DNA from: Caecibacter massiliensis
Lineage (GTDB): Bacteria; Bacillota; Negativicutes; Veillonellales; Megasphaeraceae
Direction: 5' to 3'
Length of the DNA stretch: 64,000 bases
Assembly: GCA_900095875.1 (NCBI GenBank)
Contig: LT608311.1
Span: forward strand, 620,001 to 684,000
Shown here in pieces: positions 1 through 64,000 of this stretch (position 1 is its first letter; the number at the start of each line of letters is the position of its first letter). The notes under the pieces are model-generated. The model saw only the letters and a list, made by a program, of their open reading frames with translations, searched no databases and was not told where the DNA came from. Made by a program: the position numbers and the translations under genes.

Positions 1-352
1 TATCTCTCTGCAATTGTACCAGTTTTGTACGCACCACTGCAAGGGCTGCTACCTGTGAAACATGAGACGATATAAAAGGCGTGCGGATTTCTTCCGTTAT
101 GTCCTGTCCGTCTGCATATACGCGGCATACCTCTTCACCCGGTTCCAGACGGATCTGTATGGAGCCGGTCAGCTGCTGCACTGCTTTTTCATCTCGTATA
201 TTGATATGCCGTTCCAGCATGGCCCAGGTAAAAGCGCGATACATGGCTCCGGTATCAATATACAGATAGTGTAACCTATTTGCTACCATTTTCGCAACAC
301 TGCTTTTTCCTGCACCGGCCGGCCCGTCGATAGCAACCGTAATTTTTCTCAT
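1..352 (-). CDS. cmk: Cytidylate kinase, 5' part (cut by window edge)
   Basis: Reading leftward from an ATG at 352-350, the frame stays open to base 1 and encodes about 117 residues. It begins MRKITVAIDGPAGAGKSSVA, which contains the P-loop GPAGAGKS typical of CMP kinase, followed by YIDTGAMYRA, the usual CMP-kinase segment. The enzyme phosphorylates CMP and dCMP in the cytoplasm. Its ATG overlaps the TGA of the upstream flavoprotein gene by four bases (ATGA), which implies translational coupling. The catalytic C-terminal half lies outside the window. The order scp-rluB-cmk is familiar from Firmicutes, which supports the call. Confidence 0.9.
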   Translation of the reverse strand, partial: MRKITVAIDGPAGAGKSSVAKMVANRLHYLYIDTGAMYRAFTWAMLERHINIRDEKAVQQLTGSIQIRLEPGEEVCRVYADGQDITEEIRTPFISSHVSQVAALAVVRTKLVQLQRD

Positions 353-1593
353 TGATCAGCTTCCTCCTCTGCTGCAGAACAGCCGGCCACATACCCCGTC
401 GAAAAGGCTGCCTGCAAGTTATATCCTCCCGTAAAAGCGTCGATGTCAATCACTTCACCGGCGAAATAAAGACCCTGGACTTTTTTAGATTCCATCGTTC
501 CAGGATTAATTTCCCGTACAGATACGCCGCCGGCCGTCACAATGGCTTCTTCAATGGGGCGGGTACCTGTCAGAGTCAGAGAAAAGGCCTGGAGCACTGT
601 CGCCAGGTCCTGGCGCTGGGTACGGGTAATCTGATTGATCAGTGTCTGTTCCGGAATTTCTGCCTGTTCGAGCACATATGGGATGAGGCGTCGTGGCAGG
701 AGATCCTGCAGACCATTACCAGCCTGCTTGCGCAGATACTTCTGAAAATCCCGCTGGATCCGGGAGTCAAGTGTTTCCGCTGTCAGGGCCGGCTTCAGGT
801 TAATGCGCAGCTGCATGGGGAATTCCCATTTCGGTTTGTGCGCCGCCTGGCTGCTCAGCATGAGGATGACCGGCCCGGAAACGCCCGTATGGGTAAACAG
901 CATTTCACCAAACTGGCTCGCCAGCTTTTTCCCATGTTTCCATAACGAAACATCGACATTCCGCAGAGACAATCCCGCAAGATCCCTTACCCACGTTTCT
1001 TCTGTCGTAAACGGAATCAGGGACGGCTTTAAGGGAGTTACGGTATGTCCCAGTTTTTTGGCAAAGTGGAATCCATCGCCGCTGGAACCGGTAACGGGAT
1101 ACGAAAGACCGCCTGTCGTAATGATACAGGCATCCGCCGTATAACTTCCCTGTTCTGTCCGGACGGCAAAGCCCCCGTCCGTATGGTTCACAGTCAGTAC
1201 ACCTTCATTCAGGTGAAGTTCCACATGCTGTTTCTGCAGGCGATGATACAGGAGTTTACGCACTTCAATAGCGCTGTCGGAACGGGGGAAGACACGGCCG
1301 CCCCTTTCTTCTTTCGTAGCCAGCCCCCATTGATGCACACACCGGAGGAGGTCTTCATTACTGAAAGCACGGTAGGCACTGAAAAGAAATTTCCCATGCC
1401 CTGGCGTCCGGGCGATGAAATCTGTCATAGGCGCCGTATTCGTCAGATTGCAGCGGCCCTTGCCAGTAATCCCCATCTTTTTTCCTACAATATCATTTTT
1501 TTCAAAAAGCTGCACCCCGGCCCCTCTGGAAGAGGCCGCCAAGGCAGCAAAGATACCTGCTGCGCCTGCACCGACAACTATAACCTGTTTCAT
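349..1593 (-). CDS. NAD(P)/FAD-dependent oxidoreductase, HI0933/YhiN family
   Basis: About 414 residues, the normal length for this flavoprotein family of uncertain substrate. An N-terminal Rossmann motif, VVGAGAAGIFAALAA, binds FAD. GKKMGITGKGRCNLTN, TGGLSYPVTGSSGDGF and the C-terminal AGEVIDIDAFTGGYNLQ are family signatures. I chose the ATG at 1593 because AAGGTG lies upstream at usable spacing; a GTG four codons earlier (1605) is the alternative. The gene sits 14 bases after rluB and overlaps cmk by four bases, so it is probably co-transcribed with scpAB-rluB. The function is not known beyond a redox flavoprotein. Confidence 0.88.
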   Translation of the reverse strand: MKQVIVVGAGAAGIFAALAASSRGAGVQLFEKNDIVGKKMGITGKGRCNLTNTAPMTDFIARTPGHGKFLFSAYRAFSNEDLLRCVHQWGLATKEERGGRVFPRSDSAIEVRKLLYHRLQKQHVELHLNEGVLTVNHTDGGFAVRTEQGSYTADACIITTGGLSYPVTGSSGDGFHFAKKLGHTVTPLKPSLIPFTTEETWVRDLAGLSLRNVDVSLWKHGKKLASQFGEMLFTHTGVSGPVILMLSSQAAHKPKWEFPMQLRINLKPALTAETLDSRIQRDFQKYLRKQAGNGLQDLLPRRLIPYVLEQAEIPEQTLINQITRTQRQDLATVLQAFSLTLTGTRPIEEAIVTAGGVSVREINPGTMESKKVQGLYFAGEVIDIDAFTGGYNLQAAFSTGYVAGCSAAEEEADQ

Positions 1594-1606
1594 CGCTATT
1601 AACACC

Positions 1607-2326
1607 TTATTTATACTTGTATAATTCCTTTATTTCCTCTGCTGTAAGAGACCGGTAAGATCCCCGCTTGACCCCGCTCAATGTCAGGAACGCATACTGG
1701 ACACGCCGGAGATTATGTACTTTAAAGCCAAAGTGTTCAAACATACGGCGTACCTGACGGTTCCGGCCTTCATGAATAGTAATTTCCACATTCGTGATGC
1801 CCGTATGATTATCGTATCCATTATAGCAGACGATAGCCGGTGCTGTCATGCCATCTTCTAATTCCACACCATCAGCCAGCTGCTGGAGTACCGTATCGGC
1901 GATATGCCCTTTAATTTTCACTTCATACGTCTTATCGACGAGCTTGCTGGGGTGCATGAGGATATTAGCCAGTTCCCCGTCATTTGTCATGAGCAGCAGC
2001 CCTTCTGTATTCTGGTCCAGACGGCCTACGGGATAAATCCGTTCGGTAATCTTCTTGAAATAATCCATGACGGTTTCGCGGCCCTGGTCATCGTGGGCAG
2101 TCGTAATGACTCCTTTGGGCTTGTTGAACAGATAATACAATTTCTTTTCTGCTTCCAACCGTTTTCCATCTACCAGTATAATATCGGTTTCAGGGTCTGC
2201 CTTCGTTCCCAGCTCCCGGACGATAACGCCATTGACCCGCACGCGGCCATCGAGAATCATCTGTTCCGATGCCCGCCGCGAGGCGACGCCACAGTTACTC
2301 ATTACTTTTTGTAAGCGTTCCTTCAT
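1607..2326 (-). CDS. rluB: Pseudouridine synthase, RluB/RsuA family
   Basis: 239 residues. An S4 RNA-binding domain occupies roughly residues 2-48 (KVMSNCGVASRRASEQMI). The catalytic domain has the signature YPVGRLDQNTEGLLL with the catalytic Asp at about residue 104. The later NRQVRRM motif is typical of the family. The enzyme probably isomerises a uridine in large-subunit rRNA; which position cannot be read from sequence. The 5' end overlaps scpB by 32 bases. The scpA-scpB-rluB order is the standard Firmicute arrangement, so RluB is preferred over RsuA. Confidence 0.9.
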   Translation of the reverse strand: MKERLQKVMSNCGVASRRASEQMILDGRVRVNGVIVRELGTKADPETDIILVDGKRLEAEKKLYYLFNKPKGVITTAHDDQGRETVMDYFKKITERIYPVGRLDQNTEGLLLMTNDGELANILMHPSKLVDKTYEVKIKGHIADTVLQQLADGVELEDGMTAPAIVCYNGYDNHTGITNVEITIHEGRNRQVRRMFEHFGFKVHNLRRVQYAFLTLSGVKRGSYRSLTAEEIKELYKYK

Positions 2327-2906
2327 GTTCTGCCTCCGTAGATACGTTCTCTTTCACTGTCTCTATTGTCTCCCCATCTGTTTCCTGATCCTGCAATAAT
2401 TCTTTCGGTACCTGCCGGGCCAGATCAGACAGGGAATCCATGCCGATGCATTCCAGAAAATAAGCGCTGGTACCGTATATAATAGGCCGTCCCGGCGTAT
2501 CTTTCCGCCCCAGATCGCGGATCAGCCCCTGTTGCAGCAGTGACGCTACCAGGCGTTCTGAGGAAACGCCCCGTATTTTTTCAATATCAGCCCGGGTCAC
2601 AGGCTGCCTGAAGGCAACGATTGCCAGCACTTCCAGCGCCATAGGAGATAATTCGGTTGTCGTCTTATGGACCCACTGCAATTCATCATGCAGTTCCGGA
2701 CGTGTAACCAGCTGATATCCGCCAGCCACCTGGATGAGAGTCAGGCCGCGTTTTTCATCCCGCAGAATAGCTGCCAGCGTACGAGCAGTCTGCTCTGCCT
2801 TGTCTTTGCCCCAGCCGGTATGGGCACACAAATCCGGCAGGCTCAATGGCTGGCCACTGAGAAACAGCAGCGCTTCCAGCACCGCCGTCGGTTCATGATG
2901 CTCCAT
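2295..2906 (-). CDS. scpB: Segregation and condensation protein B
   Basis: About 203 residues from the ATG at 2906, with winged-helix content typical of ScpB (AVLEALLFLSGQPLS, then MALEVLAIVAFRQPVTRADI and GRKDTPGRPIIYGTS). ScpB is a kleisin-associated subunit of the SMC condensin complex that compacts and segregates the chromosome. A Met 11 codons upstream (2939) is possible but would lengthen the overlap with scpA; the chosen start overlaps scpA by only 14 bases. The acidic C-terminal tail after residue 165 is low-complexity. Co-transcribed with scpA. Confidence 0.92.
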   Translation of the reverse strand: MEHHEPTAVLEALLFLSGQPLSLPDLCAHTGWGKDKAEQTARTLAAILRDEKRGLTLIQVAGGYQLVTRPELHDELQWVHKTTTELSPMALEVLAIVAFRQPVTRADIEKIRGVSSERLVASLLQQGLIRDLGRKDTPGRPIIYGTSAYFLECIGMDSLSDLARQVPKELLQDQETDGETIETVKENVSTEAEHEGTLTKSNE

Positions 2907-3618
2907 GCGGGATATATCGCAGGGATGCTGCATTTCCATCCTCTCCTTCTGACAGCGTACAGCACCGGCCGATTTTCAGCAATTCCAACACAGCTAAAAA
3001 GACAACGATCAGTTCCGTCCGTGTACGGCAGCTCTGAAAAATCCGCCGCACAGGGACAGGCCGCAGTGCCTGGTGCAGCACATATTCTACGCGCTGCATA
3101 CATTCGCTGACACTGTATATTTCCTGCTGCAAATGAATTTCCACCGTCTTTTTACCGGGAAGAGCCTCATAGACCGCCTGAAAAGCTGCATAGAGTGCTT
3201 TTTTATCAATATGGCCGGAAAACTGTTTCTCGAACGGCATCGGTGTCCGCTCCCGGCTTTCCATCAGTTGTCTCTTATCCCATAAATCAGCTACGACAGA
3301 AGCAATCTGCTTCATCCGTTTATATTCTACCAGCTGCCGGATGAGGACTTCCTGCGGATCTTCTTCCTCTTCTTCCCGTCTGGGCGGTTTAGGAAGCAGG
3401 AGCCGGGATTTTATCTGCAGCAGCGTAGCTGCCATGACAAAAAATTTGCTGGCATAATTGACATCGAATGTATCGATCTGCCGGACATATTCATTGAACT
3501 GGTCCGTAATCGTGACGATGGGGATATTATAAATATCGACCTTGTTTTTTTCAATCAAATACAGCAGCAGGTCCAGAGGACCTTCAAAATCCGATACTTT
3601 GTATCGATATTCTTCCAT
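2893..3618 (-). CDS. scpA: Segregation and condensation protein A (kleisin)
   Basis: About 241 residues from the ATG at 3618 (MEEYRYKVSDFEGPLDLLLY), the conserved ScpA beginning. Upstream Met codons at 3639 and 3660 are in frame but fall before the conserved region. The N-terminal kleisin domain (FEGPLDLLLYLIEKNKVDIY) binds SMC and the C-terminal winged helix closes the ring. The protein forms condensin with ScpB and SMC. It overlaps scpB and is the first gene of the scpAB-rluB-flavoprotein-cmk run. A tRNA-operon terminator lies just upstream, so scpA probably has its own promoter near 3665, not identified. Confidence 0.92.
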   Translation of the reverse strand: MEEYRYKVSDFEGPLDLLLYLIEKNKVDIYNIPIVTITDQFNEYVRQIDTFDVNYASKFFVMAATLLQIKSRLLLPKPPRREEEEEDPQEVLIRQLVEYKRMKQIASVVADLWDKRQLMESRERTPMPFEKQFSGHIDKKALYAAFQAVYEALPGKKTVEIHLQQEIYSVSECMQRVEYVLHQALRPVPVRRIFQSCRTRTELIVVFLAVLELLKIGRCCTLSEGEDGNAASLRYIPHGAS

Positions 3619-3666
3619 AAATACCGCCAATCCCGTCATGAAAGAACACTCATAAAGCATAATTAC

Positions 3667-3696
3667 AAAAAAGGCTTGGATTTACATCCAAACCTT
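3667..3696 (-). terminator. Rho-independent terminator of the tRNA operon
   Basis: On the minus strand a stem GGTTTGGAT / ATCCAAGCC with a GTAA loop is followed by a run of T. It lies just past tRNA-Leu, the last tRNA of the operon. Confidence 0.8.
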
Positions 3697-3754
3697 TAAG
3701 TTGCCAGAGCCATCAGCCGAAACCCATTATGCTCAGTGCAATGTGTTGTTTAAA

Positions 3755-3843
3755 TGGTGCCGGGGACCGGAATCGAACCGGTACGGATATTTCTATCCGA
3801 CGGATTTTAAGTCCGTTGCGTCTGCCAGTTCCGCCACCTCGGC
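3755..3843 (-). tRNA. tRNA-Leu (TAA)
   Basis: An 89-base class II tRNA with a long variable arm (GTCGGATAGAAATATCC), anticodon loop CTTAAAA giving anticodon TAA, T-loop GGTTCGATTCC and encoded CCA. The acceptor arms GCCGAGG and CCCCGGC pair except for an A-C mismatch at position 5. It is the last tRNA of the five-gene operon. Confidence 0.93.
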
Positions 3844-3863
3844 ATGACGTAAAAAGAAAATTA

Positions 3864-3937
3864 TGGAGGCGGCACCCAGAATCGAACTGGGGATGAAGGT
3901 TTTGCAGACCTCTGCCTTACCGCTTGGCTATGCCGCC
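3864..3937 (-). tRNA. tRNA-Cys (GCA)
   Basis: 74 bases, acceptor GGCGGCA paired with TGCCGCC, discriminator U as expected for Cys, anticodon GCA read from TTTGCAGA, encoded CCA. Fourth tRNA of the operon. Confidence 0.94.
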
Positions 3938-3943
3938 ATAATA

Positions 3944-4018
3944 TGGAGCGGAAAACGAGGCTCGAACTCGCGACCCCCACCTTGGCAAGGTGGTGCTCTA
4001 CCACTGAGCTACTTCCGC
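3944..4018 (-). tRNA. tRNA-Gly (GCC)
   Basis: 75 bases, acceptor GCGGAAG paired with TTTCCGC, anticodon stem-loop CCACCTTGCCAAGGTGG giving anticodon GCC, D-arm GTAGCTCAGTGG and encoded CCA. Third tRNA of the operon. Confidence 0.94.
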
Positions 4019-4025
4019 TTATAAT

Positions 4026-4101
4026 TGGTGCTCAGGGACGGAATTGAACCGCCGACACGGGGATTTTCAGTCCCCTGCTCTACCGACTGAGCTACCTGAG
4101 C
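4026..4101 (-). tRNA. tRNA-Phe (GAA)
   Basis: 76 bases, acceptor GCTCAGG paired with CCTGAGC, anticodon loop CTGAAAA giving GAA, T-loop GGTTCAATTCC and encoded CCA. Second tRNA of the operon. Confidence 0.95.
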
Positions 4102-4106
4102 AAATA

Positions 4107-4183
4107 TGGCGACCTCGATCGGATTTGAACCGACGATCTTCGCCGTGACAGGGCGACATGTTAAACCGCTACACCACGAGGCC
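4107..4183 (-). tRNA. tRNA-Asp (GTC)
   Basis: 77 bases, anticodon stem-loop TCGCC-CTGTCAC-GGCGA giving GTC, discriminator G as usual for Asp, T-loop GGTTCAAATCC and encoded CCA. The acceptor has one G-U pair at position 2. First tRNA of the operon. Confidence 0.95.
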
Positions 4184-4222
4184 GTTTCATATATCCAAGG
4201 CTTAGTGCCTCGAACGAAAACA

Positions 4223-4251
4223 ATTATACCATGTGCATTGTGGTTTGGCAA
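4223..4251 (-). promoter_or_regulatory. Sigma-A promoter of the tRNA operon
   Basis: Minus strand: -35 TTGCCA, 17-base spacer, -10 TATAAT. Transcription would start near 4216, about 33 bases before tRNA-Asp. Confidence 0.82.
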
Positions 4252-4290
4252 GTCTTTTTTCAAAAAACTTTTTAAATCAGTCCGTTTCTA

Positions 4291-4321
4291 AAAAAATCCC
4301 CCCGCCGGCAGCGGCGGGGGC
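4291..4321 (-). terminator. Terminator downstream of rny
   Basis: A GC-rich hairpin (CCCCCGCC / GGCGGGGG arms around CTGC) followed on the minus strand by ATTTTTTT. It lies 12 bases past the rny stop and upstream of the tRNA promoter. Confidence 0.88.
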
Positions 4322-4332
4322 TGTATTTCCTC

Positions 4333-5868
4333 TTATTTTGCATAATCAATCATCCGGGTTTCCCGGATGACTACCACTTTAATCTGTCCCGGATATTCCA
4401 GTTCTGCTTCAATACGTTTCACAATGTTGTGAACGAGGAGCACACAATCGGCTTCATCCAGTTTTTCAGGCTTGACCATTACGCGGATTTCGCGGCCAGC
4501 CTGTATAGCAAAGCAATCTTCTACTCCATCGAAGGATTCGGCAATCTCTTCGAGTTTTGTGAGGCGCTTCAGATAATTTTCCAGTGTTTCCCGTCTTGCT
4601 CCCGGCCGTGCCGCCGAAACAGCATCAGCTGCCGAAACGAGGACGGCTTCTACGCTCTTCGGTTCTTCATCACCATGATGCGATGCAATGCAGTTGACTA
4701 CCAGTTTTGATTCGCCATATTTCTTGGCAACTTCTGTGCCGATAGACACATGAGTTCCTTCCATTTCATGATCCAGCGCCTTGCCAATATCATGAATAAG
4801 GCCTGCCCGCTTAGCGAGGTTTTCATCGACGCCCAGTTCAGCTGCCATAACACCTGCCAGCTGGGACACTTCAATGGAATGGCGCAGGACATTCTGTCCA
4901 TAACTCGTACGGTACCGGAGACGGCCCAGTATTTTAACCAGTTCCGGATGCAGCCCATGTACACCCGTTTCATACATCGCCTGTTCACCGGCTTCCCGTA
5001 TTTTCTGGTTGACCTCTTTACGGGCTTTTTCTACCATTTCTTCTATCCGTGCCGGATGAATACGCCCATCAGCAATCAGCTTTTCCAGTGCAATGCGGGC
5101 TACTTCACGACGAATAGGATCAAAACAAGATAAGATAACGGCTTCCGGCGTATCGTCAATGATCAGGTCCACACCGGTCAGCGTTTCAATAGCCCGGATA
5201 TTGCGGCCTTCGCGGCCAATGATGCGGCCTTTCATTTCATCATTCGGCAGTGCTACGACAGAGACGGTCGTTTCGGCTACATGGTCAGCAGCGCAGCGCT
5301 GAATAGCTGTAGAAATGATTTCGCGGGCTTTTCCTTCCGCTTCTTCCTTAGCTTGTTCTTCCAGGCTTTTGATGAGCATCGCCGTTTCATGCTTAACTTC
5401 CGTTTTTACGTTGTTCAGCAAGAGTTCCTTGGCTTCATCATAGGTAAGGCTGGAAATACGTTCCAGTTCTTCCATCTGCTGGCTGTGCAGCAACTCAATC
5501 TTTTCCTGTGTCCTGGTGATTTCTTCTTCTTTGCGCTGCAAAGCTTCATCGCGTTTTTCCATGGAATCGGATTTCTTATCCAGATGTTCTTCCTTCTGCA
5601 ACAGGCGTCGTTCCATGCGCTGCAATTCATTTCTGCGTTCCTTATTTTCCCGTTCCGCATCACTGCGCAGCTTATGGACCTCTTCCTTTCCTTCGAGGAC
5701 CAATTCCTTTTTCCGTGATTCTGCATTCTGCCGTGCCGTAGAGATAATGCGTTCCGCTTCTACTTCCGCCTTGCCAATTTTGCCTTCGGCAATTTTCATG
5801 CGGTAAAAATAGCCCGTCCCGACACCAATGATTCCACAAGCTACGGCTGCAGCAATGATAGCTAACAT
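4333..5868 (-). CDS. rny: Ribonuclease Y
   Basis: 511 residues, the standard length. A single N-terminal membrane helix ([20 protein letters not shown]) anchors this endoribonuclease in the inner membrane. A long charged coiled coil follows to about residue 190. The KH domain is marked by [20 protein letters not shown]. The HD domain is marked by [15 protein letters not shown] and ASHHGDEEP. RNase Y starts decay of many mRNAs in Firmicutes. A GGGGGTG ribosome site lies about ten bases before the ATG. Transcription probably begins at the promoter at 6011-6039 and crosses a terminator-like hairpin before the gene. Confidence 0.95.
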
Positions 5869-5895
5869 ATTCAGTTTTCACCCCCTTTTCACCAT

Positions 5896-5923
5896 AAAAA
5901 GCCGAACATGCGTCCGGCTTTTT
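5896..5923 (-). terminator. Terminator-like hairpin between recX and rny
   Basis: Arms AAAAGCCG / CGGCTTTT around a ten-base loop, with flanking A and T runs so it can work in both directions. On the minus strand it would end recA-recX transcripts, but it also lies between a strong promoter (6011-6039) and rny, so it may limit rny expression. Confidence 0.75.
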
Positions 5924-6010
5924 ATATGTGTAATTATTTCATTTACATCATTTTCAAAAAACCTGCAATTATGCAAAATATATGACCAGTATAGAAAACC
6001 GGCTTTTATA

Positions 6011-6039
6011 ATTGTAAATTTTTTTTATACTGATGTCAA
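6011..6039 (-). promoter_or_regulatory. Promoter upstream of rny
   Basis: Minus strand: perfect -35 TTGACA, 17-base spacer, -10 TACAAT. The only gene downstream before a terminator-like hairpin is none, so rny is the presumed target by read-through. Confidence 0.75.
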
Positions 6040-6099
6040 GGTAAACTCATAGACCATATGAATAATTTATACGCCAGCCAATAGCATAATGACCACGTT

Positions 6100-6519
6100 T
6101 TACCAGCCAAAGTCACTGAGGATTTCCCTGATGACAGAGGGAGAAAAACCACGGTACTGAAGAAACCGGGCAATCTTGCGCGGCTCTGTTCCTTCTTTGA
6201 AACGCCGGGATACCAGTTGTTCCGCCACGGTCATTTCATCGACGCAGGGTGTGTTCTCCGGCACTGGCAGCTGCCGCTTCTGAAGCCGGCTGACAATGTA
6301 GCGGTGGCCGTATTGTCCTTTACGGGCATAGTAAGCATACACGGCCTCTGCCAGGCGCTGGTCGTCCACAAAATGTTCCTGCCGCAGTGTCTCCAGAACG
6401 TCGTCAATGACTTCATTTCCCGTGCCACGGACCTGCAGTTTGCGGCGCAGTTCGCCTTCACTGAGAAAACGGATATTCAGCAGCCGCAGTGCCCTGGCAT
6501 AGGCTTCATTATAATCCAT
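6100..6519 (-). CDS. recX: Regulatory protein RecX
   Basis: 139 residues, at the short end for RecX. It has three-helix repeats characteristic of the family (LRRKLQVRGTGNEVIDDVLETL, then GHRYIVSRLQKRQLP and FLQYRGFSPSVIREIL). RecX binds RecA filaments and modulates strand exchange. The gene starts two bases after the recA stop codon, so the two are translated from one message. Nothing appears truncated, since the final repeat is present. Confidence 0.88.
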   Translation of the reverse strand: MDYNEAYARALRLLNIRFLSEGELRRKLQVRGTGNEVIDDVLETLRQEHFVDDQRLAEAVYAYYARKGQYGHRYIVSRLQKRQLPVPENTPCVDEMTVAEQLVSRRFKEGTEPRKIARFLQYRGFSPSVIREILSDFGW

Positions 6520-6521
6520 TA

Positions 6522-7601
6522 TCAGGCTTCTCCGGAAGGTTCTGCCAGGCTTTCAGCCGCGCCGGCTTCTTCTGCTTCATGGACTTCTTCGACGACAGCA
6601 TCGAATTTTTCTGGTTCTGCCGCCAGTGTATCGCGGATGATATGTTCCACTTCGTCGGCGATTTCAGGATGATCTTTCAAGAACAGTTTGACATTTTCCT
6701 TCCCCTGTCCCAGTCGTTCGCCCTTGTAGGAATACCAGGTCCCGCTTTTTTCGATAATGTCCATTGATGTCCCCAGGTCGAGGATAGTCCCTTCCCGGGA
6801 AATCCCCGTCCCGTACATAATATCGAATTCACAGTTGCGGAATGGCGGCGCCACCTTATTTTTGACGACTTTTACCCGTGCACGGTTGCCAATGACTTCA
6901 CCGCCCTGCTTGATGGCTTCCCCCTTGCGGATTTCCATGCGGATAGAAGCATAGAATTTGAGTGCCCTGCCGCCGGTCGTCGTTTCAGGATTGCCAAACA
7001 TGACGCCGACTTTTTCACGGAGCTGGTTAATGAAAATGACGATAGCCTTGGATTTTGAAATAATCCCCGTCAGTTTACGCAGGGCCTGGCTCATGAGGCG
7101 CGCCTGAAGGCCCACGTGGGAATCGCCCATTTCCCCTTCAATTTCGGCTTTAGGTACCAGGGCTGCGACAGAGTCCACGACGATAATATCGACGGCACCA
7201 CTGCGTACGAGTTCTTCCGTGATTTCCAGGGCCTGTTCCCCGTTATCCGGCTGGGAAACGAGCAGATTGGCCGTATCGACGCCAAGATGACGGGCATATA
7301 CCGGATCGAGCGCATGTTCCGCATCGATAAACGCGGCAATGCCGCCTCCTTTTTGTGCCGAGGCAATGGCATGGAGAGCCAGCGTCGTTTTCCCGGAAGA
7401 TTCCGGTCCATAAATTTCGATGACCCTGCCGCGGGGATATCCTCCGACACCGACAGCCAGATCGACGGCAAGGGACCCCGATGAAATTACTTCGATATTC
7501 ATTTTGTCCGCTATGTCGCCAAGGCGCATGATAGCTCCTTTGCCAAAATCTTTTTCAATTTTGCGCATAGCATTTTCCAGTGCTGTTTGTTTTTCTTCCA
7601 T
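6522..7601 (-). CDS. recA: Recombinase RecA
   Basis: 359 residues. Walker [10 protein letters not shown] lies at residues 65-73, Walker [21 protein letters not shown] follows, and the L2 region ([17 protein letters not shown]) binds DNA. The acidic, alanine-rich C-terminus is usual. RecA forms filaments on single-stranded DNA, performs strand exchange and induces the SOS response. It lies directly between cinA and recX with three-base and two-base gaps, as in many Firmicutes. No SOS operator was identified upstream, since cinA abuts it. Confidence 0.97.
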
Positions 7602-7604
7602 AGT

Positions 7605-8864
7605 CTACTCCTGTTCTGTATGTTCCAAAAGATATTGAACGGCATAATAGACAGCCCGTGTCGCGGCACGGCGCTTTACTTCTGTCCGGTCGCCGGGATA
7701 GATATCCTTATGGGTTACGGTCCCCCGCGGACCGGAAATCCCCGTATAGACCAGGCCAACAGGTTTTTCTCTGCTGCCGCCGGATGGACCGGCAATTCCC
7801 GTCGTACTGATGGCCAGATCCGAACCATATAACCGGCGGCTGCCATCGGCCATTTCAGCAGCCGTCTGGGAGCTGACTTCCGTATAGGCAGCCAGCGTAT
7901 CCGCCGATACACCGAGAATGTGTTCCTTCATGGCATTGCAATACGTGCCAGCCGACCCAAGAAAATAAGCCGAGCTGCCGGCGACGTCGGTGATAAGGGA
8001 TCCTACAAGGCCTCCCGTACAGGACTCTGCCGCGCTGACCGTCATTTTTTTTTCTTTCAGGATCCGTCCCAGAAGGGCTGCCATCGTTTCCTGATTATAG
8101 GTTACAGCGGCCCGGTGGAGCCGTTTCTGCAATTCCTGCCGAACGGGTTCCATCAATGCCCGCGCTTCTTCTTCCGTCTGTGCCCTGGCCGTTATCCGTA
8201 CTTCCACAAAACCGGGCCGTGCATACATGGCCAGTGTCGGATTGGACTGCCCTTTAATAAGATCCATCAGCTTGTCTTCAATAAAGGCCTCTCCCATATC
8301 ATATATTTTCATATACAATGACTCGATGTGTCCCTGGGAACCGAATGTCCGGATCAGATACGGCTTCAGGCGGTGTTCGTACATCCAGCGCATTTCCAGC
8401 GGCGGCCCCGGAAGATGGACCAGCAGTTTTTCTCCTTTTTTCAGGGCCGTTCCCGGAGCTGTTCCGGCACCATTGGAAAAAACGACAGCGCCTTCCGGTA
8501 TCATAGCCTGCCGTTTCTGGTTTTCCGTCAACTCCCGGTCCGGGTGATGAGCCGTAACCCACTCCCCGATAGCTTCCGCAATTTCTTCATGATACACGAG
8601 GGGGACCCCCATTACCCTGGCACCGATGATTTTTGTCATATCGCCCTGTGTCGGGCCAAGACCGCCTGTCGTTATAACGATATCAGCCCGTTGCAGAGCC
8701 GTGCGCAGTACCCCTTCCATGCGTTCCGGATTATCACCGACTGTCGTATGATATATGACAGAATACCCAAGAGCATTCAGTTCCCGCGAAAGGTAGCGGG
8801 AATTTTCATTGACGATTTCACCCAGGAGAAGTTCCGAGCCCGTCGTCACCACTTCGACAAACAT
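7605..8864 (-). CDS. cinA: CinA family protein (competence/damage-inducible; NMN amidohydrolase domain)
   Basis: 419 residues with two domains: an N-terminal MoaB/MogA-like domain (residues 1-170, starting FVEVVTTGSELLLGEIVNEN, with ITTGGLGPTQGDMTK) and a C-terminal CinA/PncC domain (AAESCTGGLVGSLITDVAGS, then STTGIAGPSGG). Related proteins hydrolyse pyrophosphate bonds of nucleotides such as ADP-ribose and deamidate NMN. The gene immediately precedes recA, the classic arrangement. The downstream gap to recA is only three bases. Confidence 0.93.
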   Translation of the reverse strand: MFVEVVTTGSELLLGEIVNENSRYLSRELNALGYSVIYHTTVGDNPERMEGVLRTALQRADIVITTGGLGPTQGDMTKIIGARVMGVPLVYHEEIAEAIGEWVTAHHPDRELTENQKRQAMIPEGAVVFSNGAGTAPGTALKKGEKLLVHLPGPPLEMRWMYEHRLKPYLIRTFGSQGHIESLYMKIYDMGEAFIEDKLMDLIKGQSNPTLAMYARPGFVEVRITARAQTEEEARALMEPVRQELQKRLHRAAVTYNQETMAALLGRILKEKKMTVSAAESCTGGLVGSLITDVAGSSAYFLGSAGTYCNAMKEHILGVSADTLAAYTEVSSQTAAEMADGSRRLYGSDLAISTTGIAGPSGGSREKPVGLVYTGISGPRGTVTHKDIYPGDRTEVKRRAATRAVYYAVQYLLEHTEQE

Positions 8865-8876
8865 AGTGTCACCTCA

Positions 8877-10211
8877 TCATTCAGCCCGTTCGGCTACCAA
8901 ATCGTAGGCGAATCCCTGGGAAATCCGCACGGGAATCATATCTCCCGGCTGTACGCCTTCGGCGTTTTCCAGATACGTCAGACCATCTACATCGGGAGCC
9001 TGAATTTCAATACGCCCCACAGCCTGACAGATTCCCTGTTCCTCTTCCACCCGTTCGACGAGCATCGTATGAAGGGAACCTTCCAGTTCCTGATTGCGAT
9101 GTTCCGACACTTTTGCCTGGATAGCCATGAGCTGATGATAACGTTCCTCTTTGACTTCTTCAGGAATCTGATTATCCATCCGGGCTGCCGGCGTCCCGTC
9201 TTCACGGCTGTAGGTAAAGACGCCTACATCATCGAATTCCGTTTCTCTGACGAAATCGCAAAGCTGGCGGAACTCTTCTTCTGTTTCACCGGGAAAACCT
9301 ACAATGAACGTGGACCGCAATGTCAGTTTACGGCCATGACTGCATAACTTTTTCATGAGACGGCGCACATCTTCTTCCGAATCGCGGCGGTTCATGCGTT
9401 CCAGCACAGACTGGGAAATATGCTGCAGCGGCAGATCGACATACGGGCAGATTTTATCTTCCTTGACGATCAGTTCCATCAGTTCGTCTGTAAAGTAATG
9501 CGGATAGAGATAAAACAGGCGGATCCAGCGGATGCCATCTATTTTTACCAGGCGGCGCAACAGTTCCGGCAGCAGGGAATGACCGGCCAGATCGACGCCA
9601 TAACTAGTCGTATCCTGTGCAATGAGATTGATTTCTTTCACTCCGTCATCAGCCAGCTGCCGGACTTCTGCCACGACCGAATCGACAGGACGGCTGTATA
9701 AGCGTCCCCGGACATGGGGAATGATGCAGAAGGAACAACCGTTATTGCAGCCTTCCCCGATCTTGACGTAAGCACTGTAAGATGGCGTCGTACGCAGCCG
9801 GCTCGTATTCTGATTATACAAATGGCTGACATTATCCATGAAACAAGCTTTTCTTCCTTTTTTGACGGTATCGATGGCATCCCAGATCCGGTCCCATGAC
9901 CCCGTTCCCAGCAGGGCATCGATTTCAGGCATTTCCTTCATCAGTTCTTCTTTATACTGCTGGCTGAGACAGCCTGTTACAATCAGCATCTGACAGCGGC
10001 CTTCTGTCTTATATCTGGCTGCCTGGAGGATCGTATCGATTGATTCCTGTTTAGCTTTTTCAATAAACGTACACGTATTTACGATGATGATATCCGCCTC
10101 TTCAAGGTCATCGGTGATTTCCATATGGCGGTCCCGCAAAATGCCCAGCATCACTTCTGTATCAATGAGATTTTTTGAACAACCCAGACTGACAAATCCT
10201 ATTTTTTCCAT
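8877..10211 (-). CDS. rimO: Ribosomal protein S12 methylthiotransferase RimO
   Basis: 444 residues. The N-terminal domain carries the auxiliary [4Fe-4S] cysteines at 11, 47 and 81. The radical SAM motif GCNNGCSFC gives Cys155, Cys159 and Cys162. A TRAM domain closes the C-terminus (from about residue 375). The opening MEKIGFVSLGCSKNLIDTE is typical of RimO rather than MiaB. The enzyme adds a methylthio group to an aspartate of ribosomal protein S12. It lies in the ftsK-to-recX run, five bases after the solute-binding protein gene. Confidence 0.94.
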   Translation of the reverse strand: MEKIGFVSLGCSKNLIDTEVMLGILRDRHMEITDDLEEADIIIVNTCTFIEKAKQESIDTILQAARYKTEGRCQMLIVTGCLSQQYKEELMKEMPEIDALLGTGSWDRIWDAIDTVKKGRKACFMDNVSHLYNQNTSRLRTTPSYSAYVKIGEGCNNGCSFCIIPHVRGRLYSRPVDSVVAEVRQLADDGVKEINLIAQDTTSYGVDLAGHSLLPELLRRLVKIDGIRWIRLFYLYPHYFTDELMELIVKEDKICPYVDLPLQHISQSVLERMNRRDSEEDVRRLMKKLCSHGRKLTLRSTFIVGFPGETEEEFRQLCDFVRETEFDDVGVFTYSREDGTPAARMDNQIPEEVKEERYHQLMAIQAKVSEHRNQELEGSLHTMLVERVEEEQGICQAVGRIEIQAPDVDGLTYLENAEGVQPGDMIPVRISQGFAYDLVAERAE

Positions 10212-10216
10212 GTAAC

Positions 10217-11263
10217 TTATGGTTCCTTTCCAAATCGAATAGTTTTAATCCACCAATCCTGTACATTTTTCCGTCCCTGATCCGTATACAATTTGCGGAC
10301 AGGGAAAAGCACAGGATACCGGTTGCGTCCATCTAATTCTTTCGGCAGCACATCGCTGGCTGTCGTCAAAAACAGTGTATTCTGATGCAGCAGTGCCAGG
10401 GCGCTCCGCGACAGCAGCCAGTCGGCAAAGACGGGAGCCAGTTCCGTATCGGTACACCATTTCGTCGTTCCCCTGCCGTACAGCCAGTAGGATGTCCCAT
10501 TCTGGGGATACAGCATGACAACCGGCGCTTTATCCCGCAGGAACTGACGGACAGTCATAGCACTGGCAACACCCATATCGGCTTCACCGGCAGCAACGCG
10601 GCGCACGATGGGAGACATCGTCTTGGCATACGATGCAATATGAGGCTGCAGAGCCTTAAAGTACCGGCTGGCTTCTGCTGTCCCTGCAATTTCTACATAC
10701 GAACAGAGAAAGTCTCCTGCCATATCCGTCGCTGCCAGATCGGGAAAAGCCAGGACCATATTCGGATCAGTCAGCAGATCATCCCAGGTTTCCAGTTCAC
10801 TGCCACGGCGTTCGTAATATGCCTTGCTCACGACGAAAACCATAGGATCATACCAGGCACCTGTCCAATATCCATCTGCATCTTTAAACGAATAGGGAAC
10901 GCTTTCCGTAGCCAGTGACGCATAGGGAACGAATATCGAGGCCTGTTGCAAATCCTTCAATACCGGTTCAGAAGCAATGACCATGTCCGGCCCGGCATCA
11001 GACGCTGCATCGTCAGCCAGCGACTGCAGTTCACTATCGGTACGCGTTTCAATCTGTACGCGCAGTCCCGTATCTCTATAAAACTTCCTGGCCAGAGCAC
11101 TGTTGACGTCGGCCGGCATATCGGAATACACGACAAGGTGCCGTTCGGCCCGGTATGCATCCTGTGCTTTCTCTTCCTGTTGTTTTTCCAGTAATATATT
11201 GCTGAATCCGAGCACAGCCAGTACAAACAGTACAATAGCCAGTGTCGGTACATATTTTTTCAT
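10217..11263 (-). CDS. Extracellular solute-binding protein, ABC-type (iron/thiamine-binding-like), orphan
   Basis: About 348 residues from the ATG at 11263, preceded by AGGTG at good spacing; an upstream ATG (11281) overlaps the previous gene. An N-terminal hydrophobic segment (PTLAIVLFVLAVLGFSNIL) has no lipobox cysteine, so it is probably an uncleaved anchor or a poor signal peptide. The rest (LVVYSDMPADVNSALARKF) resembles periplasmic binding proteins for ferric iron, thiamine or similar. No permease or ATPase gene is adjacent; it sits between a radical SAM gene and rimO. The ligand is unknown. Confidence 0.72.
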   Translation of the reverse strand: MKKYVPTLAIVLFVLAVLGFSNILLEKQQEEKAQDAYRAERHLVVYSDMPADVNSALARKFYRDTGLRVQIETRTDSELQSLADDAASDAGPDMVIASEPVLKDLQQASIFVPYASLATESVPYSFKDADGYWTGAWYDPMVFVVSKAYYERRGSELETWDDLLTDPNMVLAFPDLAATDMAGDFLCSYVEIAGTAEASRYFKALQPHIASYAKTMSPIVRRVAAGEADMGVASAMTVRQFLRDKAPVVMLYPQNGTSYWLYGRGTTKWCTDTELAPVFADWLLSRSALALLHQNTLFLTTASDVLPKELDGRNRYPVLFPVRKLYTDQGRKNVQDWWIKTIRFGKEP

Positions 11264-11267
11264 GAAA

Positions 11268-13175
11268 TCACCTGAATCCATGGCGCTGCCGGTCTTGAAG
11301 CGTTCTGCCCTTCCGCCCCGGGTTTCCGGGCCGGCGGTTCCCTGCCCTTCCCGCAGTCTTTTCCATCCGCGCTTTTCCCGGCCGGCGGGGCGGAATCAGG
11401 CAGTGACTGCCATAGCCGATAAGATCCCGCCGTCCGGCTATGCACAGCGCCTTGTAGACAATATCATAATTGGCCGGATTCTTGTACTGCATCAGAGCCC
11501 GCTGCATCTGTTTTTCTTCCGGCCGCCGGGCTACGTAAACCTTTTCCCCCGTCAGTGGATTCATGCCCGTGTAATACATAGCCGTCGAGAGACTCCCCGG
11601 AGTAGGGATGAAATCCTGTACCTGTTCCGGCTGCATATGCATATCCCGCAAAAATTCCGCCAATGTAATGGCGTCGGCCAGAGTACAGCCCGGATGGCTG
11701 GACATAAAATATGGCACCAGGTACTGCTTTTTTCCCAATTTCCGGTTGGCTTCGTCAAACCATTTCTTAAACGTCAGAAAGGCATGTACATCAGCCTTTC
11801 CCATTAAATCGGTCACATGCTTTACGACATGCTCCGGTGCCACTTTCAGCTGTCCGCTGACGTGATACCGGCATAATTCTTCTACAAATTTCTTATTGTG
11901 ATCCGCTAAAAGATAATCGTAGCGCAGTCCAGAGCGGACAAACACCTTTTTGACGCGGGGAATGTGGCGGATTTCCTGTAATAACTTCAAATAATCGTCA
12001 TGTGACGTGTCCAGATTGGGACAGATTTCACTGCCGATACAATGGCGGTCTTTGCATACTCCGGCCGTCAGTTGCTTTTTACAGGCCGGATGGCGGAAAT
12101 TAGCCGTCGGGCCGCCTACATCATGGATATAACCTTTAAAACCGGGAAGGTGTGTCATATGCACGGCCTCCCGGATCAGAGATTCATGGCTGCGGTTCTG
12201 GACAATCGGTCCCTGATGACTGGTAATAGCGCAAAAATGACAATGTCCAAAGCATCCCCTGTGGCTGGTCAGGCTGAACTGCACTTCATGCAGGGCCGGC
12301 ACACCGCCACAATCATCATAATCGGGATGCCAGCGCCGTGTAAAGGGCAGTTCATAGACGGCGTCCATTTCTTCTGTCGTAAGTGGCAGAGCCGGCGGCG
12401 TCTGAACGACATACCGGTTTTCCGACGGCTGGATAATCGTCCGGCCATAGAAAGGATCCTGTTCCTCATACTGTATTTTAAAGGCCCGGGCAAAGGCTTT
12501 TTTATCTGCCTTCACCTCCTCATAGGATGGACAAAGTACAGTTTTTTCCGATATAGGCGGCCGGCTGGTCACATAGCAGATGCCCCGGATATGATACATC
12601 TCCGCCACGTTTTTCCCCTCAGCCAGGGCATCGGCAATTTCTACGACAGAGTGTTCCCCCATGCCATAGCTCAGGATATCGGCTTTGCTGTCCAGCAATA
12701 TGGAATGGCGTACTTTATCCGACCAGTAATCGTAGTGGGCAAACCGTCGCAGACTGGCCTCAATGCCTCCGATAATGATGGGGACATCTTTATAAGCCTC
12801 GCGCATCCTGTTGGCATATACGATGGTAGCCCGTTCAGGCCGTTTCCCGGCTATACCGCCCGGTGAATAATTATCGGTGCTGCGAAATTTTTTTGCCGCT
12901 GTTTTTTCATTGAGCATGGAATCGAGATTGCCCGCCGTAATCAGCGCTCCCAGCCGGGGCCGTCCCAGTGCTTTGAATGGTTCTGCACTATGCCAGTCCG
13001 GTTGGGAAATGATGCCTACGCGATACCCGCGGCTCTCCAGTACCCTGCCGATAACAGCAGCGGCGAAACCGGGATGATCCACATAGGCATCGCCATTGAT
13101 ATATACAAAATCCAATTGATTCCAGCCGCGCCGTTCCATATCGGCCCTGCTGGTCACCAGAAATTCCTCGTTCAT
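11268..13175 (-). CDS. YgiQ family radical SAM protein
   Basis: 635 residues, the expected size. The N-terminal domain is B12-binding-like (DFVYINGDAYVDHPGFAAAV, IISQPDW), and the radical SAM cluster motif is HRGCFGHCHFCAI, near residue 315. Further conserved pieces include VGGPTANFRHPAC and GQLKVAPEH. The reaction catalysed by YgiQ is not established. The C-terminal 45 residues are basic and rich in Arg, Gly and Pro. The gene lies 12 bases after the RodZ-like gene and overlaps the extended reading frame of the next gene. Confidence 0.9.
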   Translation of the reverse strand: MNEEFLVTSRADMERRGWNQLDFVYINGDAYVDHPGFAAAVIGRVLESRGYRVGIISQPDWHSAEPFKALGRPRLGALITAGNLDSMLNEKTAAKKFRSTDNYSPGGIAGKRPERATIVYANRMREAYKDVPIIIGGIEASLRRFAHYDYWSDKVRHSILLDSKADILSYGMGEHSVVEIADALAEGKNVAEMYHIRGICYVTSRPPISEKTVLCPSYEEVKADKKAFARAFKIQYEEQDPFYGRTIIQPSENRYVVQTPPALPLTTEEMDAVYELPFTRRWHPDYDDCGGVPALHEVQFSLTSHRGCFGHCHFCAITSHQGPIVQNRSHESLIREAVHMTHLPGFKGYIHDVGGPTANFRHPACKKQLTAGVCKDRHCIGSEICPNLDTSHDDYLKLLQEIRHIPRVKKVFVRSGLRYDYLLADHNKKFVEELCRYHVSGQLKVAPEHVVKHVTDLMGKADVHAFLTFKKWFDEANRKLGKKQYLVPYFMSSHPGCTLADAITLAEFLRDMHMQPEQVQDFIPTPGSLSTAMYYTGMNPLTGEKVYVARRPEEKQMQRALMQYKNPANYDIVYKALCIAGRRDLIGYGSHCLIPPRRPGKARMEKTAGRAGNRRPGNPGRKGRTLQDRQRHGFR

Positions 13176-13187
13176 ATATTGCCTCTT

Positions 13188-13583
13188 TTACAAAAGTAAC
13201 CAGATAATGAGCAGCAGAAATAAAATAATTCCCGACAAAATGGTTATCCCCTGCCACTTGCTCTGACGGTTCCGTTCCTTCTGCCGCTTTTCCCTTCCTG
13301 CCCGTTCCGGGCTCTGTGCCACAGGACGCACTTCCGGCCTGGGTTTCCTCGCCAGGACCTCTTCTTTATACGCTGTGACCAGTCCGGCTCCATCCAGTCC
13401 CAGATATTCCGCATACGTCCGGATAAATCCCTTGACAAATACGGCACCAGGGATGACATCAAAATCTTCCTTTTCCAGGGCATCCAGATAGTCTTCTTTT
13501 ATATTGACAGCATCGGACACTTCTTTCAGCGTACGCCCCTGCTGTTCCCTTTCCTGTTGTAATACTCTGCCGATAGAAGACAA
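13188..13583 (-). CDS. RodZ-like helix-turn-helix membrane protein
   Basis: 131 residues. The N-terminal half is a helix-turn-helix domain of the RodZ/YmfM kind (RVLQQEREQQGRTLKEVSDA, then EKEDFDVIPGAVFVKGFIRT YAEYLG in two parts). It is followed by a basic linker and a single C-terminal membrane helix (ITILSGIILFLLLIIWLLL). It ends right after the helix, so the periplasmic domain of full-length RodZ is missing. In other Firmicutes the equivalent gene (ymfM) lies near ftsK and cinA-recA, as here. A role in cell shape with MreB is inferred. Confidence 0.8.
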   Translation of the reverse strand: MSSIGRVLQQEREQQGRTLKEVSDAVNIKEDYLDALEKEDFDVIPGAVFVKGFIRTYAEYLGLDGAGLVTAYKEEVLARKPRPEVRPVAQSPERAGREKRQKERNRQSKWQGITILSGIILFLLLIIWLLL

Positions 13584-13655
13584 AGAACCGCCTCCTTATA
13601 TGAATATGCCCATGCATACATAGTTAATTATATACTATTCCCCGGAAAAATGATA

Positions 13656-16241
13656 TCACGTGTCCTTATGGAAGAATTTTGCCTGTACTTCCGCCGGTGA
13701 CATGATGATTTCCCGCGGTTTCTTATTTCCTTCATTCGGCCCGACAATTCCCATGGCTTCCATCGTATCAATCATGCGGGCCGCCCGGGTAAATCCGACA
13801 CGGAAACGCCGCTGCAGCATGGAAGAAGATGCCTGTCCCGTTTCCAGGACCATGTCGATGGCCTGGGGCATCAGCTCATCTTCAAAAAATCCGGCCGTAT
13901 CTCCACTGCTTTCACCGGCGGACTGCTGAATGGATTCATCGTATTTCGGTTCTGTCGTGTTCTGATTTTTTATGAACGTAACGAGCTGTTCGATTTCCGC
14001 ATCCGAGATAAATGCCCCCTGTACGCGGATGGGTTTGGGGGCACCCGTCGGAAAATAAAACATATCGCCGTTGCCAATCAGCTTTTCGGCACCACCCATA
14101 TCCAGGATAGTACGGGAGTCGGTCTGGCTGGAAACGCGGAAAGCAATGCGGCTCGGAATATTAGCCTTAATGAGGCCGGTAATGACATCAACAGAAGGAC
14201 GCTGCGTAGCCAGTACCAAGTGCATACCGCAGGCACGGGCCTTCTGCGCCAGACGACAGATAGAATCTTCTACATCACTGGAGGCCGCCATCATGAGATC
14301 GGCCATTTCGTCAATGATAATGACGACATATGGCATGGCTTCATCAGGATACTTTTCATTGAAGCTTTTGATATCCCGGGCAAATCCCTGGGAGAACCGC
14401 TTATAACGATCATCCATTTCCCGTACAGCCCAGCGCAGCGCATTAGCTGCTTTTTTAGGATCGGTAACGACAGGAGTCATCAAATGGGGAATGCCATTGT
14501 ATACGGATAATTCGACAACCTTCGGGTCAATCAGTACCAGTTTGACATCTTCCGGCCGTTGCTTAAACAGGATACTGGCAATAAACGTGTTGATGCAGAC
14601 ACTCTTGCCGGACCCGGTCGTACCGGCGACCAGAAGATGAGGCATCTTGGTCAGATCGGCAATGACTGGATTCCCGGCAATATCCTTGCCCAGGCTTACA
14701 GGCACGCCGCTGGCAGCATTTTTAAATTCATCTGTATCGAGGACATCGCGCAGATTGACCCCCGTACGGGTCTTATTCGGCACTTCAATGCCCACGGCAG
14801 CCTTCCCGGGAATAGGCGCTTCGATAAAAACTTGTGTCGCCGCCAGATTCAGGGCAATGTCATCGGCCAGACCGACAATCCGGCTCACGCGCACCCCAGC
14901 TGCCGGTTCCAGTTCATAACGGGTGACAGAAGGGCCCTGACTGGCATTCGTCACTTTGGCTTCAATGTTGAAACTTTTCAGTGTTTCCTGCAAAATGACG
15001 GCATTCTGACGGGCTTCTTCACTCAGTCCTTCTGCCAGGGGTTTTCCCAGTTTGAGCAGGCTCACCGGCGGCAGGCGGTATGTATTTTCTCCTTTGGCCA
15101 CCGGTACGGCCGAATGCCCTTGGGGCGCCACATCGACGGCCGTAGACTGGGCATCGATTTCGACTGGCTTCAAGTCGGCCAGTTCTTCCTGCAGTACATC
15201 CCGGACAGGCTGTTCCATCGGCTGTCCTTCCTCCTGCTGTTTCTCCGTATCTGGCAGTCCGTCATCATAGTCGTCATCCTGTCGTCCTTCCGGCGGCAGC
15301 ACGGCCGGAGCCGCCGAAACAGGTGATATATCCAGTTCTTCTGTCAGATCTGGTATACATTCTTCGTTTTCTAGTAATCCATCTCTTTTTTCCGATGTAA
15401 AATCCACACGCGGGCCGTGAAGCAGACTATCTTCCTCACGGGATTCCAAAGCCGGCACCGGTTCTGCCTCTGCCACGGGAACGTCCCTGTCAGTCCGGGC
15501 CGTTCCTACCGCTTCCGCCTGTTCTTCCTGCTCTTCTTTTTCCAGATCAAAGATATGATGATGTTCATGCCACTGCTGCATAGAACGGGATGCTTCCTGC
15601 AATCCCTCTACGGCCTTATCGGATACGCGGGACACCTCTTCTGATGCCTTGTCCGAAACGATGGCTACGGGGCGGGAAATAGACCATTTTTTCCATACGA
15701 GCAGAGTCACTATCCCTAAGGCCACAACGACCAGAACGGCGCCAAATTCGCCGAGAAAGGAACGCAGCAGCGAGGCGACGGCAGCACCGGCAGCACCGCC
15801 TCCGACGCGCAGCATGGCCGGCATGAATTCTGCCCCCTGGGGAATAAATAACAGGTGGATAAGGCCCAGGAACAACACAAAGAGTACCGTACCTGCCAGC
15901 CAGTTCTTCGTAAGGGGCCAGGCCTTGCGTAAAATGATATATTTCAACCCCAGAATCACCATAGACAGGGTAAAAACAATCCGTCCGATGCCAAATATAT
16001 AGGACAGGATACCATCAATACTATGGCCTGCACTGCCTGTATCAATACCGACAATACCAACGGTCATAAAAATACCGCAGCACAAAAGGACGATGCCAAT
16101 AATCTCATATTTCAGCAGCGACGGTTCTGTATCCTTTTTTTTCGTTGTACGGCGCACACCCTTTCCCGATGCCTTACGGGGCCGGGATTTTGTCACGCGT
16201 CTTGTTTTCCCTTGTGCCAAACCTTTCACCTTCCAAACCAT
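13656..16241 (-). CDS. ftsK: DNA translocase FtsK/SpoIIIE
   Basis: 861 residues. A basic N-terminus (1-42) precedes four membrane helices (about 45-185), an acidic low-complexity linker (about 195-395), the alpha-beta motor domain with Walker A GTTGSGKS at 540-547 and Walker [13 protein letters not shown], and a C-terminal winged-helix gamma domain (790-855) that reads orientation sequences. It pumps chromosome arms through the division septum. No ribosome site precedes the ATG at 16241; a TTG at 16220 behind AAGGTG is a plausible alternative start. It follows rarA after 14 bases. Confidence 0.94.
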
Positions 16242-16255
16242 ATATGCATTCTGAC

Positions 16256-17578
16256 TTATTTATCACAGCTACGGCGTTTATGCCATTTTTCCGCCATGAC
16301 ATCTTCTTTTCCGTGATTCGTTGCTTCATAATACTGCCGGTCTTTGAGTGGATCCGGCAGATACTGCTGCCGTACCCAGCCACCGGGATAATCATGGGGA
16401 TATTTATACCCCGCTCCATGTCCCAGAGAAGAAGCTCCCTGATAATGAGCATCGCGGAGCCATGCCGGGATTTCTCCACATCCGCCCCGCCGCACATCAT
16501 GCAATGCCCGGTCTATCGCCATATAAGCGCTATTGCTCTTGGGCGCGCAGGATACGTAAATGACAGCTTCTGACAAAATAATCCGTCCTTCCGGCCAGCC
16601 GACAAGTTCTACCGCCTGGGCAGCCGCGTTGGCTACTACTAGTGCCTGCGGGTCTGCCAGGCCTACGTCTTCAGCCGCACAGATGACCAGACGCCGGGCA
16701 ATAAAAGAAGGCTGTTCTCCCGCTTCTATCATGCGGGCCAGATAATGAAGGGCCGCATCGGGGTCAGAACCGCGCATGCTCTTGATAAAGGCAGAAATCG
16801 TATCATAATGGGCATCACCTTGTTTGTCATACGTATACAGTGCATGACCCATAACTTTTTCTACCGTCTCTTTTTTTAGTCTGCCACCTTCGGGAACGAG
16901 CATACAGGCCTGTTCCAGGAGATTCAGTCCGGCCCGGGCATCGCAGTCTGCCCCATCCGCCAGAAGCTGTAAGACACCTGCATCAGCCTGTATATGCAGA
17001 CTGCCCAGGCCCTTTTCCTGGTCCGTCAGAGCCCGCATCAATATCCTGGCAATATCCTCTCTGCCCAAAGGTGAAAACGTGAGGACACGCAGACGCGACA
17101 AAAGCGGCCGGTTCACTTCGAAATACGGGTTTTCTGTCGTAGCCCCGATAAGAATGACCGTGCCGTCTTCTACATATGGCAAAAGCACGTCCTGCTGGCT
17201 TTTATTGAAGCGGTGTATTTCATCAATGAAAAGGATAGTCCGCTTCTGATATATCTGTATGGCATCTCTGGCTTCCTGTATGACCTTGCGCAATTCAGCC
17301 GTCCCCGCCGTAACGGCATTGACTTTGACAAACCGGCTATGCGTCGCATGAGCTATCACATGGGCCAGCGTCGTTTTTCCAACACCGGAAGGCCCGTAAA
17401 AGAGAAGACTGGGCAGCGTATCTTTTTCAATCATGGCCCGGAGGAAACTGCCCGGGCCGATCAGCGTATCCTGCCCGCAGATTTCATCCAGTGTTTCCGG
17501 CCGCATACGCACGGCAAGAGGGGCCAGAAGAGGCTGCTGTTCTTCCGCTGCCAGAGAAAATAAATCGTCTCCGTTCAT
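16256..17578 (-). CDS. rarA: Replication-associated recombination protein A (RarA/MgsA)
   Basis: 440 residues, an AAA+ ATPase related to clamp loaders. Walker A is [15 protein letters not shown], Walker B is [18 protein letters not shown], and sensor 1 is [12 protein letters not shown]. The C-terminal tetramerisation region contains [20 protein letters not shown]. The protein acts at stalled replication forks. The 6S RNA gene lies just upstream on the same strand; a 6S gene also lies close to rarA in Bacillus subtilis. A small hairpin at about 17601-17629 lies between the two and may separate their transcripts. Confidence 0.93.
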
Positions 17579-17651
17579 TTGTTCTCACCTGCTGTAAATA
17601 GAAAGCCGCCAAGATAACTTAGCGGCACTCAATCTTCACAATGAATTATAC

Positions 17652-17841
17652 AGAAAAAGAAGCCCCACCATGCCGTTTATAAACCAAGTTTTGAGCCTGC
17701 CTGAGCAGGTGGGTGTCCTCCTATGGAGTTCGACAGTCCAGTGAAGGCATTGCCTGGCAGCCATAGAGCCCGGACTCCCAATGTAAAAGATGTTGGTTCA
17801 AAACACGAGATCATTTTACGAACACAGTAGGGTTTTCTCTT
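17652..17841 (-). ncRNA. ssrS: 6S RNA
   Basis: About 190 bases with a perfect-spacing promoter at its 5' end and a T-rich 3' end. The closing stem pairs CCCTACTGTG (5' side) with CATGGTGGGG (3' side). A further stem AACCAA / TTGGTT flanks the central region. Internal hairpins CTATGG / CCATAG and CCTG-CTCAGG-CAGG follow. This long, double-stranded rod with a central bubble is the 6S plan: the RNA mimics an open promoter and binds sigma-A RNA polymerase. Position next to rarA supports it. I did not compute a fold or a covariance score. Confidence 0.8.
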
Positions 17842-17847
17842 GCATTT

Positions 17848-17876
17848 AGTATAATCAAATACATAGAAAAAATCAA
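17848..17876 (-). promoter_or_regulatory. Promoter of 6S RNA
   Basis: Minus strand: -35 TTGATT, 17-base spacer, -10 TATACT. The predicted start, near 17841, coincides with the 5' end of the folded RNA. Confidence 0.85.
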
Positions 17877-17936
17877 GACTTGACATATAATTTACCATGT
17901 ATCTGACCAAAACGGGTGCATGATACGGATTACTAA

Positions 17937-17965
17937 TTGAATATTCCGTTGTTTCTCCGTATAAT
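17937..17965 (+). promoter_or_regulatory. Promoter of the HAD phosphatase gene
   Basis: Plus strand: -35 TTGAAT, 17-base spacer, -10 TATAAT, divergent from the 6S promoter. The ATG lies 36 bases downstream of the -10. Confidence 0.78.
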
Positions 17966-18001
17966 GTTACTTGATATTTCTTTTATAGAAAGGATTGTAT
18001 C

Positions 18002-18763
18002 ATGAGGAAAAAATATTTCTTTTTTGATATCGACCGTACCCTGGGACTTGATATATCACAAATCATCCCGGCAGATACGGTATACTGTCTGAACCGCCTG
18101 CGCCAGCTCGGACACAGTGTAGCTATTGCTACGGGCAGATTACAATGTGATGGCTTCCGTACAGCCAGTCGGTATGGAATCACATCGCTCGTCAGTGATG
18201 GTGGCAATAGTCTCACCATAGATAATACGCTCATAGAAATGAATGGTCTGCCCATCGCCAACTGCCGGGCCCTTCTCCACGAACTGGAACGGCGCCATCT
18301 TCCCTGGGCCGTCTTTACAGACAATACAATGGTCCGGCATACGCCATATGAATCGTTCCGCCATCTTGGACAGTCGCAATTATTCCAAACCGATGTAACT
18401 CCTGTGGACATCGATTCCCTGACGACGATTTATAAAATCGTCCACGTCCGTCCGGCAGCAGGTGATCCGCCTCTGGATACATATGGTCTCTCCCGGCTTC
18501 CGTACATTACCAATACGTATCTCGTGGAACCGACCGATAAAGGTGCCGGTATCCGCCGGTTCATGGAACACGCCGGAGCTCCCCTGGAAGACGTAGTCGT
18601 ATTCGGCGACGGCCTCAACGACATCGCCATGTTTGTATCACCCTTCTTCCGCATCGCTATGGGAAATGCCCGTCCCCAGCTCAAGGAACGGGCCGATTAT
18701 ATTACCGATGACAATGACAAGGGCGGCATATTCCATGCCTGCCGCAGGTTTGGCTGGATATAA
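18002..18763 (+). CDS. HAD-superfamily hydrolase (Cof-like phosphatase)
   Basis: 253 residues. Motif I reads FDIDRTLG with both nucleophile aspartates present, but Arg replaces the usual Gly after the second Asp. Motif II is IATGR, and motif IV is VVFGDGLNDIAMF, typical of Cof/type IIB sugar-phosphate phosphatases. The substrate is unknown. An AAAGGA ribosome site lies eight bases before the ATG. It is the only plus-strand gene in the first 54 kb, flanked by its own promoter and a strong bidirectional terminator, so it is a single-gene unit. Confidence 0.88.
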   Translation: MRKKYFFFDIDRTLGLDISQIIPADTVYCLNRLRQLGHSVAIATGRLQCDGFRTASRYGITSLVSDGGNSLTIDNTLIEMNGLPIANCRALLHELERRHLPWAVFTDNTMVRHTPYESFRHLGQSQLFQTDVTPVDIDSLTTIYKIVHVRPAAGDPPLDTYGLSRLPYITNTYLVEPTDKGAGIRRFMEHAGAPLEDVVVFGDGLNDIAMFVSPFFRIAMGNARPQLKERADYITDDNDKGGIFHACRRFGWI

Positions 18764-18777
18764 ATGGACGAATCCCC

Positions 18778-18824
18778 AAAAAATTGGCATACGAAGCCTG
18801 ACTTGCTTCGTATGCCAATTTTTT
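18778..18824. terminator. Bidirectional terminator between the HAD gene and lpxL
   Basis: A perfect 20-base inverted repeat (arms 18778-18797 and 18805-18824, seven-base loop) with A6 and T6 at its ends. It serves the convergent HAD gene and the long lpxL-side operon. Confidence 0.92.
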
Positions 18825-18879
18825 CATCTATAACCTGCCATCGGATAAAGAATTGCCGGAAAAATCCCTTCTGGCCAGA

Positions 18880-19800
18880 TTATCCTCTGGCAGCCATTTC
18901 ACCATTTGCTACCTTTTCTTTATAGCGTTTTGTCCATTTCCAACGGTTGTGAAGCCAGAACCAGTCTTCCGGATATTTCCGGATCCATTCTTCCAGCCGG
19001 TCATTTAATGCCTGCGTCGTCGCATAGACGATGCGTTCCTTTTCTTCTTTGGACAGGCGGTGATCCGCCGTATACGGCCGGATGGGCGGCAACACGTCTA
19101 TGACGTGATGATAAGGTCTGTCTTCATGAATAAACGTAGAAATAATCGGATAATTTTTGATTCCTGCCATTTTAGCCGGTCCGTCAGCCGTCAGCGTATC
19201 ACGGCCGAATAACCGGACCATAATGCCTGTGTATCCCGGATCCTGATCCATCAAGAGACCGATATAATGGCCATTTTGGAGAAAACGCACCATATCGCGG
19301 ATTCCCGTCTTGTACGTGACATGCTGTTTCATCATCGCCCGGTATTCGTTGATAAAAGCATCGGCGCTGTGACTGTTCTGCTGTTGGGCCACGGAAATAA
19401 GCGGATAACCGTTCATGGCAAGAACCGCTCCCAATAATTCCCAGTTTCCCGCGTGAGAAGCCATGAAAACGGCGCCTTCACCGCTTTCTTTCAGCTCGTC
19501 CAGATATTCCTTCCCATGCCAGGTAATCTTCTTATCCAATATTTCTTTCGTATAAATCGGATAGGATAACACCTCGATGATCATAGGTCCAAAGCGGCAG
19601 CTACTCGCCTTGGCAATCTCCATGGCTCTTTCCGGATCATCGGTAATGCCACAATCCAATATCTGCTGCTGAGCCAGCCGCTTTCTTTTTCGGGGGACAA
19701 AGGTCCAGAAGAACCAGCCCAGGAAATGTCCCAGCGCACGCCGCACGCCTTCGGGCAGATGGCATATGATCCAGCTTAGTATTTTCATAAATGTATACAT
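18880..19800 (-). CDS. Lipid A biosynthesis acyltransferase, LpxL/HtrB family
   Basis: 306 residues. The N-terminus has a hydrophobic anchor (ILSWIICHLPEGVRRALGHFLGWFF). The catalytic motif SHAGNWELLG matches the HX4(D/E) pattern of this family. GLLMDQDPG and a later FIHEDRPYHHVI segment are also typical. The enzyme transfers a secondary acyl chain to a lipid A precursor at the inner membrane. It is the last gene of the outer-membrane cluster, ten bases after lpxD. Whether it is LpxL-like or LpxM-like cannot be told from this sequence. Confidence 0.88.
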   Translation of the reverse strand: MYTFMKILSWIICHLPEGVRRALGHFLGWFFWTFVPRKRKRLAQQQILDCGITDDPERAMEIAKASSCRFGPMIIEVLSYPIYTKEILDKKITWHGKEYLDELKESGEGAVFMASHAGNWELLGAVLAMNGYPLISVAQQQNSHSADAFINEYRAMMKQHVTYKTGIRDMVRFLQNGHYIGLLMDQDPGYTGIMVRLFGRDTLTADGPAKMAGIKNYPIISTFIHEDRPYHHVIDVLPPIRPYTADHRLSKEEKERIVYATTQALNDRLEEWIRKYPEDWFWLHNRWKWTKRYKEKVANGEMAARG

Positions 19801-19810
19801 AGGCTGCCTC

Positions 19811-20842
19811 TTATTCAGCTGTCTTTTTTTCTAATTCAGCAATTTTCTTTTCCAGCTGTTTGATTTTTTTCGCCATGTCCGGCAAGTGTTTCAAATATAC
19901 CTGGGACCGTTTCCATTCCATATGAGGCTGCATCGGATATCCGGCATAGACCTGGTTGCCTTCCGCATTGCCGGTTATCCCGGTCTTTCCCGCAAAAACA
20001 GCATTGTCTCCGATGGTAATATGGCCTGTACAGCCCACCTGGCCGGCAAAGATGCAGTGATTACCCGCCTTGGTACTGCCGGCAATCCCTACCTGGGCTA
20101 TGATGAAGCAGTCTTCCCCGATTTCCACATTATGGCCGAGATGGACAAGATTGTCTATTTTAGTACCCCGTTTGACAACGGTGCTGTCAAGAGTTCCATT
20201 ATCGATGCACGTACAGGCCCCGATTTCTACGTCATCGCCGATTTTGACATTGCCAATCTGGGGAATGCGCGTATGACGGCCTTCGTTTGTAGCAAAGCCA
20301 AAACCTTCACCGCCGATAACCGCATGGGCACGGACGACAAGACGATCTCCGAGCTGGCAGTTTTCGTGGATGACAGCACCGGGATAAATGACGGCATCGT
20401 CACCGATAGAGACATTATCGCCAATGAAAACATAGGGATAAATGACGCAGTTCTTTCCTATGCTGACATTCCTGCCAATGACAGCATAGGCCATGACAGC
20501 GGCATTGTCCCCCAGGACAGCACTGTCATCTACGACGGCCGTAGGATGAATGCCCCGGGCCACGGTCTGCCGGGGATGGAAGAGCACCAGGAGCTGGGAA
20601 AAAGCCAGGCGCGGATTTTTTACCAGTACGAGTGTATTATCCCCGGCCGGGACTTCTTTTTCCACAATGACGGCACCGGCATGAACCTGAGGCAGATATT
20701 CCGTATATGGATCTACTGCAAAGGTGATATCCTCCAGACCTGCTTCCTGCAGCCCCTTGATATCTTCAATTTCCCGCGTGCCATCACCGATCACCGTACC
20801 GCCCAGTATGGCGGCCAACTCCTGTACTGTCTTCTTCAACAT
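19811..20842 (-). CDS. lpxD: UDP-3-O-acyl-glucosamine N-acyltransferase LpxD
   Basis: About 343 residues from the ATG at 20842, which sits six bases after AAGGGG; a TTG two codons upstream is less likely. The N-terminal uridine-binding domain (residues 1-100) leads into a left-handed parallel beta helix of hexapeptide repeats. The catalytic His lies in LVHLGHNVEIGEDCF. The C-terminus is a coiled-coil helix (PDMAKKIKQLEKKIAELEKK). LpxD adds the N-linked acyl chain in lipid A synthesis. Skp/OmpH genes upstream match the bamA-skp-lpxD order of proteobacteria. Confidence 0.95.
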   Translation of the reverse strand: MLKKTVQELAAILGGTVIGDGTREIEDIKGLQEAGLEDITFAVDPYTEYLPQVHAGAVIVEKEVPAGDNTLVLVKNPRLAFSQLLVLFHPRQTVARGIHPTAVVDDSAVLGDNAAVMAYAVIGRNVSIGKNCVIYPYVFIGDNVSIGDDAVIYPGAVIHENCQLGDRLVVRAHAVIGGEGFGFATNEGRHTRIPQIGNVKIGDDVEIGACTCIDNGTLDSTVVKRGTKIDNLVHLGHNVEIGEDCFIIAQVGIAGSTKAGNHCIFAGQVGCTGHITIGDNAVFAGKTGITGNAEGNQVYAGYPMQPHMEWKRSQVYLKHLPDMAKKIKQLEKKIAELEKKTAE

Positions 20843-20853
20843 AGTCAACCCCT

Positions 20854-21273
20854 TTATTGTAATTTCGCAATCAAATCATCGGTTACATCGACGCCGCCGT
20901 TGGGAACGACTTCCTTATAGACGATGATGCCGACGTTTTTATCCTTGGCGATATCCCCTAATTTGCTCTGGATATCGGTCATGAACTGACGCTGCATACT
21001 GGCTGCGTATATCTGCTTTTCCTGTAATGCCTGCTGCTGTTTCTTCTGGAAATCTTCCGCTGACATGGACTGCTGGGCCTGCTGCAGTTCGGCATCGAGA
21101 GATTTGCTCTTTTCTTCTATCTTCTGTTGATACTGCTGTACGGCCGGTGCTTCTTTCTGTACGCGGCTCATATCTACATAGCCTACTTTATCTTCACTAC
21201 CGCAGCCGCTGAGTACGGCAACTGCCGCTATCATGCATAAAACAGCAGCCAATCGTTTACCTATCCGTTTCAT
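20854..21273 (-). CDS. OmpH/Skp-family periplasmic chaperone, predicted lipoprotein
   Basis: 139 residues. A signal peptide ends in a lipobox (VAVLSGCGSED), so the mature protein is probably lipid-anchored, unlike soluble Skp of E. coli. A long helical hairpin of Gln/Lys/Glu-rich residues follows (about 35-95), then a conserved end DKNVGIIVYKEVVPNGGVDV. Skp proteins hold unfolded outer-membrane proteins on the way to BamA. It is the last of three OmpH-like genes placed in a row between bamA and lpxD. Confidence 0.85.
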   Translation of the reverse strand: MKRIGKRLAAVLCMIAAVAVLSGCGSEDKVGYVDMSRVQKEAPAVQQYQQKIEEKSKSLDAELQQAQQSMSAEDFQKKQQQALQEKQIYAASMQRQFMTDIQSKLGDIAKDKNVGIIVYKEVVPNGGVDVTDDLIAKLQ

Positions 21274-21290
21274 TCGTATAATGCCTCCTG

Positions 21291-22229
21291 TTATGCCAGC
21301 TTGACAATGATATCATCGGTCACATCCAGCGCCGTGCCGATGCCTTCGTATTCAGAGAATATGATATCGATTCCCTGTTCTTCCGCAACGGCCGCCGCTT
21401 TATCCCGGATATCTGCCAGGATGGCTTCTTTCTGATCCTTCATTTCTTTTTCTTTTGCTTCAAGTTTCTCTTTCCAGGCCGCATTCCAGACAGCCGGTTC
21501 CGGACGCTTCCCAAAAGAATCCATTTGTTTCGTGAACAATTCCCGACTGGATTGCTGCCGGGCCGCCAGTTCATCTTTTACCTGAAGCGCATATGCCTGC
21601 AGTTCTTTCTGTGCTTTTTCCTTATCGGGAGCCATGGCAGCGGCAATATCCGCCGCTGCAGCCGCGTCCGTCTGATGGTCGCCGCCGTTTTTGCGCAACA
21701 GTGCCTGCAGTTCCTGTTCTGCTGCCTTACGTTCCGACGGAGACAGGGCCAATGCAGCCAGTTTCAGCCGGAGATTGACGATCTTCAGATTTTCTTCATC
21801 AGAAAGGGCCGGCTGTGTCTGCCGGCGTTCCCGGATCAGAGTCTGATACCGCTGCTCCAGTGCCGCATTCAATTCATTCTGTTTAATGGCCACCCGGGCC
21901 TGTAATTCCTGATCCAGAGCCGCTGATGACAACGCATCGGTCATAGAAAAGTCTTTCGCCGCCTGCCCCTGGGATGCAGCCTGCTTCGAGTAATGCCACT
22001 GTTCAAACTGATACTGGGCTACCATCGCATTATATTCCAGTTCCAGGCGATGGTACTGGCTGTACGAGGGATGGCTCATCATGATGTGTTCTACATCGGC
22101 GCAGGCAATAACCGGCCCTTTTTCTGTAACAGGCACAGCCGGCGTCCGGCTGTGCATCATCCAGAAAGCCACAGCCAGGCAAAAGGCCAGCACTACGGCG
22201 CCAGCAGCTGCCGCATAATTACGCTTCAT
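21291..22229 (-). CDS. OmpH-like membrane-anchored coiled-coil protein
   Basis: About 312 residues from the ATG at 22229 (behind AAGG), longer than ordinary Skp. One N-terminal membrane segment (AAAGAVVLAFCLAVAFWMMH) has no clear cleavage site. The periplasmic part begins VIACADVEHIMMSHPSYSQY, as OmpH proteins do. It then has about 180 residues of charged helix and ends in a domain (IDIIFSEYEGIGTALDVTDD) that echoes the ends of its two neighbours. It is probably a Skp-like chaperone with a lengthened helix. Its function is inferred from similarity and position only. Confidence 0.7.
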   Translation of the reverse strand: MKRNYAAAAGAVVLAFCLAVAFWMMHSRTPAVPVTEKGPVIACADVEHIMMSHPSYSQYHRLELEYNAMVAQYQFEQWHYSKQAASQGQAAKDFSMTDALSSAALDQELQARVAIKQNELNAALEQRYQTLIRERRQTQPALSDEENLKIVNLRLKLAALALSPSERKAAEQELQALLRKNGGDHQTDAAAAADIAAAMAPDKEKAQKELQAYALQVKDELAARQQSSRELFTKQMDSFGKRPEPAVWNAAWKEKLEAKEKEMKDQKEAILADIRDKAAAVAEEQGIDIIFSEYEGIGTALDVTDDIIVKLA

Positions 22230-22239
22230 GGCAATATCC

Positions 22240-22725
22240 TTACTTGGACTGGGATTCACTCAGTTTCTTGGAAACCTGTTCTGTAATATCCTGACCACCA
22301 TAGAGAACGGCCCGTTTATCGACGACAAGGCTCAGGCCTTTCGTGCTGGCAACGCTGCCGACGGCTTCATCGACTTTATCTTTGACGCCCTTATAGATGT
22401 CTTCTTGTTTTTTCGTCATTTCTTCCTGAATCTGCTGATAGAGCTGACTCTTCTGTTCATCGGTCATACCCTGGGACTGTTCTTCAAATTTTTTCTTGGC
22501 ATCTTCCGAGGCCTGCTGCATTTCTTTCTGTGCATTGGCTACATCCTGATTATCGGGCGGAATGACCTTGCTCATATCGACGACGCCGATATTGCTGGAC
22601 GGCGCTGCACTGACGGGATTGCCCATCTGCATGACGGCAATGCCGGCAACACTCAGTACAAAAATCGCTGCAATGACAGCGGAAAAAATCTTGACATTCT
22701 TTTTCTTACCCATTTCTGACATCAT
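22240..22725 (-). CDS. OmpH/Skp-family protein, membrane-anchored
   Basis: About 161 residues from the ATG at 22725, preceded by AAAGGAG; a longer frame to 22854 would overlap the previous gene by about 100 bases and is rejected. An N-terminal membrane segment (IFSAVIAAIFVLSVAGIAVM) precedes SSNIGVVDMSKVIPPDN, the usual OmpH opening, a helical arm rich in Gln and Lys, and the end LSLVVDKRAVLYGGQDIT, a strong OmpH signature. The first of three such genes after bamA and the unknown exported protein. Confidence 0.82.
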   Translation of the reverse strand: MMSEMGKKKNVKIFSAVIAAIFVLSVAGIAVMQMGNPVSAAPSSNIGVVDMSKVIPPDNQDVANAQKEMQQASEDAKKKFEEQSQGMTDEQKSQLYQQIQEEMTKKQEDIYKGVKDKVDEAVGSVASTKGLSLVVDKRAVLYGGQDITEQVSKKLSESQSK

Positions 22726-22750
22726 AGTAACATTACTCCTTTGCAATTCC

Positions 22751-24049
22751 TTATAAATAGCCAATAACCCGCAGCCACGTATCGTGGCCGGAAATGATAT
22801 ATTCCAAACCGACGTATTCATGGAGACGGTACAAGAGTCCCGCCTCTTCATCATGGTTTGTCAGATCTTTATCGAACCGGAAAGACCAGCGGCCCCCTAA
22901 TTTCTGCCGCAGCCAAAGATGATGGCTGTCATCCTGGCTTTCAAAATTATATCCCATCCAAGTTCCCTTTCGGGGCTGATACCCGTAACCGGGAATGAAG
23001 TTCCAGGCTACAGAAGCAGGCATGAATTCCACGTCTGTATACAACTCATGGTGTTTGCCGATTTTTCTGCCCACATGGGCCCGCAGGACCGTATTATCTT
23101 CTTTATCATGATAGGCATCACTGTCCCTGCTGACGTCTATGTAGGCCTGTGCGCGGACATCGTAAAAATCCGTTTCCGATTTTAAATGGATATCCATATT
23201 TTCAGCAACGGAAAGACTGGGAAGGACGCGCAGCTTATATTTCTTTATGACCCACTGGTCATTCAGATGCTGCTGCAAATCACGCTCTACATCGCGCTGA
23301 TGGCGGCGCACAAATGCAACAGGCAGGCCATTCAGGCCTGCATAACGGTCTTCCATATGCTTGCGCGTACTGAGAAAGATGATCTTGGGCAGGTTTTCCG
23401 CATCGACGCGGACGTTGACATTGCGCACAACGGGAAGTACCGGCAGAAAATACACTTCTACCGTCGTATCCGCGCCGGGCGTAATGACAATGTGCGGATA
23501 AAATTCTGGAAGTTCTGTCTCCAGTTCCGTCTCCATAACAGCCTTGACCGTGCCATTTGCCCAGTCCAGAGCATCGACGGGAAGACCGGTCAGGAGATTT
23601 TCAATAAAAGCCGAAACGCCGGTCAGGTCCCTGCCAGCCATTTCTTGTCCCAATGTCGGAAGAGATCCATAGTCAAAGCGGACATGTACCCGGCGTATGG
23701 TACTTCCCCAGGGGCGGATCTGCACAGACAGCATCGTTTCCGGTCCCGGCACGAGTTCGATATGTTCGACCGTATACCCTATGAGCACGCGGTCCGTAAT
23801 GTCGTAAACCATGCGGGTATACTCATCCTGCCGGTTCAGCACGGCCTGGTCATCGGCACCGAGGAACACGTGATTCCCAATCGTCTCAATGCTGGCACAT
23901 ATCCTCTTCTCGGCAAGAGGCGGTATGGCCTCTCCCAGAGAAGAGACGCGTACCGCCACATGAGTTACGGGTGCCGCTATGGCACTACCTAGACTAGCAC
24001 AGACAAAGAGAATCGTCAATAAACAAGTGCGAAACACGACGTATCCCAC
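22751..24049 (-). CDS. Exported protein of unknown function (envelope cluster)
   Basis: I do not recognise this protein. 432 residues with a signal peptide (FRTCLLTILFVCASLGSAIA-APV). The middle has two repeats of an alpha/beta pattern suggestive of POTRA-like folds (VEHIELVPGPETMLSVQI and IVITPGADTTVEVYFLPVLP). The last 130 residues are alternating polar and aromatic stretches such as HHLWLRQKLGGRWSFRFD, compatible with beta strands of a small outer-membrane barrel, although the last residue is Leu. The start may be the GTG at 24037 behind AGGTGG. Position between bamA and three skp-like genes suggests a role in outer-membrane protein assembly. Confidence 0.55.
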   Translation of the reverse strand: MGYVVFRTCLLTILFVCASLGSAIAAPVTHVAVRVSSLGEAIPPLAEKRICASIETIGNHVFLGADDQAVLNRQDEYTRMVYDITDRVLIGYTVEHIELVPGPETMLSVQIRPWGSTIRRVHVRFDYGSLPTLGQEMAGRDLTGVSAFIENLLTGLPVDALDWANGTVKAVMETELETELPEFYPHIVITPGADTTVEVYFLPVLPVVRNVNVRVDAENLPKIIFLSTRKHMEDRYAGLNGLPVAFVRRHQRDVERDLQQHLNDQWVIKKYKLRVLPSLSVAENMDIHLKSETDFYDVRAQAYIDVSRDSDAYHDKEDNTVLRAHVGRKIGKHHELYTDVEFMPASVAWNFIPGYGYQPRKGTWMGYNFESQDDSHHLWLRQKLGGRWSFRFDKDLTNHDEEAGLLYRLHEYVGLEYIISGHDTWLRVIGYL

Positions 24050-24065
24050 CTATCGTCTGCATACA

Positions 24066-26366
24066 TCAGAACTTCCCACCAAAGCTGAAGTGGAACTTGC
24101 CGCCATCGTCGCCGACGCCGTAATCCAGGCGGATAGGCCCGATTGGCGTCGTGATGCGGAATCCGAGACCGGTGGAAACGTGGATACTGTCATCGTTCTG
24201 ATACCAGGGGATATTTTCCGTTCCATCCCAGGCAGAACCGGCATCGACAAAGAAGACGCCTTGGATTTTCTTGGCAATCGGATAGCGGTATTCTACCGTC
24301 GCCGCATACATCTTGTTGCCACGGAATTCATCGTCTTCATAGCCACGCAGGTTATCGGCGCCGCCCAAAGTGAAGAGGTCATAGTACGGCATATCGCCGT
24401 TGGCATAGCCGCCCATAAAGCGCAGGGCAATGACATGCTTGCGGCCTACTTTGTAGTACAGACGGTTTTCAAAAGTCAGTTTATAGTAATCGAAGTCACC
24501 GCCCAGGCCATGACCGGCAATAGCTGCCGTGTAGGAAATCCTCTTGCCACGGGTCGGATCATAGACATTATCACGGTTATCAAAGACGTGGGACCAGGTC
24601 AGGCTGTTCGTCCGGCCAAAGTTCTTGCCCTCGTAATCCATACCTTTAAAGTCATATCCTTTATTACGAGGATCGTCTGCTCCCCCTTTATAGTAGAATC
24701 CACTGTTCCATTCATCGTATTTCGTCCGTTTCGTTTCCAACGTAACGTAATCGCTGACGTATTCGCTGCGGACGCGGCCATAGGTCAGGTTGAAGCCTTT
24801 TGTTTCCCGGTCGTAATCGGCAACGGAATTGCCTTTTTCATCGTAATCTTCGTAATCGTATTCCCGGTTGAACAGGCTGAAGCCGATAGAATCGCCATGG
24901 TCATTGAGCCACGGATGGGTGTAGGAGAACGTGTAATTGTGATTGGAATCAGTTTCACCGCCAAATTCCCAGTTAATGGCTACCTTGTCACCAGTACCGC
25001 GGAAATTGCTTTCCGAAAGCCCCAACAGGCCTACCATACCGTTCGACTGGGAATAACCGCCGCCAATGGAAATCTGGCCGGTCTTGGCTTCGACGACGTC
25101 GATTTCCATGATGACGTCGTTGGGATTCTTTTTGCCCGGCAGCATGCGGACGTTAATATCTTCAAAGTACCCCGTATTGTAAATCCGTTCCACACTGCGG
25201 CTGGCGGCGGCACGGTTAAACACATCGCCTTTCTTCATGCGTACTTCCCGGGTCACAACACGGGATTTGGTCTTGGTATTACCGCGGACGACGACATCTT
25301 CCAGATGGCATTCCGTAATGCCGATATGAAGGATACCCTTGCTGTCCAGCGTCGCATTGGATACATGGCTGTACATATAACCGTCTTTCGCATAGAGGTT
25401 ATTGATGTTGGCTACGTCTTTACTGATGATGGTGCTGTTCAGCGGTGAACCCGGTACGAACTGGATCATCTGCTGGAGCGCTTCCGTCTTATAGACTTTA
25501 TTGCCGGTAATTTCTACACCGTTGATGACGGGATTGAGCTGTACGGCATAATTCAGGGCCACCCCTTCCGGCACGTTGGTAAAGGAAGGATGGACCGTCG
25601 AGAAAAGACCGGTAGAACCGATGACATTGACATCATGGCGGACATAATCGGCACTGACCGTATCACCGACGCGCATGGCTAATTTCGGCAGCAGGTAGGC
25701 TTCAATGGCCGGGTCCGGTACAGGGCCAACGCTTACTGCCGTCGTCACTTTATTGGCATAAGGAGCGATGGATTCATCGGTGACAACATTACCATAGGGC
25801 ATGGTGCTTTCCTGCCCTGGCTCCAGTACCGCCATAGGATACTTGGGAATCGTCGTATCGATTTGTACGTCACCGAGGCCGGCCATGTACGGCACAGAGG
25901 CTCCGGGGAGGCCTTCTTCTTTAGCCGATTCTGCTGTACCGACCGTCCCCTGTTCGTATCCCGTATTGCCGCTGATGACGGACTTTGCCACCTGGCTCTT
26001 CCGTTCCTGTTCGGCCTGTTCAATTTTTTCTACCTGTTCTTTTTCAGCCGGCTTGCGTACGTCTTCCGGCTTTTCCCCCTTGGCAATGGCTGCCAGTTCT
26101 TCATCCGTTTCGTACCCCGTAAGGCCGGATTTTGCATTCTTCATGACGGCTTCTGTCTCCGGCGTTGAAGCACTGGTCACTACCGTATTGAGTGCCATAG
26201 GCTTTTCTTCGTCTTTTGCGGTCATGTCTGAAGCGGATACCTTTTTTTCTACGGTCTGTCCGGGATCTGCATCATAGCCTGTTGCCGTGTCTGCAGCCCA
26301 TACGGGACTTGTCACCATAGCACTGGTAATCATCATCAATAAAAATTTCTTATTCCGTGTTATCAT
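24066..26366 (-). CDS. bamA: Outer membrane protein assembly factor BamA (Omp85)
   Basis: About 766 residues from the ATG at 26366 with GGAGGG at good spacing; an earlier ATG (26384) overlaps the previous gene and lacks a clear site. After a signal peptide (ending SPVWA-AD) comes an unusual low-complexity stretch of about 170 residues, then about three POTRA domains (to about residue 430), then the 16-strand barrel with the conserved LRGYEDDEF motif and a terminal Phe (FGGKF). BamA inserts barrel proteins into the outer membrane. The N-terminal extension holds three TGY(E/D) motifs. Confidence 0.94.
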   Translation of the reverse strand: MITRNKKFLLMMITSAMVTSPVWAADTATGYDADPGQTVEKKVSASDMTAKDEEKPMALNTVVTSASTPETEAVMKNAKSGLTGYETDEELAAIAKGEKPEDVRKPAEKEQVEKIEQAEQERKSQVAKSVISGNTGYEQGTVGTAESAKEEGLPGASVPYMAGLGDVQIDTTIPKYPMAVLEPGQESTMPYGNVVTDESIAPYANKVTTAVSVGPVPDPAIEAYLLPKLAMRVGDTVSADYVRHDVNVIGSTGLFSTVHPSFTNVPEGVALNYAVQLNPVINGVEITGNKVYKTEALQQMIQFVPGSPLNSTIISKDVANINNLYAKDGYMYSHVSNATLDSKGILHIGITECHLEDVVVRGNTKTKSRVVTREVRMKKGDVFNRAAASRSVERIYNTGYFEDINVRMLPGKKNPNDVIMEIDVVEAKTGQISIGGGYSQSNGMVGLLGLSESNFRGTGDKVAINWEFGGETDSNHNYTFSYTHPWLNDHGDSIGFSLFNREYDYEDYDEKGNSVADYDRETKGFNLTYGRVRSEYVSDYVTLETKRTKYDEWNSGFYYKGGADDPRNKGYDFKGMDYEGKNFGRTNSLTWSHVFDNRDNVYDPTRGKRISYTAAIAGHGLGGDFDYYKLTFENRLYYKVGRKHVIALRFMGGYANGDMPYYDLFTLGGADNLRGYEDDEFRGNKMYAATVEYRYPIAKKIQGVFFVDAGSAWDGTENIPWYQNDDSIHVSTGLGFRITTPIGPIRLDYGVGDDGGKFHFSFGGKF

Positions 26367-26380
26367 AAGACCCTCCGTTG

Positions 26381-26986
26381 TCATTTCTTGGTTTCCGCAC
26401 CGCGCAAACTATGACGCGCATCTTGTACGGCAGCCTGTATCTGCCGGTCCGATAAAACCTTTTTTTGTACAGGCTGTGTATATGGTACAGTCGCAGGTGG
26501 CGGTTCCGTTCTTTCCGTCTCCTGTCCTGTTTCCCCCTGTTGTACTGCCGGCAATACACCGGTATCATCTGTACTTGCAGGAACCGGTTGCACCGCCGGT
26601 ATTTCTTCTACTGCCCTGTCTTCTGCCGTTACGATTGATTCCGGCTCAGCTACAGGTTGTGAATCCGGCGCTGTCATCGTCGTCCGTGACGTATCCGCTG
26701 CCGTTTCGCCGCGGACAGGCCGGGTAAAATCAGCTGGCGGCCCTTCCGGACGTGTAAACTGCCAGATGCCCAGAGCCAGCGCCAAAGCAGTCAGGACTGC
26801 CGCCAGCCGGCGGATTTTACAGCCCATACCGTGGTTTTTTCGAAGATTTTTCATCTCCGCTTCTGCCAGCATGAGATTCAGTTCCCCACGGACATCAGCT
26901 TTATTGTCAAAAGACTTTTCAGCCCGTTCCAGCCAGGCTCTGGCAGAACGGACACGCTCGGCCCGTTCATTATCTGATTTTGCCAT
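26381..26986 (-). CDS. One-pass membrane protein of unknown function; possible anti-sigma factor
   Basis: I do not recognise this gene. About 201 residues from the ATG at 26986, behind AAAGGAG. The first 60 residues are charged and helical (ERAERVRSARAWLERAEKSF, ELNLMLAEAEMKNLRKN) and should be cytoplasmic. One membrane helix follows (LAAVLTALALALGIWQF), then about 115 Pro/Glu/Thr-rich residues outside. The layout of cytoplasmic helical domain, single helix and extracytoplasmic tail is that of anti-sigma factors, and the sigma gene lies directly upstream. No known anti-sigma motif is visible, so this is inference. Confidence 0.5.
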   Translation of the reverse strand: MAKSDNERAERVRSARAWLERAEKSFDNKADVRGELNLMLAEAEMKNLRKNHGMGCKIRRLAAVLTALALALGIWQFTRPEGPPADFTRPVRGETAADTSRTTMTAPDSQPVAEPESIVTAEDRAVEEIPAVQPVPASTDDTGVLPAVQQGETGQETERTEPPPATVPYTQPVQKKVLSDRQIQAAVQDARHSLRGAETKK

Positions 26987-27013
26987 ACTGCGCAAGCTCC
27001 TTTCCCAGCATGT

Positions 27014-27042
27014 TTATAAAATCCTGAAAAAGACAGCCTCAA
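27014..27042 (-). promoter_or_regulatory. Possible promoter of the membrane-protein/bamA unit
   Basis: Minus strand: -35 TTGAGG, 17-base spacer, -10 TTATAA, in the 147-base gap after the sigma-factor gene. A nearby direct repeat (CGGGAGAATACGGGAGAA) lies upstream at 27098-27115 approximately. Both elements are imperfect. Confidence 0.4.
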
Positions 27043-27133
27043 CAAACAAGTAAATATGGGAAGAAGACGATATCTATCTTGGAAATACTCATCGTTTCTC
27101 CCGTATTCTCCCGTTTATACCATATTTTCTTTT

Positions 27134-27772
27134 TTACTTCTCTTTGTTGTCATGAATAAACCGGCTCAGCATGCCTCTCACACGGCGGATTCCCCGTTTC
27201 TGCAGCCGGTATACATAAGGCAGGCTGACAGACAGGTCCTCGGCCAGGGATTTTTGCTGCTGATCTTTGAGATAGACGCCTTCCACGACGATCTGTTCCT
27301 TCTGAGGCAGACGCTGTAATGTCTGGGCTACGTGTTCAAACAGAATCTGCCGGCCTGTCCTGTCTGCCAGATCCTCCGCCCCGTCTGGCAGCTGATCCCG
27401 CAGGGTAACGCCGTTTTCATCGGGTTCGTCGAGAGACAGGGAAGACCGTTTATTTTCCTTTTGGAGAAAATCCAGGATTTCCCCGCGGATACGATGGACG
27501 GCAAAAATAGGAAAGGCCACATTGCGCCCGTAATCATACCGTTCCACCGCTTCAATCAGTCCCAGCGTTCCTTCCTGCAGGGCGTCCTGCAGAATATCCC
27601 CGGAAATGTGCCAACGCATCGCTTCCCGGAAAACCAGCGGCTGGTACTGTTCAATGAGCCGCCGCCGGCTCTCCTGGTCCCCCCGGTCTTTATATGCGCG
27701 CCAGAGTTCTCTTTCTTCTTCCGGAGCCAGAAGTTTTATCTGTTGTAATTCTTTTAAATATGTCTCCAGCAA
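27134..27772 (-). CDS. RNA polymerase sigma factor, sigma-70 family (alternative)
   Basis: 212 residues. Region 2 is visible (YQPLVFREAMRWHISGDILQ DALQEGTLGLIEAVERYDY in parts) and region 4 ends in a helix-turn-helix (SLAEDLSVSLPYVYRLQKRG). Region 1 is missing and region 3 is present, so it resembles group 3 factors rather than RpoD or an ECF factor. It starts with TTG, 12 bases after the tamB stop, behind a G-rich site. Placement inside an outer-membrane biogenesis operon and directly before a membrane protein suggests a role in envelope control. Confidence 0.82.
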   Translation of the reverse strand: MLETYLKELQQIKLLAPEEERELWRAYKDRGDQESRRRLIEQYQPLVFREAMRWHISGDILQDALQEGTLGLIEAVERYDYGRNVAFPIFAVHRIRGEILDFLQKENKRSSLSLDEPDENGVTLRDQLPDGAEDLADRTGRQILFEHVAQTLQRLPQKEQIVVEGVYLKDQQQKSLAEDLSVSLPYVYRLQKRGIRRVRGMLSRFIHDNKEK

Positions 27773-27784
27773 CTTCTGTCCCCC

Positions 27785-30700
27785 CTAATAGAAGCTGTAT
27801 TTATACATGCCGCCAATAAAGGAATCATCTGCCGATTTCCAAGCGGCCACACCAAACTTACTTCCCAAATTATACTGCATACCTATGCGGTTGTCATCAT
27901 GATTGAGGCCAAAAGCAGCTGTCAGCATGAAATCATTGAACAAATACTTGCCCATTTCTATATTATAATAATTATTTTCCACATCAGCTGTCTTGCTGTT
28001 GTAATCCAGTGACCCTGTCGTAATGTTGAGCATATCTAGATTCAGTGCCTTTTCCAGCGCCTGTGTAATCCCCAGACTGTTGAGCGTCATGCGGATGCCG
28101 CTCCCTATAAGTGTATTGACATCTTCACTATTAAGGGAACTGTCTTTTTTGCCACTGCTGTTCCTGAGCGTAATCAGGGAAAGAATCTGGGCCTTCGTAA
28201 GCGGCGGATTGGATCGCAGCATCAGGTCCATCGCATCGGCAGGACCGCGCAGATTGAGCAGGACATTGTACTGACCGACACGGGTATGACCTTCCACGTC
28301 CAGATAGGGGAGGAATGTATCGGGCTGATTAAATTCAGCTTTTGCCCGGGATACACGGAAATTCGTATCCAAATAGTGAATAGTCCCTCGGGAAGCTTCA
28401 AAGCCGCCCGTTCCATGGGGATGAGCCAGCGTGCCGCCAAAATGAGCCTTGCCATGCACCATCAGGTCGTAAAGCGCCCCATTATACAGCCGCACATCAT
28501 CTCCCAGTGCGACCGTAATGTCGAGAGCGGCATCAAAATTGCTTTCCGTATCACTCAGGCTCAGGGGCAGATCCAGTGTCGTATCATCTATCGTAATGGT
28601 TCCGGACAGCAATGGCATGCCATCACCGGGCGAGACAGTCAGGTTTCCCGTCAGCGGTCCGGTAAAATACGGACAGACGACTCCCAGATGATCGAGTGCA
28701 AGCAATCCTTTGTACGACGTGACTTCCCATCCCTGCCAGGATGCATCTGCCTGTACCTGCAATTTTCCCGGATTTTTCGCCTTTGCCTTATCCATAACGG
28801 CAGAACCGGAAAACGCTGCTTTGCGTCCCGTAAATTGAAGCTGCCCCGTAATCCGTGTCAGCGGATTACGCACGGTCCGGATGGACAAAGAACCGTCATC
28901 GACACTCAACGTACCGTATACCTGTGGATCCGCAGCCGTACCTTTTAACTGCAGCGAACCATTCAGTCCGCCCTGGGCTTCAGTAATAAGAGGCGTGACA
29001 AAAGTCAGTATATCCAGGCCGGCATGATCCAGTTTTACCATAACGTCCATAGATTCGTCTGTTTTTTCACCGGTCAGAGCCGCTACGGGAATCGTCCCGG
29101 AGGCGCTCGCCTTATACGGATCCTTCAGGATATATGCCTGATGGACCTTAATCATGCGGTCCCGCAGATTGAGCAGGGCATACATGCCAGTAAAGGAAAT
29201 GCCATTGACCATGCCACTTCCGAGCTGCAGAGACACATCAGCACTGGGATGATCTCCTGTCCCGCTCAGATTAGCTGCAAAATCGACAGGCGCATCAATC
29301 TGGACATTCGTCTGTCCCGTTACCGCCGCCAGCAGCCGGGCCGGGAAATGGTGGGCAGCAATCTGCATCTGTACCGGCCCATGAAGGGCATACGATCCCT
29401 GGGCAGCCAGCACGGCATCGCCGGACTTCAGGGTAAGTTCATGAATCTGTACGGCATTGTTTTCGTATTGGACATCAATACGGGCAGGTTCTACAGCTGC
29501 ATCATCAATATATCCCTGGGTCAGAGTCCCGGTCAGACGTGCCCGGGGATCATCGGTTGTCCCATCGATAGCCAGCTGCCCTTCCAGACGCCCCTGTATG
29601 GACTGCAGGGGTGCTCCCGACAGTTTCAGGATACTGCCCAGATCCGCAGCCTGCACGCGGGCCCGCGCCATAATCCAGCCATTCGCCGGATTATACCCGC
29701 CACGCAGTTCATAAGTCCCTCCGTTCTGTTTAAAATGAAAATCGGTCAACCGGAAAATACCGCCGTAATAACCGAGGTTGCCTTGTATATCATCGAGGGC
29801 TATGCCATTAAAGGTCAGTGAGTCTGACTGGAGAGACCCTTCAAAGACAGGATTGTCCATCGTACCGCCAAGATGCCCTCTGACATTCATGATACCGGAA
29901 CGCTGAGGCCCTTTTTGCGGTACCAGGCGGGCAATATCGAGATGGCTGCCGTCCAGGGTCAGATCCATATGCTGTCCCAGGTAACCGGCGACGCGGATAG
30001 ATGCATCATAGGCTGTAATATCGCCGTTGGTGATATAGACAGTGCCATCCCGCAATGTATAATCGGCACTGACATTTTTGTACAAATAGCCATAAGCAGA
30101 GCCACTGGTCAGATGGAACGATCCCTGTGCCGAAGGCTGATCGAGACTGCCCGTCACGGTAATCGTATTATCGGCCCAGCCTGTAAGAGGAATATCTCCC
30201 CGTCCCAATGCTGGCAGCAGCCGTTCCAGACGCATATGCTGTGTCACAACCTGCAGATTCACCTGCCGGGTATCCAGATCAGCCATACCACTGGCTCTAT
30301 GAGTCCCATCGTTGTAACGCCACACGACAGACGGTATCAGAATACGGCTTCCACTACCGGAAAGAGAGCCGTCGATACTATCAAAGTCCATCCCCTGTAT
30401 ACTGCCGTCGCGGGCATGGAAAATCAAATTCCAGTCCGGTCCGGAACCATATAGGTGTCCGGCAGCAGAAAAGGTGCCGGTCATAGGTACTGCTGCATAT
30501 GCAGATGCCATATCAAGTGGCAGATTGTCTGCTGTAAAGGAAAGATCCGTACGGGGCCCCTCCGTATCATACACGCCATGGACCCGGACTGTTCCTCCCT
30601 GCACGGAAGCAGTCAGCCCTGACAGAGACAGCAATCCATCAGCATAGATAAAGTCACCTTCCGCCTGATCTGCCTCGATGCCATTATAGGAAAAACCTGC

Positions 30701-32080
30701 CGCGCTGGCATGACCGGAAGCCTGGACTGTCCCCTGATTCTGATTGCCCGAAACGGTCAGGGAAGCCGACACCGTGCCCAGAACCGAAACAGGCAGCTGG
30801 CTTATTTCTTCGAGGTGGATGGAATCAGCATCGAGAGAGGCCTGAAAATCACCACTGGACAGGTTGTATGTTCCCGAACCTTCCAGATGGCCTCCAGCTG
30901 CATCAGCAGACAGATGGGATATATCAGCCTGACTGCCATCGCAAGAAAAGACAACTTCGCCATGATACAGTGTCGTTCCATCATAGGTCAGTTCTGGTAC
31001 AGTCAGTGTTCCACTGCCGCGTATTTCACTGGCCGTTCCCCAGATGCTGCCCTTAAAGGCAGCCGTACCAGAAATGCCAGCTGGCAGCTTATCGGCAAAA
31101 GCAGCAAGATCGGCGCCGGGTACATCCACATCCAGATTGAATACGGGAACATCCCCATTGATGCGTACTTCACCTGAGGCGCTGATATCCTGTCCATTAA
31201 TGCGGCCTTTCAGCCGGTCAATCCGGACGTTTTGTGAATTCAGCCGCACCGTTCCGCTGACCTGGTCATAGGAAAGGCCCGATGCCGTACCGGACAGATT
31301 ATCTACAGAAGCCGTTCCCGACAGAGAATCCCCGTTATGCGAGCGGGCATAACGGACCCGTATATCACGGAGCGCACCTTCTTCTACAGTCACATCCGTT
31401 CCAGACGGAATGAACGATGATGCATAAGATGCTTTAACAGCATCGCCACGAAGCAGGACATCGAATTCCCGCGATGAAGTATAATGACCGGAAGCCGTCA
31501 GCTTTTCTCCATCGACATACAGCGTCATATCTCCATAGATAGCCGGGTAGGACGTAAAATCGAGAGTCCCGTCACCCCCGCTGCCCGTAATCAGCGTGCC
31601 ATCGGCCAGCCGTGCCCTGACAGCTCCATCGTGAAACCGCACAATTGCCCGGAATCCACTGTCCGCCTTTTCCTTCGATGTCTTAATAAGCGTCGCAACA
31701 TTCCACGTATTATCAGACGGTTTCTGCCACACATGGACAACCGGCTGGGAAATATCCACCGTCTCTATAGCCGCAGCCGGATTACCATCAGGAAGGGATG
31801 CCACTATTTTCCAGGGATTGACAAAAATCTGTATATCCGAACCAGAAAGCACAGTACGTCCCTGCGTATCCCGGATAACCGGGTCCTGCAGCCTGACTCG
31901 GCCGGACAACGAAACATCCATAGCACTAAAGGTTAGTGTTCCGTTTATTTTATCATTCACTGTACTCGTCACTGTCTCAGAGAGTTTTTGCATCAATGCC
32001 GGCTTTTCCATCCACAGGGAAAAGAGTGCGGCAAAGAGGAATACAAAGACTGCACCGGATACAAGCCATTTTTTTCGCAC
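27785..32080 (-). CDS. tamB: TamB-like translocation/assembly module protein (AsmA-like, DUF490)
   Basis: 1431 residues. A single N-terminal anchor (LVSGAVFVFLFAALFSLWM) is followed by hundreds of residues of repeating beta-strand units (for example GSLQSDSLTFNGIALDDIQG), which in TamB form a long hydrophobic groove. The C-terminal DUF490 region ends in aromatic residues (GGMYKYSFY). TamB bridges inner and outer membranes and moves phospholipids. It starts with GTG, six bases after GGAGG. The first partner expected in proteobacteria, TamA, is missing; BamA is the likely partner. A terminator lies just before the gene. Confidence 0.9.
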   Translation of the reverse strand: MRKKWLVSGAVFVFLFAALFSLWMEKPALMQKLSETVTSTVNDKINGTLTFSAMDVSLSGRVRLQDPVIRDTQGRTVLSGSDIQIFVNPWKIVASLPDGNPAAAIETVDISQPVVHVWQKPSDNTWNVATLIKTSKEKADSGFRAIVRFHDGAVRARLADGTLITGSGGDGTLDFTSYPAIYGDMTLYVDGEKLTASGHYTSSREFDVLLRGDAVKASYASSFIPSGTDVTVEEGALRDIRVRYARSHNGDSLSGTASVDNLSGTASGLSYDQVSGTVRLNSQNVRIDRLKGRINGQDISASGEVRINGDVPVFNLDVDVPGADLAAFADKLPAGISGTAAFKGSIWGTASEIRGSGTLTVPELTYDGTTLYHGEVVFSCDGSQADISHLSADAAGGHLEGSGTYNLSSGDFQASLDADSIHLEEISQLPVSVLGTVSASLTVSGNQNQGTVQASGHASAAGFSYNGIEADQAEGDFIYADGLLSLSGLTASVQGGTVRVHGVYDTEGPRTDLSFTADNLPLDMASAYAAVPMTGTFSAAGHLYGSGPDWNLIFHARDGSIQGMDFDSIDGSLSGSGSRILIPSVVWRYNDGTHRASGMADLDTRQVNLQVVTQHMRLERLLPALGRGDIPLTGWADNTITVTGSLDQPSAQGSFHLTSGSAYGYLYKNVSADYTLRDGTVYITNGDITAYDASIRVAGYLGQHMDLTLDGSHLDIARLVPQKGPQRSGIMNVRGHLGGTMDNPVFEGSLQSDSLTFNGIALDDIQGNLGYYGGIFRLTDFHFKQNGGTYELRGGYNPANGWIMARARVQAADLGSILKLSGAPLQSIQGRLEGQLAIDGTTDDPRARLTGTLTQGYIDDAAVEPARIDVQYENNAVQIHELTLKSGDAVLAAQGSYALHGPVQMQIAAHHFPARLLAAVTGQTNVQIDAPVDFAANLSGTGDHPSADVSLQLGSGMVNGISFTGMYALLNLRDRMIKVHQAYILKDPYKASASGTIPVAALTGEKTDESMDVMVKLDHAGLDILTFVTPLITEAQGGLNGSLQLKGTAADPQVYGTLSVDDGSLSIRTVRNPLTRITGQLQFTGRKAAFSGSAVMDKAKAKNPGKLQVQADASWQGWEVTSYKGLLALDHLGVVCPYFTGPLTGNLTVSPGDGMPLLSGTITIDDTTLDLPLSLSDTESNFDAALDITVALGDDVRLYNGALYDLMVHGKAHFGGTLAHPHGTGGFEASRGTIHYLDTNFRVSRAKAEFNQPDTFLPYLDVEGHTRVGQYNVLLNLRGPADAMDLMLRSNPPLTKAQILSLITLRNSSGKKDSSLNSEDVNTLIGSGIRMTLNSLGITQALEKALNLDMLNITTGSLDYNSKTADVENNYYNIEMGKYLFNDFMLTAAFGLNHDDNRIGMQYNLGSKFGVAAWKSADDSFIGGMYKYSFY

Positions 32081-32099
32081 GGTCGTCCTCCATTCCTAT

Positions 32100-32140
32100 A
32101 AAAAAAGAAGAGAGAATCATAGGATTACAATTCTCTCTTC
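32100..32140 (-). terminator. Terminator between tolC and tamB
   Basis: An 11-base perfect stem (GAAGAGAGAAT / ATTCTCTCTTC, 12-base loop) followed on the minus strand by seven T. It ends the mlaE-mlaF-mlaD-tolC message only 20 bases before tamB, so tamB depends on read-through unless it has a promoter inside the hairpin region. Confidence 0.85.
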
Positions 32141-32238
32141 ATTGTACATAAGCTATTCATTAAAATCAAGAAACAGATAGAAAGATTCAGTTTCCTTTTC
32201 TTAAATTTACTTTAAATTGTAACAAAAGGAGATTCCCA

Positions 32239-33843
32239 TCATTTCCCTGTCAGGGACGGATGGATGACACCGGAGCGGACATCGACGCCCATTGCCTGTT
32301 CCAGTTTGGCAATACCGACATTATAATCATACAATGCCTGGATATGGTTGACCTGGGCTTCGTTGAGGCTCAGCTGGGCATCGAGGACATCCAGGTTGAT
32401 GCCAACACCAGCCTGATAGCGGATGTTCTGGATACGGTAATTTTCCTTCGCCTGATCGACGACAGCCGTCGTTTCTTCTACGCGCTGTGCCGCACTGCGG
32501 ATATTGAGGTATGCCTGCTTGACTTCCAGCTGGACCGATTCCCGTGCCTTCTGTTCTGTTTCCCGGGCGGAAAGGAGTGTTTCCCTTGCTTTCTTGATTT
32601 TGGCATTAGTCGCGCCGCCATCCCATAAGCTCCAGGAAACGCCGCCACTTACACTCCAGTTATGATCATCAATACCGGGGAAATCATCATCCGACCAGCC
32701 ACGGCCGGCACCGACAGATACGGTCGGCCTGTTGCCAGCCTGGGCAATACCGATACTGTTTTCTGCTTCCTGTACGGCAACGGCTGCCTGGAGGACTTCC
32801 GGACGATATTTCATGGCATAGTCAATGGCTTCCTGAAGGGAAATATCATACGTATCAAAAGGCAGCTGATGATCGGCCAGATTCAGTTTGGTCTGCAACG
32901 GCAGGCCGAGGATGTTATTCAGGTTTGATTCAGCAATAGCGACATTATTATCTGCCGTTACAGCCGTCGTCTTGGAGTTGGCCAGTGATACATTAGAAGA
33001 CAAGACATCTACTTTCGCCTTGGTACCTACATTGTACTGGGCTGTTACATTATCTAAATGTCCCTGCAGATTATCGACGGCTTCATGGTATACATCACGC
33101 AGTTCCTGGTAAGCCAGAAGGGCATAATACCCTTCTACGGCAGAATACTTCGTCGCCTGCTGGACGCGGAGCATCTCTTCCTGGGCATTAGTCTTTCCCA
33201 ACTTGGCATTGGCAATTTCGTTTTCTACCAGTCCGCCCGTATACAACGGGATGCTGACACTAAAACTGTTTTTAAAACTATTACCGATGACATCTCGTCC
33301 CATATTTTGTGACATAGCTCTGGCCCCACTCCAGGTATAGCCCACCTGGGGCATCTTGCCGGCCTTGGCTATGGCGATATCAAAGTCAGAACTGTTCAGG
33401 GCATAATGGGCCACCTTGATATCCCGGTTGTAATCGAGAGCCATCTGCACCGTTTTGGGCAGTGTCAGATCGACAGCCTGGTCGGAAGCGACCCGGCCGA
33501 CGACAATGACTGGATCCGCTTCTCCTCTGGCAGCAGCTCTTTTAGCACTGGCTTCCATATCGGAACGGATTTTTTGTGCCAGCTCTTCCCGCAGCTGCGG
33601 TGTCACATCGGACGCACCGATAGCTCCTGCCGGGGTCACAGCAGCCTGGTTCTTTACCGTACGTGCTGCCTTTTTGCCGGTCCGGGAAACCTTCTGGCCA
33701 GCCATATTCCGGGCAGAATCAGTAACAGCTGCCTGTCCCAGATCGACGGGAACAACGGCTTCTTCTGCTGCCCATGCAGACACCGTCCCCAAGGTTGAAA
33801 TCATCAGGGCAACAACAATTTTTTTATACAAGTTTTTGTCCAT
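32239..33843 (-). CDS. TolC-family outer membrane efflux protein
   Basis: About 534 residues from the ATG at 33843, behind GGGGGT. Signal peptide ends VSAWA-AEE. About 110 residues of Ala/Lys-rich linker follow before the first TolC repeat (VQMALDYNRDIKVAHYALNS). The two outer-membrane-factor repeats are visible, the second starting SLQEAIDYAMKYRPEVL, with long helices between. It forms a trimeric outer-membrane channel for efflux or secretion. No inner-membrane pump is adjacent, but the Mla genes lie upstream; whether they cooperate is unknown. Confidence 0.88.
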   Translation of the reverse strand: MDKNLYKKIVVALMISTLGTVSAWAAEEAVVPVDLGQAAVTDSARNMAGQKVSRTGKKAARTVKNQAAVTPAGAIGASDVTPQLREELAQKIRSDMEASAKRAAARGEADPVIVVGRVASDQAVDLTLPKTVQMALDYNRDIKVAHYALNSSDFDIAIAKAGKMPQVGYTWSGARAMSQNMGRDVIGNSFKNSFSVSIPLYTGGLVENEIANAKLGKTNAQEEMLRVQQATKYSAVEGYYALLAYQELRDVYHEAVDNLQGHLDNVTAQYNVGTKAKVDVLSSNVSLANSKTTAVTADNNVAIAESNLNNILGLPLQTKLNLADHQLPFDTYDISLQEAIDYAMKYRPEVLQAAVAVQEAENSIGIAQAGNRPTVSVGAGRGWSDDDFPGIDDHNWSVSGGVSWSLWDGGATNAKIKKARETLLSARETEQKARESVQLEVKQAYLNIRSAAQRVEETTAVVDQAKENYRIQNIRYQAGVGINLDVLDAQLSLNEAQVNHIQALYDYNVGIAKLEQAMGVDVRSGVIHPSLTGK

Positions 33844-33890
33844 TACGGATACCCCCATTGATCGAATTGCTATCTATTGCAGAATGTCTT

Positions 33891-35135
33891 TTAAAAGACA
33901 TAGTCAATACCATAATAATTGCCACCGTCACTGCGGTTCATGGGCCGCGTGAACTGGCCAAAAAGAAACATGTTGTCTGTCAGGCGGTATTTCGCTTTCA
34001 AACGATACCGCCAGTCATCGGGATCATACCCCTCCAGGCTGAGTTGGAACGGTTTATCCTGAAAAAAATCCAGCCCCATTCCGAGCTCGCCGCGGATGAG
34101 GCCGGCCCGGACATCAAATCGGGGATGTCTGAACCCATACTGCAAATCCAGTTTCGTACCGTTACCTATATTCTCAGCCCCGAGAAGCCCGAATGTATGG
34201 TTCCGGTACACCTTAAAATTTACAGCGGCACCCGTTTCACTTTTACTCTCATTATATAAGACACTGGCATCGCCTTCTGTTTTGAATCCGCTTCCCCCAC
34301 CGAGAACTTTATTTAGTTTCCCCGATATTTCCGCAGTATTATGAAGCGTTTTCTGCAAATCTTTCTGGCTCTGCTCATCAGTCGTAATTTTCTGTACGGC
34401 CAGCGCTGTCTGCTCAAAACTATCCGTAATGCGCTTCATATTAGCCGCCGTATCGCGGACGTTAGCCGAAATAGCTCCATCGCTGTTCATAGCAGCCAGC
34501 TGGGCCGCAGCGGCATCCAGAGAAGCTGTTACCGACGCCATATGTTCTGTCATTTCCTGGATATTGCCGGCATTGGCATCCATCAGGCCATTGACCCGTC
34601 CGGTTATGCCTTCTATATTCTGAAATGTCCCGCGCATCGCTTTTTGCGTGTCCGGGTGTCCGATGACGCTATTAATGTTATTAATCATATCATTGGCACT
34701 GGCCACCAACTTACCTGTACTTTCCATCATATCATCCATGGTCTTGCCGTCATTGCCGTTCAGATATTCCCCGTCAGCGATAAGCTGTGTCGAATCCTTG
34801 CCCGGCGTAATGGAAATAATTTTTTCCCCCAGCAGGCCGTCCGTCGTTATTGCCAGTTTCGATCCTTTAGGAATTTCCGTACCCTTATCGATCTTCATGG
34901 CAACGTCTACGCCGTTTTTAGAAGGAGTCACATCGGTAACTTTACCGACATGAACACCGACATAGCGGACTGAATTTCCCTTCTGCAAGCCATTGGCATC
35001 GCGGAACATGGCATGAATGACATAGCCTGGTTTGCCAAATATTTCTGCATGAGCCAGATTGATGACCACATAGGTAAAGACCAGTACGCCAATAATGGTT
35101 ACCAGGCCGACTTTTGCTTCTGCACTCCATTTCAT
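33891..35135 (-). CDS. mlaD: MlaD-type MCE protein with C-terminal barrel-like domain
   Basis: About 414 residues, much longer than the 180 of E. coli MlaD. The N-terminal membrane helix (LVTIIGVLVFTYVVINLA) and MCE domain (residues 35-115: GLQKGNSVRYVGVHVGKVTD) fit MlaD. A long helical stretch (about 140-285) follows. The last 125 residues have beta-strand character and end YYGIDYVF with a terminal Phe, as outer-membrane barrels do. The ATG overlaps the mlaF stop by four bases (ATGA). In Veillonella parvula an elongated MlaD of this kind is proposed to bridge both membranes. Confidence 0.88.
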   Translation of the reverse strand: MKWSAEAKVGLVTIIGVLVFTYVVINLAHAEIFGKPGYVIHAMFRDANGLQKGNSVRYVGVHVGKVTDVTPSKNGVDVAMKIDKGTEIPKGSKLAITTDGLLGEKIISITPGKDSTQLIADGEYLNGNDGKTMDDMMESTGKLVASANDMINNINSVIGHPDTQKAMRGTFQNIEGITGRVNGLMDANAGNIQEMTEHMASVTASLDAAAAQLAAMNSDGAISANVRDTAANMKRITDSFEQTALAVQKITTDEQSQKDLQKTLHNTAEISGKLNKVLGGGSGFKTEGDASVLYNESKSETGAAVNFKVYRNHTFGLLGAENIGNGTKLDLQYGFRHPRFDVRAGLIRGELGMGLDFFQDKPFQLSLEGYDPDDWRYRLKAKYRLTDNMFLFGQFTRPMNRSDGGNYYGIDYVF

Positions 35136-35884
35136 GGCGCACACCTCCCCTCCTGACGCATCAGACCGCCGTTGATAAATCGTTGAATGTGTTCATCCGG
35201 CGAATCCCGGAACGTATCCTTGTCTGCAATAAGCCGGAAAACGCCGTTTTCCAGATAAGCCAGCCGGTCTGCAACGAAGAAAGCCGATTCCATATCATGG
35301 GTAACGATAACAGATGTCGTATGAAGCTGGCTTTGTGTCGTCACAATCAGCCTGTTAATATCCATACTGCGCAGCGGATCCAGACCTGCCGTCGGTTCAT
35401 CATACAATATGACCCGGGGCTCCAGTGCAATGGCCCGTGCCAGACTGACTCTTTTTTTCATGCCGCCCGACAAATCGTTCGGCATCATATCTTCTACGTG
35501 ATCCAGCCCGACGAGATGTAATTTTTCCCGGACAATTTTCCGGATTTCTTCTTCCGGGAGTTTACGATGCTGCCGGAGGCCAAATGCCACATTCTCCCCG
35601 ACACTCATGGAATCAAATAAGGCTGAATACTGAAAAACCATGCCCATGTGGAGCCGTACCTGATCCATCTCATCTTCCGTAAAGCCTGTAATATCCTGAC
35701 CGTCTATAAAAATATGACCGCCTGACGGTTTCTGAAGACCGATAATCAGACGAAGTATAGTACTCTTGCCTGAACCACTGGCACCCAGTATCCCCAGTGT
35801 TTCTCCATCGCGGATATCCAGATTGATGTGATTCAGAATGACCCGTGATCCATACGCCACGGTAATATCCTGTAAACGGATCAT
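35132..35884 (-). CDS. mlaF: Mla phospholipid transport ATP-binding protein MlaF
   Basis: 250 residues. Walker A is GASGSGKST, the ABC signature is LSGGMKKRVSLARAIA, and Walker B is RVILYDEPTAGLDP. VTHDMESAFFVADR is the H-loop region. Length and motifs match MlaF, which powers lipid movement by the MlaE permease with MlaD. A ribosome site AGGAG lies eight bases before the ATG. It overlaps mlaD by four bases. The C-terminus is only slightly extended compared with E. coli. Confidence 0.93.
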   Translation of the reverse strand: MIRLQDITVAYGSRVILNHINLDIRDGETLGILGASGSGKSTILRLIIGLQKPSGGHIFIDGQDITGFTEDEMDQVRLHMGMVFQYSALFDSMSVGENVAFGLRQHRKLPEEEIRKIVREKLHLVGLDHVEDMMPNDLSGGMKKRVSLARAIALEPRVILYDEPTAGLDPLRSMDINRLIVTTQSQLHTTSVIVTHDMESAFFVADRLAYLENGVFRLIADKDTFRDSPDEHIQRFINGGLMRQEGRCAP

Positions 35885-35895
35885 ATGCCAGACTC

Positions 35896-36660
35896 CTAAT
35901 ACAAAATAATAGACAGCAGATAATTGCAGATAAAAATAAAAATAATCGATGTAACGACCGAACGCGTTGTCGCCTGTCCGACTCCTTCTGCCCCGCTTTT
36001 GGCCGTCATGCCTTCATGACAGGCCACAAGGGCGATGATACCTCCAAAGAACATGGCTTTAATAAGGCCGTAAACAACGTCGGATACTTCCGTAAACATT
36101 TCAATGGAGTTCATGTACGTAAAATGTGTCAGGCCGGCGCTGAGAATCGCGACAGCATATCCACCGGCCGTGCCGATGATATACCCATAAAAGGCCAGCA
36201 GCGGTACCATAGTGATACAGGCGGCAAAGCGGGGTACGACCAGATAAGCAACGGGATTGACGGCCATGCACCGCAGGGCATCAATCTGCTCCGTAACTTT
36301 CATAGTTCCCAGTTCGGCTGTCATGGCTGCCCCTACACGGCCGGCTACGACAACGCCGGTCAGAATCGGCCCCAGTTCGCGGCCCATAGCGACAGACATA
36401 ATGCCTCCCAATGTAGACTGGGCACCATAGCGCAACAGGATATCGACAATCTGCAACGTCATGACCATGCCGGCAAACAGCAAAGTCAGGCTGACAATTG
36501 GCAGGGAATTGACACCGAGATGCGCCATCTGGGCAATCGTAAGCTTCCGTTGTATTTTAGGCAGCTGACGCAGCGTTTCCAGGAATAAGAGGGACAGCAC
36601 GCCTACTTTTTCAAAAATATGCAGTGTAAACGATCCTATCCGTTCTAATATTCCCTGCAC
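35896..36660 (-). CDS. mlaE: Mla phospholipid transport permease MlaE
   Basis: 254 residues, GTG start behind GAGGAGGTG. It has the MlaE/YrbE fold: an amphipathic N-terminus (EKVGVLSLLFLETLRQLP) and five hydrophobic helices, with the conserved segment GRELGPILTGVVVAGRVGAA between helices. It forms the permease of the MlaFEDB complex. No MlaB or MlaC gene is present nearby. It is first in the mlaE-mlaF-mlaD-tolC unit and preceded by a good promoter and a leader with an inverted repeat. Confidence 0.93.
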   Translation of the reverse strand: MQGILERIGSFTLHIFEKVGVLSLLFLETLRQLPKIQRKLTIAQMAHLGVNSLPIVSLTLLFAGMVMTLQIVDILLRYGAQSTLGGIMSVAMGRELGPILTGVVVAGRVGAAMTAELGTMKVTEQIDALRCMAVNPVAYLVVPRFAACITMVPLLAFYGYIIGTAGGYAVAILSAGLTHFTYMNSIEMFTEVSDVVYGLIKAMFFGGIIALVACHEGMTAKSGAEGVGQATTRSVVTSIIFIFICNYLLSIILY

Positions 36661-36747
36661 AGGCGCACCTCCTCTTTTTCAGTCAGCGTACGTATTGTTA
36701 CTATACCATTAATGTGGGGAGCCTGCTACACGCGGGCTGCCAATTGT

Positions 36748-36790
36748 TAGAAAACTGTGAGAAAACTCAGATTTCCTTTTCAGTTTTCTA
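36748..36790 (-). promoter_or_regulatory. Inverted repeat at the start of the mlaE leader
   Basis: Perfect ten-base arms (TAGAAAACTG / CAGTTTTCTA) at 36748-36757 and 36781-36790, beginning at the predicted transcription start. It could be an operator or a 5' hairpin that protects the message. Confidence 0.55.
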
Positions 36791-36798
36791 CAAGTATG

Positions 36799-36827
36799 AT
36801 AATACCATGTTATGCATCAAATATCAA
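36799..36827 (-). promoter_or_regulatory. Promoter of the mlaE operon
   Basis: Minus strand: -35 TTGATA, 17-base spacer, -10 TATTAT, start near 36791. About 130 bases of leader precede mlaE. Confidence 0.78.
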
Positions 36828-36871
36828 GGTTGAACGTGTTCAAATATCATTTTTATTACGCTGAATGAACA

Positions 36872-36915
36872 AGAAAAGCAGCTGCATGTCTTATACACAG
36901 TACAGCTGCTTTTCT
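36872..36915 (-). terminator. Terminator after the S55 peptidase gene
   Basis: A 13-base perfect stem (arms 36872-36884 and 36903-36915, AGAAAAGCAGCTG) with T-rich 3' flank on the minus strand, two bases beyond the stop codon. Confidence 0.85.
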
Positions 36916-36917
36916 GT

Positions 36918-38879
36918 TCATCGGGAAAGGAAAATGCTTTTCTTATCTTCTCCTGATGACTTATCTTTATCCTGATTATTCCCCTTATCCTGTTCTACCG
37001 TCTTATCACTGTGCTCCGCTGTCTGGGCAGCATCTTCCGTTTCGGCACTCATGACAGCCTTGCCGGAACGCAATGTGTGATGACCGGCCAGGAATTTATC
37101 CCGTTTTTCCGGACTGACGATTTTGATGGTAATCTGGCCGTCGCCTTTTACGATATACGGTGTTGGCAGCGACGATTTCTTGTCCTCGTCGTTGTCTTCA
37201 TGTAGTCCTTTTTTCTTGGGCTGAAGCACATCTTTCGGATTTTCCCGGGGTTCTTTGGCCTGCAGTTTGACTTTGGCCGTCTTCTTGCTGTCATCATCGA
37301 TCATGCTGACGTTCTGGTCAAGGATTTCAATGACCAGATCATTATTGGCATCTTCCTTTTCTATAGCCTTTTTCAGATCAGCAAAATCTTTATAATGACG
37401 CAGCCGATCAATAATTTCATCGGTCAGATTATAGCGCTGTTTTTCAATCAGATAGGGCAGGGGAATAACGCCACCGCCACGTACTTCCAGCACCATATCG
37501 CCATACGGCTGGTCCTTGGGAACGGTAAAAGTCATGGTTTTGACTTCATCAGCCCCCCGGTAGGGATGAAGAGTAATTTTGAAATAAATCGTATCACCCG
37601 GACTGGCCACTACCGGTGCTGCCGTGGCATCAATGATCCGTGCCTGCTTACGCGCCTGGGAGTAATCGGCATTGACCGTAATATCCAGAACGGGATAATC
37701 GATGAATTCGTTATGCTTTAAAATGTCGAGGACATTATATAATTCATCAATACTCTTTTCATTGATATTATCTTCCGAATAGTACATATTGTGCCGGGTA
37801 ATATCCTTGTCCCGGCCATTGGATGACCGGATTGTATAATTCAGGGTCACCGTACCGCCGCCCATACGATCTATGGTCTTATTGGCCGTATTATACACGG
37901 TCGTCGCGGCCAGGACCGGTGTCAGTTCATTATCTTCTACGATTTTGACCCGTTTCAAGTTGGCTGCCGCCGTGTCAAGGTCACGTACGTGAATGACGAC
38001 GGGGATTCCCGGTGCCAGTCGGTAATTCCCGGCGATGCCGGCACCGCGGTCCTGGTCAATCCGTCCGATTTCCGCTCCTACCGATCCAAGCTTGAACGAA
38101 CTGGCCATATTATTGACAATCGTAAAAATATAGGCATTATGCATGAAATAATTAATACTGCCCTTTTTCAGGAAGGGATGACCAAAGGCGACGATATGAT
38201 CTTTATCGACATAGGTAACCGTCCCGATAGCACCGAGTTTCATATCGCCATTGACGAACGCAGCCGCCACGGAACTTCCCGCTTCCAGGGGCATCGCCTG
38301 GCTGTCTTCTGCCGCCGTAGCCGTATCGACGGGCATAAACTGGTACTGGGGCAGTTTATTCTTCATCCAGTCCATCGATGCCGTATCGAATCCGCTGGCC
38401 ATAAGTGGTGTATTGACGGGAATCAATGACGATTCCCGGGCGTTAAATGGCCGGATTTCTTCCCGCACGGGCACATTCCAGAGCTTGACCATATCTTCTA
38501 TCGGGGTGATCATACCCACTTTGGAATTGGTAAAAGACCAGCCATATGCAACTGCCCCCAGCAGTCTGCCATCGACGTACACGGGGCTGCCGCTCATTCC
38601 CTGGGCGATACCGCCGGTCTGTTCGATGAGCGGACCGGAAAAGCGAGCCAGGATCAGGTCACCAGAAGGGCCGCTGTTTTTCATGACACCCAGGATTTCT
38701 ACAGGAAATGTTTCGATTTGCGTACCTCTGGCTACGGTCTTGGCATATCCCGTCATCCCCGGCCGGACATCACTGACAGGCATAAATTGTTCTGCATATA
38801 CAGAAAAGGAAACGGCACAACAGAGAACCGCCAAACAGGCTTTTCCCGCCAGGTGCCGTAATTTACGTAATCGTTTCAT
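36918..38879 (-). CDS. SpoIVB-type serine peptidase (family S55)
   Basis: 653 residues. Signal peptide (AGKACLAVLCCAVSFSVYA). The S55 domain starts FMPVSDVRPGMTGYAKT and carries the catalytic-serine motif GIAQGMSGSPVYVDG near residue 96, then FGHPFLKKGS. Family members are secreted or periplasmic serine peptidases. SpoIVB itself belongs to sporulation, but no sporulation genes are visible here, so a housekeeping envelope role is more likely. The C-terminal 130 residues are Lys/Asp/Glu-rich. It follows an exported lipoyl-like gene after ten bases. Confidence 0.85.
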   Translation of the reverse strand: MKRLRKLRHLAGKACLAVLCCAVSFSVYAEQFMPVSDVRPGMTGYAKTVARGTQIETFPVEILGVMKNSGPSGDLILARFSGPLIEQTGGIAQGMSGSPVYVDGRLLGAVAYGWSFTNSKVGMITPIEDMVKLWNVPVREEIRPFNARESSLIPVNTPLMASGFDTASMDWMKNKLPQYQFMPVDTATAAEDSQAMPLEAGSSVAAAFVNGDMKLGAIGTVTYVDKDHIVAFGHPFLKKGSINYFMHNAYIFTIVNNMASSFKLGSVGAEIGRIDQDRGAGIAGNYRLAPGIPVVIHVRDLDTAAANLKRVKIVEDNELTPVLAATTVYNTANKTIDRMGGGTVTLNYTIRSSNGRDKDITRHNMYYSEDNINEKSIDELYNVLDILKHNEFIDYPVLDITVNADYSQARKQARIIDATAAPVVASPGDTIYFKITLHPYRGADEVKTMTFTVPKDQPYGDMVLEVRGGGVIPLPYLIEKQRYNLTDEIIDRLRHYKDFADLKKAIEKEDANNDLVIEILDQNVSMIDDDSKKTAKVKLQAKEPRENPKDVLQPKKKGLHEDNDEDKKSSLPTPYIVKGDGQITIKIVSPEKRDKFLAGHHTLRSGKAVMSAETEDAAQTAEHSDKTVEQDKGNNQDKDKSSGEDKKSIFLSR

Positions 38880-38889
38880 AATCTCCTTC

Positions 38890-39183
38890 TTATTTTTCTT
38901 CTACTACAACGACGACCGTACCCGGGGCTACTGTCCCGCCCGTTTTGACTTTTACTTCCTTGACGGTACCGCTGCTATCTGCCCGGGCAGCCGCCATGGG
39001 ACCAGCCAGGGAATCAACGGTCAGGAGGACATCGCCTTCACGGACATCAGTTCCCACAGAAACGACACTGGCCACGGTACCTCCGATAACGGCCGTATAA
39101 GGAATATCTGCAGCCAGTACAGGTGCTGCCATTAGTGTACTCATAATGCACAGAGGAAGCAGTACTTTTTTCTTCAGTAACAT
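38890..39183 (-). CDS. Exported biotinyl/lipoyl-like domain protein
   Basis: About 97 residues from the ATG at 39183 with AGGAGTG at good spacing. Signal peptide (PLCIMSTLMAAPVLA-ADI). The mature part is a single biotinyl/lipoyl-like fold: VIGGTVASVVSVGTDVREGD, then VDSLAGPMAAARADSSGTV KEV, then TGGTVAPGTVVVVVEE. At the turn where biotin carriers have a Met-Lys-Met, there is Gly-Pro-Met with no Lys, so it cannot be biotinylated or lipoylated there. The function is unknown. Its partner may be the S55 peptidase gene directly downstream. Confidence 0.7.
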   Translation of the reverse strand: MLLKKKVLLPLCIMSTLMAAPVLAADIPYTAVIGGTVASVVSVGTDVREGDVLLTVDSLAGPMAAARADSSGTVKEVKVKTGGTVAPGTVVVVVEEK

Positions 39184-39196
39184 GACACTCACTCCT

Positions 39197-40303
39197 TTAT
39201 AAATCATCAAAGCTATCTTTCAGGCGGCTCATTTCATTCAGCGATTTTCCAGCCCCGTTTGCTACGCACAATAACGGATCATCACAGAGAAACGCTGCCA
39301 TGCCCGTAGTCTGGGAAATCAGCCGGTCCATGCCATCCAGCAGGAGACCGCCTCCGGTGAGGACGATGCCATGGTCGGCAATATCGGCGGCCAGTTCGGG
39401 AGGCGTTTTTTCCAGGATGGTGACAATAGCACGCAATATGGATTCAATCGGTTCTGACAGTGCTTTTCGTATTTCCTGGGAATCGATATCGACCATGGCC
39501 GGGAGCCCCGTTTCCGTACTGCGTCCCCGCACATCGGCAGTCAGCTGCCGCCCGTCCGGCAGAGCTGTACCGATGAGGATTTTCAGCTCTTCTGCCGTAT
39601 GCTGGCCGATGGTAATATGCTTGATTTTTTCAAGATAGCGGATAATGGCTTCATCAAAAGTATTGCTGCCAATACGCAGAGATTCGCTGATAACGATTCC
39701 GCTCAGACTGAGTACAGCCACGTCGGTCGTGCCGCCGCCCATATCGACCACCATGGATCCATTGGAACTGGCTACATCCAGTCCGGCCCCGATAGCAGCG
39801 GCCAGCGGTTCTTCCATGACGACGGTTTTACGAGCACCGGCCTGCATAGCCGCTTCGATAACGGCTCTTTTTTCTACATTAGTCGCTCCTGAAGGAACAC
39901 AGATAATGATCCGCGGTTTAAAAAACAAGGATTTGCCAATAGCTCTGCGGATAAAATACCGCAGCATGTATTCGGTCGCATCGTAATCAGCAATGACGCC
40001 CCGGCTGAGGGGGTGATACGCCTGAATATGCTTTGGTGTCCGCCCCAGCATGGCCTGCGCTTCTTTGCCAATAGCTACGACACGATGACTGTTCGTATCA
40101 AGGGCAATGACAGCCGGTTCATTGACGACAATACCTTTTTTCCTGACGTATACAATGATATTGGTCGTACCCAGATCAATGGCAATATCACTGCCAAACC
40201 AGTTTGCCAGGAAAAAAGAATGGGATGAATGACCCGCTTTAGCCGGCGTTCCTTTTTTTCGCTTCTTTTTTTTAGTCAATATTGACCCGAACAATGTCTG
40301 CAC
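39197..40303 (-). CDS. MreB/Mbl-type actin-like protein with N-terminal extension
   Basis: 368 residues. Actin-fold motifs are intact: phosphate 1 [15 protein letters not shown], connect 1 region, phosphate 2 [15 protein letters not shown] and adenosine motif [13 protein letters not shown]. It polymerises at the inner membrane and organises wall growth. The GTG start at 40303 gives a basic 30-residue extension ([14 protein letters not shown]) before the normal N-terminus; no ATG is closer, so a TTG or CTG start within it is possible. The start overlaps the murA end by 32 bases. Confidence 0.88.
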
Positions 40304-41534
40304 CTAACCTTTGTAACTTCTGGACCAGGTTATCATACCCCCGGTCTATATGATATAAATATCCGACTTTTGTTTCCCCTTCTGCTACCAGGCCAGCCAA
40401 TACCAGTGCTGCACCGGCGCGCAGATCCGTCGCATTGACATCAGCCCCTTTGAGATGCGGGACGCCTTCGACGATGGCACTGCGGCCTTCTATGCGGATT
40501 TTGGCTCCCATGCGCTTGAATTCATCGACATGCATAAAGCGGTTTTCAAATACCGTTTCCGTAATGACACTTGTTCCCTGGCAAATAGTCGTAAGTGCCA
40601 TGAACTGGGCCTGCATATCCGTAGGAAATCCCGGATACGGCAGTGTCTTGATATCGGCCGGCCGCAACGGTTTATGGCCAATGACGCGGATGCCGTCTAT
40701 ATCTTCTTCGACCGTGGCCCCTACTTCTTTCAGCTTGGCTACGAGAGGCTTAAGATGTTCCGACAGCGCATTTTCCACATATACATTGCCGCCGGTCATA
40801 GCGGCCCCTACCATAAACGTGCCCGCTTCAATGCGGTCGGGAATAACCGAATGATTTGCCCCGTGCAATTCTTTTACCCCTTCGATACGGATGACATTGG
40901 TGCCGGCGCCGCGGATATTGGCTCCCATACTGTTCAGATAGGTAGCCAGATCGACGATTTCCGGTTCTTCAGCCGCATTTTCCAGTACCGTACGGCCTTC
41001 GGCCAGGGATGCCGCCATTAAGACGTTTTCTGTCGCACCGACACTGGGGAAATCCAGATAGATCTGGGCCCCCTTCAGGCCATTTTCCACACTGGCTTCG
41101 ATATCCCCATTTTCCAGGTTAATGACTGCCCCCATGGCTTCAAAGGCCTTCAGATGCAGGTCAATCGGCCGGGCGCCGATGGAACAGCCCCCGGGCAGAG
41201 AAATTTTAGCATGTCCTTTGCGTGCCAGCAGTGGTCCCATGACGAGGAACGAAGCGCGCATGCGCCGCACGAGGTCGTACGGAGCCGATGTGGAAGTCAG
41301 GTGACTGGCATCGATGACCAGCGTACCCGCCTGGGACTGGTCTATGTGTACGCCCAATGAAGTAATAACTTCACAAACCGTATGAACATCGTCGAGTTTC
41401 GGTATTTCTGTAAGTACACTTTGTGTCGTCCCCAGCATGGATGCGACAATAATAGGCAGCACAGCATTTTTAGCTCCGCTGACGCGAACAGTCCCTTCTA
41501 AGGGTTTTCCACCATGAATAACAAGTTTCTCCAA
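40272..41534 (-). CDS. murA: UDP-N-acetylglucosamine 1-carboxyvinyltransferase
   Basis: 420 residues, the standard length. The catalytic Cys117 lies in [20 protein letters not shown], so the fosfomycin-sensitive active site is present. The opening [20 protein letters not shown] and the domain-swap segment [16 protein letters not shown] are typical. It catalyses the first committed step of peptidoglycan synthesis, adding enolpyruvate to UDP-GlcNAc. It starts with TTG, eight bases after AGGAGG. It is followed by the mreB-type gene, which suggests co-ordinated wall synthesis. Confidence 0.96.
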
Positions 41535-41619
41535 TTCTGGTGCCTCCTAAACAGATTGCAAGTATATAGACGTGACAGCCGGGCAGGCCATCTATTTTTA
41601 GTTGATTCACTATCAAAAT

Positions 41620-41648
41620 ATTGTATCATAAAAGGAATAAATCTGAAA
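41620..41648 (-). promoter_or_regulatory. Probable promoter of murA
   Basis: Minus strand: -35 TTTCAG (weak), 17-base spacer, -10 TACAAT, about 90 bases before the murA start. Confidence 0.5.
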
Positions 41649-41711
41649 GGGGGGATATGCAGACTGTTTATAAAACCTGTCTTTATCGTATATACCTGTC
41701 TCCTGCAGCAC

Positions 41712-41763
41712 ATCAGCTCAGGCCGGCTGCCTTTGATTAAGACAGTCTGACACCTGAGCTGAT
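41712..41763 (-). repeat. Long-looped inverted repeat between glpX and murA
   Basis: Perfect 11-base arms (ATCAGCTCAGG / CCTGAGCTGAT) at 41712-41722 and 41753-41763 with a 30-base loop and no T-run. It may be a transcript end or an operator; neither can be decided here. The rest of the 280-base gap holds only the murA promoter. Confidence 0.5.
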
Positions 41764-41818
41764 CAGATATAACTGCTCTATCCTATAGCACGGGGATTGT
41801 CATTTTTCTATTTCTGTA

Positions 41819-42784
41819 CTACTTTCTTACACTCCAGTGGGAAGAAGCGTTGAGCCGGTGTACCGTATCAATGAAGCGGATGGTACCTGTCTTGTAACGC
41901 ATGACGACTGACATCGTGCGGGCGCCACCCCCAAAATACCGCACGCCCTGCATAAGCGGCGTAGGCGTTACTGCCGTAGCGGCAAAGAAACAGTCATCTC
42001 CCCGCACCAGATCCGATAGCGTCAGGATCCGCTTGAAATCATGGATTCCCAGCTCTTCTCCCTTCTGCCGCTCCCGTTCCGTATACGGTATGAGACGGGC
42101 CTGCATATCGCCGCCCAGGCAGCGCAGAGCCGCCGCAGCCAGCACGCCTTCACGGGCACCGCCAATACCCATCAGTACATGCGTACCCGAGCCTTCAATA
42201 GCCGCATCAGCCGCTGCTGTCACATCACCATCATGAATCAGGCGGATGCGGGCCCCGGCAATCCGGCATTCACGAATCAGGTCCTGATGGCGCTGCCGGT
42301 CGAGGATAGCTACGGTCACATCGTCAATGCTCCGTTCCAGACCTTCGGCAATATGGCGCAGATTTTCCTGTACGGACTGATTCAGATCGATACGACCCAG
42401 GGCACGCGGGCCGACACAGATTTTTTCCATATACATATCGGGAACGCGCAGAATATCTCCCCGGCCGGCCATGGCCAATACGGATACGGCACCTGGCTGT
42501 CCCTGCGCGACCAGCCGCTGTCCGTCCAGTGACGCTACGGCGATGTCAACAGGAACCGTTCCCCTGCCGATTTCTTCTCCGTCAAACAACACCTGCCCGT
42601 CGGCCATATATCCTTCACCAATGACGACGTGGCCATTAACCGGCGCAGCAGTCAGTTCCTGATGCATTCCCGCCACTGCCAGGTGATGAGCTGCCCCGCC
42701 ATCGCCAATTCCCATCATACGTCCGGCCCGCACGGCTGCTTCTTCCGTAGCCCGTACTAATTCCAGTGTCAATACTCTATCCAT
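41819..42784 (-). CDS. glpX: Class II fructose-1,6-bisphosphatase
   Basis: 321 residues, matching GlpX. Conserved pieces are LELVRATEEAAVRAGR, VIGEGYMADGQVLFDGEEIG, the substrate region IHDGDVTAAADAAIEGSGTH and GIGGAREGVLAAAAL. The enzyme removes the 1-phosphate from fructose 1,6-bisphosphate in gluconeogenesis. It has a GGAGGGATGAGGG ribosome site. An AT-rich stretch with TATAAT at about 42844-42849 lies upstream, but no matching -35 was found. The terminator at 42922 separates it from serS. Confidence 0.92.
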   Translation of the reverse strand: MDRVLTLELVRATEEAAVRAGRMMGIGDGGAAHHLAVAGMHQELTAAPVNGHVVIGEGYMADGQVLFDGEEIGRGTVPVDIAVASLDGQRLVAQGQPGAVSVLAMAGRGDILRVPDMYMEKICVGPRALGRIDLNQSVQENLRHIAEGLERSIDDVTVAILDRQRHQDLIRECRIAGARIRLIHDGDVTAAADAAIEGSGTHVLMGIGGAREGVLAAAALRCLGGDMQARLIPYTERERQKGEELGIHDFKRILTLSDLVRGDDCFFAATAVTPTPLMQGVRYFGGGARTMSVVMRYKTGTIRFIDTVHRLNASSHWSVRK

Positions 42785-42921
42785 CCCTCATCCCTCCTAT
42801 GCGAAGAAATCACTGTATCCAAATACACAGCACACGTTTTTATATTATAATAAATAATTCGACAAATATCGGGAAAATTCCTGCCGTCCCGTGACGTTGA
42901 AAGTAAGCGTCACGACGAAAA

Positions 42922-42962
42922 AAACTGCCTCATGAAGCACAGGCTGCTTCATGAGGCAGTTT
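42922..42962 (-). terminator. Terminator after serS
   Basis: A perfect 18-base stem (arms 42922-42939 and 42945-42962, five-base loop) followed on the minus strand by a run of seven T. It ends the serine operon about 40 bases after serS. Confidence 0.92.
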
Positions 42963-43005
42963 CCGGTCACGGCATCAGAGCCCGGCCACCGGCCGTCTTT
43001 TGAAA

Positions 43006-44292
43006 TTATTTCTGCTTAGTGATGACATCACAATGCATGTATGGGCGAAGCACTTCCGGAACGACAACAGAGCCATCGGCCTGCTGATAGTTTTCCAGAA
43101 TAGCTGCAACTGTACGGCCTACAGCCAGGCCGGAACCATTCAGAGTATGGACGTATTCCGGTTTTGCTTTTGGCGAACGGCGGAAGCGGATGTTGGCGCG
43201 CCGTGCCTGGAAATCTTCCGTATTAGAGCAGGAAGAAATTTCGCGGTATTTGCCCTGGGCCGGGAACCACACTTCCACGTCGTAAGTCTTGGCAGCGGAG
43301 AAACCGATATCGCCGGTACACAATGTAACGACATGATAGGGCAGCCCCAGTGCTTTCAGGATATCTTCTGCGTTATTGGTCAGTTTTTCCAATTCATCAT
43401 AACTTGTTTCCGGTGTCGTATACTTAACCATTTCAACTTTATGGAACTGATGCTGGCGGATGAGGCCCCGCGTATCACGACCGGCAGAACCAGCTTCGGC
43501 ACGGAAACACGGCGTCAGTGCCGTGAAATATACAGGCAGCTTGGCCCCATCGATGATTTCACCGCGGTAATAGTTGGTCAGGGGAACTTCGGCCGTTGGG
43601 ATCATGTACATTTCTTCCCCTTCTACATTCAGGCGGTACATATCTTCATAGAATTTCGGCAACTGGCCTGTACCCGTCATGGATTCACGATTTACGATAT
43701 ACGGCGGGATGACTTCTGTATAGCCGTCTTTCTGTGTATGCTGGTCCAGCATGAAATTATAGACGGCCCGTTCCAACCGTGCACCGGCACCGATATAATA
43801 GTAGAAACGCGCGCCTGTAACTTTGGCAGCTCGTTCCGAATCGAGGATGCCCAGGTTTTCCCCTACATCCCAGTGATTGAGCGGCTGGAAATCAAAGGTC
43901 GGCAGCTGTCCCCATTTGCGGACTTCCGGATTTTCACTGTCATCCTTGCCGACGGGAACAGAGGGATGGCACATGTTCGGTATCATGAGCTGAATGGAAA
44001 GCATATCAGCTTCCACTTTCTTTACCTCTTTATCGAGAGTATCGATATCATCACCGAGTTTTTTCATAGCGGCGATTTTATCGTCAGCATTTTCCTTATT
44101 CCGTTTCAGCTGGCTGATTTCCTTCGTGACCGTATTGCGTTCATTCTTCATTGCTTCGACGCGCTGCAGCAGATCACGGCGCTGTCCGTCCAGAACGACA
44201 AAGGCATCGACATCGGCCGCTTTCGTATGACGGTTCTTGATGTTTTCCTTAACTTCTTCCGCATGTTCACGGATAAATTTCGTATCTAACAT
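43006..44292 (-). CDS. serS: Seryl-tRNA synthetase
   Basis: 428 residues. The N-terminal coiled-coil arm (residues 25-105) binds tRNA. Class II motif 2 is [20 protein letters not shown], and motif 3 follows [20 protein letters not shown] near the end. The enzyme charges tRNA-Ser and tRNA-Sec where present. It is the last gene of the serC-serA-phosphatase-serS run. An internal promoter lies just before it. Grouping serine synthesis with its tRNA synthetase suits the serine-type T-box upstream. Confidence 0.97.
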
Positions 44293-44328
44293 GGTAATCT
44301 TCTTCCTTCCTGTATAGTCATCCTATTC

Positions 44329-44358
44329 ATTATACACGTTAAAGTCCTTTTTGTTCAA
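44329..44358 (-). promoter_or_regulatory. Possible internal promoter of serS
   Basis: Minus strand: -35 TTGAAC, 18-base spacer, -10 TATAAT, overlapping the end of the phosphatase gene. It would give serS expression independent of the T-box. Confidence 0.6.
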
Positions 44359-44983
44359 TACCGCTGTACAGATACCCCATATGATTCGTGGAATTGAGCA
44401 ACACGAGACGCCATATGCCATTCTGGTATTCCAGGACATTGATGCATGTATTATCCTGTTTGATTTGCCAGAAATGACTCATATCGAGACCGAGAAGGTC
44501 ACAGATGATGGCCTTATTGACGGCATCATGGGCTGCGACGAGAACCGTTTTGCCGTCGTATTTCCGGGCATAGTCGTCGAAGGCACTGCGGGCGCGGCGC
44601 CGTACATCGTCCAGATTTTCGCCGCCAGCACCCGGCATGGTCACTTTTTCCGGCTGTGTGTGCCAGAGACGGAATGCTTCGGGATACTGGGCTTCGATTT
44701 CATCAGCCAGCCGGCCTTCCCAGTCTCCGTGATTGATTTCCAGCAGCCGGTCATCTTTGGCAACGGGGAGATGATGAAGTTCAGCACAGAAAGAACAGGT
44801 CTGATAAGACCGTTCCAACGGACTGGAAATACACAGGTCGATGGGAATATGGCGCAGTCCTTCGGCCAGCATGTGTCCCTGCTCTAATCCCCGCGGACTG
44901 AGATGGGTATCTTCCTGCCCCTGATAGCGCCCTTCTATATTCCATTCCGTTTCTCCATGGCGTACAAGTATAATGCGTATCAT
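44339..44983 (-). CDS. Histidine phosphatase family protein; candidate phosphoserine phosphatase
   Basis: 214 residues. The catalytic signature is VRHGETEWN near residue 7, and the second His lies in VLVAAHDAVNKAIICDLLGL. Cofactor-dependent phosphoglycerate mutase-like enzymes include phosphoserine phosphatases of the PspA kind. Its position between serA and serS, where serB is missing, suggests it makes serine from phosphoserine. A general phosphatase or alpha-ribazole phosphatase is the alternative. The gene follows serA after 11 bases. Confidence 0.8.
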   Translation of the reverse strand: MIRIILVRHGETEWNIEGRYQGQEDTHLSPRGLEQGHMLAEGLRHIPIDLCISSPLERSYQTCSFCAELHHLPVAKDDRLLEINHGDWEGRLADEIEAQYPEAFRLWHTQPEKVTMPGAGGENLDDVRRRARSAFDDYARKYDGKTVLVAAHDAVNKAIICDLLGLDMSHFWQIKQDNTCINVLEYQNGIWRLVLLNSTNHMGYLYSGIEQKGL

Positions 44984-44994
44984 GAGTGCCCTCC

Positions 44995-46587
44995 TTAGTG
45001 GGTATCGACATGAATGAGTTTCATGTCCAGAATTCCTTCAATGCCGCGCAATTTCAGCATAATATCATTAGGGATATCATCCTGCACGGCAATAGCCATA
45101 ATATTCGTTCCTTCTTTGGTCATCTTGGCCAGCTGCATCCCCGTAATATTGATATGAGCCTGTCCCAGAATAGTAGAAATCTGCCCGATCATATTCGGCT
45201 GATCGATGTGAGGCGCCAGGAGCAGGTATCCTTCGGGCGTGAAATCCAGGCGATATTCATCAATCTGCACGATTTTCGCTTCCTGATGATTGAATAACGT
45301 CCCCACCAGTGAATGTTCCCCCTTATTCGTCTTGATAGTAACGGTGACGGAATCTGTAAAATATCCCTTGTCCTGTGTCTTAATTTCTTTGACCGAAATA
45401 TGACGCGTCCGTGCTACATCAGGAGCATTGACAAAATTGACCGATTCCTGCAGAATCGGGTTCAATGCTCCTTTGAGAACCGCTGTCGTCAAAAGGCCTG
45501 TTTCCGTCTTGGCCAGTTCGCCCGAATATTCCACCCGGATTTCTTTCATAGGCCCTTCGGACAGATAGACGCCGATAATGCCCATGCGTTCCATAAGGTC
45601 GAAATACGGCTGGATGGTGAGATATACATTTTTAGGCAGTGGCGCCATATTGACTGCCGTCGGTACCGGTTCTCCATTGAGAGCGGCAATGACCCCTTCC
45701 GCCACGTCTACAGAAACACCGATCTGCGCTTCTACTGTCGAAGCACCAAGATGCGGCGTGATGACCACGTTGTCCAATCCCTTGAAGGGATTGATATCTT
45801 CTGTAAGCGGTTCCGTCGGAAATACATCGATAGCAGCGCCGGCTACATGACCGCTCTTGATGGCATCGGCCAGGGCATTGATATCCAGCACGGCCCCACG
45901 GGACACATTGATGACCCGCACGCCGTCTTTCATCTTGGCGATTTCTTCTGCGCCGATCATGCCCCGTGTTTCTTTCGTCAGCGGAGTATGCATCGTAATA
46001 TAATCGGAACGTTTGAGCAGCGTATCAAGATCGACCGGTTCCACGCCGAGCTGTTCAAACCGTTCGTCCGGAATATACGGGTCATATCCGATGGTGTGCA
46101 TTTCCATGGCCTGCATCCGCTTGGCAATACGCGAGCCGATACGGCCGACGCCGATGATGCCGATGGTCTTATTCTGAAGCTGGATACCCGTAAACCGTTC
46201 CCGGTCCCATTCGCCAGCCATAAGCGAATTATGTGCCTGCGGAATATGACGGGTAATCGCCATAATCATGGCACAGGTGTGTTCCGTTGCGGCAATCGTA
46301 TTGGCCGTCGGCGCATTGACGACGATGATGCCCCGGGCAGTTGCCGCCTTGATATCAATACTGTCAACACCGACACCGGCCCGGCCGATGACTTTCAGTT
46401 TCTTGCCGGCGGCAATGACCTTTGCCGTAACGTGCGTCATAGACCGTGTCACCATGCCATCGTATTCACCGATGCAGTCGATCAGTCCCTGTTCATCGAG
46501 ATTCGTTTTGACATCCACTTCATACCCATGCTGACGGAGCAGTTCTACCCCTTTTTCCGATACGTCATCGCTTACGAGAATTTTCAT
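44995..46587 (-). CDS. serA: D-3-phosphoglycerate dehydrogenase
   Basis: 530 residues, the long form. The NAD-binding motif is IIGVGRIGSRIAKRMQAM, the catalytic His is in NVVITPHLGASTVEAQ, followed by an intervening domain and a C-terminal ACT domain (NMIGQISTILGQAHINITGM) that usually senses serine. The enzyme oxidises 3-phosphoglycerate in the first step of serine synthesis. It follows serC after 42 bases. Regulation is expected at two levels, T-box and ACT domain. Confidence 0.96.
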   Translation of the reverse strand: MKILVSDDVSEKGVELLRQHGYEVDVKTNLDEQGLIDCIGEYDGMVTRSMTHVTAKVIAAGKKLKVIGRAGVGVDSIDIKAATARGIIVVNAPTANTIAATEHTCAMIMAITRHIPQAHNSLMAGEWDRERFTGIQLQNKTIGIIGVGRIGSRIAKRMQAMEMHTIGYDPYIPDERFEQLGVEPVDLDTLLKRSDYITMHTPLTKETRGMIGAEEIAKMKDGVRVINVSRGAVLDINALADAIKSGHVAGAAIDVFPTEPLTEDINPFKGLDNVVITPHLGASTVEAQIGVSVDVAEGVIAALNGEPVPTAVNMAPLPKNVYLTIQPYFDLMERMGIIGVYLSEGPMKEIRVEYSGELAKTETGLLTTAVLKGALNPILQESVNFVNAPDVARTRHISVKEIKTQDKGYFTDSVTVTIKTNKGEHSLVGTLFNHQEAKIVQIDEYRLDFTPEGYLLLAPHIDQPNMIGQISTILGQAHINITGMQLAKMTKEGTNIMAIAVQDDIPNDIMLKLRGIEGILDMKLIHVDTH

Positions 46588-46629
46588 TGTATATACCCTC
46601 CTTGGTCTGATACCATAACCCCAATATAG

Positions 46630-47703
46630 TTAATGTTGTTTTCTGAATTCATCCATGAAATCAGCCAGTGCCTGGCAGGCTTCTTCCGTGACGGCATTAT
46701 AAATCGAAGCCCGGCAGCCCCCCAACGACCGGTGACCCTTGATACCTATGAGATTCTGCCTGGCCCCGGCAGCAACGAATTCTTTTTCCAGATCTGCATT
46801 GCCTAGATTGAACGTAACATTCATAAGACTGCGCGAATCTTTCGTTGCATGCCCTGTATAAAAGCCCTGGCTACGATCGATTGCATCATAGACAATGGCC
46901 GCTTTTTTTTCATTGCGTTTCTGTATGGCCTGCAGTCCACCCTGATTTTCAATCCAGTGCAACACACGGTTGACAAAATAAATACAAAATACAGGCGGCG
47001 TATTATACGTCGAGTCGTGTTCTACAAACGTGCGATACGAAAGCATGGCCGGCAGATCTTCCCGTGCTTTCTGCAGCATGTCATCTTTTATGATGCCGAC
47101 GACCACGCCTGCCGGGCCGACATTTTTCTGTACGCCTGCATAGATATAATCGAATTGGCTTACATCTACGGGGCGTGAGAGAAAATCACTGGACATATCG
47201 CAGATCAGCGGCACATCCACGTGAGGAAAGGTCTTCCATTCCGTGCCGTGAATCGTGTTATTGCTGGTCATATAGACGTAGTCCGTCCCATCTTTTATCG
47301 TAAAGGTGCTTTCATCGGGAATATAGGAAAAATGGTCTTCCTTGCTGGAAGCGACTTCATAGACTTCTCCGTAATACGATGCCGCTTTCATCGCTTTATC
47401 TGACCAGACGCCCGTATTCAGATATCCTCCCCGCGTCTTCAGGAAGTTAGCACCATGCATGAGAAACTGCATGCTGCCGCCGCCCTGCATAAAAATGACA
47501 TGATACCCTTCAGGAATATGCATCAGCCGTTTCAGGACAGCTATGGTATCATCCTGCATATCCTGATATGCCGCACTGCGGTGACTGATTTCTACAATAC
47601 TCATACCCGTATGGTTAAAATCGAGAAATTCTGCCTGGACTTCTTTCAATACATCCAGCGGCATGGCCGAAGGCCCGGCATTAAAATTGTACACTCGTTC
47701 CAA
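46630..47703 (-). CDS. serC: Phosphoserine aminotransferase
   Basis: About 357 residues from a TTG at 47703, eight bases after AAGGAG; a GTG at 47712 overlaps that site too closely. The opening MERVYNFNAGPSAMPLDVLK is typical. The PLP lysine is in FDYIYAGVQKNVGPAG. The C-terminus has GHRSLGGCRASIYNA. It converts 3-phosphohydroxypyruvate and glutamate to phosphoserine. First gene of the serine operon, controlled by the T-box leader at 47713-48031. Confidence 0.95.
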   Translation of the reverse strand: MERVYNFNAGPSAMPLDVLKEVQAEFLDFNHTGMSIVEISHRSAAYQDMQDDTIAVLKRLMHIPEGYHVIFMQGGGSMQFLMHGANFLKTRGGYLNTGVWSDKAMKAASYYGEVYEVASSKEDHFSYIPDESTFTIKDGTDYVYMTSNNTIHGTEWKTFPHVDVPLICDMSSDFLSRPVDVSQFDYIYAGVQKNVGPAGVVVGIIKDDMLQKAREDLPAMLSYRTFVEHDSTYNTPPVFCIYFVNRVLHWIENQGGLQAIQKRNEKKAAIVYDAIDRSQGFYTGHATKDSRSLMNVTFNLGNADLEKEFVAAGARQNLIGIKGHRSLGGCRASIYNAVTEEACQALADFMDEFRKQH

Positions 47704-47736
47704 AATAATCACTCCTTACGGCAATGGAAAAAGACA

Positions 47737-47774
47737 TAAAAGGAGAAGCTCTCTCTTTGGGACGAGCTTCTCCT
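47737..47774 (-). terminator. Second (proximal) T-box terminator
   Basis: Arms AGGAGAAGCT / AGCTTCTCCT at 47741-47750 and 47765-47774, followed on the minus strand by TTTTATG. It lies 35 bases before the serC start. Confidence 0.85.
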
Positions 47775-47813
47775 TTCTCGCGGTACCACCCAATTTGCCG
47801 CCGGCTGGAAAAC

Positions 47814-47846
47814 AAAAAACTCCCGTCCCACTCAAGGGACGGGAGT
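47814..47846 (-). terminator. First (distal) T-box terminator
   Basis: Arms ACTCCCGTCCC / GGGACGGGAGT at 47819-47829 and 47836-47846, followed by TTTTTT on the minus strand. Confidence 0.88.
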
Positions 47847-48037
47847 CTGAATCCCGCGTTGCCACCCAACTTGCCATACGGCCAACTCTGACCGCTGTAC
47901 CGGGCGGACCCGTCAAATTCGTCATTTGCAGCTCCAGAGCGGAACGCCCTGCCAGTCTGCTGCCTCACACCATCCGGCAGCTCTCTGAAAGCCTGTACAG
48001 TTTGCTTCTCTATCATCGCCTCTGTGAAATTGAGTTC

Positions 48038-48066
48038 ATTATAAACACAAACGCCCTGCCTGTCAA
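48038..48066 (-). promoter_or_regulatory. Consensus promoter of the serine operon
   Basis: Minus strand: perfect -35 TTGACA, 17-base spacer, perfect -10 TATAAT, start near 48031 at the 5' end of the T-box leader. Between here and nrdJ (48192) nothing else is clear. Confidence 0.92.
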
Positions 48067-48191
48067 GACATTTTTCATCTAAACATGCACTTCCCCAACG
48101 TATGCATCACACCGGCCACCGGTCTCCTGGCTGGTGTTTTCTCCTTTAAACTCACAGCCCAGAGTCTGATGCCGGCTATTGGGAAGCATCA

Positions 48192-50459
48192 TCAATAGCA
48201 CTTACTCCAGCCACAGTTTTTGCACGTATTGCAGCCCCCTTCGAAGACCAGGGGTTCACCGCACTGGGGGCAGAAAATATTTTCGGCCCGTACCTTGTCC
48301 CGCGCCCGCGGTTTAACCGGTTTTACCTTCTTCGGCTTTTCATTGCCGGCATGAAGCTCATTCTGTACCTCATTGTACATATCAAGGAGGGCATTGCCTA
48401 CTGCCATGGGGCAGCAGGATCCCTTGCTCGTATCGCCCCGGGTAGAACGGCGGACCGAATAGCTCGGGCAGTTCCCCGTCGAATTGAGCTGGTCAATGAT
48501 AGTATAAATATCAATCCCTGCCCGGGCACTGATAGAAATCATGCGGGACAGGCCAATCATGAAATTATTGCAACCGCCTGTCGATCCTTTGCTGAGATAC
48601 GTTTCCAGCAAAGCGCCTGTTTCCGTATCAAAAAACGCAATACAATGGAGACTGCCGCAGCCCGTAACCAGTTTGCGCTTCTTGCCAATGACATCATCAT
48701 CGATAGCAACGATTTCACCACGTCCTAATCCGTCTCCGGCAACGGGCACTGTTTTTTCATCGACGTGAGTCGTAAGGATGCCGGCCCGTTTACAGCCATC
48801 ACGGAAAATCGTCACGCCTTTACAGCCGCTTTCATAGGCCCGCAGGTACAGGCGTTCCGTATCTTCTACTGTAAAGCTGTTGGGCACATTGACGGTAGAA
48901 CTGATAGACGCATCGATATGTTCCTGCCAGGCCGCCTGCATGGCAATCCGTTCCTGATAGGGAAGAGTCAGCGCCGTGACAAAATAATCCGGAAGCTGTC
49001 CGTCATCGGTCAGATGATGTTCTTTCATATAAGCTTCTACAATAGGCGTATAGACTTTATAATACACATCTGAACCGTGGAGCGATTCCGTTTTCCGTTC
49101 ATAATAATTAGCATAAATCGGTTCGATGCCACCAGAAATCCCCAGCATCGTCGAAAGCGTTCCCGTAGGGGCAATAGTCAGGAGCTGGGAATTGCGCAGT
49201 CCGTACTGGCGGACCAGTGCCGCCGTTTCTTCTGTCGTGTTGGCCTGGAAATAAGGCGTATTCATGATTTCTTCCACATGACACATATCGTATGCGCCCC
49301 GCTCGCTGGCAAGCTGTGCCGAGGCAGCAATAGCCGTATCAGCCATGGCAAAGCCTATTTCATGGCAAAATGCCACGGCTTCGGGACTGTCATAAGTCAG
49401 ACCCATCTTAATCAGCATGTCGCCCAGGCCCATGATTCCCAGACCAATCTGGCGCCACTGCTGTACACTGTCGCGCTGTTCCTGAAGGGGATGCAGGGGC
49501 AGTCCTTCTTCCAGCACGTCATTGAGGGCCCGGACGGCAATAGTGACACACCGTTTGAATTCCGTAAAGTCAAACGCCGCATCGGGCGTAAACGGGTGCT
49601 GGACAAACTGAGCCAGATTCATACTGCCCAAGAGACAGGATCCGCCCGCCGGCAGCGGTTCTTCCGCACAGGGATTGACACCGGAAAAAGAAAATTCCTT
49701 CGTATTGGCCAGCAGGTTCCAGTTCCGGATGCGGTCCCAGAACAGAGCCCCCGGTTCTGCATAGTCCCAGTTCGTTTCTGCCAGCAAGTGAAAGACATCG
49801 GCGGCCTGGACCATCGTTTCGATAGTCTGCCCCGTTTCCTGACGCGTAAAATGAAGGCGGAACGTCTTATGTTCTTTTACGGCCTGCATAAATTCATCGC
49901 TCAGACGGACGGATATATTGGCTTTGGTCACTTTATTCAAATCGGTTTTCAATTTGATGAAATCAATGACATCGGGATGGCTGCAGTCAATCGAAATCAT
50001 GAGGGCGCCACGGCGGCCATTCTGTCCAATCAGTTCCGTAACCAGCGAATACAGGGTCATAAAGGAGATGGAACCGCTCGTTTCCTTCGCTGCGTTATTG
50101 ATGCGCGCGCCTTTCGGACTGAGACTGGAAATATCGATGCCACAGCCGCCGCCATAGCTGTAAGTCCGGGCCAGTTTGCCTGCCCGGTCAAAAATGCTTT
50201 CAATATTGTCCTCTGGCGGCATCATGACATAACAGTTGGACAGGGTGATTTTTTTCCCTTCGTATTCCAACCCCCTGTTGGCCAGGATGCGCCCGCCGAA
50301 CAGGAATTTCTGCTGCTGCAGCAATTCTGCCACTTCCGCATCATGCCCACTGACGCGATCCAGCCAGTGATCAAAATTTTCCCCATTATTACAGTACTTA
50401 TTTTTCCAGATGTCGAGGCCAAGCTGATTGTCCGCGCCAAGCCATTCTTTTTCATCCAT
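48192..50459 (-). CDS. nrdJ: Adenosylcobalamin-dependent (class II) ribonucleotide reductase
   Basis: About 755 residues from the ATG at 50459 behind GGAGG; a longer frame to 50504 lacks a site. Class II features: LSNCYVMMPPEDNIES, YGGGCGIDISSLSPKGARIN, the NPCAEEPLPAGGSCLLG active-site region and IAPTGTLSTMLGISGG. A C-terminal zinc-ribbon-like end holds CPQCGEPL and CKNCGWSKC. The enzyme makes deoxyribonucleotides with or without oxygen, using vitamin B12. No NrdA/B genes are seen. Its promoter carries a palindrome that could be a control site. Confidence 0.94.
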   Translation of the reverse strand: MDEKEWLGADNQLGLDIWKNKYCNNGENFDHWLDRVSGHDAEVAELLQQQKFLFGGRILANRGLEYEGKKITLSNCYVMMPPEDNIESIFDRAGKLARTYSYGGGCGIDISSLSPKGARINNAAKETSGSISFMTLYSLVTELIGQNGRRGALMISIDCSHPDVIDFIKLKTDLNKVTKANISVRLSDEFMQAVKEHKTFRLHFTRQETGQTIETMVQAADVFHLLAETNWDYAEPGALFWDRIRNWNLLANTKEFSFSGVNPCAEEPLPAGGSCLLGSMNLAQFVQHPFTPDAAFDFTEFKRCVTIAVRALNDVLEEGLPLHPLQEQRDSVQQWRQIGLGIMGLGDMLIKMGLTYDSPEAVAFCHEIGFAMADTAIAASAQLASERGAYDMCHVEEIMNTPYFQANTTEETAALVRQYGLRNSQLLTIAPTGTLSTMLGISGGIEPIYANYYERKTESLHGSDVYYKVYTPIVEAYMKEHHLTDDGQLPDYFVTALTLPYQERIAMQAAWQEHIDASISSTVNVPNSFTVEDTERLYLRAYESGCKGVTIFRDGCKRAGILTTHVDEKTVPVAGDGLGRGEIVAIDDDVIGKKRKLVTGCGSLHCIAFFDTETGALLETYLSKGSTGGCNNFMIGLSRMISISARAGIDIYTIIDQLNSTGNCPSYSVRRSTRGDTSKGSCCPMAVGNALLDMYNEVQNELHAGNEKPKKVKPVKPRARDKVRAENIFCPQCGEPLVFEGGCNTCKNCGWSKCY

Positions 50460-50514
50460 AACGATTCCTCCATAGAACGCCGCAAAGATCCGATATATTG
50501 TCATTTGTTGGTAA

Positions 50515-50540
50515 TTTGCATACCATATGTAGTATGCAAA
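50515..50540 (-). promoter_or_regulatory. Palindrome in the nrdJ leader
   Basis: TTTGCATAC / GTATGCAAA, nine-base arms separated by eight bases, at about +5 to +30 of the predicted nrdJ transcript. It could be a repressor operator. It does not resemble the NrdR box I know. Confidence 0.55.
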
Positions 50541-50551
50541 AATCTGACTCT

Positions 50552-50580
50552 ATGATACCAGAGCCCCCGCCGACCGTCAA
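50552..50580 (-). promoter_or_regulatory. Promoter of nrdJ
   Basis: Minus strand: -35 TTGACG, 17-base spacer, -10 TATCAT, start near 50545. Confidence 0.8.
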
Positions 50581-50644
50581 GACAAAAAGAAAACATATAC
50601 CATACTGTTCATAGGACACTGGCCACGTCTTTTCTGCCAGTCAG

Positions 50645-51592
50645 TCACACATTTTCTTCCAAAAAATCTGTCACGGTCCGCACATATTCCCGGCGGTCTG
50701 TTTCAATAGCAGCCGCATGGGGCGAATCACGAAACACATGAAGATATTTATGTCCGCTGCCACACTGGTCGTACAGGCTCTGCGCCGTTTTGACCGGTAC
50801 CAGCGTATCGGCACTGCCATGAAGGAACAGGACCGGTACTTTTATAAAGTGCACGGCATGGGCCGGTTCGATGGAAGAGACGAGCTTATGTGTATGAACG
50901 AGCATCGCTGCCTGGAAAAAAGGGTCGAGCAGATCATAACCGAGTACGAGGTTTTTATCTCCTGTCCAGTCCATCAGCTTTTCTCTGCCCATAGAAATGA
51001 TATTTCCATAGGAACTGTCGGCAATGACAAAAGCCACCTGCTGCTGACGGTCACTGCCGGCATACAACAATGCCATAGCCGCCCCCAGGGAAATGCCGTG
51101 CAGGCCGATGACAGCCTGAGGATCTTTTCTGCGGAGCCACTGCATCCACATTTCCATATCCTCCGGTTCGGACAACCCCCAATCGGTATGGGCTCCTTCA
51201 CTTTCTCCATGGCCCCGCTGGTCAATGAGCAGGACATTATATCCCAGGTTCTGATATATGGGAACATACCCAAGACACATGGAACGGTTCTGATACAGGC
51301 CATGGAGAAGGATAACCGTTTTATGAGAATGACTGGTGCTGGCAATGTAGGTTCCCCGTAAAATGGTCCCATCCGGGGCATTGACACGGACAGCTTCCCA
51401 TTGCCGTTCTTTCTCCAGGACGCGTATGGGCGCTACATGCCGTGAATTATTCCGTATTCCCAGAATCTGGTCCCAGGGGGCTTCACGGAATTCATTATAT
51501 GCCAGATTGCCCGCATAGGCACCGGCTGCAGTGGCGAGTACGATAAGGACAGCTGCCAGGCCGGCTATCCCTTTTAGTATACTGCGTATCAT
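50645..51592 (-). CDS. Alpha/beta hydrolase, membrane-anchored
   Basis: 315 residues. N-terminal hydrophobic segment (IAGLAAVLIVLATAAGAYA) acts as anchor or signal. The oxyanion region is ILLHGLYQNRSMCLG, DQRGHGESEGAHTDWG follows, and the nucleophile elbow reads GLHGISLGAAMALL. The catalytic acid and His are in FLHGSADTLVPV and DSPHAAAIE. It resembles esterase-type hydrolases with an extracytoplasmic catalytic domain. The substrate is unknown. It stands alone between nrdJ and the pyrR terminator. Confidence 0.82.
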   Translation of the reverse strand: MIRSILKGIAGLAAVLIVLATAAGAYAGNLAYNEFREAPWDQILGIRNNSRHVAPIRVLEKERQWEAVRVNAPDGTILRGTYIASTSHSHKTVILLHGLYQNRSMCLGYVPIYQNLGYNVLLIDQRGHGESEGAHTDWGLSEPEDMEMWMQWLRRKDPQAVIGLHGISLGAAMALLYAGSDRQQQVAFVIADSSYGNIISMGREKLMDWTGDKNLVLGYDLLDPFFQAAMLVHTHKLVSSIEPAHAVHFIKVPVLFLHGSADTLVPVKTAQSLYDQCGSGHKYLHVFRDSPHAAAIETDRREYVRTVTDFLEENV

Positions 51593-51686
51593 GAGTCATT
51601 CCTCCTTCTGACGACAGAGGCATCGCCCCTCCGCTATGGCCTTTATCATACGCCATGGAGTTCACTTCAGGTCAAGGACATGTCGT

Positions 51687-52263
<577 letters not shown>

Positions 52264-53178
52264 TTAACGACGTTCCGCCTGCTGCAGGCAGGCCATAAAA
52301 TCAGCCGGTGCCGGTGCTTCAAAATGCATAGTCTCTCCCGTAACCGGATGAACCAGATTCAGACAATGAGAATGCAGTGCCTGCCCTTCAATGGGAAAAT
52401 GGTCTTTTTTAAATCCATACAACGGGTCATTGACTACGGGATGATGGATATATGCCATGTGGACACGGATCTGATGAGTCCGCCCCGTTTCCAATTTGCA
52501 TTCTACCCATGTATAATCTCCAAACCGTTTCAATACCCGGAAATGGGTCACCGCTTCCCGGCCGCCTTTAACGATTACGGCCATCTTAATCCGGTCTTTG
52601 GGATGACGCCCGATAGGCGCATCGATAGTCCCCCGTTCTTCTACGATATTGCCATGAACGAGTGCCCAGTATGTCCGGTGTGCCGTATGAGCTTTGATTT
52701 GCTCTGCCAGTCCACGATGTGCTTCATCCGTCTTGGCCGCTACTATGACACCAGACGTGTCCTTATCCAGCCGATGTACGATACCCGGCCGGATGACGCC
52801 GTTAATACCGGATAATTCCCCTTTGCAATGGAACAGGAGCGCATTGACCAGCGTCCCATCCGGATTGCCCGCTGCCGGATGCACAACCATGCCCCGGGCT
52901 TTATTGACGACGATGATATGGGAATCTTCGTAAAGAATATCGAGGGGAATATCCTGCGGCTCTGCTTTCAGTTCTTCCTGAACGACCAGCCGCACGGCTA
53001 TGGCGTCACCGGGACAGAGGCGGTAATTCGGTTTGACCGGCCGACCATTGACGGTCCCGTCTCCGTCTTCAATGAGCTGGCGGGAAAAGCTGCGGGAAAG
53101 AGAAAGTTCTTTCGACAAATAGGCATCAAACCGCTTACCCGCATCAGCAGCCGATGCTTCCAACAACCGTGTTTCCAT
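52264..53178 (-). CDS. rluD: RluD-family pseudouridine synthase
   Basis: About 304 residues from the ATG at 53178, behind GGAGG; a longer frame to 53220 overlaps lspA. An N-terminal S4 domain (residues 10-75) is followed by the catalytic domain with HRLDKDTSG, whose Asp is catalytic, and a typical KLETGRTHQIRVHMAYI. It modifies uridines in 23S rRNA; the exact site is not determined from sequence. The lspA-rluD-pyrR order matches B. subtilis. Confidence 0.9.
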   Translation of the reverse strand: METRLLEASAADAGKRFDAYLSKELSLSRSFSRQLIEDGDGTVNGRPVKPNYRLCPGDAIAVRLVVQEELKAEPQDIPLDILYEDSHIIVVNKARGMVVHPAAGNPDGTLVNALLFHCKGELSGINGVIRPGIVHRLDKDTSGVIVAAKTDEAHRGLAEQIKAHTAHRTYWALVHGNIVEERGTIDAPIGRHPKDRIKMAVIVKGGREAVTHFRVLKRFGDYTWVECKLETGRTHQIRVHMAYIHHPVVNDPLYGFKKDHFPIEGQALHSHCLNLVHPVTGETMHFEAPAPADFMACLQQAERR

Positions 53179-53189
53179 GAGTTCCTCCG

Positions 53190-53624
53190 TCAATCTGAAT
53201 GATGAGTCCAGCAATACCACAATAACAAAGCCACTCCGGCAACGATACCTATATCTGCCACATTAAAGACAGGCCAGATACGGAAATCAAAGAAATCAGT
53301 GACTGCCCCCCGTAAAAACCGGTCCAGGGCATTTCCCAGGGCACCGCCCAACAGCAGGCCGGCGCCTGTATACACCCAGCCGTTTTGAGGCAGTTTTTTC
53401 CGGAACAGGCCATACAGCACAAATAACAACAGGGCAATAGCGAGAAAAACCCAGCGCTGATTTTCTAAAATGCCAAAAGCTGCCCCTTTATTCAATATAT
53501 ATGTAATATGAAAAAATCCCGGCAGAACCGGAATCGATTCGTGAAGTTCCATGCACTGGCGGATCCATACTTTGCTGCCCTGATCTAACAGGGTTACCAG
53601 CAGTGCAATAGCAAAAACGTACAC
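53190..53624 (-). CDS. lspA: Lipoprotein signal peptidase II
   Basis: About 144 residues. I prefer the GTG at 53624, six bases after GGAGG; a GTG two codons earlier (53630) lies directly on that site. Four membrane helices. The catalytic Asp pair lies in GGALGNALDRFLRG and FNVADIGIVAGVA. The enzyme cleaves signal peptides of lipoproteins in the inner membrane. It is first in lspA-rluD-pyrR and has its own promoter. It would process lipoproteins such as the OmpH-like protein at 20854. Confidence 0.93.
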   Translation of the reverse strand: MYVFAIALLVTLLDQGSKVWIRQCMELHESIPVLPGFFHITYILNKGAAFGILENQRWVFLAIALLLFVLYGLFRKKLPQNGWVYTGAGLLLGGALGNALDRFLRGAVTDFFDFRIWPVFNVADIGIVAGVALLLWYCWTHHSD

Positions 53625-53677
53625 AAACACCCTCCTGCCGCAAAACTGCAGGCAATATATAAAATCTGACCGACATT

Positions 53678-53706
53678 ATCCTATCATAGAAATGTCCCAC
53701 TAGCAA
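53678..53706 (-). promoter_or_regulatory. Probable promoter of lspA
   Basis: Minus strand: -35 TTGCTA, 17-base spacer, -10 TAGGAT. Confidence 0.6.
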
Positions 53707-53742
53707 GAAGCGGCTTTCCGGCTTCGCTCCTCCCCCGTACAG

Positions 53743-53776
53743 AAAAAGACCGCCGCACATGGGCGCGGCGGTCTTT
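53743..53776 (-). terminator. Terminator of the ferredoxin gene
   Basis: Arms GACCGCCGC / GCGGCGGTC with A and T runs at both sides; the minus-strand tail is TTTTTCTG. It lies 16 bases after the ferredoxin stop and could also act in the other direction. Confidence 0.88.
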
Positions 53777-53792
53777 TAAACGAGCTATCGGC

Positions 53793-53957
53793 TTATTCAG
53801 CGGAGATAGCACCGGTCGGACATACGGATTCGCAAGAACCGCAGTCGATGCAGGCGTCAGTAACAACGTACTTCGTTTCGCCTTCTTCGATAGCACCGGT
53901 CGGGCAAGCGCCTGCGCAGGAACCGCATTTTACGCATTCATCAGAAATTACATGCAT
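53793..53957 (-). CDS. 2[4Fe-4S] ferredoxin, 54 residues
   Basis: A 54-codon gene, short enough to be missed by length cut-offs. It starts MHVISDECVKCGSCAGACPT and contains two CxxCxxCxxxCP clusters (Cys8, 11, 14, 18 and Cys36, 39, 42, 46), the bacterial 2[4Fe-4S] ferredoxin pattern. It carries electrons for low-potential reactions in the cytoplasm. GGAGGTG precedes the ATG at 53957. It has its own promoter and terminator, so it is a single-gene unit. The codon use is biased, consistent with high expression. Confidence 0.95.
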   Translation of the reverse strand: MHVISDECVKCGSCAGACPTGAIEEGETKYVVTDACIDCGSCESVCPTGAISAE

Positions 53958-54011
53958 GTTTTTCACCTCCAGAAAATTATGAGCAGGGAGTAACTCCCTT
54001 CATCTCGTCCA

Positions 54012-54039
54012 TTATTACACGAATGATTTAAAATGTCAA
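54012..54039 (-). promoter_or_regulatory. Promoter of the ferredoxin gene
   Basis: Minus strand: perfect -35 TTGACA, 16-base spacer, -10 TAATAA. A small palindrome GGGAGTTACTCCC lies in the leader. Confidence 0.7.
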
Positions 54040-54130
54040 TCAAGACCGTAACAGTGCAGTTTCCTGCCCTTTCGGACAGATTAAGCCTGGCAGGCATTTA
54101 AAAATTTTTTCTGCTTATTTCGCTCATATG

Positions 54131-54279
54131 TAGAAAAAGAACCGGCGAGGGGAGCCGGTTCTCTTCTGGTAAAGCATCATCGGGGGAAGACGATACTTTA
54201 TGGTCAAAGATATAAGATAGGGGTGTTCGAGGGGTATATGAACAACTTATATCTTCAACAAGTCGTAGATTCTTTCTAC
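54131..54279 (-). ncRNA. Candidate structured small RNA
   Basis: About 150 bases with a promoter, three hairpins and a terminator in series. Hairpin 1 at the 5' end is GTAGA-AAGAA-TCTAC (54265-54279). Hairpin 2 pairs AAGATATAAG with CTTATATCTT (54207-54216, 54246-54255) and encloses TGTTC / GAACA. Hairpin 3 pairs 12 bases including G-U pairs (54170-54181, 54189-54200). The terminator is AGAACCGGC / GCCGGTTCT (54138-54162) followed by TTTTTC. I do not recognise the family. A 65-codon frame crosses all hairpins and is unlikely to be translated. Confidence 0.55.
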
Positions 54280-54285
54280 ATGTAT

Positions 54286-54313
54286 ATAATACCAAGTATT
54301 TTTTAAAAGTAAA
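54286..54313 (-). promoter_or_regulatory. Promoter of the candidate small RNA
   Basis: Minus strand: -35 TTTACT, 16-base spacer, -10 TATTAT, start near 54279, exactly at hairpin 1. Confidence 0.5.
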
Positions 54314-54406
54314 TGAAAATAAGATTAAAATTAGATTAAATTTTACTTTTTTTATTTCCCATTCTAATTGTAAACATTCTATATATGAGTTAATGTCAAA
54401 TTATAG

Positions 54407-54435
54407 TACAAAAAGCGGCATATGTAATGTATAAT
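54407..54435 (+). promoter_or_regulatory. Probable promoter of the response regulator gene
   Basis: Plus strand: -10 TATAAT at 54430-54435 with a weak -35 TACAAA 17 bases upstream. Confidence 0.5.
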
Positions 54436-54474
54436 ATAGAAAGCAGAGATGTTCGCCTGAAAGGAGCTGATAGA

Positions 54475-55158
54475 ATGAGCGGAAGATCTCATATATTAAT
54501 CGTTGAAGATGAAAAACAAATCGCCCGCTTCATCCAGATGGAGCTGGAGCATGAAGGATATGAGTGTGATATCGAATATAATGGCACCAAGGCCATGGAA
54601 CGCATCGGCCAGAACCATTTCGACCTCATCCTGCTAGATATCATGCTGCCCGATGTAGACGGTCTGACACTGTGTCAGCGTACGCGGGAAATCTCCAATG
54701 TCCCCATCATGTTCCTGTCAGCCAAAGACGATGTGGAAACCAAAGTCGCCGGCCTCGACATGGGTGGTAATGATTATCTGACCAAGCCTTTCAACAGTAA
54801 AGAACTACTAGCCCGCATCCGCGTCCTGCTCCGCGACCGAAACACAGACAAATCGTCAGAAAACTTCCTCCATCTCCAGGATATGACTCTGTATCTGGAT
54901 CGCCATGAGGTGGAAGTTGCCGGCCGCAAACTACTATTGACGAAAAAGGAATTTGAACTGCTCACGTATCTCCTGCGCAACAAAAACATCGTCCTGACGC
55001 GGGAAAAAATACTGGAAGAAGTCTGGGGGTATGACTATGCCGGTGACACCAACGTCGTCGATGTCTATATCCGGTATATCCGCGGTAAAATAGGGCAGAC
55101 GGACAGCAAAAAATATATTCATACCGTACGTGGGGTAGGTTATGTGGCAAAAGATTAA
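54475..55158 (+). CDS. OmpR/PhoB-family response regulator
   Basis: About 227 residues from the ATG at 54475, behind AAAGGAG; the upstream in-frame ATG at 54427 overlaps the promoter. The receiver domain (1-120) has the acidic pair in ILIVEDEKQ, phosphorylated Asp55 in DLILLDIMLPD and the conserved Lys in GNDYLTKPF. The C-terminal winged helix (130-227) contains EILEEVWGYDYAGDTNVVDVYI in pieces. The kinase overlaps its end by 17 bases. It resembles ArlR/CsrR-type regulators; targets are unknown. Confidence 0.93.
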   Translation: MSGRSHILIVEDEKQIARFIQMELEHEGYECDIEYNGTKAMERIGQNHFDLILLDIMLPDVDGLTLCQRTREISNVPIMFLSAKDDVETKVAGLDMGGNDYLTKPFNSKELLARIRVLLRDRNTDKSSENFLHLQDMTLYLDRHEVEVAGRKLLLTKKEFELLTYLLRNKNIVLTREKILEEVWGYDYAGDTNVVDVYIRYIRGKIGQTDSKKYIHTVRGVGYVAKD

Positions 55159-56599
55159 AGAAAAAATACACCGGCTGCCGCTATTTACACTGCCGCTTTT
55201 TGCAAAAATGGTACTCCTCTATTCGTTTATCGTCTTCATCATCCTGCTCATCGTGTCGGTCATCACCGTCACGAGTGTGCATTTTATCATGGGGCGTTCC
55301 ATTGAACGGGATTTATACTCCAGCGCCCAGTCGGCTATGGAATATCTCGATAAGAGCGGACAGATTGACTCTTCAGTCTTTACCCGGTCCAACCTTCAGC
55401 CGTTTGTCAATCTCCAGGTATATGATGCTGCCGGCCGGTTGATTCTGGATAACGGACCGGCTCATACCATCAAAAATCTGAGTGACCGGTACATTGATGA
55501 TACAGTCCGGAGCAATAACGAAATACCCCTTCCCGAATCCATTCAGGGAAACGAAACGAGTTCCTATGCCTATTATAAAAAATGGTACAGTGCCGACAAT
55601 AAACTGTACTATCTCCGCTTTTCCCGCGTGCCCGACAAGGAAAATGCTTTTATATCCTTATTATCCAAGCAGCTCGTCGCTTCCGTGCTTGTCAGTCTGA
55701 TTCTGACCATCTTTTCCGGTATGTATCTCATGCGCAAGTCCCTGGCTCCCCTGAAGCTGATCAATGAAACGTTGAAAAGTATTGAAGTCCACAAACTGAG
55801 CCAGCGTATCGTCATTCCGAAAGAAGCGGAAAACGGCATCGAAATCCATAACCTGGCCCAATCTATCAACCAGGCGCTGGACCGCATTGAATACGGATAC
55901 AAGCAGCAGCAGCAATTCATCAGCAATGCATCACATGAGCTTCGCACTCCCCTTACCGTCATCAGCGGCTATATCAATCTCCTGGACCGCTGGGGAAAAG
56001 AAGACCCGAAAGTCCTCGATGAAAGCATTCAGGCTATCCAGTCTGAAACGGAATATATGCGTCAGCTCATTGAACGGCTCCTGTTTTTTGCCCGTTCGAC
56101 TACAGGTACCCTGGAAGCACATTTCATGGTCATCGACGCATCGGAATTACTGGAAGAAGTGTATAACGGCGTTCTGCTCATTGCCGAAGAGCGGGAAATT
56201 CTCCTCGGCCGCAACGATAAGGCTTCCATCTACGCCGAACCGGGCAGTGTCAAGCAGATGCTCCGTATCTTTATCGACAACGCCATAAAATATACACCGT
56301 CCGGCGGCTATATCTATTTATCCTGCGAAGCCGATGAAAAGCAGGTATGTTTTAAAGTCCAGGATACGGGTATCGGAATTCCCAAAAAAGATCTGGAACG
56401 GGTCTTTGAACGATTCTACCAGGTTGATTCCTCTCGTACCAAAGAAACGGGAGGTTCCGGTCTGGGCCTTTCTATCGCCAAATACATTGCCAAGGGAAAC
56501 AATGCCCGTCTGGAACTGACCAGTGAGCTCCATAAAGGAACGACGGTAACGGCTATCTTTCCCCGTCATTATGAAACGAAAAAAGACACTGATAAATAA
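55142..56599 (+). CDS. Sensor histidine kinase (ArlS-like)
   Basis: 485 residues. Two membrane helices (about 22-48 and 177-197) flank a 130-residue extracytoplasmic domain, followed by HAMP (198-250). The phosphoacceptor His265 is in SNASHELRTPLTVISGYI. Catalytic boxes are IFIDNAIKYTPSGG (N), DTGIGIPKKD (G1), FERFYQVDSS (F) and GGSGLGLSIAKYIA (G2). The signal is unknown. The gene overlaps the regulator gene, so they are translated together. Neighbouring surface-protein genes are possible targets, as inference. Confidence 0.92.
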   Translation: MWQKIKEKIHRLPLFTLPLFAKMVLLYSFIVFIILLIVSVITVTSVHFIMGRSIERDLYSSAQSAMEYLDKSGQIDSSVFTRSNLQPFVNLQVYDAAGRLILDNGPAHTIKNLSDRYIDDTVRSNNEIPLPESIQGNETSSYAYYKKWYSADNKLYYLRFSRVPDKENAFISLLSKQLVASVLVSLILTIFSGMYLMRKSLAPLKLINETLKSIEVHKLSQRIVIPKEAENGIEIHNLAQSINQALDRIEYGYKQQQQFISNASHELRTPLTVISGYINLLDRWGKEDPKVLDESIQAIQSETEYMRQLIERLLFFARSTTGTLEAHFMVIDASELLEEVYNGVLLIAEEREILLGRNDKASIYAEPGSVKQMLRIFIDNAIKYTPSGGYIYLSCEADEKQVCFKVQDTGIGIPKKDLERVFERFYQVDSSRTKETGGSGLGLSIAKYIAKGNNARLELTSELHKGTTVTAIFPRHYETKKDTDK

Positions 56600-56616
56600 T
56601 TTTCATCCTGACAATC

Positions 56617-56649
56617 AGCAGGGGCTGTCTTAAAAAGGCAGCCCCTGCT
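56617..56649. terminator. Terminator between convergent kinase and WG-repeat genes
   Basis: An 11-base perfect stem (AGCAGGGGCTG / CAGCCCCTGCT, arms 56617-56627 and 56639-56649). T-runs are weak on both sides. Confidence 0.65.
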
Positions 56650-56663
56650 ATTTATATATGACC

Positions 56664-58151
56664 TTATAAAATTTCTATTTCTTTATACTGCGGCCGGATC
56701 AGCCATTCTCCTTTACTGTTCATGATGCCCCAGACATCACCTGACTTGACGGCACTGACACCATGGCGGAAGGACGAAACGACCTTTATTCCCCCTTCAG
56801 GAGCCGTATATACCGTCTTCCCTTCCGCATCAATAATTTCGTACTTCTTACCTATCTGACACCAGGCATAGGGCTCCGCCAGATACGGCACGATTTTCAC
56901 CGTTTCCTGCCAGTAGTGAACTACCTGACCTGTTTCCTGGTTTACCAGGAAACACTGATTCCCCCGCTTCAGAAACATACGGTCAGCCCCTAAAAAATCA
57001 ACCTTTTCGTATTGGAAAGGAAGGATTTGTCGTCCATCAGACAGGCTGAATACGCCTAGTCCACCTGATTCTTTATCTTTTAATGACACCATGCCATTCC
57101 AGTCATCCATCATTCCTGGCCCTACTTCGTACCGGCCCGGTTCAATAATATACTTTCCATCTCTGCCAATAAAAGCCAGCAGTCCCTTATCTTTGACAAA
57201 TGTCCCCCAGGCTGTCATAGGATAAACTTCATCTAACCGGCTGTCGATAACTATCCGGCCGGTCCGGTCAATATATCCCCGTTTCACGCCGTCATAGGTC
57301 AGCGGTTCTATTTCGCCACCATAATAACCACGGTTTACGTCTGAGCCGACGAGCGCTCCTGCCAGGAGTCCCCAGTTAAAATGATTGATTTTACGCTGGT
57401 ATTCTGCTAGTCCGTCATGATACGGGAATATCCTGTCATAGGGCACGGCAAATAGTTCCTTACCGGAGCGGTCAATGGCAATCTTACGGCCATTTTCATC
57501 CCGTACAAAGGCAATGCCTTCGCTAAAAGGTGTCAGAATTTCCTTATATACCGGCTCAGACACCACGATACCATTGGCGTCACGGATACCATACCGGCCT
57601 TTTTCCTGAAAAAATACGGGCCCACCGCTTTCGTTTTCTGATACTGGCAAGGTCACGGCAGTCCCCGTCTTATCAATATAAGCTGTTTTATTCCCTTTTA
57701 CCGATAAAAAAACGCCCTGCCCGGCATAAGATAACTTCTTATACGACGCTGGCAGTAAAACCGTACCATCCGTTCCTAACAGGCCCCATTTTCCATTTTC
57801 TTTATAGCGGGCCAGAACGCCCTGTTCATAATTGAGGCTGTATTCATTGCGTATGTTTTCCCGTAAAGACTGCACAGGAGCAGGCAGTTTATTTTTCGCT
57901 ATATAGGGAAAAAGGACAGCCCCTGTGCCCGAAGCAGATGGCGTATGTATACTTACATCGGAATGGGTGATCGTGCGACTGCTTTTTTCATGGGTCTCTT
58001 CCACTGTCACCGTCGATGATGACGACTCCCTGTGCATCCAGGTATAGCTTTCTGCAGGGCGCTCCGCTGCTTGGGCGGGCGACAGCAGTCCGCTGCTGAT
58101 ACTGGCCATGATGGCAGCCGCTATGAGTGTTTTATTCAGTTGTATAGTCAT
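56664..58151 (-). CDS. Exported WG-repeat protein
   Basis: 495 residues with a clear signal peptide (LIAAAIMASISSGLLSPAQA-AER). The body is repeats of about 40 residues with Trp/Tyr-Gly cores: GKWGLLGTDGTVLLPASYKK, GRYGIRDANGIVVSEPVYKE, GRKIAIDRSG and the last DVWGIMNSKGEWLIRPQYKE. WG repeats make binding surfaces of unknown ligand. It faces the kinase gene convergently and is separated from the autotransporter gene by a terminator. No membrane anchor is visible beyond the signal peptide, so it is probably periplasmic or secreted. Confidence 0.82.
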   Translation of the reverse strand: MTIQLNKTLIAAAIMASISSGLLSPAQAAERPAESYTWMHRESSSSTVTVEETHEKSSRTITHSDVSIHTPSASGTGAVLFPYIAKNKLPAPVQSLRENIRNEYSLNYEQGVLARYKENGKWGLLGTDGTVLLPASYKKLSYAGQGVFLSVKGNKTAYIDKTGTAVTLPVSENESGGPVFFQEKGRYGIRDANGIVVSEPVYKEILTPFSEGIAFVRDENGRKIAIDRSGKELFAVPYDRIFPYHDGLAEYQRKINHFNWGLLAGALVGSDVNRGYYGGEIEPLTYDGVKRGYIDRTGRIVIDSRLDEVYPMTAWGTFVKDKGLLAFIGRDGKYIIEPGRYEVGPGMMDDWNGMVSLKDKESGGLGVFSLSDGRQILPFQYEKVDFLGADRMFLKRGNQCFLVNQETGQVVHYWQETVKIVPYLAEPYAWCQIGKKYEIIDAEGKTVYTAPEGGIKVVSSFRHGVSAVKSGDVWGIMNSKGEWLIRPQYKEIEIL

Positions 58152-58275
58152 AAACTCTCCTCTCTGTTCAAAACTAATAAAATATAGTGAAAATGCCTGT
58201 CATAATTACAACAACCAGTATATCAACAATTTTTCTTTTAATAAAGGCCGGACATAGTGTTAACCTATACCAAAA

Positions 58276-58308
58276 CAGGCATACGGATATTGTCTACCCG
58301 TATGCCTG
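58276..58308 (-). terminator. Terminator of the autotransporter locus
   Basis: Perfect 11-base stem (CAGGCATACGG / CCGTATGCCTG, 11-base loop) followed by TTTTGG on the minus strand. Confidence 0.82.
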
Positions 58309-58339
58309 AAACACATTTAGTATCTATTAAGCCATCTTA

Positions 58340-61300
58340 TCAGAAATTCCAGCGGATGCCGGCATCCCAAGACCAGTCTTTATGGAACTGGCCGCCACTG
58401 CTCCGTTCTACGTCCGCATAGAATTGGGTCGCCGTTCCGATCTGTGCCGATGCACCCAGACCGTATTCAAACCACGTGTCGCCGTAATCCCGGTTCAGGA
58501 ACAAATCCCCTTCATCATCGCTGAGGTGTACCTGTCCAGAACCGCCGAATTCATGGTACCAGTTAGCCTTGAAGAAAACCTGGGCCCTGCTGCTTTCGTA
58601 TCCGGCCCGGAGTCCGGCCCGGCCGACGGCGCTGCGGATATCCTGTTCATCGACGGTTACACCATTTCCCATAGACCATGATGCCTCGCTCAGCCAGCCA
58701 AGAGTGCCTTGTACCTGGGGTTCGACGAACCAGCCATGTCCCAGCTTTTTTTGTATCCGTATTCTGCTCCAAAGGAAAGGCCCGTATTATCGCCGTGGCC
58801 GCTGATGCCATCATGGGCAATCAGTTTATTGGTCAGCCGGTGCAGACGCAAGGCCAGATCGAGATAGGTCCCGTCTTTGCGGATCCGCGTATCATACCAT
58901 CCCAGAGCGTAGCTGTTCGTATCGCTGCGACTGCCAAAATAAGCCCCCCTGCCTTCCGTATAGCCAAAGCCAATTCCCTGATAGTGATCCTGTGTATCGC
59001 TGTGGCCTGCCAGCTGGTCATAGCCTACTTCATAGGTCGTATACCGGTCTTCAAAGGGGAACTGTCCGTTGCGGCGGATGGATGTCCCTTTTACCCGGGC
59101 CCAGATGCCTTCCTGCCCAGGTTCTCCTTTACGCAGGTCACCCATGCGGCGGAAGAGTGTGTCCTGTTCTGTGCGCCAGATATGGTAATTAATCCCATCG
59201 GCTCCCATGATGCCCCGCACCGTATGGGTATACTTACCATGGTCATCAGTGGGCAGTTTCTTAAAGCCTTTAATGTACCAGTCGGTGTTATATCCGTCCG
59301 TCACATCGTCTCCCCGGCCCGTTTCATGCGTATCCAGGAGAGTACGGTGAAAGAACAGCCAGTCCTCCGTATCGGGTACATAAAAACTTCCCTGTTCATC
59401 GCCCACACTGGCCAGAACAGAGCCGATAGCGCCATCAGTCCAGATGCCGTTCACGGCATGGAGCTGCAGTTCTGTCTTCCCCGTGTGAGAGCCTTTGACA
59501 TAGAGACGGTCATTCTGTGTCGTATTGCCTTCATGACCCATATAGACAGTGGCTCCATCCCCGGCGAAATTCCCTGTATACAGGCTCTGGTCAGTTGTAT
59601 TCTGATTCAGATGGATAATCCCCTTATCGGCCTGAAGTCTGGTAACTTTGGAATCGCCATCCAGATTCCAGACGGCACCGTCGTTGAGATGAAGGGTAAT
59701 CCCTGCATCAGAACTGATGCCATAATCGAGATTTTCATCCTCTATGGTTCCATCCAGCAGGGACCCGTTTCCCTGAAGGTACGCTTCCAGAGAACTGCCA
59801 GCATCGGCTGTCAGAACTCCGTCGATACTCCCGGTGCTGCCATCATGGCCGATAGTAACGGAACCGCCTCCGGAAGACCGGGCCGCATAGGTGCTGCCGT
59901 TGGCGGAAAGATCGTAGCTGCTGGCATCGAGAGTAATGGGAGCCTTTTGGGAAACGGACCAGATTTCTCCATTCACCACGGCATTTTCCGTGGCATTGTC
60001 TCCTATGGTCACGGGCATGGCATTGGCCTGTACAGCCCGCATGCCGCTGGCCGGGTCGATGAGGAGGTTCTGGCCCTGGAGATTCACGGCATTGGTGCTA
60101 TCCCCCAATGCCCAGATGCCGCCGTCAATCTGAAGCAGATTTGTCCCGTCATGGCCCAGGTTCACAGCACCACCGGTGGTCAGGATCAGGTTCTGATTTT
60201 TATTGGTCCCTTCGTAGATATGGATGATATCGCCATCCACAGAATACCCTCCATCGAGACCTACCAGCCGGCCGTCAATGCTGACATTGGAATCAGCTTC
60301 CCCGATGACCAGGGCATTATCCGCTGCACTCTGGATTACCAAAGCATCGTGAGTGTTGCTGTCCGGGTCCGTGGAAGTGCCGTCCTCATTGGTCTTCACC
60401 GTGGTACCCAGGGTCCCGCTGTCGGGAGCCGCCCCGTCGGTGATGGTGATGTTCTTCCCCATCACATCCATACAGGAAACGCCGTTGATCAGCAGCCGTC
60501 CTTTTGGCAATGGAATCGGATGTGCTTCCTTCAGGAGTCGTCCGGCCAATTTCCACAGATTTACTGCTGGCATTGGCATAAAGAGCCGTATGACCGGCAT
60601 TATCGAGGAGGACATTCTTACCGCCTACATACAGGACCGTATCCACGCCCGTGACGATTTCCCCGTTCACCGTGGTCTGGGCTGTATCTTCATCGCCTAT
60701 CTGGATGGAGGAACTGCCCCGGTCAGTAAGGGAAAAGGCATTCTTATTATTTTCGAAATCTCCTTTCAGGCCATTTACCGTAACGGCCTTGCTGCCCCGT
60801 AGTACGAAGGCATTGGATCCGTTGGTGAGAATATGGCCGTTTACTGTAGTCGTTTCCGTAGTGTCATCATTGCCAGACCAGAACCGGGAATCCGTAAAAT
60901 CCAGTGCCACGGCATTATACAAATCGCTGTAGGGATTATCACTGAAGGAAGGGGTCTTGGACGCATTGAAGACCAGATTCTTTCCGTTGAACCAGGCCAG
61001 TTCATCCTGATCAGAGGTCCCTGTCACGGCCACGGAACCATTTACCTTTATATCGGTTCCATTGCCACCGGCATAAAGTTTCCCTGTGCCAGTTTCTCCA
61101 TTACCACCGTAAGCAAGACGGATGGCGCTGGTATCATAGGAATCTTCATTCAGGGCATTTCCGATGGTCAGTTTGCTGGCTGCTTTCAGATTGAGTTCCG
61201 CTGCCCCGTTGAACTGAATTCCAGAAGCCAGATTGATTTCATCGGCATCCATGTTCACGTCACAGTCCGTCACGTGAAGGGACCGGTGGAAGTAACTACC

Positions 61301-62500
61301 ATCCGCATCCGGAGTCAGGGTAATGGTCTTCCCCGTAAGAGAGGCGGTCCCACTGTTGTCTACCTGAAGTTCCTGTGCTTTGATGTCGCCCTTATTTCCA
61401 TTTGGATTTTCTGCAATAAGGGTCAGGCTGGCATCTTTCCCCGTGGCATGGAGCAGCCCATCCGAAGAGATATTGGCGGCCTTCACCTTGACGCTGCCAT
61501 CGCTGGTCACGGAGAAATCCCCGGAAGCATCCACATTTCCGGCAGCAGTCACATCGATTCTGGCATGGCCCCCCACAGCGGCCAGAGCAGCATTGCGGTC
61601 CCAGGGACTGGAAGTCTGGCCATATTCCCCCAATTTCACATTTCCCCCGGCATTCACCGTGACGGAGGCAAAGGGAGCAGAGCTGGGAAGGTAGGATCCG
61701 GTCATGACCAGTCCGTTTTTGGCAGTCACATTGCCCCGGGCGTTGAAGGTCACCTGGGCATTGGATTCAGAAGCCTTAGTATTTCCAATGGACAGATTGT
61801 TCCCGGAAACAGTGATGGTATTCAATTGTGTTTCTCCCGTGGAAGCAGCCTGGGTCCCACCTACTCCGAATTCATCGATGGTGATGTCCCCGGCATTGGC
61901 GTTACCGATATTCACCGTACTGGAGCTGGATACGCCGAGAGACTGGATATGAAGGTCCCCGGTCATATATTGTGTTCCCAGGTTAATGGTACTGCCGTTA
62001 GCAGCATTGATTCCCTGGCTGCCGGTAATAGAGATAGTCCTGCCATCCATATTCACCGTCCCGCCTGCACTCTGTCCCCATGGCTGCATGGCATTGACGG
62101 TTGCCGCCGAAAGACTGTCCGTAACGGCATTTCCGGCTGTAATGAGACCGCCCGTGTTGAACCCGCCCGTAAAAGAAATGTTTTTCCCGAGGACCGTAGC
62201 ATCCCCGCCATTGCCTCCCCCGTAGTCTTCAATGATCACCTGATTCGTGGCATCCGTTCCGACCGTCACCTTATCCTGATTCCAGCCCTGAAGATGCTTT
62301 ACCGTAATGTGATTCCCTTCTGTGGCATCTCCGCTCCATTTATTCACATAATCATAAGTTCTGCCCGTATCCTGTGCGGAAGGATCTGCCGCCAGGGATA
62401 CGCTCCCTGACAGGCTCAGACACACGAGCAGAGCTAATATGGCCTGTTTTTGACAGGTGCAGTTTCTTTTTCTGTCCTTGTAATAACGATTTGTTTTTAT
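58340..62500 (-). pseudogene. Autotransporter adhesin gene, start codon lost and two frameshifts
   Basis: When the frames are joined, this is a type Va-like autotransporter of about 1,390 residues: signal region, a long passenger of beta-helix-like repeats, then a barrel ending WSWDAGIRWNF. Three defects are visible. The expected start, seven bases after AAAGGAG, is ATA (62498-62500) before KTNRYYKDRKR; the first usable codon is GTG at 62423-62425, which leaves a short signal peptide. A one-base gain in A4 (plus T4 at 60502-60505) shifts SIAK to a frame that stops; removing one A gives SIAKGRLLINGV. A7 (plus T7 at 58746-58752) shifts YKK; adding one A gives KKKLGHGWFVEPQVQGTLGW. Read error and phase switching are alternatives. 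Confidence 0.82.
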
Positions 62501-62611
62501 ATTATATCTCCTTTCAGCCCGTTCTTGCCGGGCAAGGACAGTCTTGTTATTATTAAATTTTTATGCACATATTATTGATTATTAATAATAAATATTTATT
62601 GTCATATTACT

Positions 62612-62639
62612 ATTATATCACGCCTGTCGGATCATGCAA
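62612..62639 (-). promoter_or_regulatory. Promoter of the autotransporter locus
   Basis: Minus strand: -35 TTGCAT, 16-base spacer, -10 TATAAT. The leader holds a 14-base AT palindrome (62587-62600) and a CTTGCC / GGCAAG hairpin (62524-62536) before the ribosome site. The rest of the 265-base gap is AT-rich with no gene. Confidence 0.68.
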
Positions 62640-62716
62640 TAAATCAGTCTGTTCCAGTAATATTATATACTTTACGCCTTATTATCGTTTTATGGCAAAA
62701 TACTCTGAATGCAAAA

Positions 62717-62750
62717 CAGGTCTGCTGCACCCGTAGGTACAACAGACCTG
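62717..62750 (-). terminator. Terminator of the YadA-like gene
   Basis: Arms CAGGTCTGTTG / CAGCAGACCTG (one G-U pair) followed on the minus strand by TTTTGC, 16 bases after the stop codon. Confidence 0.8.
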
Positions 62751-62765
62751 CTCAGACTGGCTATT

Positions 62766-64000
62766 CTATTGTTTTGCCGCTAATTGCTGAACCATGGCTT
62801 TTAATTCAGCGATTTCTTTATCTTGTTTTTCTACCTGGGCACGAAGGGTATCATTTTCCTGTAGTTTTTCATTCTGCTGTTCGACGACGGCCTTCAATTT
62901 CTGAATTTCTTTTGCCATCGCTACCCGCGATATCGTCATGGTCGTACCTTTACCGATTCTCCAGGCTACGCCGGCATTGAGCATGTTTTCCCCGCCGCCG
63001 AAACTGCCTCCGATGCTGACCATCGTATCTGCATTGGGACGGTAGAAGGCACCCAGTGCCGCTGCATTGGCATTTTTATAATGACCAAATCCGGCTGCAA
63101 AATCCCATTTTTCATCAGGATCGAATTCTAACGGATGCAGGGCCGCCAATGCCGATGCCCCGGCACCGACACGATTCATGCGGTTGCCCAGAGTATTGAT
63201 GGCATTGGTAACGCCATTGACCACGCCGCCCAGCTGGCTCACGTTCACCGCATCCGTAGGCTGGGTCCCGGGAGCCACATCGTGGATCTGCTGGCCGCCC
63301 ATGGAGACATTGCTGTTTGTGATTTCCACAGCATGGGTGCCTTCACCGCCGGCCGCGATCTTGATGCCGCTGCCGGTTACGGTGGTCCCGGCGGATCCGC
63401 TACTGTTATTGACAGTCAGGCCCTCGTTGTTCAGGGTGCTGTTTCCGGTGGTGACGCTGGTCAGCCCTGTAAGTTCACTGGACAGCTTGATGTCCAGGCC
63501 ATCGCCAGCGGCGTTCTTCACGACACCGATGTTGCCATCCGTGAGTTTCGTAGTATCCGCGCCACCGGACAGCTTCATGGATTCACCCAGGCCTCTGGAG
63601 ACGGTTTCTCCGTCGTCTCCGGCAAAGTTACGGCTGCCCAGCTTGCCGATTTCCGTCTTGGCAGCCTCACCGGCAAGGGTCTTCACATCGCCGATATTGG
63701 CCGCGTTGGTATTGTCGCTGTCGTCCCCGTTGACGATACCGCTCGCCACGTTGGTGATGTTCTTGTTGCCCGCATCGATGCCACTGCTATTGATGGTTAC
63801 GCCACCGGCCTTGAGAGAACCGTCAGTGCCAAGATCCACCTGGTTGTTCAGCTTGATGTCGATGGACTTGCCATCTTCCGAAACAGCCGTAGTGATATTG
63901 CTGTCCCCATGGATACCGATGGTACTGCCAAGGTCGGCTTTCGCCGCTTTCGTGCCGTCTCCATCAGCTGTAAGGCCAAAGCCGCCGCCCTGAGCCGACT
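62766..64000 (-). CDS. YadA-like trimeric autotransporter adhesin, 3' part (cut by window edge)
   Basis: The frame is open to base 64000, giving at least 411 residues. The passenger has Gly/Asn/Thr-rich head and stalk repeats (for example GSTIGIHGDSNITTAV and GNKNITNVASGIVNGDDSDN) and a neck motif (HDVAPGTQPTDAVNVSQL). The YadA anchor follows (MNRVGAGASALAALHPLEFD, then GAFYRPNADTMVSIGGSFGG and MLNAGVAWRIG). Unlike classic YadA, about 55 residues of coiled coil (AKEIQKLKAVVEQQNEKLQ, then EKQDKEIAELKAMVQQLA) follow the barrel. The product should stick to surfaces or cells. Confidence 0.9.
   Translation of the reverse strand, partial: SAQGGGFGLTADGDGTKAAKADLGSTIGIHGDSNITTAVSEDGKSIDIKLNNQVDLGTDGSLKAGGVTINSSGIDAGNKNITNVASGIVNGDDSDNTNAANIGDVKTLAGEAAKTEIGKLGSRNFAGDDGETVSRGLGESMKLSGGADTTKLTDGNIGVVKNAAGDGLDIKLSSELTGLTSVTTGNSTLNNEGLTVNNSSGSAGTTVTGSGIKIAAGGEGTHAVEITNSNVSMGGQQIHDVAPGTQPTDAVNVSQLGGVVNGVTNAINTLGNRMNRVGAGASALAALHPLEFDPDEKWDFAAGFGHYKNANAAALGAFYRPNADTMVSIGGSFGGGENMLNAGVAWRIGKGTTMTISRVAMAKEIQKLKAVVEQQNEKLQENDTLRAQVEKQDKEIAELKAMVQQLAAKQ

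Follow-up and report, generated by a model that had tools for sequence, protein, structure and literature searches.

Membrane partners encoded beside sigma factor genes are mostly inhibitors. RpoE of Proteobacteria, whose partner is RseA, is an ECF sigma factor encoded away from bamA. In the FecI/FecR/FecA system, an inner-membrane protein links a cytoplasmic sigma factor, the ECF protein FecI, to an outer-membrane protein, and in the SigI/RsgI systems of Clostridia and Bacillus the neighbor of the sigma gene encodes a protein that crosses the membrane once and has a small domain in the cytoplasm and a long part outside. In E. coli, yaeT (bamA) is regulated by sigma-E, which also transcribes lpxA, lpxB, and lpxD (PMC2215328). 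The anti-sigma factor RsiG is described as being built on a two-helix antiparallel coiled coil and as using c-di-GMP through the motif E(X)3S(X)2R(X)3Q(X)3D, and the word 'membrane' occurs 0 times in the available part of that WhiG/RsiG paper (PMC8325347). For the Firmicutes with an outer membrane, no regulator of the second membrane was named in the portions of the literature consulted. In the available text of the phylogenomic paper that defined the gene cluster, 'sigma' is absent from the main text, the genes may be drawn in the figures, and the locus is said to hold 'hypothetical proteins' and others not known as outer-membrane-related (PMC5007114). In the available part of a paper on Mla in Veillonella parvula, 'sigma' appears only as the name of a supplier (PMC10665443).

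The window analyzed here, a stretch of 64,000 nucleotides from Caecibacter massiliensis, carries a sigma factor gene and a gene for a one-pass membrane protein, here called mem, between tamB and bamA. Our reading, to which we assign a probability of about 0.65, is that the two proteins form a transenvelope sigma/anti-sigma switch for outer-membrane biogenesis that autoregulates mem-bamA-skp-lpxD. The sequence-based support consists of the co-retention of the pair, its location, the predicted topology of Mem, a promoter-like element before mem, and the absence of this element before bamA in genomes lacking the sigma factor; from these we would infer direct binding, inhibition, promoter recognition, the extent of the operon, and the signal. 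The genes of the locus are as follows.

33858-32239, minus strand: tolC, name given by eye
27785..32080, minus strand: tamB, upstream neighbor of the sigma gene (Pfam PF04357, E 4e-43)
27134..27772, minus strand: sigma-70 family factor, 212 aa, with regions 1.2 (weak), 2, and 4 and no region 3 match
26381..26986, minus strand: mem, one-pass membrane protein by predicted topology, 201 aa from ATG 26986
24066..26384, minus strand: bamA, downstream neighbor and presumed target (Omp85, E 4e-54; TIGR03303, 312.4 bits, cut-off 297.15)
22751..24049, minus strand: conserved 432-aa protein after bamA, no Pfam or NCBIfam match
22240..22854, minus strand: Skp/OmpH-like gene (PF03938, E 9e-12)
19811..20848, minus strand: lpxD, further along the same strand, name given by eye from sequence

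The gene order on the minus strand is tolC, tamB, sigma, mem, bamA, 432-aa protein, skp-like genes, lpxD. The first-pass annotation had described a 212-residue sigma factor 12 bases after tamB, followed by a membrane protein and then bamA, and this was confirmed by the coordinates, with exactly 12 bases from the end of tamB to the start of the sigma gene, and by Pfam. The start of bamA overlaps the end of mem by 4 bases. The list of open reading frames put the start of mem at TTG 26995; ATG 26986 is better spaced from AGGAG, and the gap of 147 bases between the sigma gene and this ATG holds a conserved promoter-like element. The tamB-bamA stretch had no match among plasmid records. Farther downstream, positions 20854-22854 (minus strand) hold three consecutive genes for Skp/OmpH-like or similar small secreted proteins ahead of lpxD, the first of which was covered by the family scan.

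The sigma protein belongs to the sigma-70 superfamily, in that both region 2 (61.6 bits, E 6e-17, cut-off 24) and region 4 (28.2 bits, E 1e-6, cut-off 24.1) scored above the Pfam cut-offs, with ~43 residues between them. Region 1.2 (PF00140) in the window reached E 5e-4 and 20.3 bits, slightly below the cut-off of 22. At E <= 0.01, regions 2 and 4 were found in 67/67 sigma relatives and region 1.2 in 41/67, while Sigma70_r3 was found in 0/67, a result of the profile test and not of structure. The superfamily model TIGR02937 was the sole NCBIfam model whose cut-off was reached among the matches listed (25 families). SigF and SigBFG were among the top matches, and the group 3 cut-offs were not reached (FliA_WhiG, 67.7 of 189.6 bits; SigBFG, 85.3 of 234.35 bits). 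The nearest solved sequences were FliA (6pmi, E 5e-29) and WhiG (6pfv, 6pfj). The protein does not have the ECF (group 4) composition of regions 2 and 4 alone, as region 1.2 was recognized and the best specific matches were of the SigF, SigB, FliA, and WhiG types. The whole genome contained four sigma-70 region-2 matches including this one; the strongest, in a 414-aa frame, is presumably RpoD, and another is a SigH-like protein, an assignment made by eye on the basis of sequence and neighboring genes. The fourth is a divergent sigma-like protein of 206 aa (L004:1108-1728) with a very weak region 2 (E 0.15). RseA_N (PF03872) had no match anywhere in the genome at E <= 1, in line with the absence of RseA reported earlier. 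The genome also contains a gene of the site-2-protease family (PF02163); this says little, because all 14 control genomes have one too.

The predicted parts of Mem are the following.

26813..26986, minus strand: residues 1-58, cytoplasmic helical hairpin with conserved W18, A22, E23, G34, L36, L40, A41, A43, and E44
26747..26806, minus strand: residues about 61-80, membrane helix oriented with its positive side inwards
26450..26746, minus strand: residues about 81-179, linker of variable sequence, rich in Pro/Glu/Ala and predicted to be disordered (blocks of pLDDT 49-69)
26390..26449, minus strand: residues about 180-199, amphipathic helix conserved at the C terminus, with the consensus EMQKLxxxAGKSLRG

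The protein had been described as a helical cytoplasmic part, one membrane helix, and a Pro/Glu-rich outer part, and the K/R bias and the AlphaFold prediction bore this out. Among 135 distinct Mem proteins, the mean number of K/R was 4.5 before the membrane helix vs 1.1 after it, and the helix starts near residue 63, with 73-156 residues then remaining to the end. A hydropathy cut-off of 1.6 was passed once by 106/135 proteins and twice by none; the 29/135 below it (peaks 1.15-1.59) include the Mem of the window at 1.56, and AlphaFold predicted the membrane segment as a confident helix. AlphaFold2 of Mem alone (67 rows) gave helices at residues 2-27, 31-78, and 180-199 and low confidence elsewhere. 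A loose C-terminal pattern, run without a control, fitted 126/135 proteins, and the tail was amphipathic, with a mean z of 2.0 vs shuffles (105 distinct tails). By prediction, Mem has the layout of a transmembrane anti-sigma factor, with a cytoplasmic domain, one membrane helix, and an outer part.

No known family, whether or not related to regulation, could be assigned to Mem. Ten diverse members reached no Pfam or NCBIfam cut-off, the Mem of the window matched 0 Pfam and 0 NCBIfam families, and among the matches listed no Pfam family touched more than 3/67 members at E <= 1. A search at E <= 1 found RseA_N neither in the Mem of the window nor in nine diverse relatives, and RseA was not among the families listed (25 of 42 weak ones) for other members; one member touched an anti-sigma model at E 0.04 (NCBIfam, 67 members). 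The weak NCBIfam matches in ten members sit mainly over the membrane helix and linker. GltJ, which touched 18/67 members with a best E of 8e-7, and SrfA (13/67) were given no weight; GltJ reached at most 28.6 of 450 bits in ten diverse members, and all such matches were far below the cut-offs. Matches to PDB sequences were weak, the best given being VirB10 (E 0.005), with a weak likeness to DotF too, and single members weakly resembled TonB and RodZ. Foldseek gave no match at E <= 0.001, and a known fold may still underlie the protein.

Within the Negativicutes, the ortholog-level cut-offs were E <= 1e-24 for sigma and E <= 1e-12 for Mem. An ortholog-level sigma was found in 42 of the 60 relatives searched. 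The genes tamB, sigma, and mem occurred in this order in 30/30 loci examined, the window's own included, with bamA recognized within the 1.5-kb flank in 26/30, and the order tamB-sigma-mem-bamA was found in 40/40 class regions of ~12 kb (one shorter), each centered on a sigma match and picked to span many families. Among named genomes (best 80 of 325 relatives), sigma and mem were present in 80/80 and flanked by tamB and bamA in 79/80, including loci from Megasphaera, Anaeroglobus, Negativicoccus, Veillonella ratti, Selenomonas, Centipeda, Mitsuokella, Phascolarctobacterium, Pelosinus, Sporomusa, and others; these named loci and the other class genomes overlap heavily, and the sets are not independent. 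Adjacency beside bamA and tamB, whose conservation the first-pass annotation had proposed to check, was thus found throughout the class and also in eight genomes outside it. In the exception (L161:5881-7511, one short MAG contig of a rumen Selenomonadaceae), sigma and mem adjoin each other among other genes, away from tamB and bamA. L161, several near-duplicates, and rows with doubtful starts were dropped from sets A3/A4, and L021 and L111 (sigma in two frames) and L073 and L074 (repeat fetches) were dropped from A1/A2 or A3/A4. In L021/L111, from Megasphaera sp. NM10, the coding sequence of sigma is divided between two frames and mem is intact, reflecting a sequencing error or a recent loss.

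When the same 250 class genomes were compared for the two genes at the ortholog-level cut-offs, with the result tables compared by eye, 201 had both, 49 had neither, and 0 had a single one. Before weak matches were set aside, the sigma protein search had found 207/250 genomes at E <= 1e-12 and the mem profile 211/250 at E <= 1e-3; the cut-offs removed weak sigma matches in six genomes (4e-14 to 9e-13) and weak mem matches in ten (E 2e-5 to 1e-3), of which seven had no sigma match among those listed. Close inspection of 13 class genomes without an ortholog-level sigma, three of which (G104, G137, G214) belong to the weak sigma matches, revealed neither sigma nor mem beside bamA. In 11/13, tamB directly adjoins bamA, with gaps of ~100-400 bases between the open frames, and in 2/13 tamB was not recognized in the flank. 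These 13 genomes fall in four families (f2, f4, f12, f16), genus f4-g5 included, which argues for several joint losses of the pair. Consistent with such a loss, the tamB and bamA genes of Veillonella parvula are numbered consecutively, as Vpar_0526 and Vpar_0527, in the part of the source considered (PMC5491611). Within what is probably one family, genus f4-g5 (L075-L078) is without the pair and Veillonella ratti (L164) has it, offering a natural experiment for the switch. In its both-or-neither pattern and its adjacency, the pair is encoded side by side and co-inherited, a property by which transmembrane anti-sigma factors are recognized.

Co-retention would fit equally well if Mem were a positive, FecR-like partner, with sigma inactive or unstable without Mem and turned on by contact of the periplasmic tail, and the predicted topology would be the same, with a cytoplasmic domain, one membrane helix, and a periplasmic part with a conserved end helix. 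However, ten diverse Mem proteins had no FecR family match at E <= 1, and the inhibitory role of most membrane partners encoded beside sigma genes also speaks against this reading, which we consider unlikely. The position of mem between tamB and bamA, and a linker of sufficient length to bridge the periplasm with a conserved helix at its end, would also suit a structural tether from the inner membrane to BamA or TamB, in which case sigma would regulate the same operon and the two proteins would be unbound. VirB10 and DotF, and in single members TonB and RodZ, which Mem weakly resembles, all have a membrane helix and a Pro-rich stretch. A tether should outlive the sigma factor, however, and mem alone was found in 0/250 genomes at the cut-offs used; in addition, the cytoplasmic hairpin is conserved as well, and in L161 the pair is together away from tamB and bamA. 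We regard the tether as improbable. That sigma and mem are functionally unlinked passengers of a cluster conserved as a whole (tolC-tamB-...-bamA-432-aa protein) is disfavored and highly improbable, since tamB and bamA remain where the pair is gone, the sigma-less genomes of four families imply several joint losses, the pair is placed jointly in L161, and the single-gene losses to be expected occurred in 0/250 genomes at the cut-offs used.

Beyond the class, a phylum sample of 299 genomes contained ortholog-level sigma proteins in 9 class genomes and 8 genomes outside the class, all at E <= 6e-41, with the next genome at 5e-23. The ortholog was found in 17/74 Omp85-positive vs 0/225 Omp85-negative genomes (Fisher p about 1e-11, on the assumption of independent genomes, which does not hold). 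In 8/8 loci outside the class, the interval from tamB to bamA holds sigma and a mem homolog, with ~3 kb separating sigma from mem in one; these homologs were detected at profile E 2e-16 to 2e-19 (vs the open frames of ten loci), and the C-terminal motif was recognizable by eye in 6/8. In a tree of 40 sigma proteins, the 27 Negativicutes rows grouped together (support 100/97) and the 8 others fell outside this group, an arrangement that argues against recent transfer from Negativicutes. The ortholog was absent from 57/74 Omp85-positive genomes, and 20 Omp85 loci without it, one per family, had no sigma beside bamA and one mem match (E 0.009) that was not counted. An outer membrane thus does not require the pair, which is missing from these 57/74 genomes and from Veillonella-type genomes. 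The proposal of an independent solution to the problem served by RpoE and RseA is retained in part, in that the sigma factor falls outside the RpoE type and Mem is a protein other than RseA, and has to be narrowed, as the pair is not universal and is absent from many Omp85-bearing genomes. Outer-membrane Firmicutes often carry, in an outer-membrane operon, a sigma factor and a membrane partner that are kept and lost together and probably serve as a switch for building more outer membrane. A circuit confined to the Omp85-bearing genomes of the sample and patchily missing among them is a marker for the history of outer-membrane retention and loss in the phylum. The 432-aa protein follows bamA in 39/40 class regions, 77/80 named loci, and 5/8 loci outside the class; it has an apparent signal peptide followed by beta-rich repeats and is possibly an undescribed outer-membrane biogenesis factor.

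The gap between sigma and mem contains two promoter-like elements in the window.

27015..27024, minus strand: -10-like element GGATTTTATA, with 28 bases between the element and ATG 26986
27041..27047, minus strand: -35-like element, weaker than the -10-like one, with GTT placed 23 bases upstream of where the latter begins

Motif discovery was based on 94 non-redundant sigma-mem intergenic regions, 64/158 being left out as outside the class, short, or near-duplicate. At width 8 it returned GAtTATAt, a median of 40 bases ahead of mem, with a log-likelihood of 137.8 vs 9-14 in three shuffled sets; widths 10 and 14 returned other motifs, that of width 14 resembling a block conserved in Sporomusales. 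At a threshold of at least 8 bits, the -10-like element was present before mem in 71/94 regions (67/94 cross-validated) and missing in 23/94. At the same threshold it occurred before tamB in 8/76 regions, before bamA of pair loci in 1/78 (regions that are mostly mem coding sequence), in 2/20 pair-less Omp85 loci, and before bamA of sigma-less class genomes in 0/13, one of which rounds to 8.0 and falls just short. The element is found before mem and not before bamA of sigma-less genomes, and therefore goes with the pair and not with bamA as such. In the positional table, from which 8 of the 94 regions were left out, G[A/T][C/T] was enriched 22-24 bases before the -10-like element (47/86 vs 12/85, 23/83, and 3/86 in displaced controls). 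A FliA-like TAAA reading of the -35 part found AAA in 37/86 vs 11/85 displaced, and the stricter composite AAA-N14-17-[G/T]GA.TATA caught 14/80 loci; the -35 assignment is less certain than that of the -10 element. The simplest inference would be that this sigma factor reads the element before mem.

In Sporomusales loci (L044, L051, L053, and others), a perfect or near-perfect palindrome, CCAGAATCTGG, lies ~45-75 bases before mem in a conserved block, where a repressor or an activator may act on the mem promoter. The 29-base Sporomusales motif (<= 3 mismatches) was single-copy in 10/12 genomes and had zero copies in two, each copy lying just past the sigma gene. The pattern TGTT-N19-21-GGAT-NN-TATA gave 10 matches in 7/15 genus genomes, 3 of them before mem, vs 4 for the reversed control pattern; the window's own genome had two matches (control none), one before mem and the other without a convincing downstream gene on the same strand. 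A wider regulon beyond mem-bamA was thus not found with the Sporomusales motif in 12 genomes or the composite pattern in 15 genus genomes. Of the shared promoter motif that had been anticipated upstream of envelope genes, the conserved element before mem-bamA was recovered, but no wider set of envelope genes.

Contact between the two proteins was modeled with AlphaFold2 as one chain of sigma, the natural intergenic read-through, and Mem 1-93 (114 rows), giving a mean pLDDT of 86 and a pTM of 0.57. Taken by tens, Mem residues 11-50 had pLDDT values of 84, 70, 77, and 83 alone and about 95, 97, 95, and 92 beside sigma, and the membrane helix showed no rise and stayed at 90-95. The rise, seen with this one partner, may reflect packing of Mem on sigma, for which it is indirect support, and could also stem from the different alignment or chain. 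Covariation between sigma and Mem was not convincing, with a z of 4.2 for coarse clades and 1.1 for finer clades, and structure searches with the joint model listed sigma factors alone among the matches given. For the interface that the first-pass annotation proposed to look for, the gain in residues 11-50 is indirect support, and the joint pTM of 0.57 speaks against it.

In the sigma/anti-sigma switch that we favor, Mem would sit in the inner membrane, where its cytoplasmic helical hairpin would keep sigma inactive, and its long disordered linker would carry the conserved C-terminal helix into the periplasm, to something reporting outer-membrane assembly. A change of contact, or cleavage of Mem, would free sigma, which would then transcribe mem-bamA and the downstream genes (432-aa protein, skp-like, lpxD) from the promoter just before mem. 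The output would be more assembly machinery together with negative feedback through new Mem, that is, a homeostat. BamA, TamB, and Skp would be natural candidate partners of the periplasmic tail, because all are encoded beside mem. As a tentative extension, for which we would give less than even odds, Mem may be a direct BAM/TAM sensor whose C-terminal helix docks on the POTRA domains of BamA, on TamB, or on Skp, so that occupancy of the machine, and not misfolded porins, sets sigma activity; such a device of outer-membrane Firmicutes would be ancient and would predate the divergence of Negativicutes from several other phylum lineages. The pair was undescribed in the literature searched, which did not extend to subscription papers and preprints. 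Its apparent lack in the model organism Veillonella parvula may explain why it escaped notice. The pair is a testable candidate regulator of the second membrane, conserved across most of a class.

Among known systems, FecI/FecR/FecA shares the transenvelope logic; it differs in that FecI is an ECF sigma factor and the ten diverse Mem proteins have no FecR family match. SigI/RsgI similarly combines a sigma factor with an adjacent one-pass protein with a small inner and a long outer part, whereas no RsgI family match was found in the ten diverse Mem proteins. The sigma factor itself most resembles group 3 (FliA, SigB/SigF/SigG), although it scored below the family cut-offs and its region 3 was undetected. 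With WhiG/RsiG of Actinobacteria the pair shares WhiG as one of the nearest solved sigma factors, and the Mem hairpin may, like RsiG, be a two-helix antiparallel coiled coil; however, WhiG has three sigma domains, and the RsiG motif was not seen, on reading by eye, in the hairpin of the window's Mem or in the Mem consensus. RpoE/RseA of Proteobacteria is likewise a sigma factor with a one-pass inner-membrane partner, and the probable outputs overlap in bamA and lpx genes, as far as the available text on sigma-E goes (PMC2215328). In contrast, the sigma factor here has region 1.2 and is group 3-like, Mem has no RseA_N match, and the genes lie within the bamA neighborhood. The best reading is that the pair is analogous, not homologous, to RpoE/RseA.
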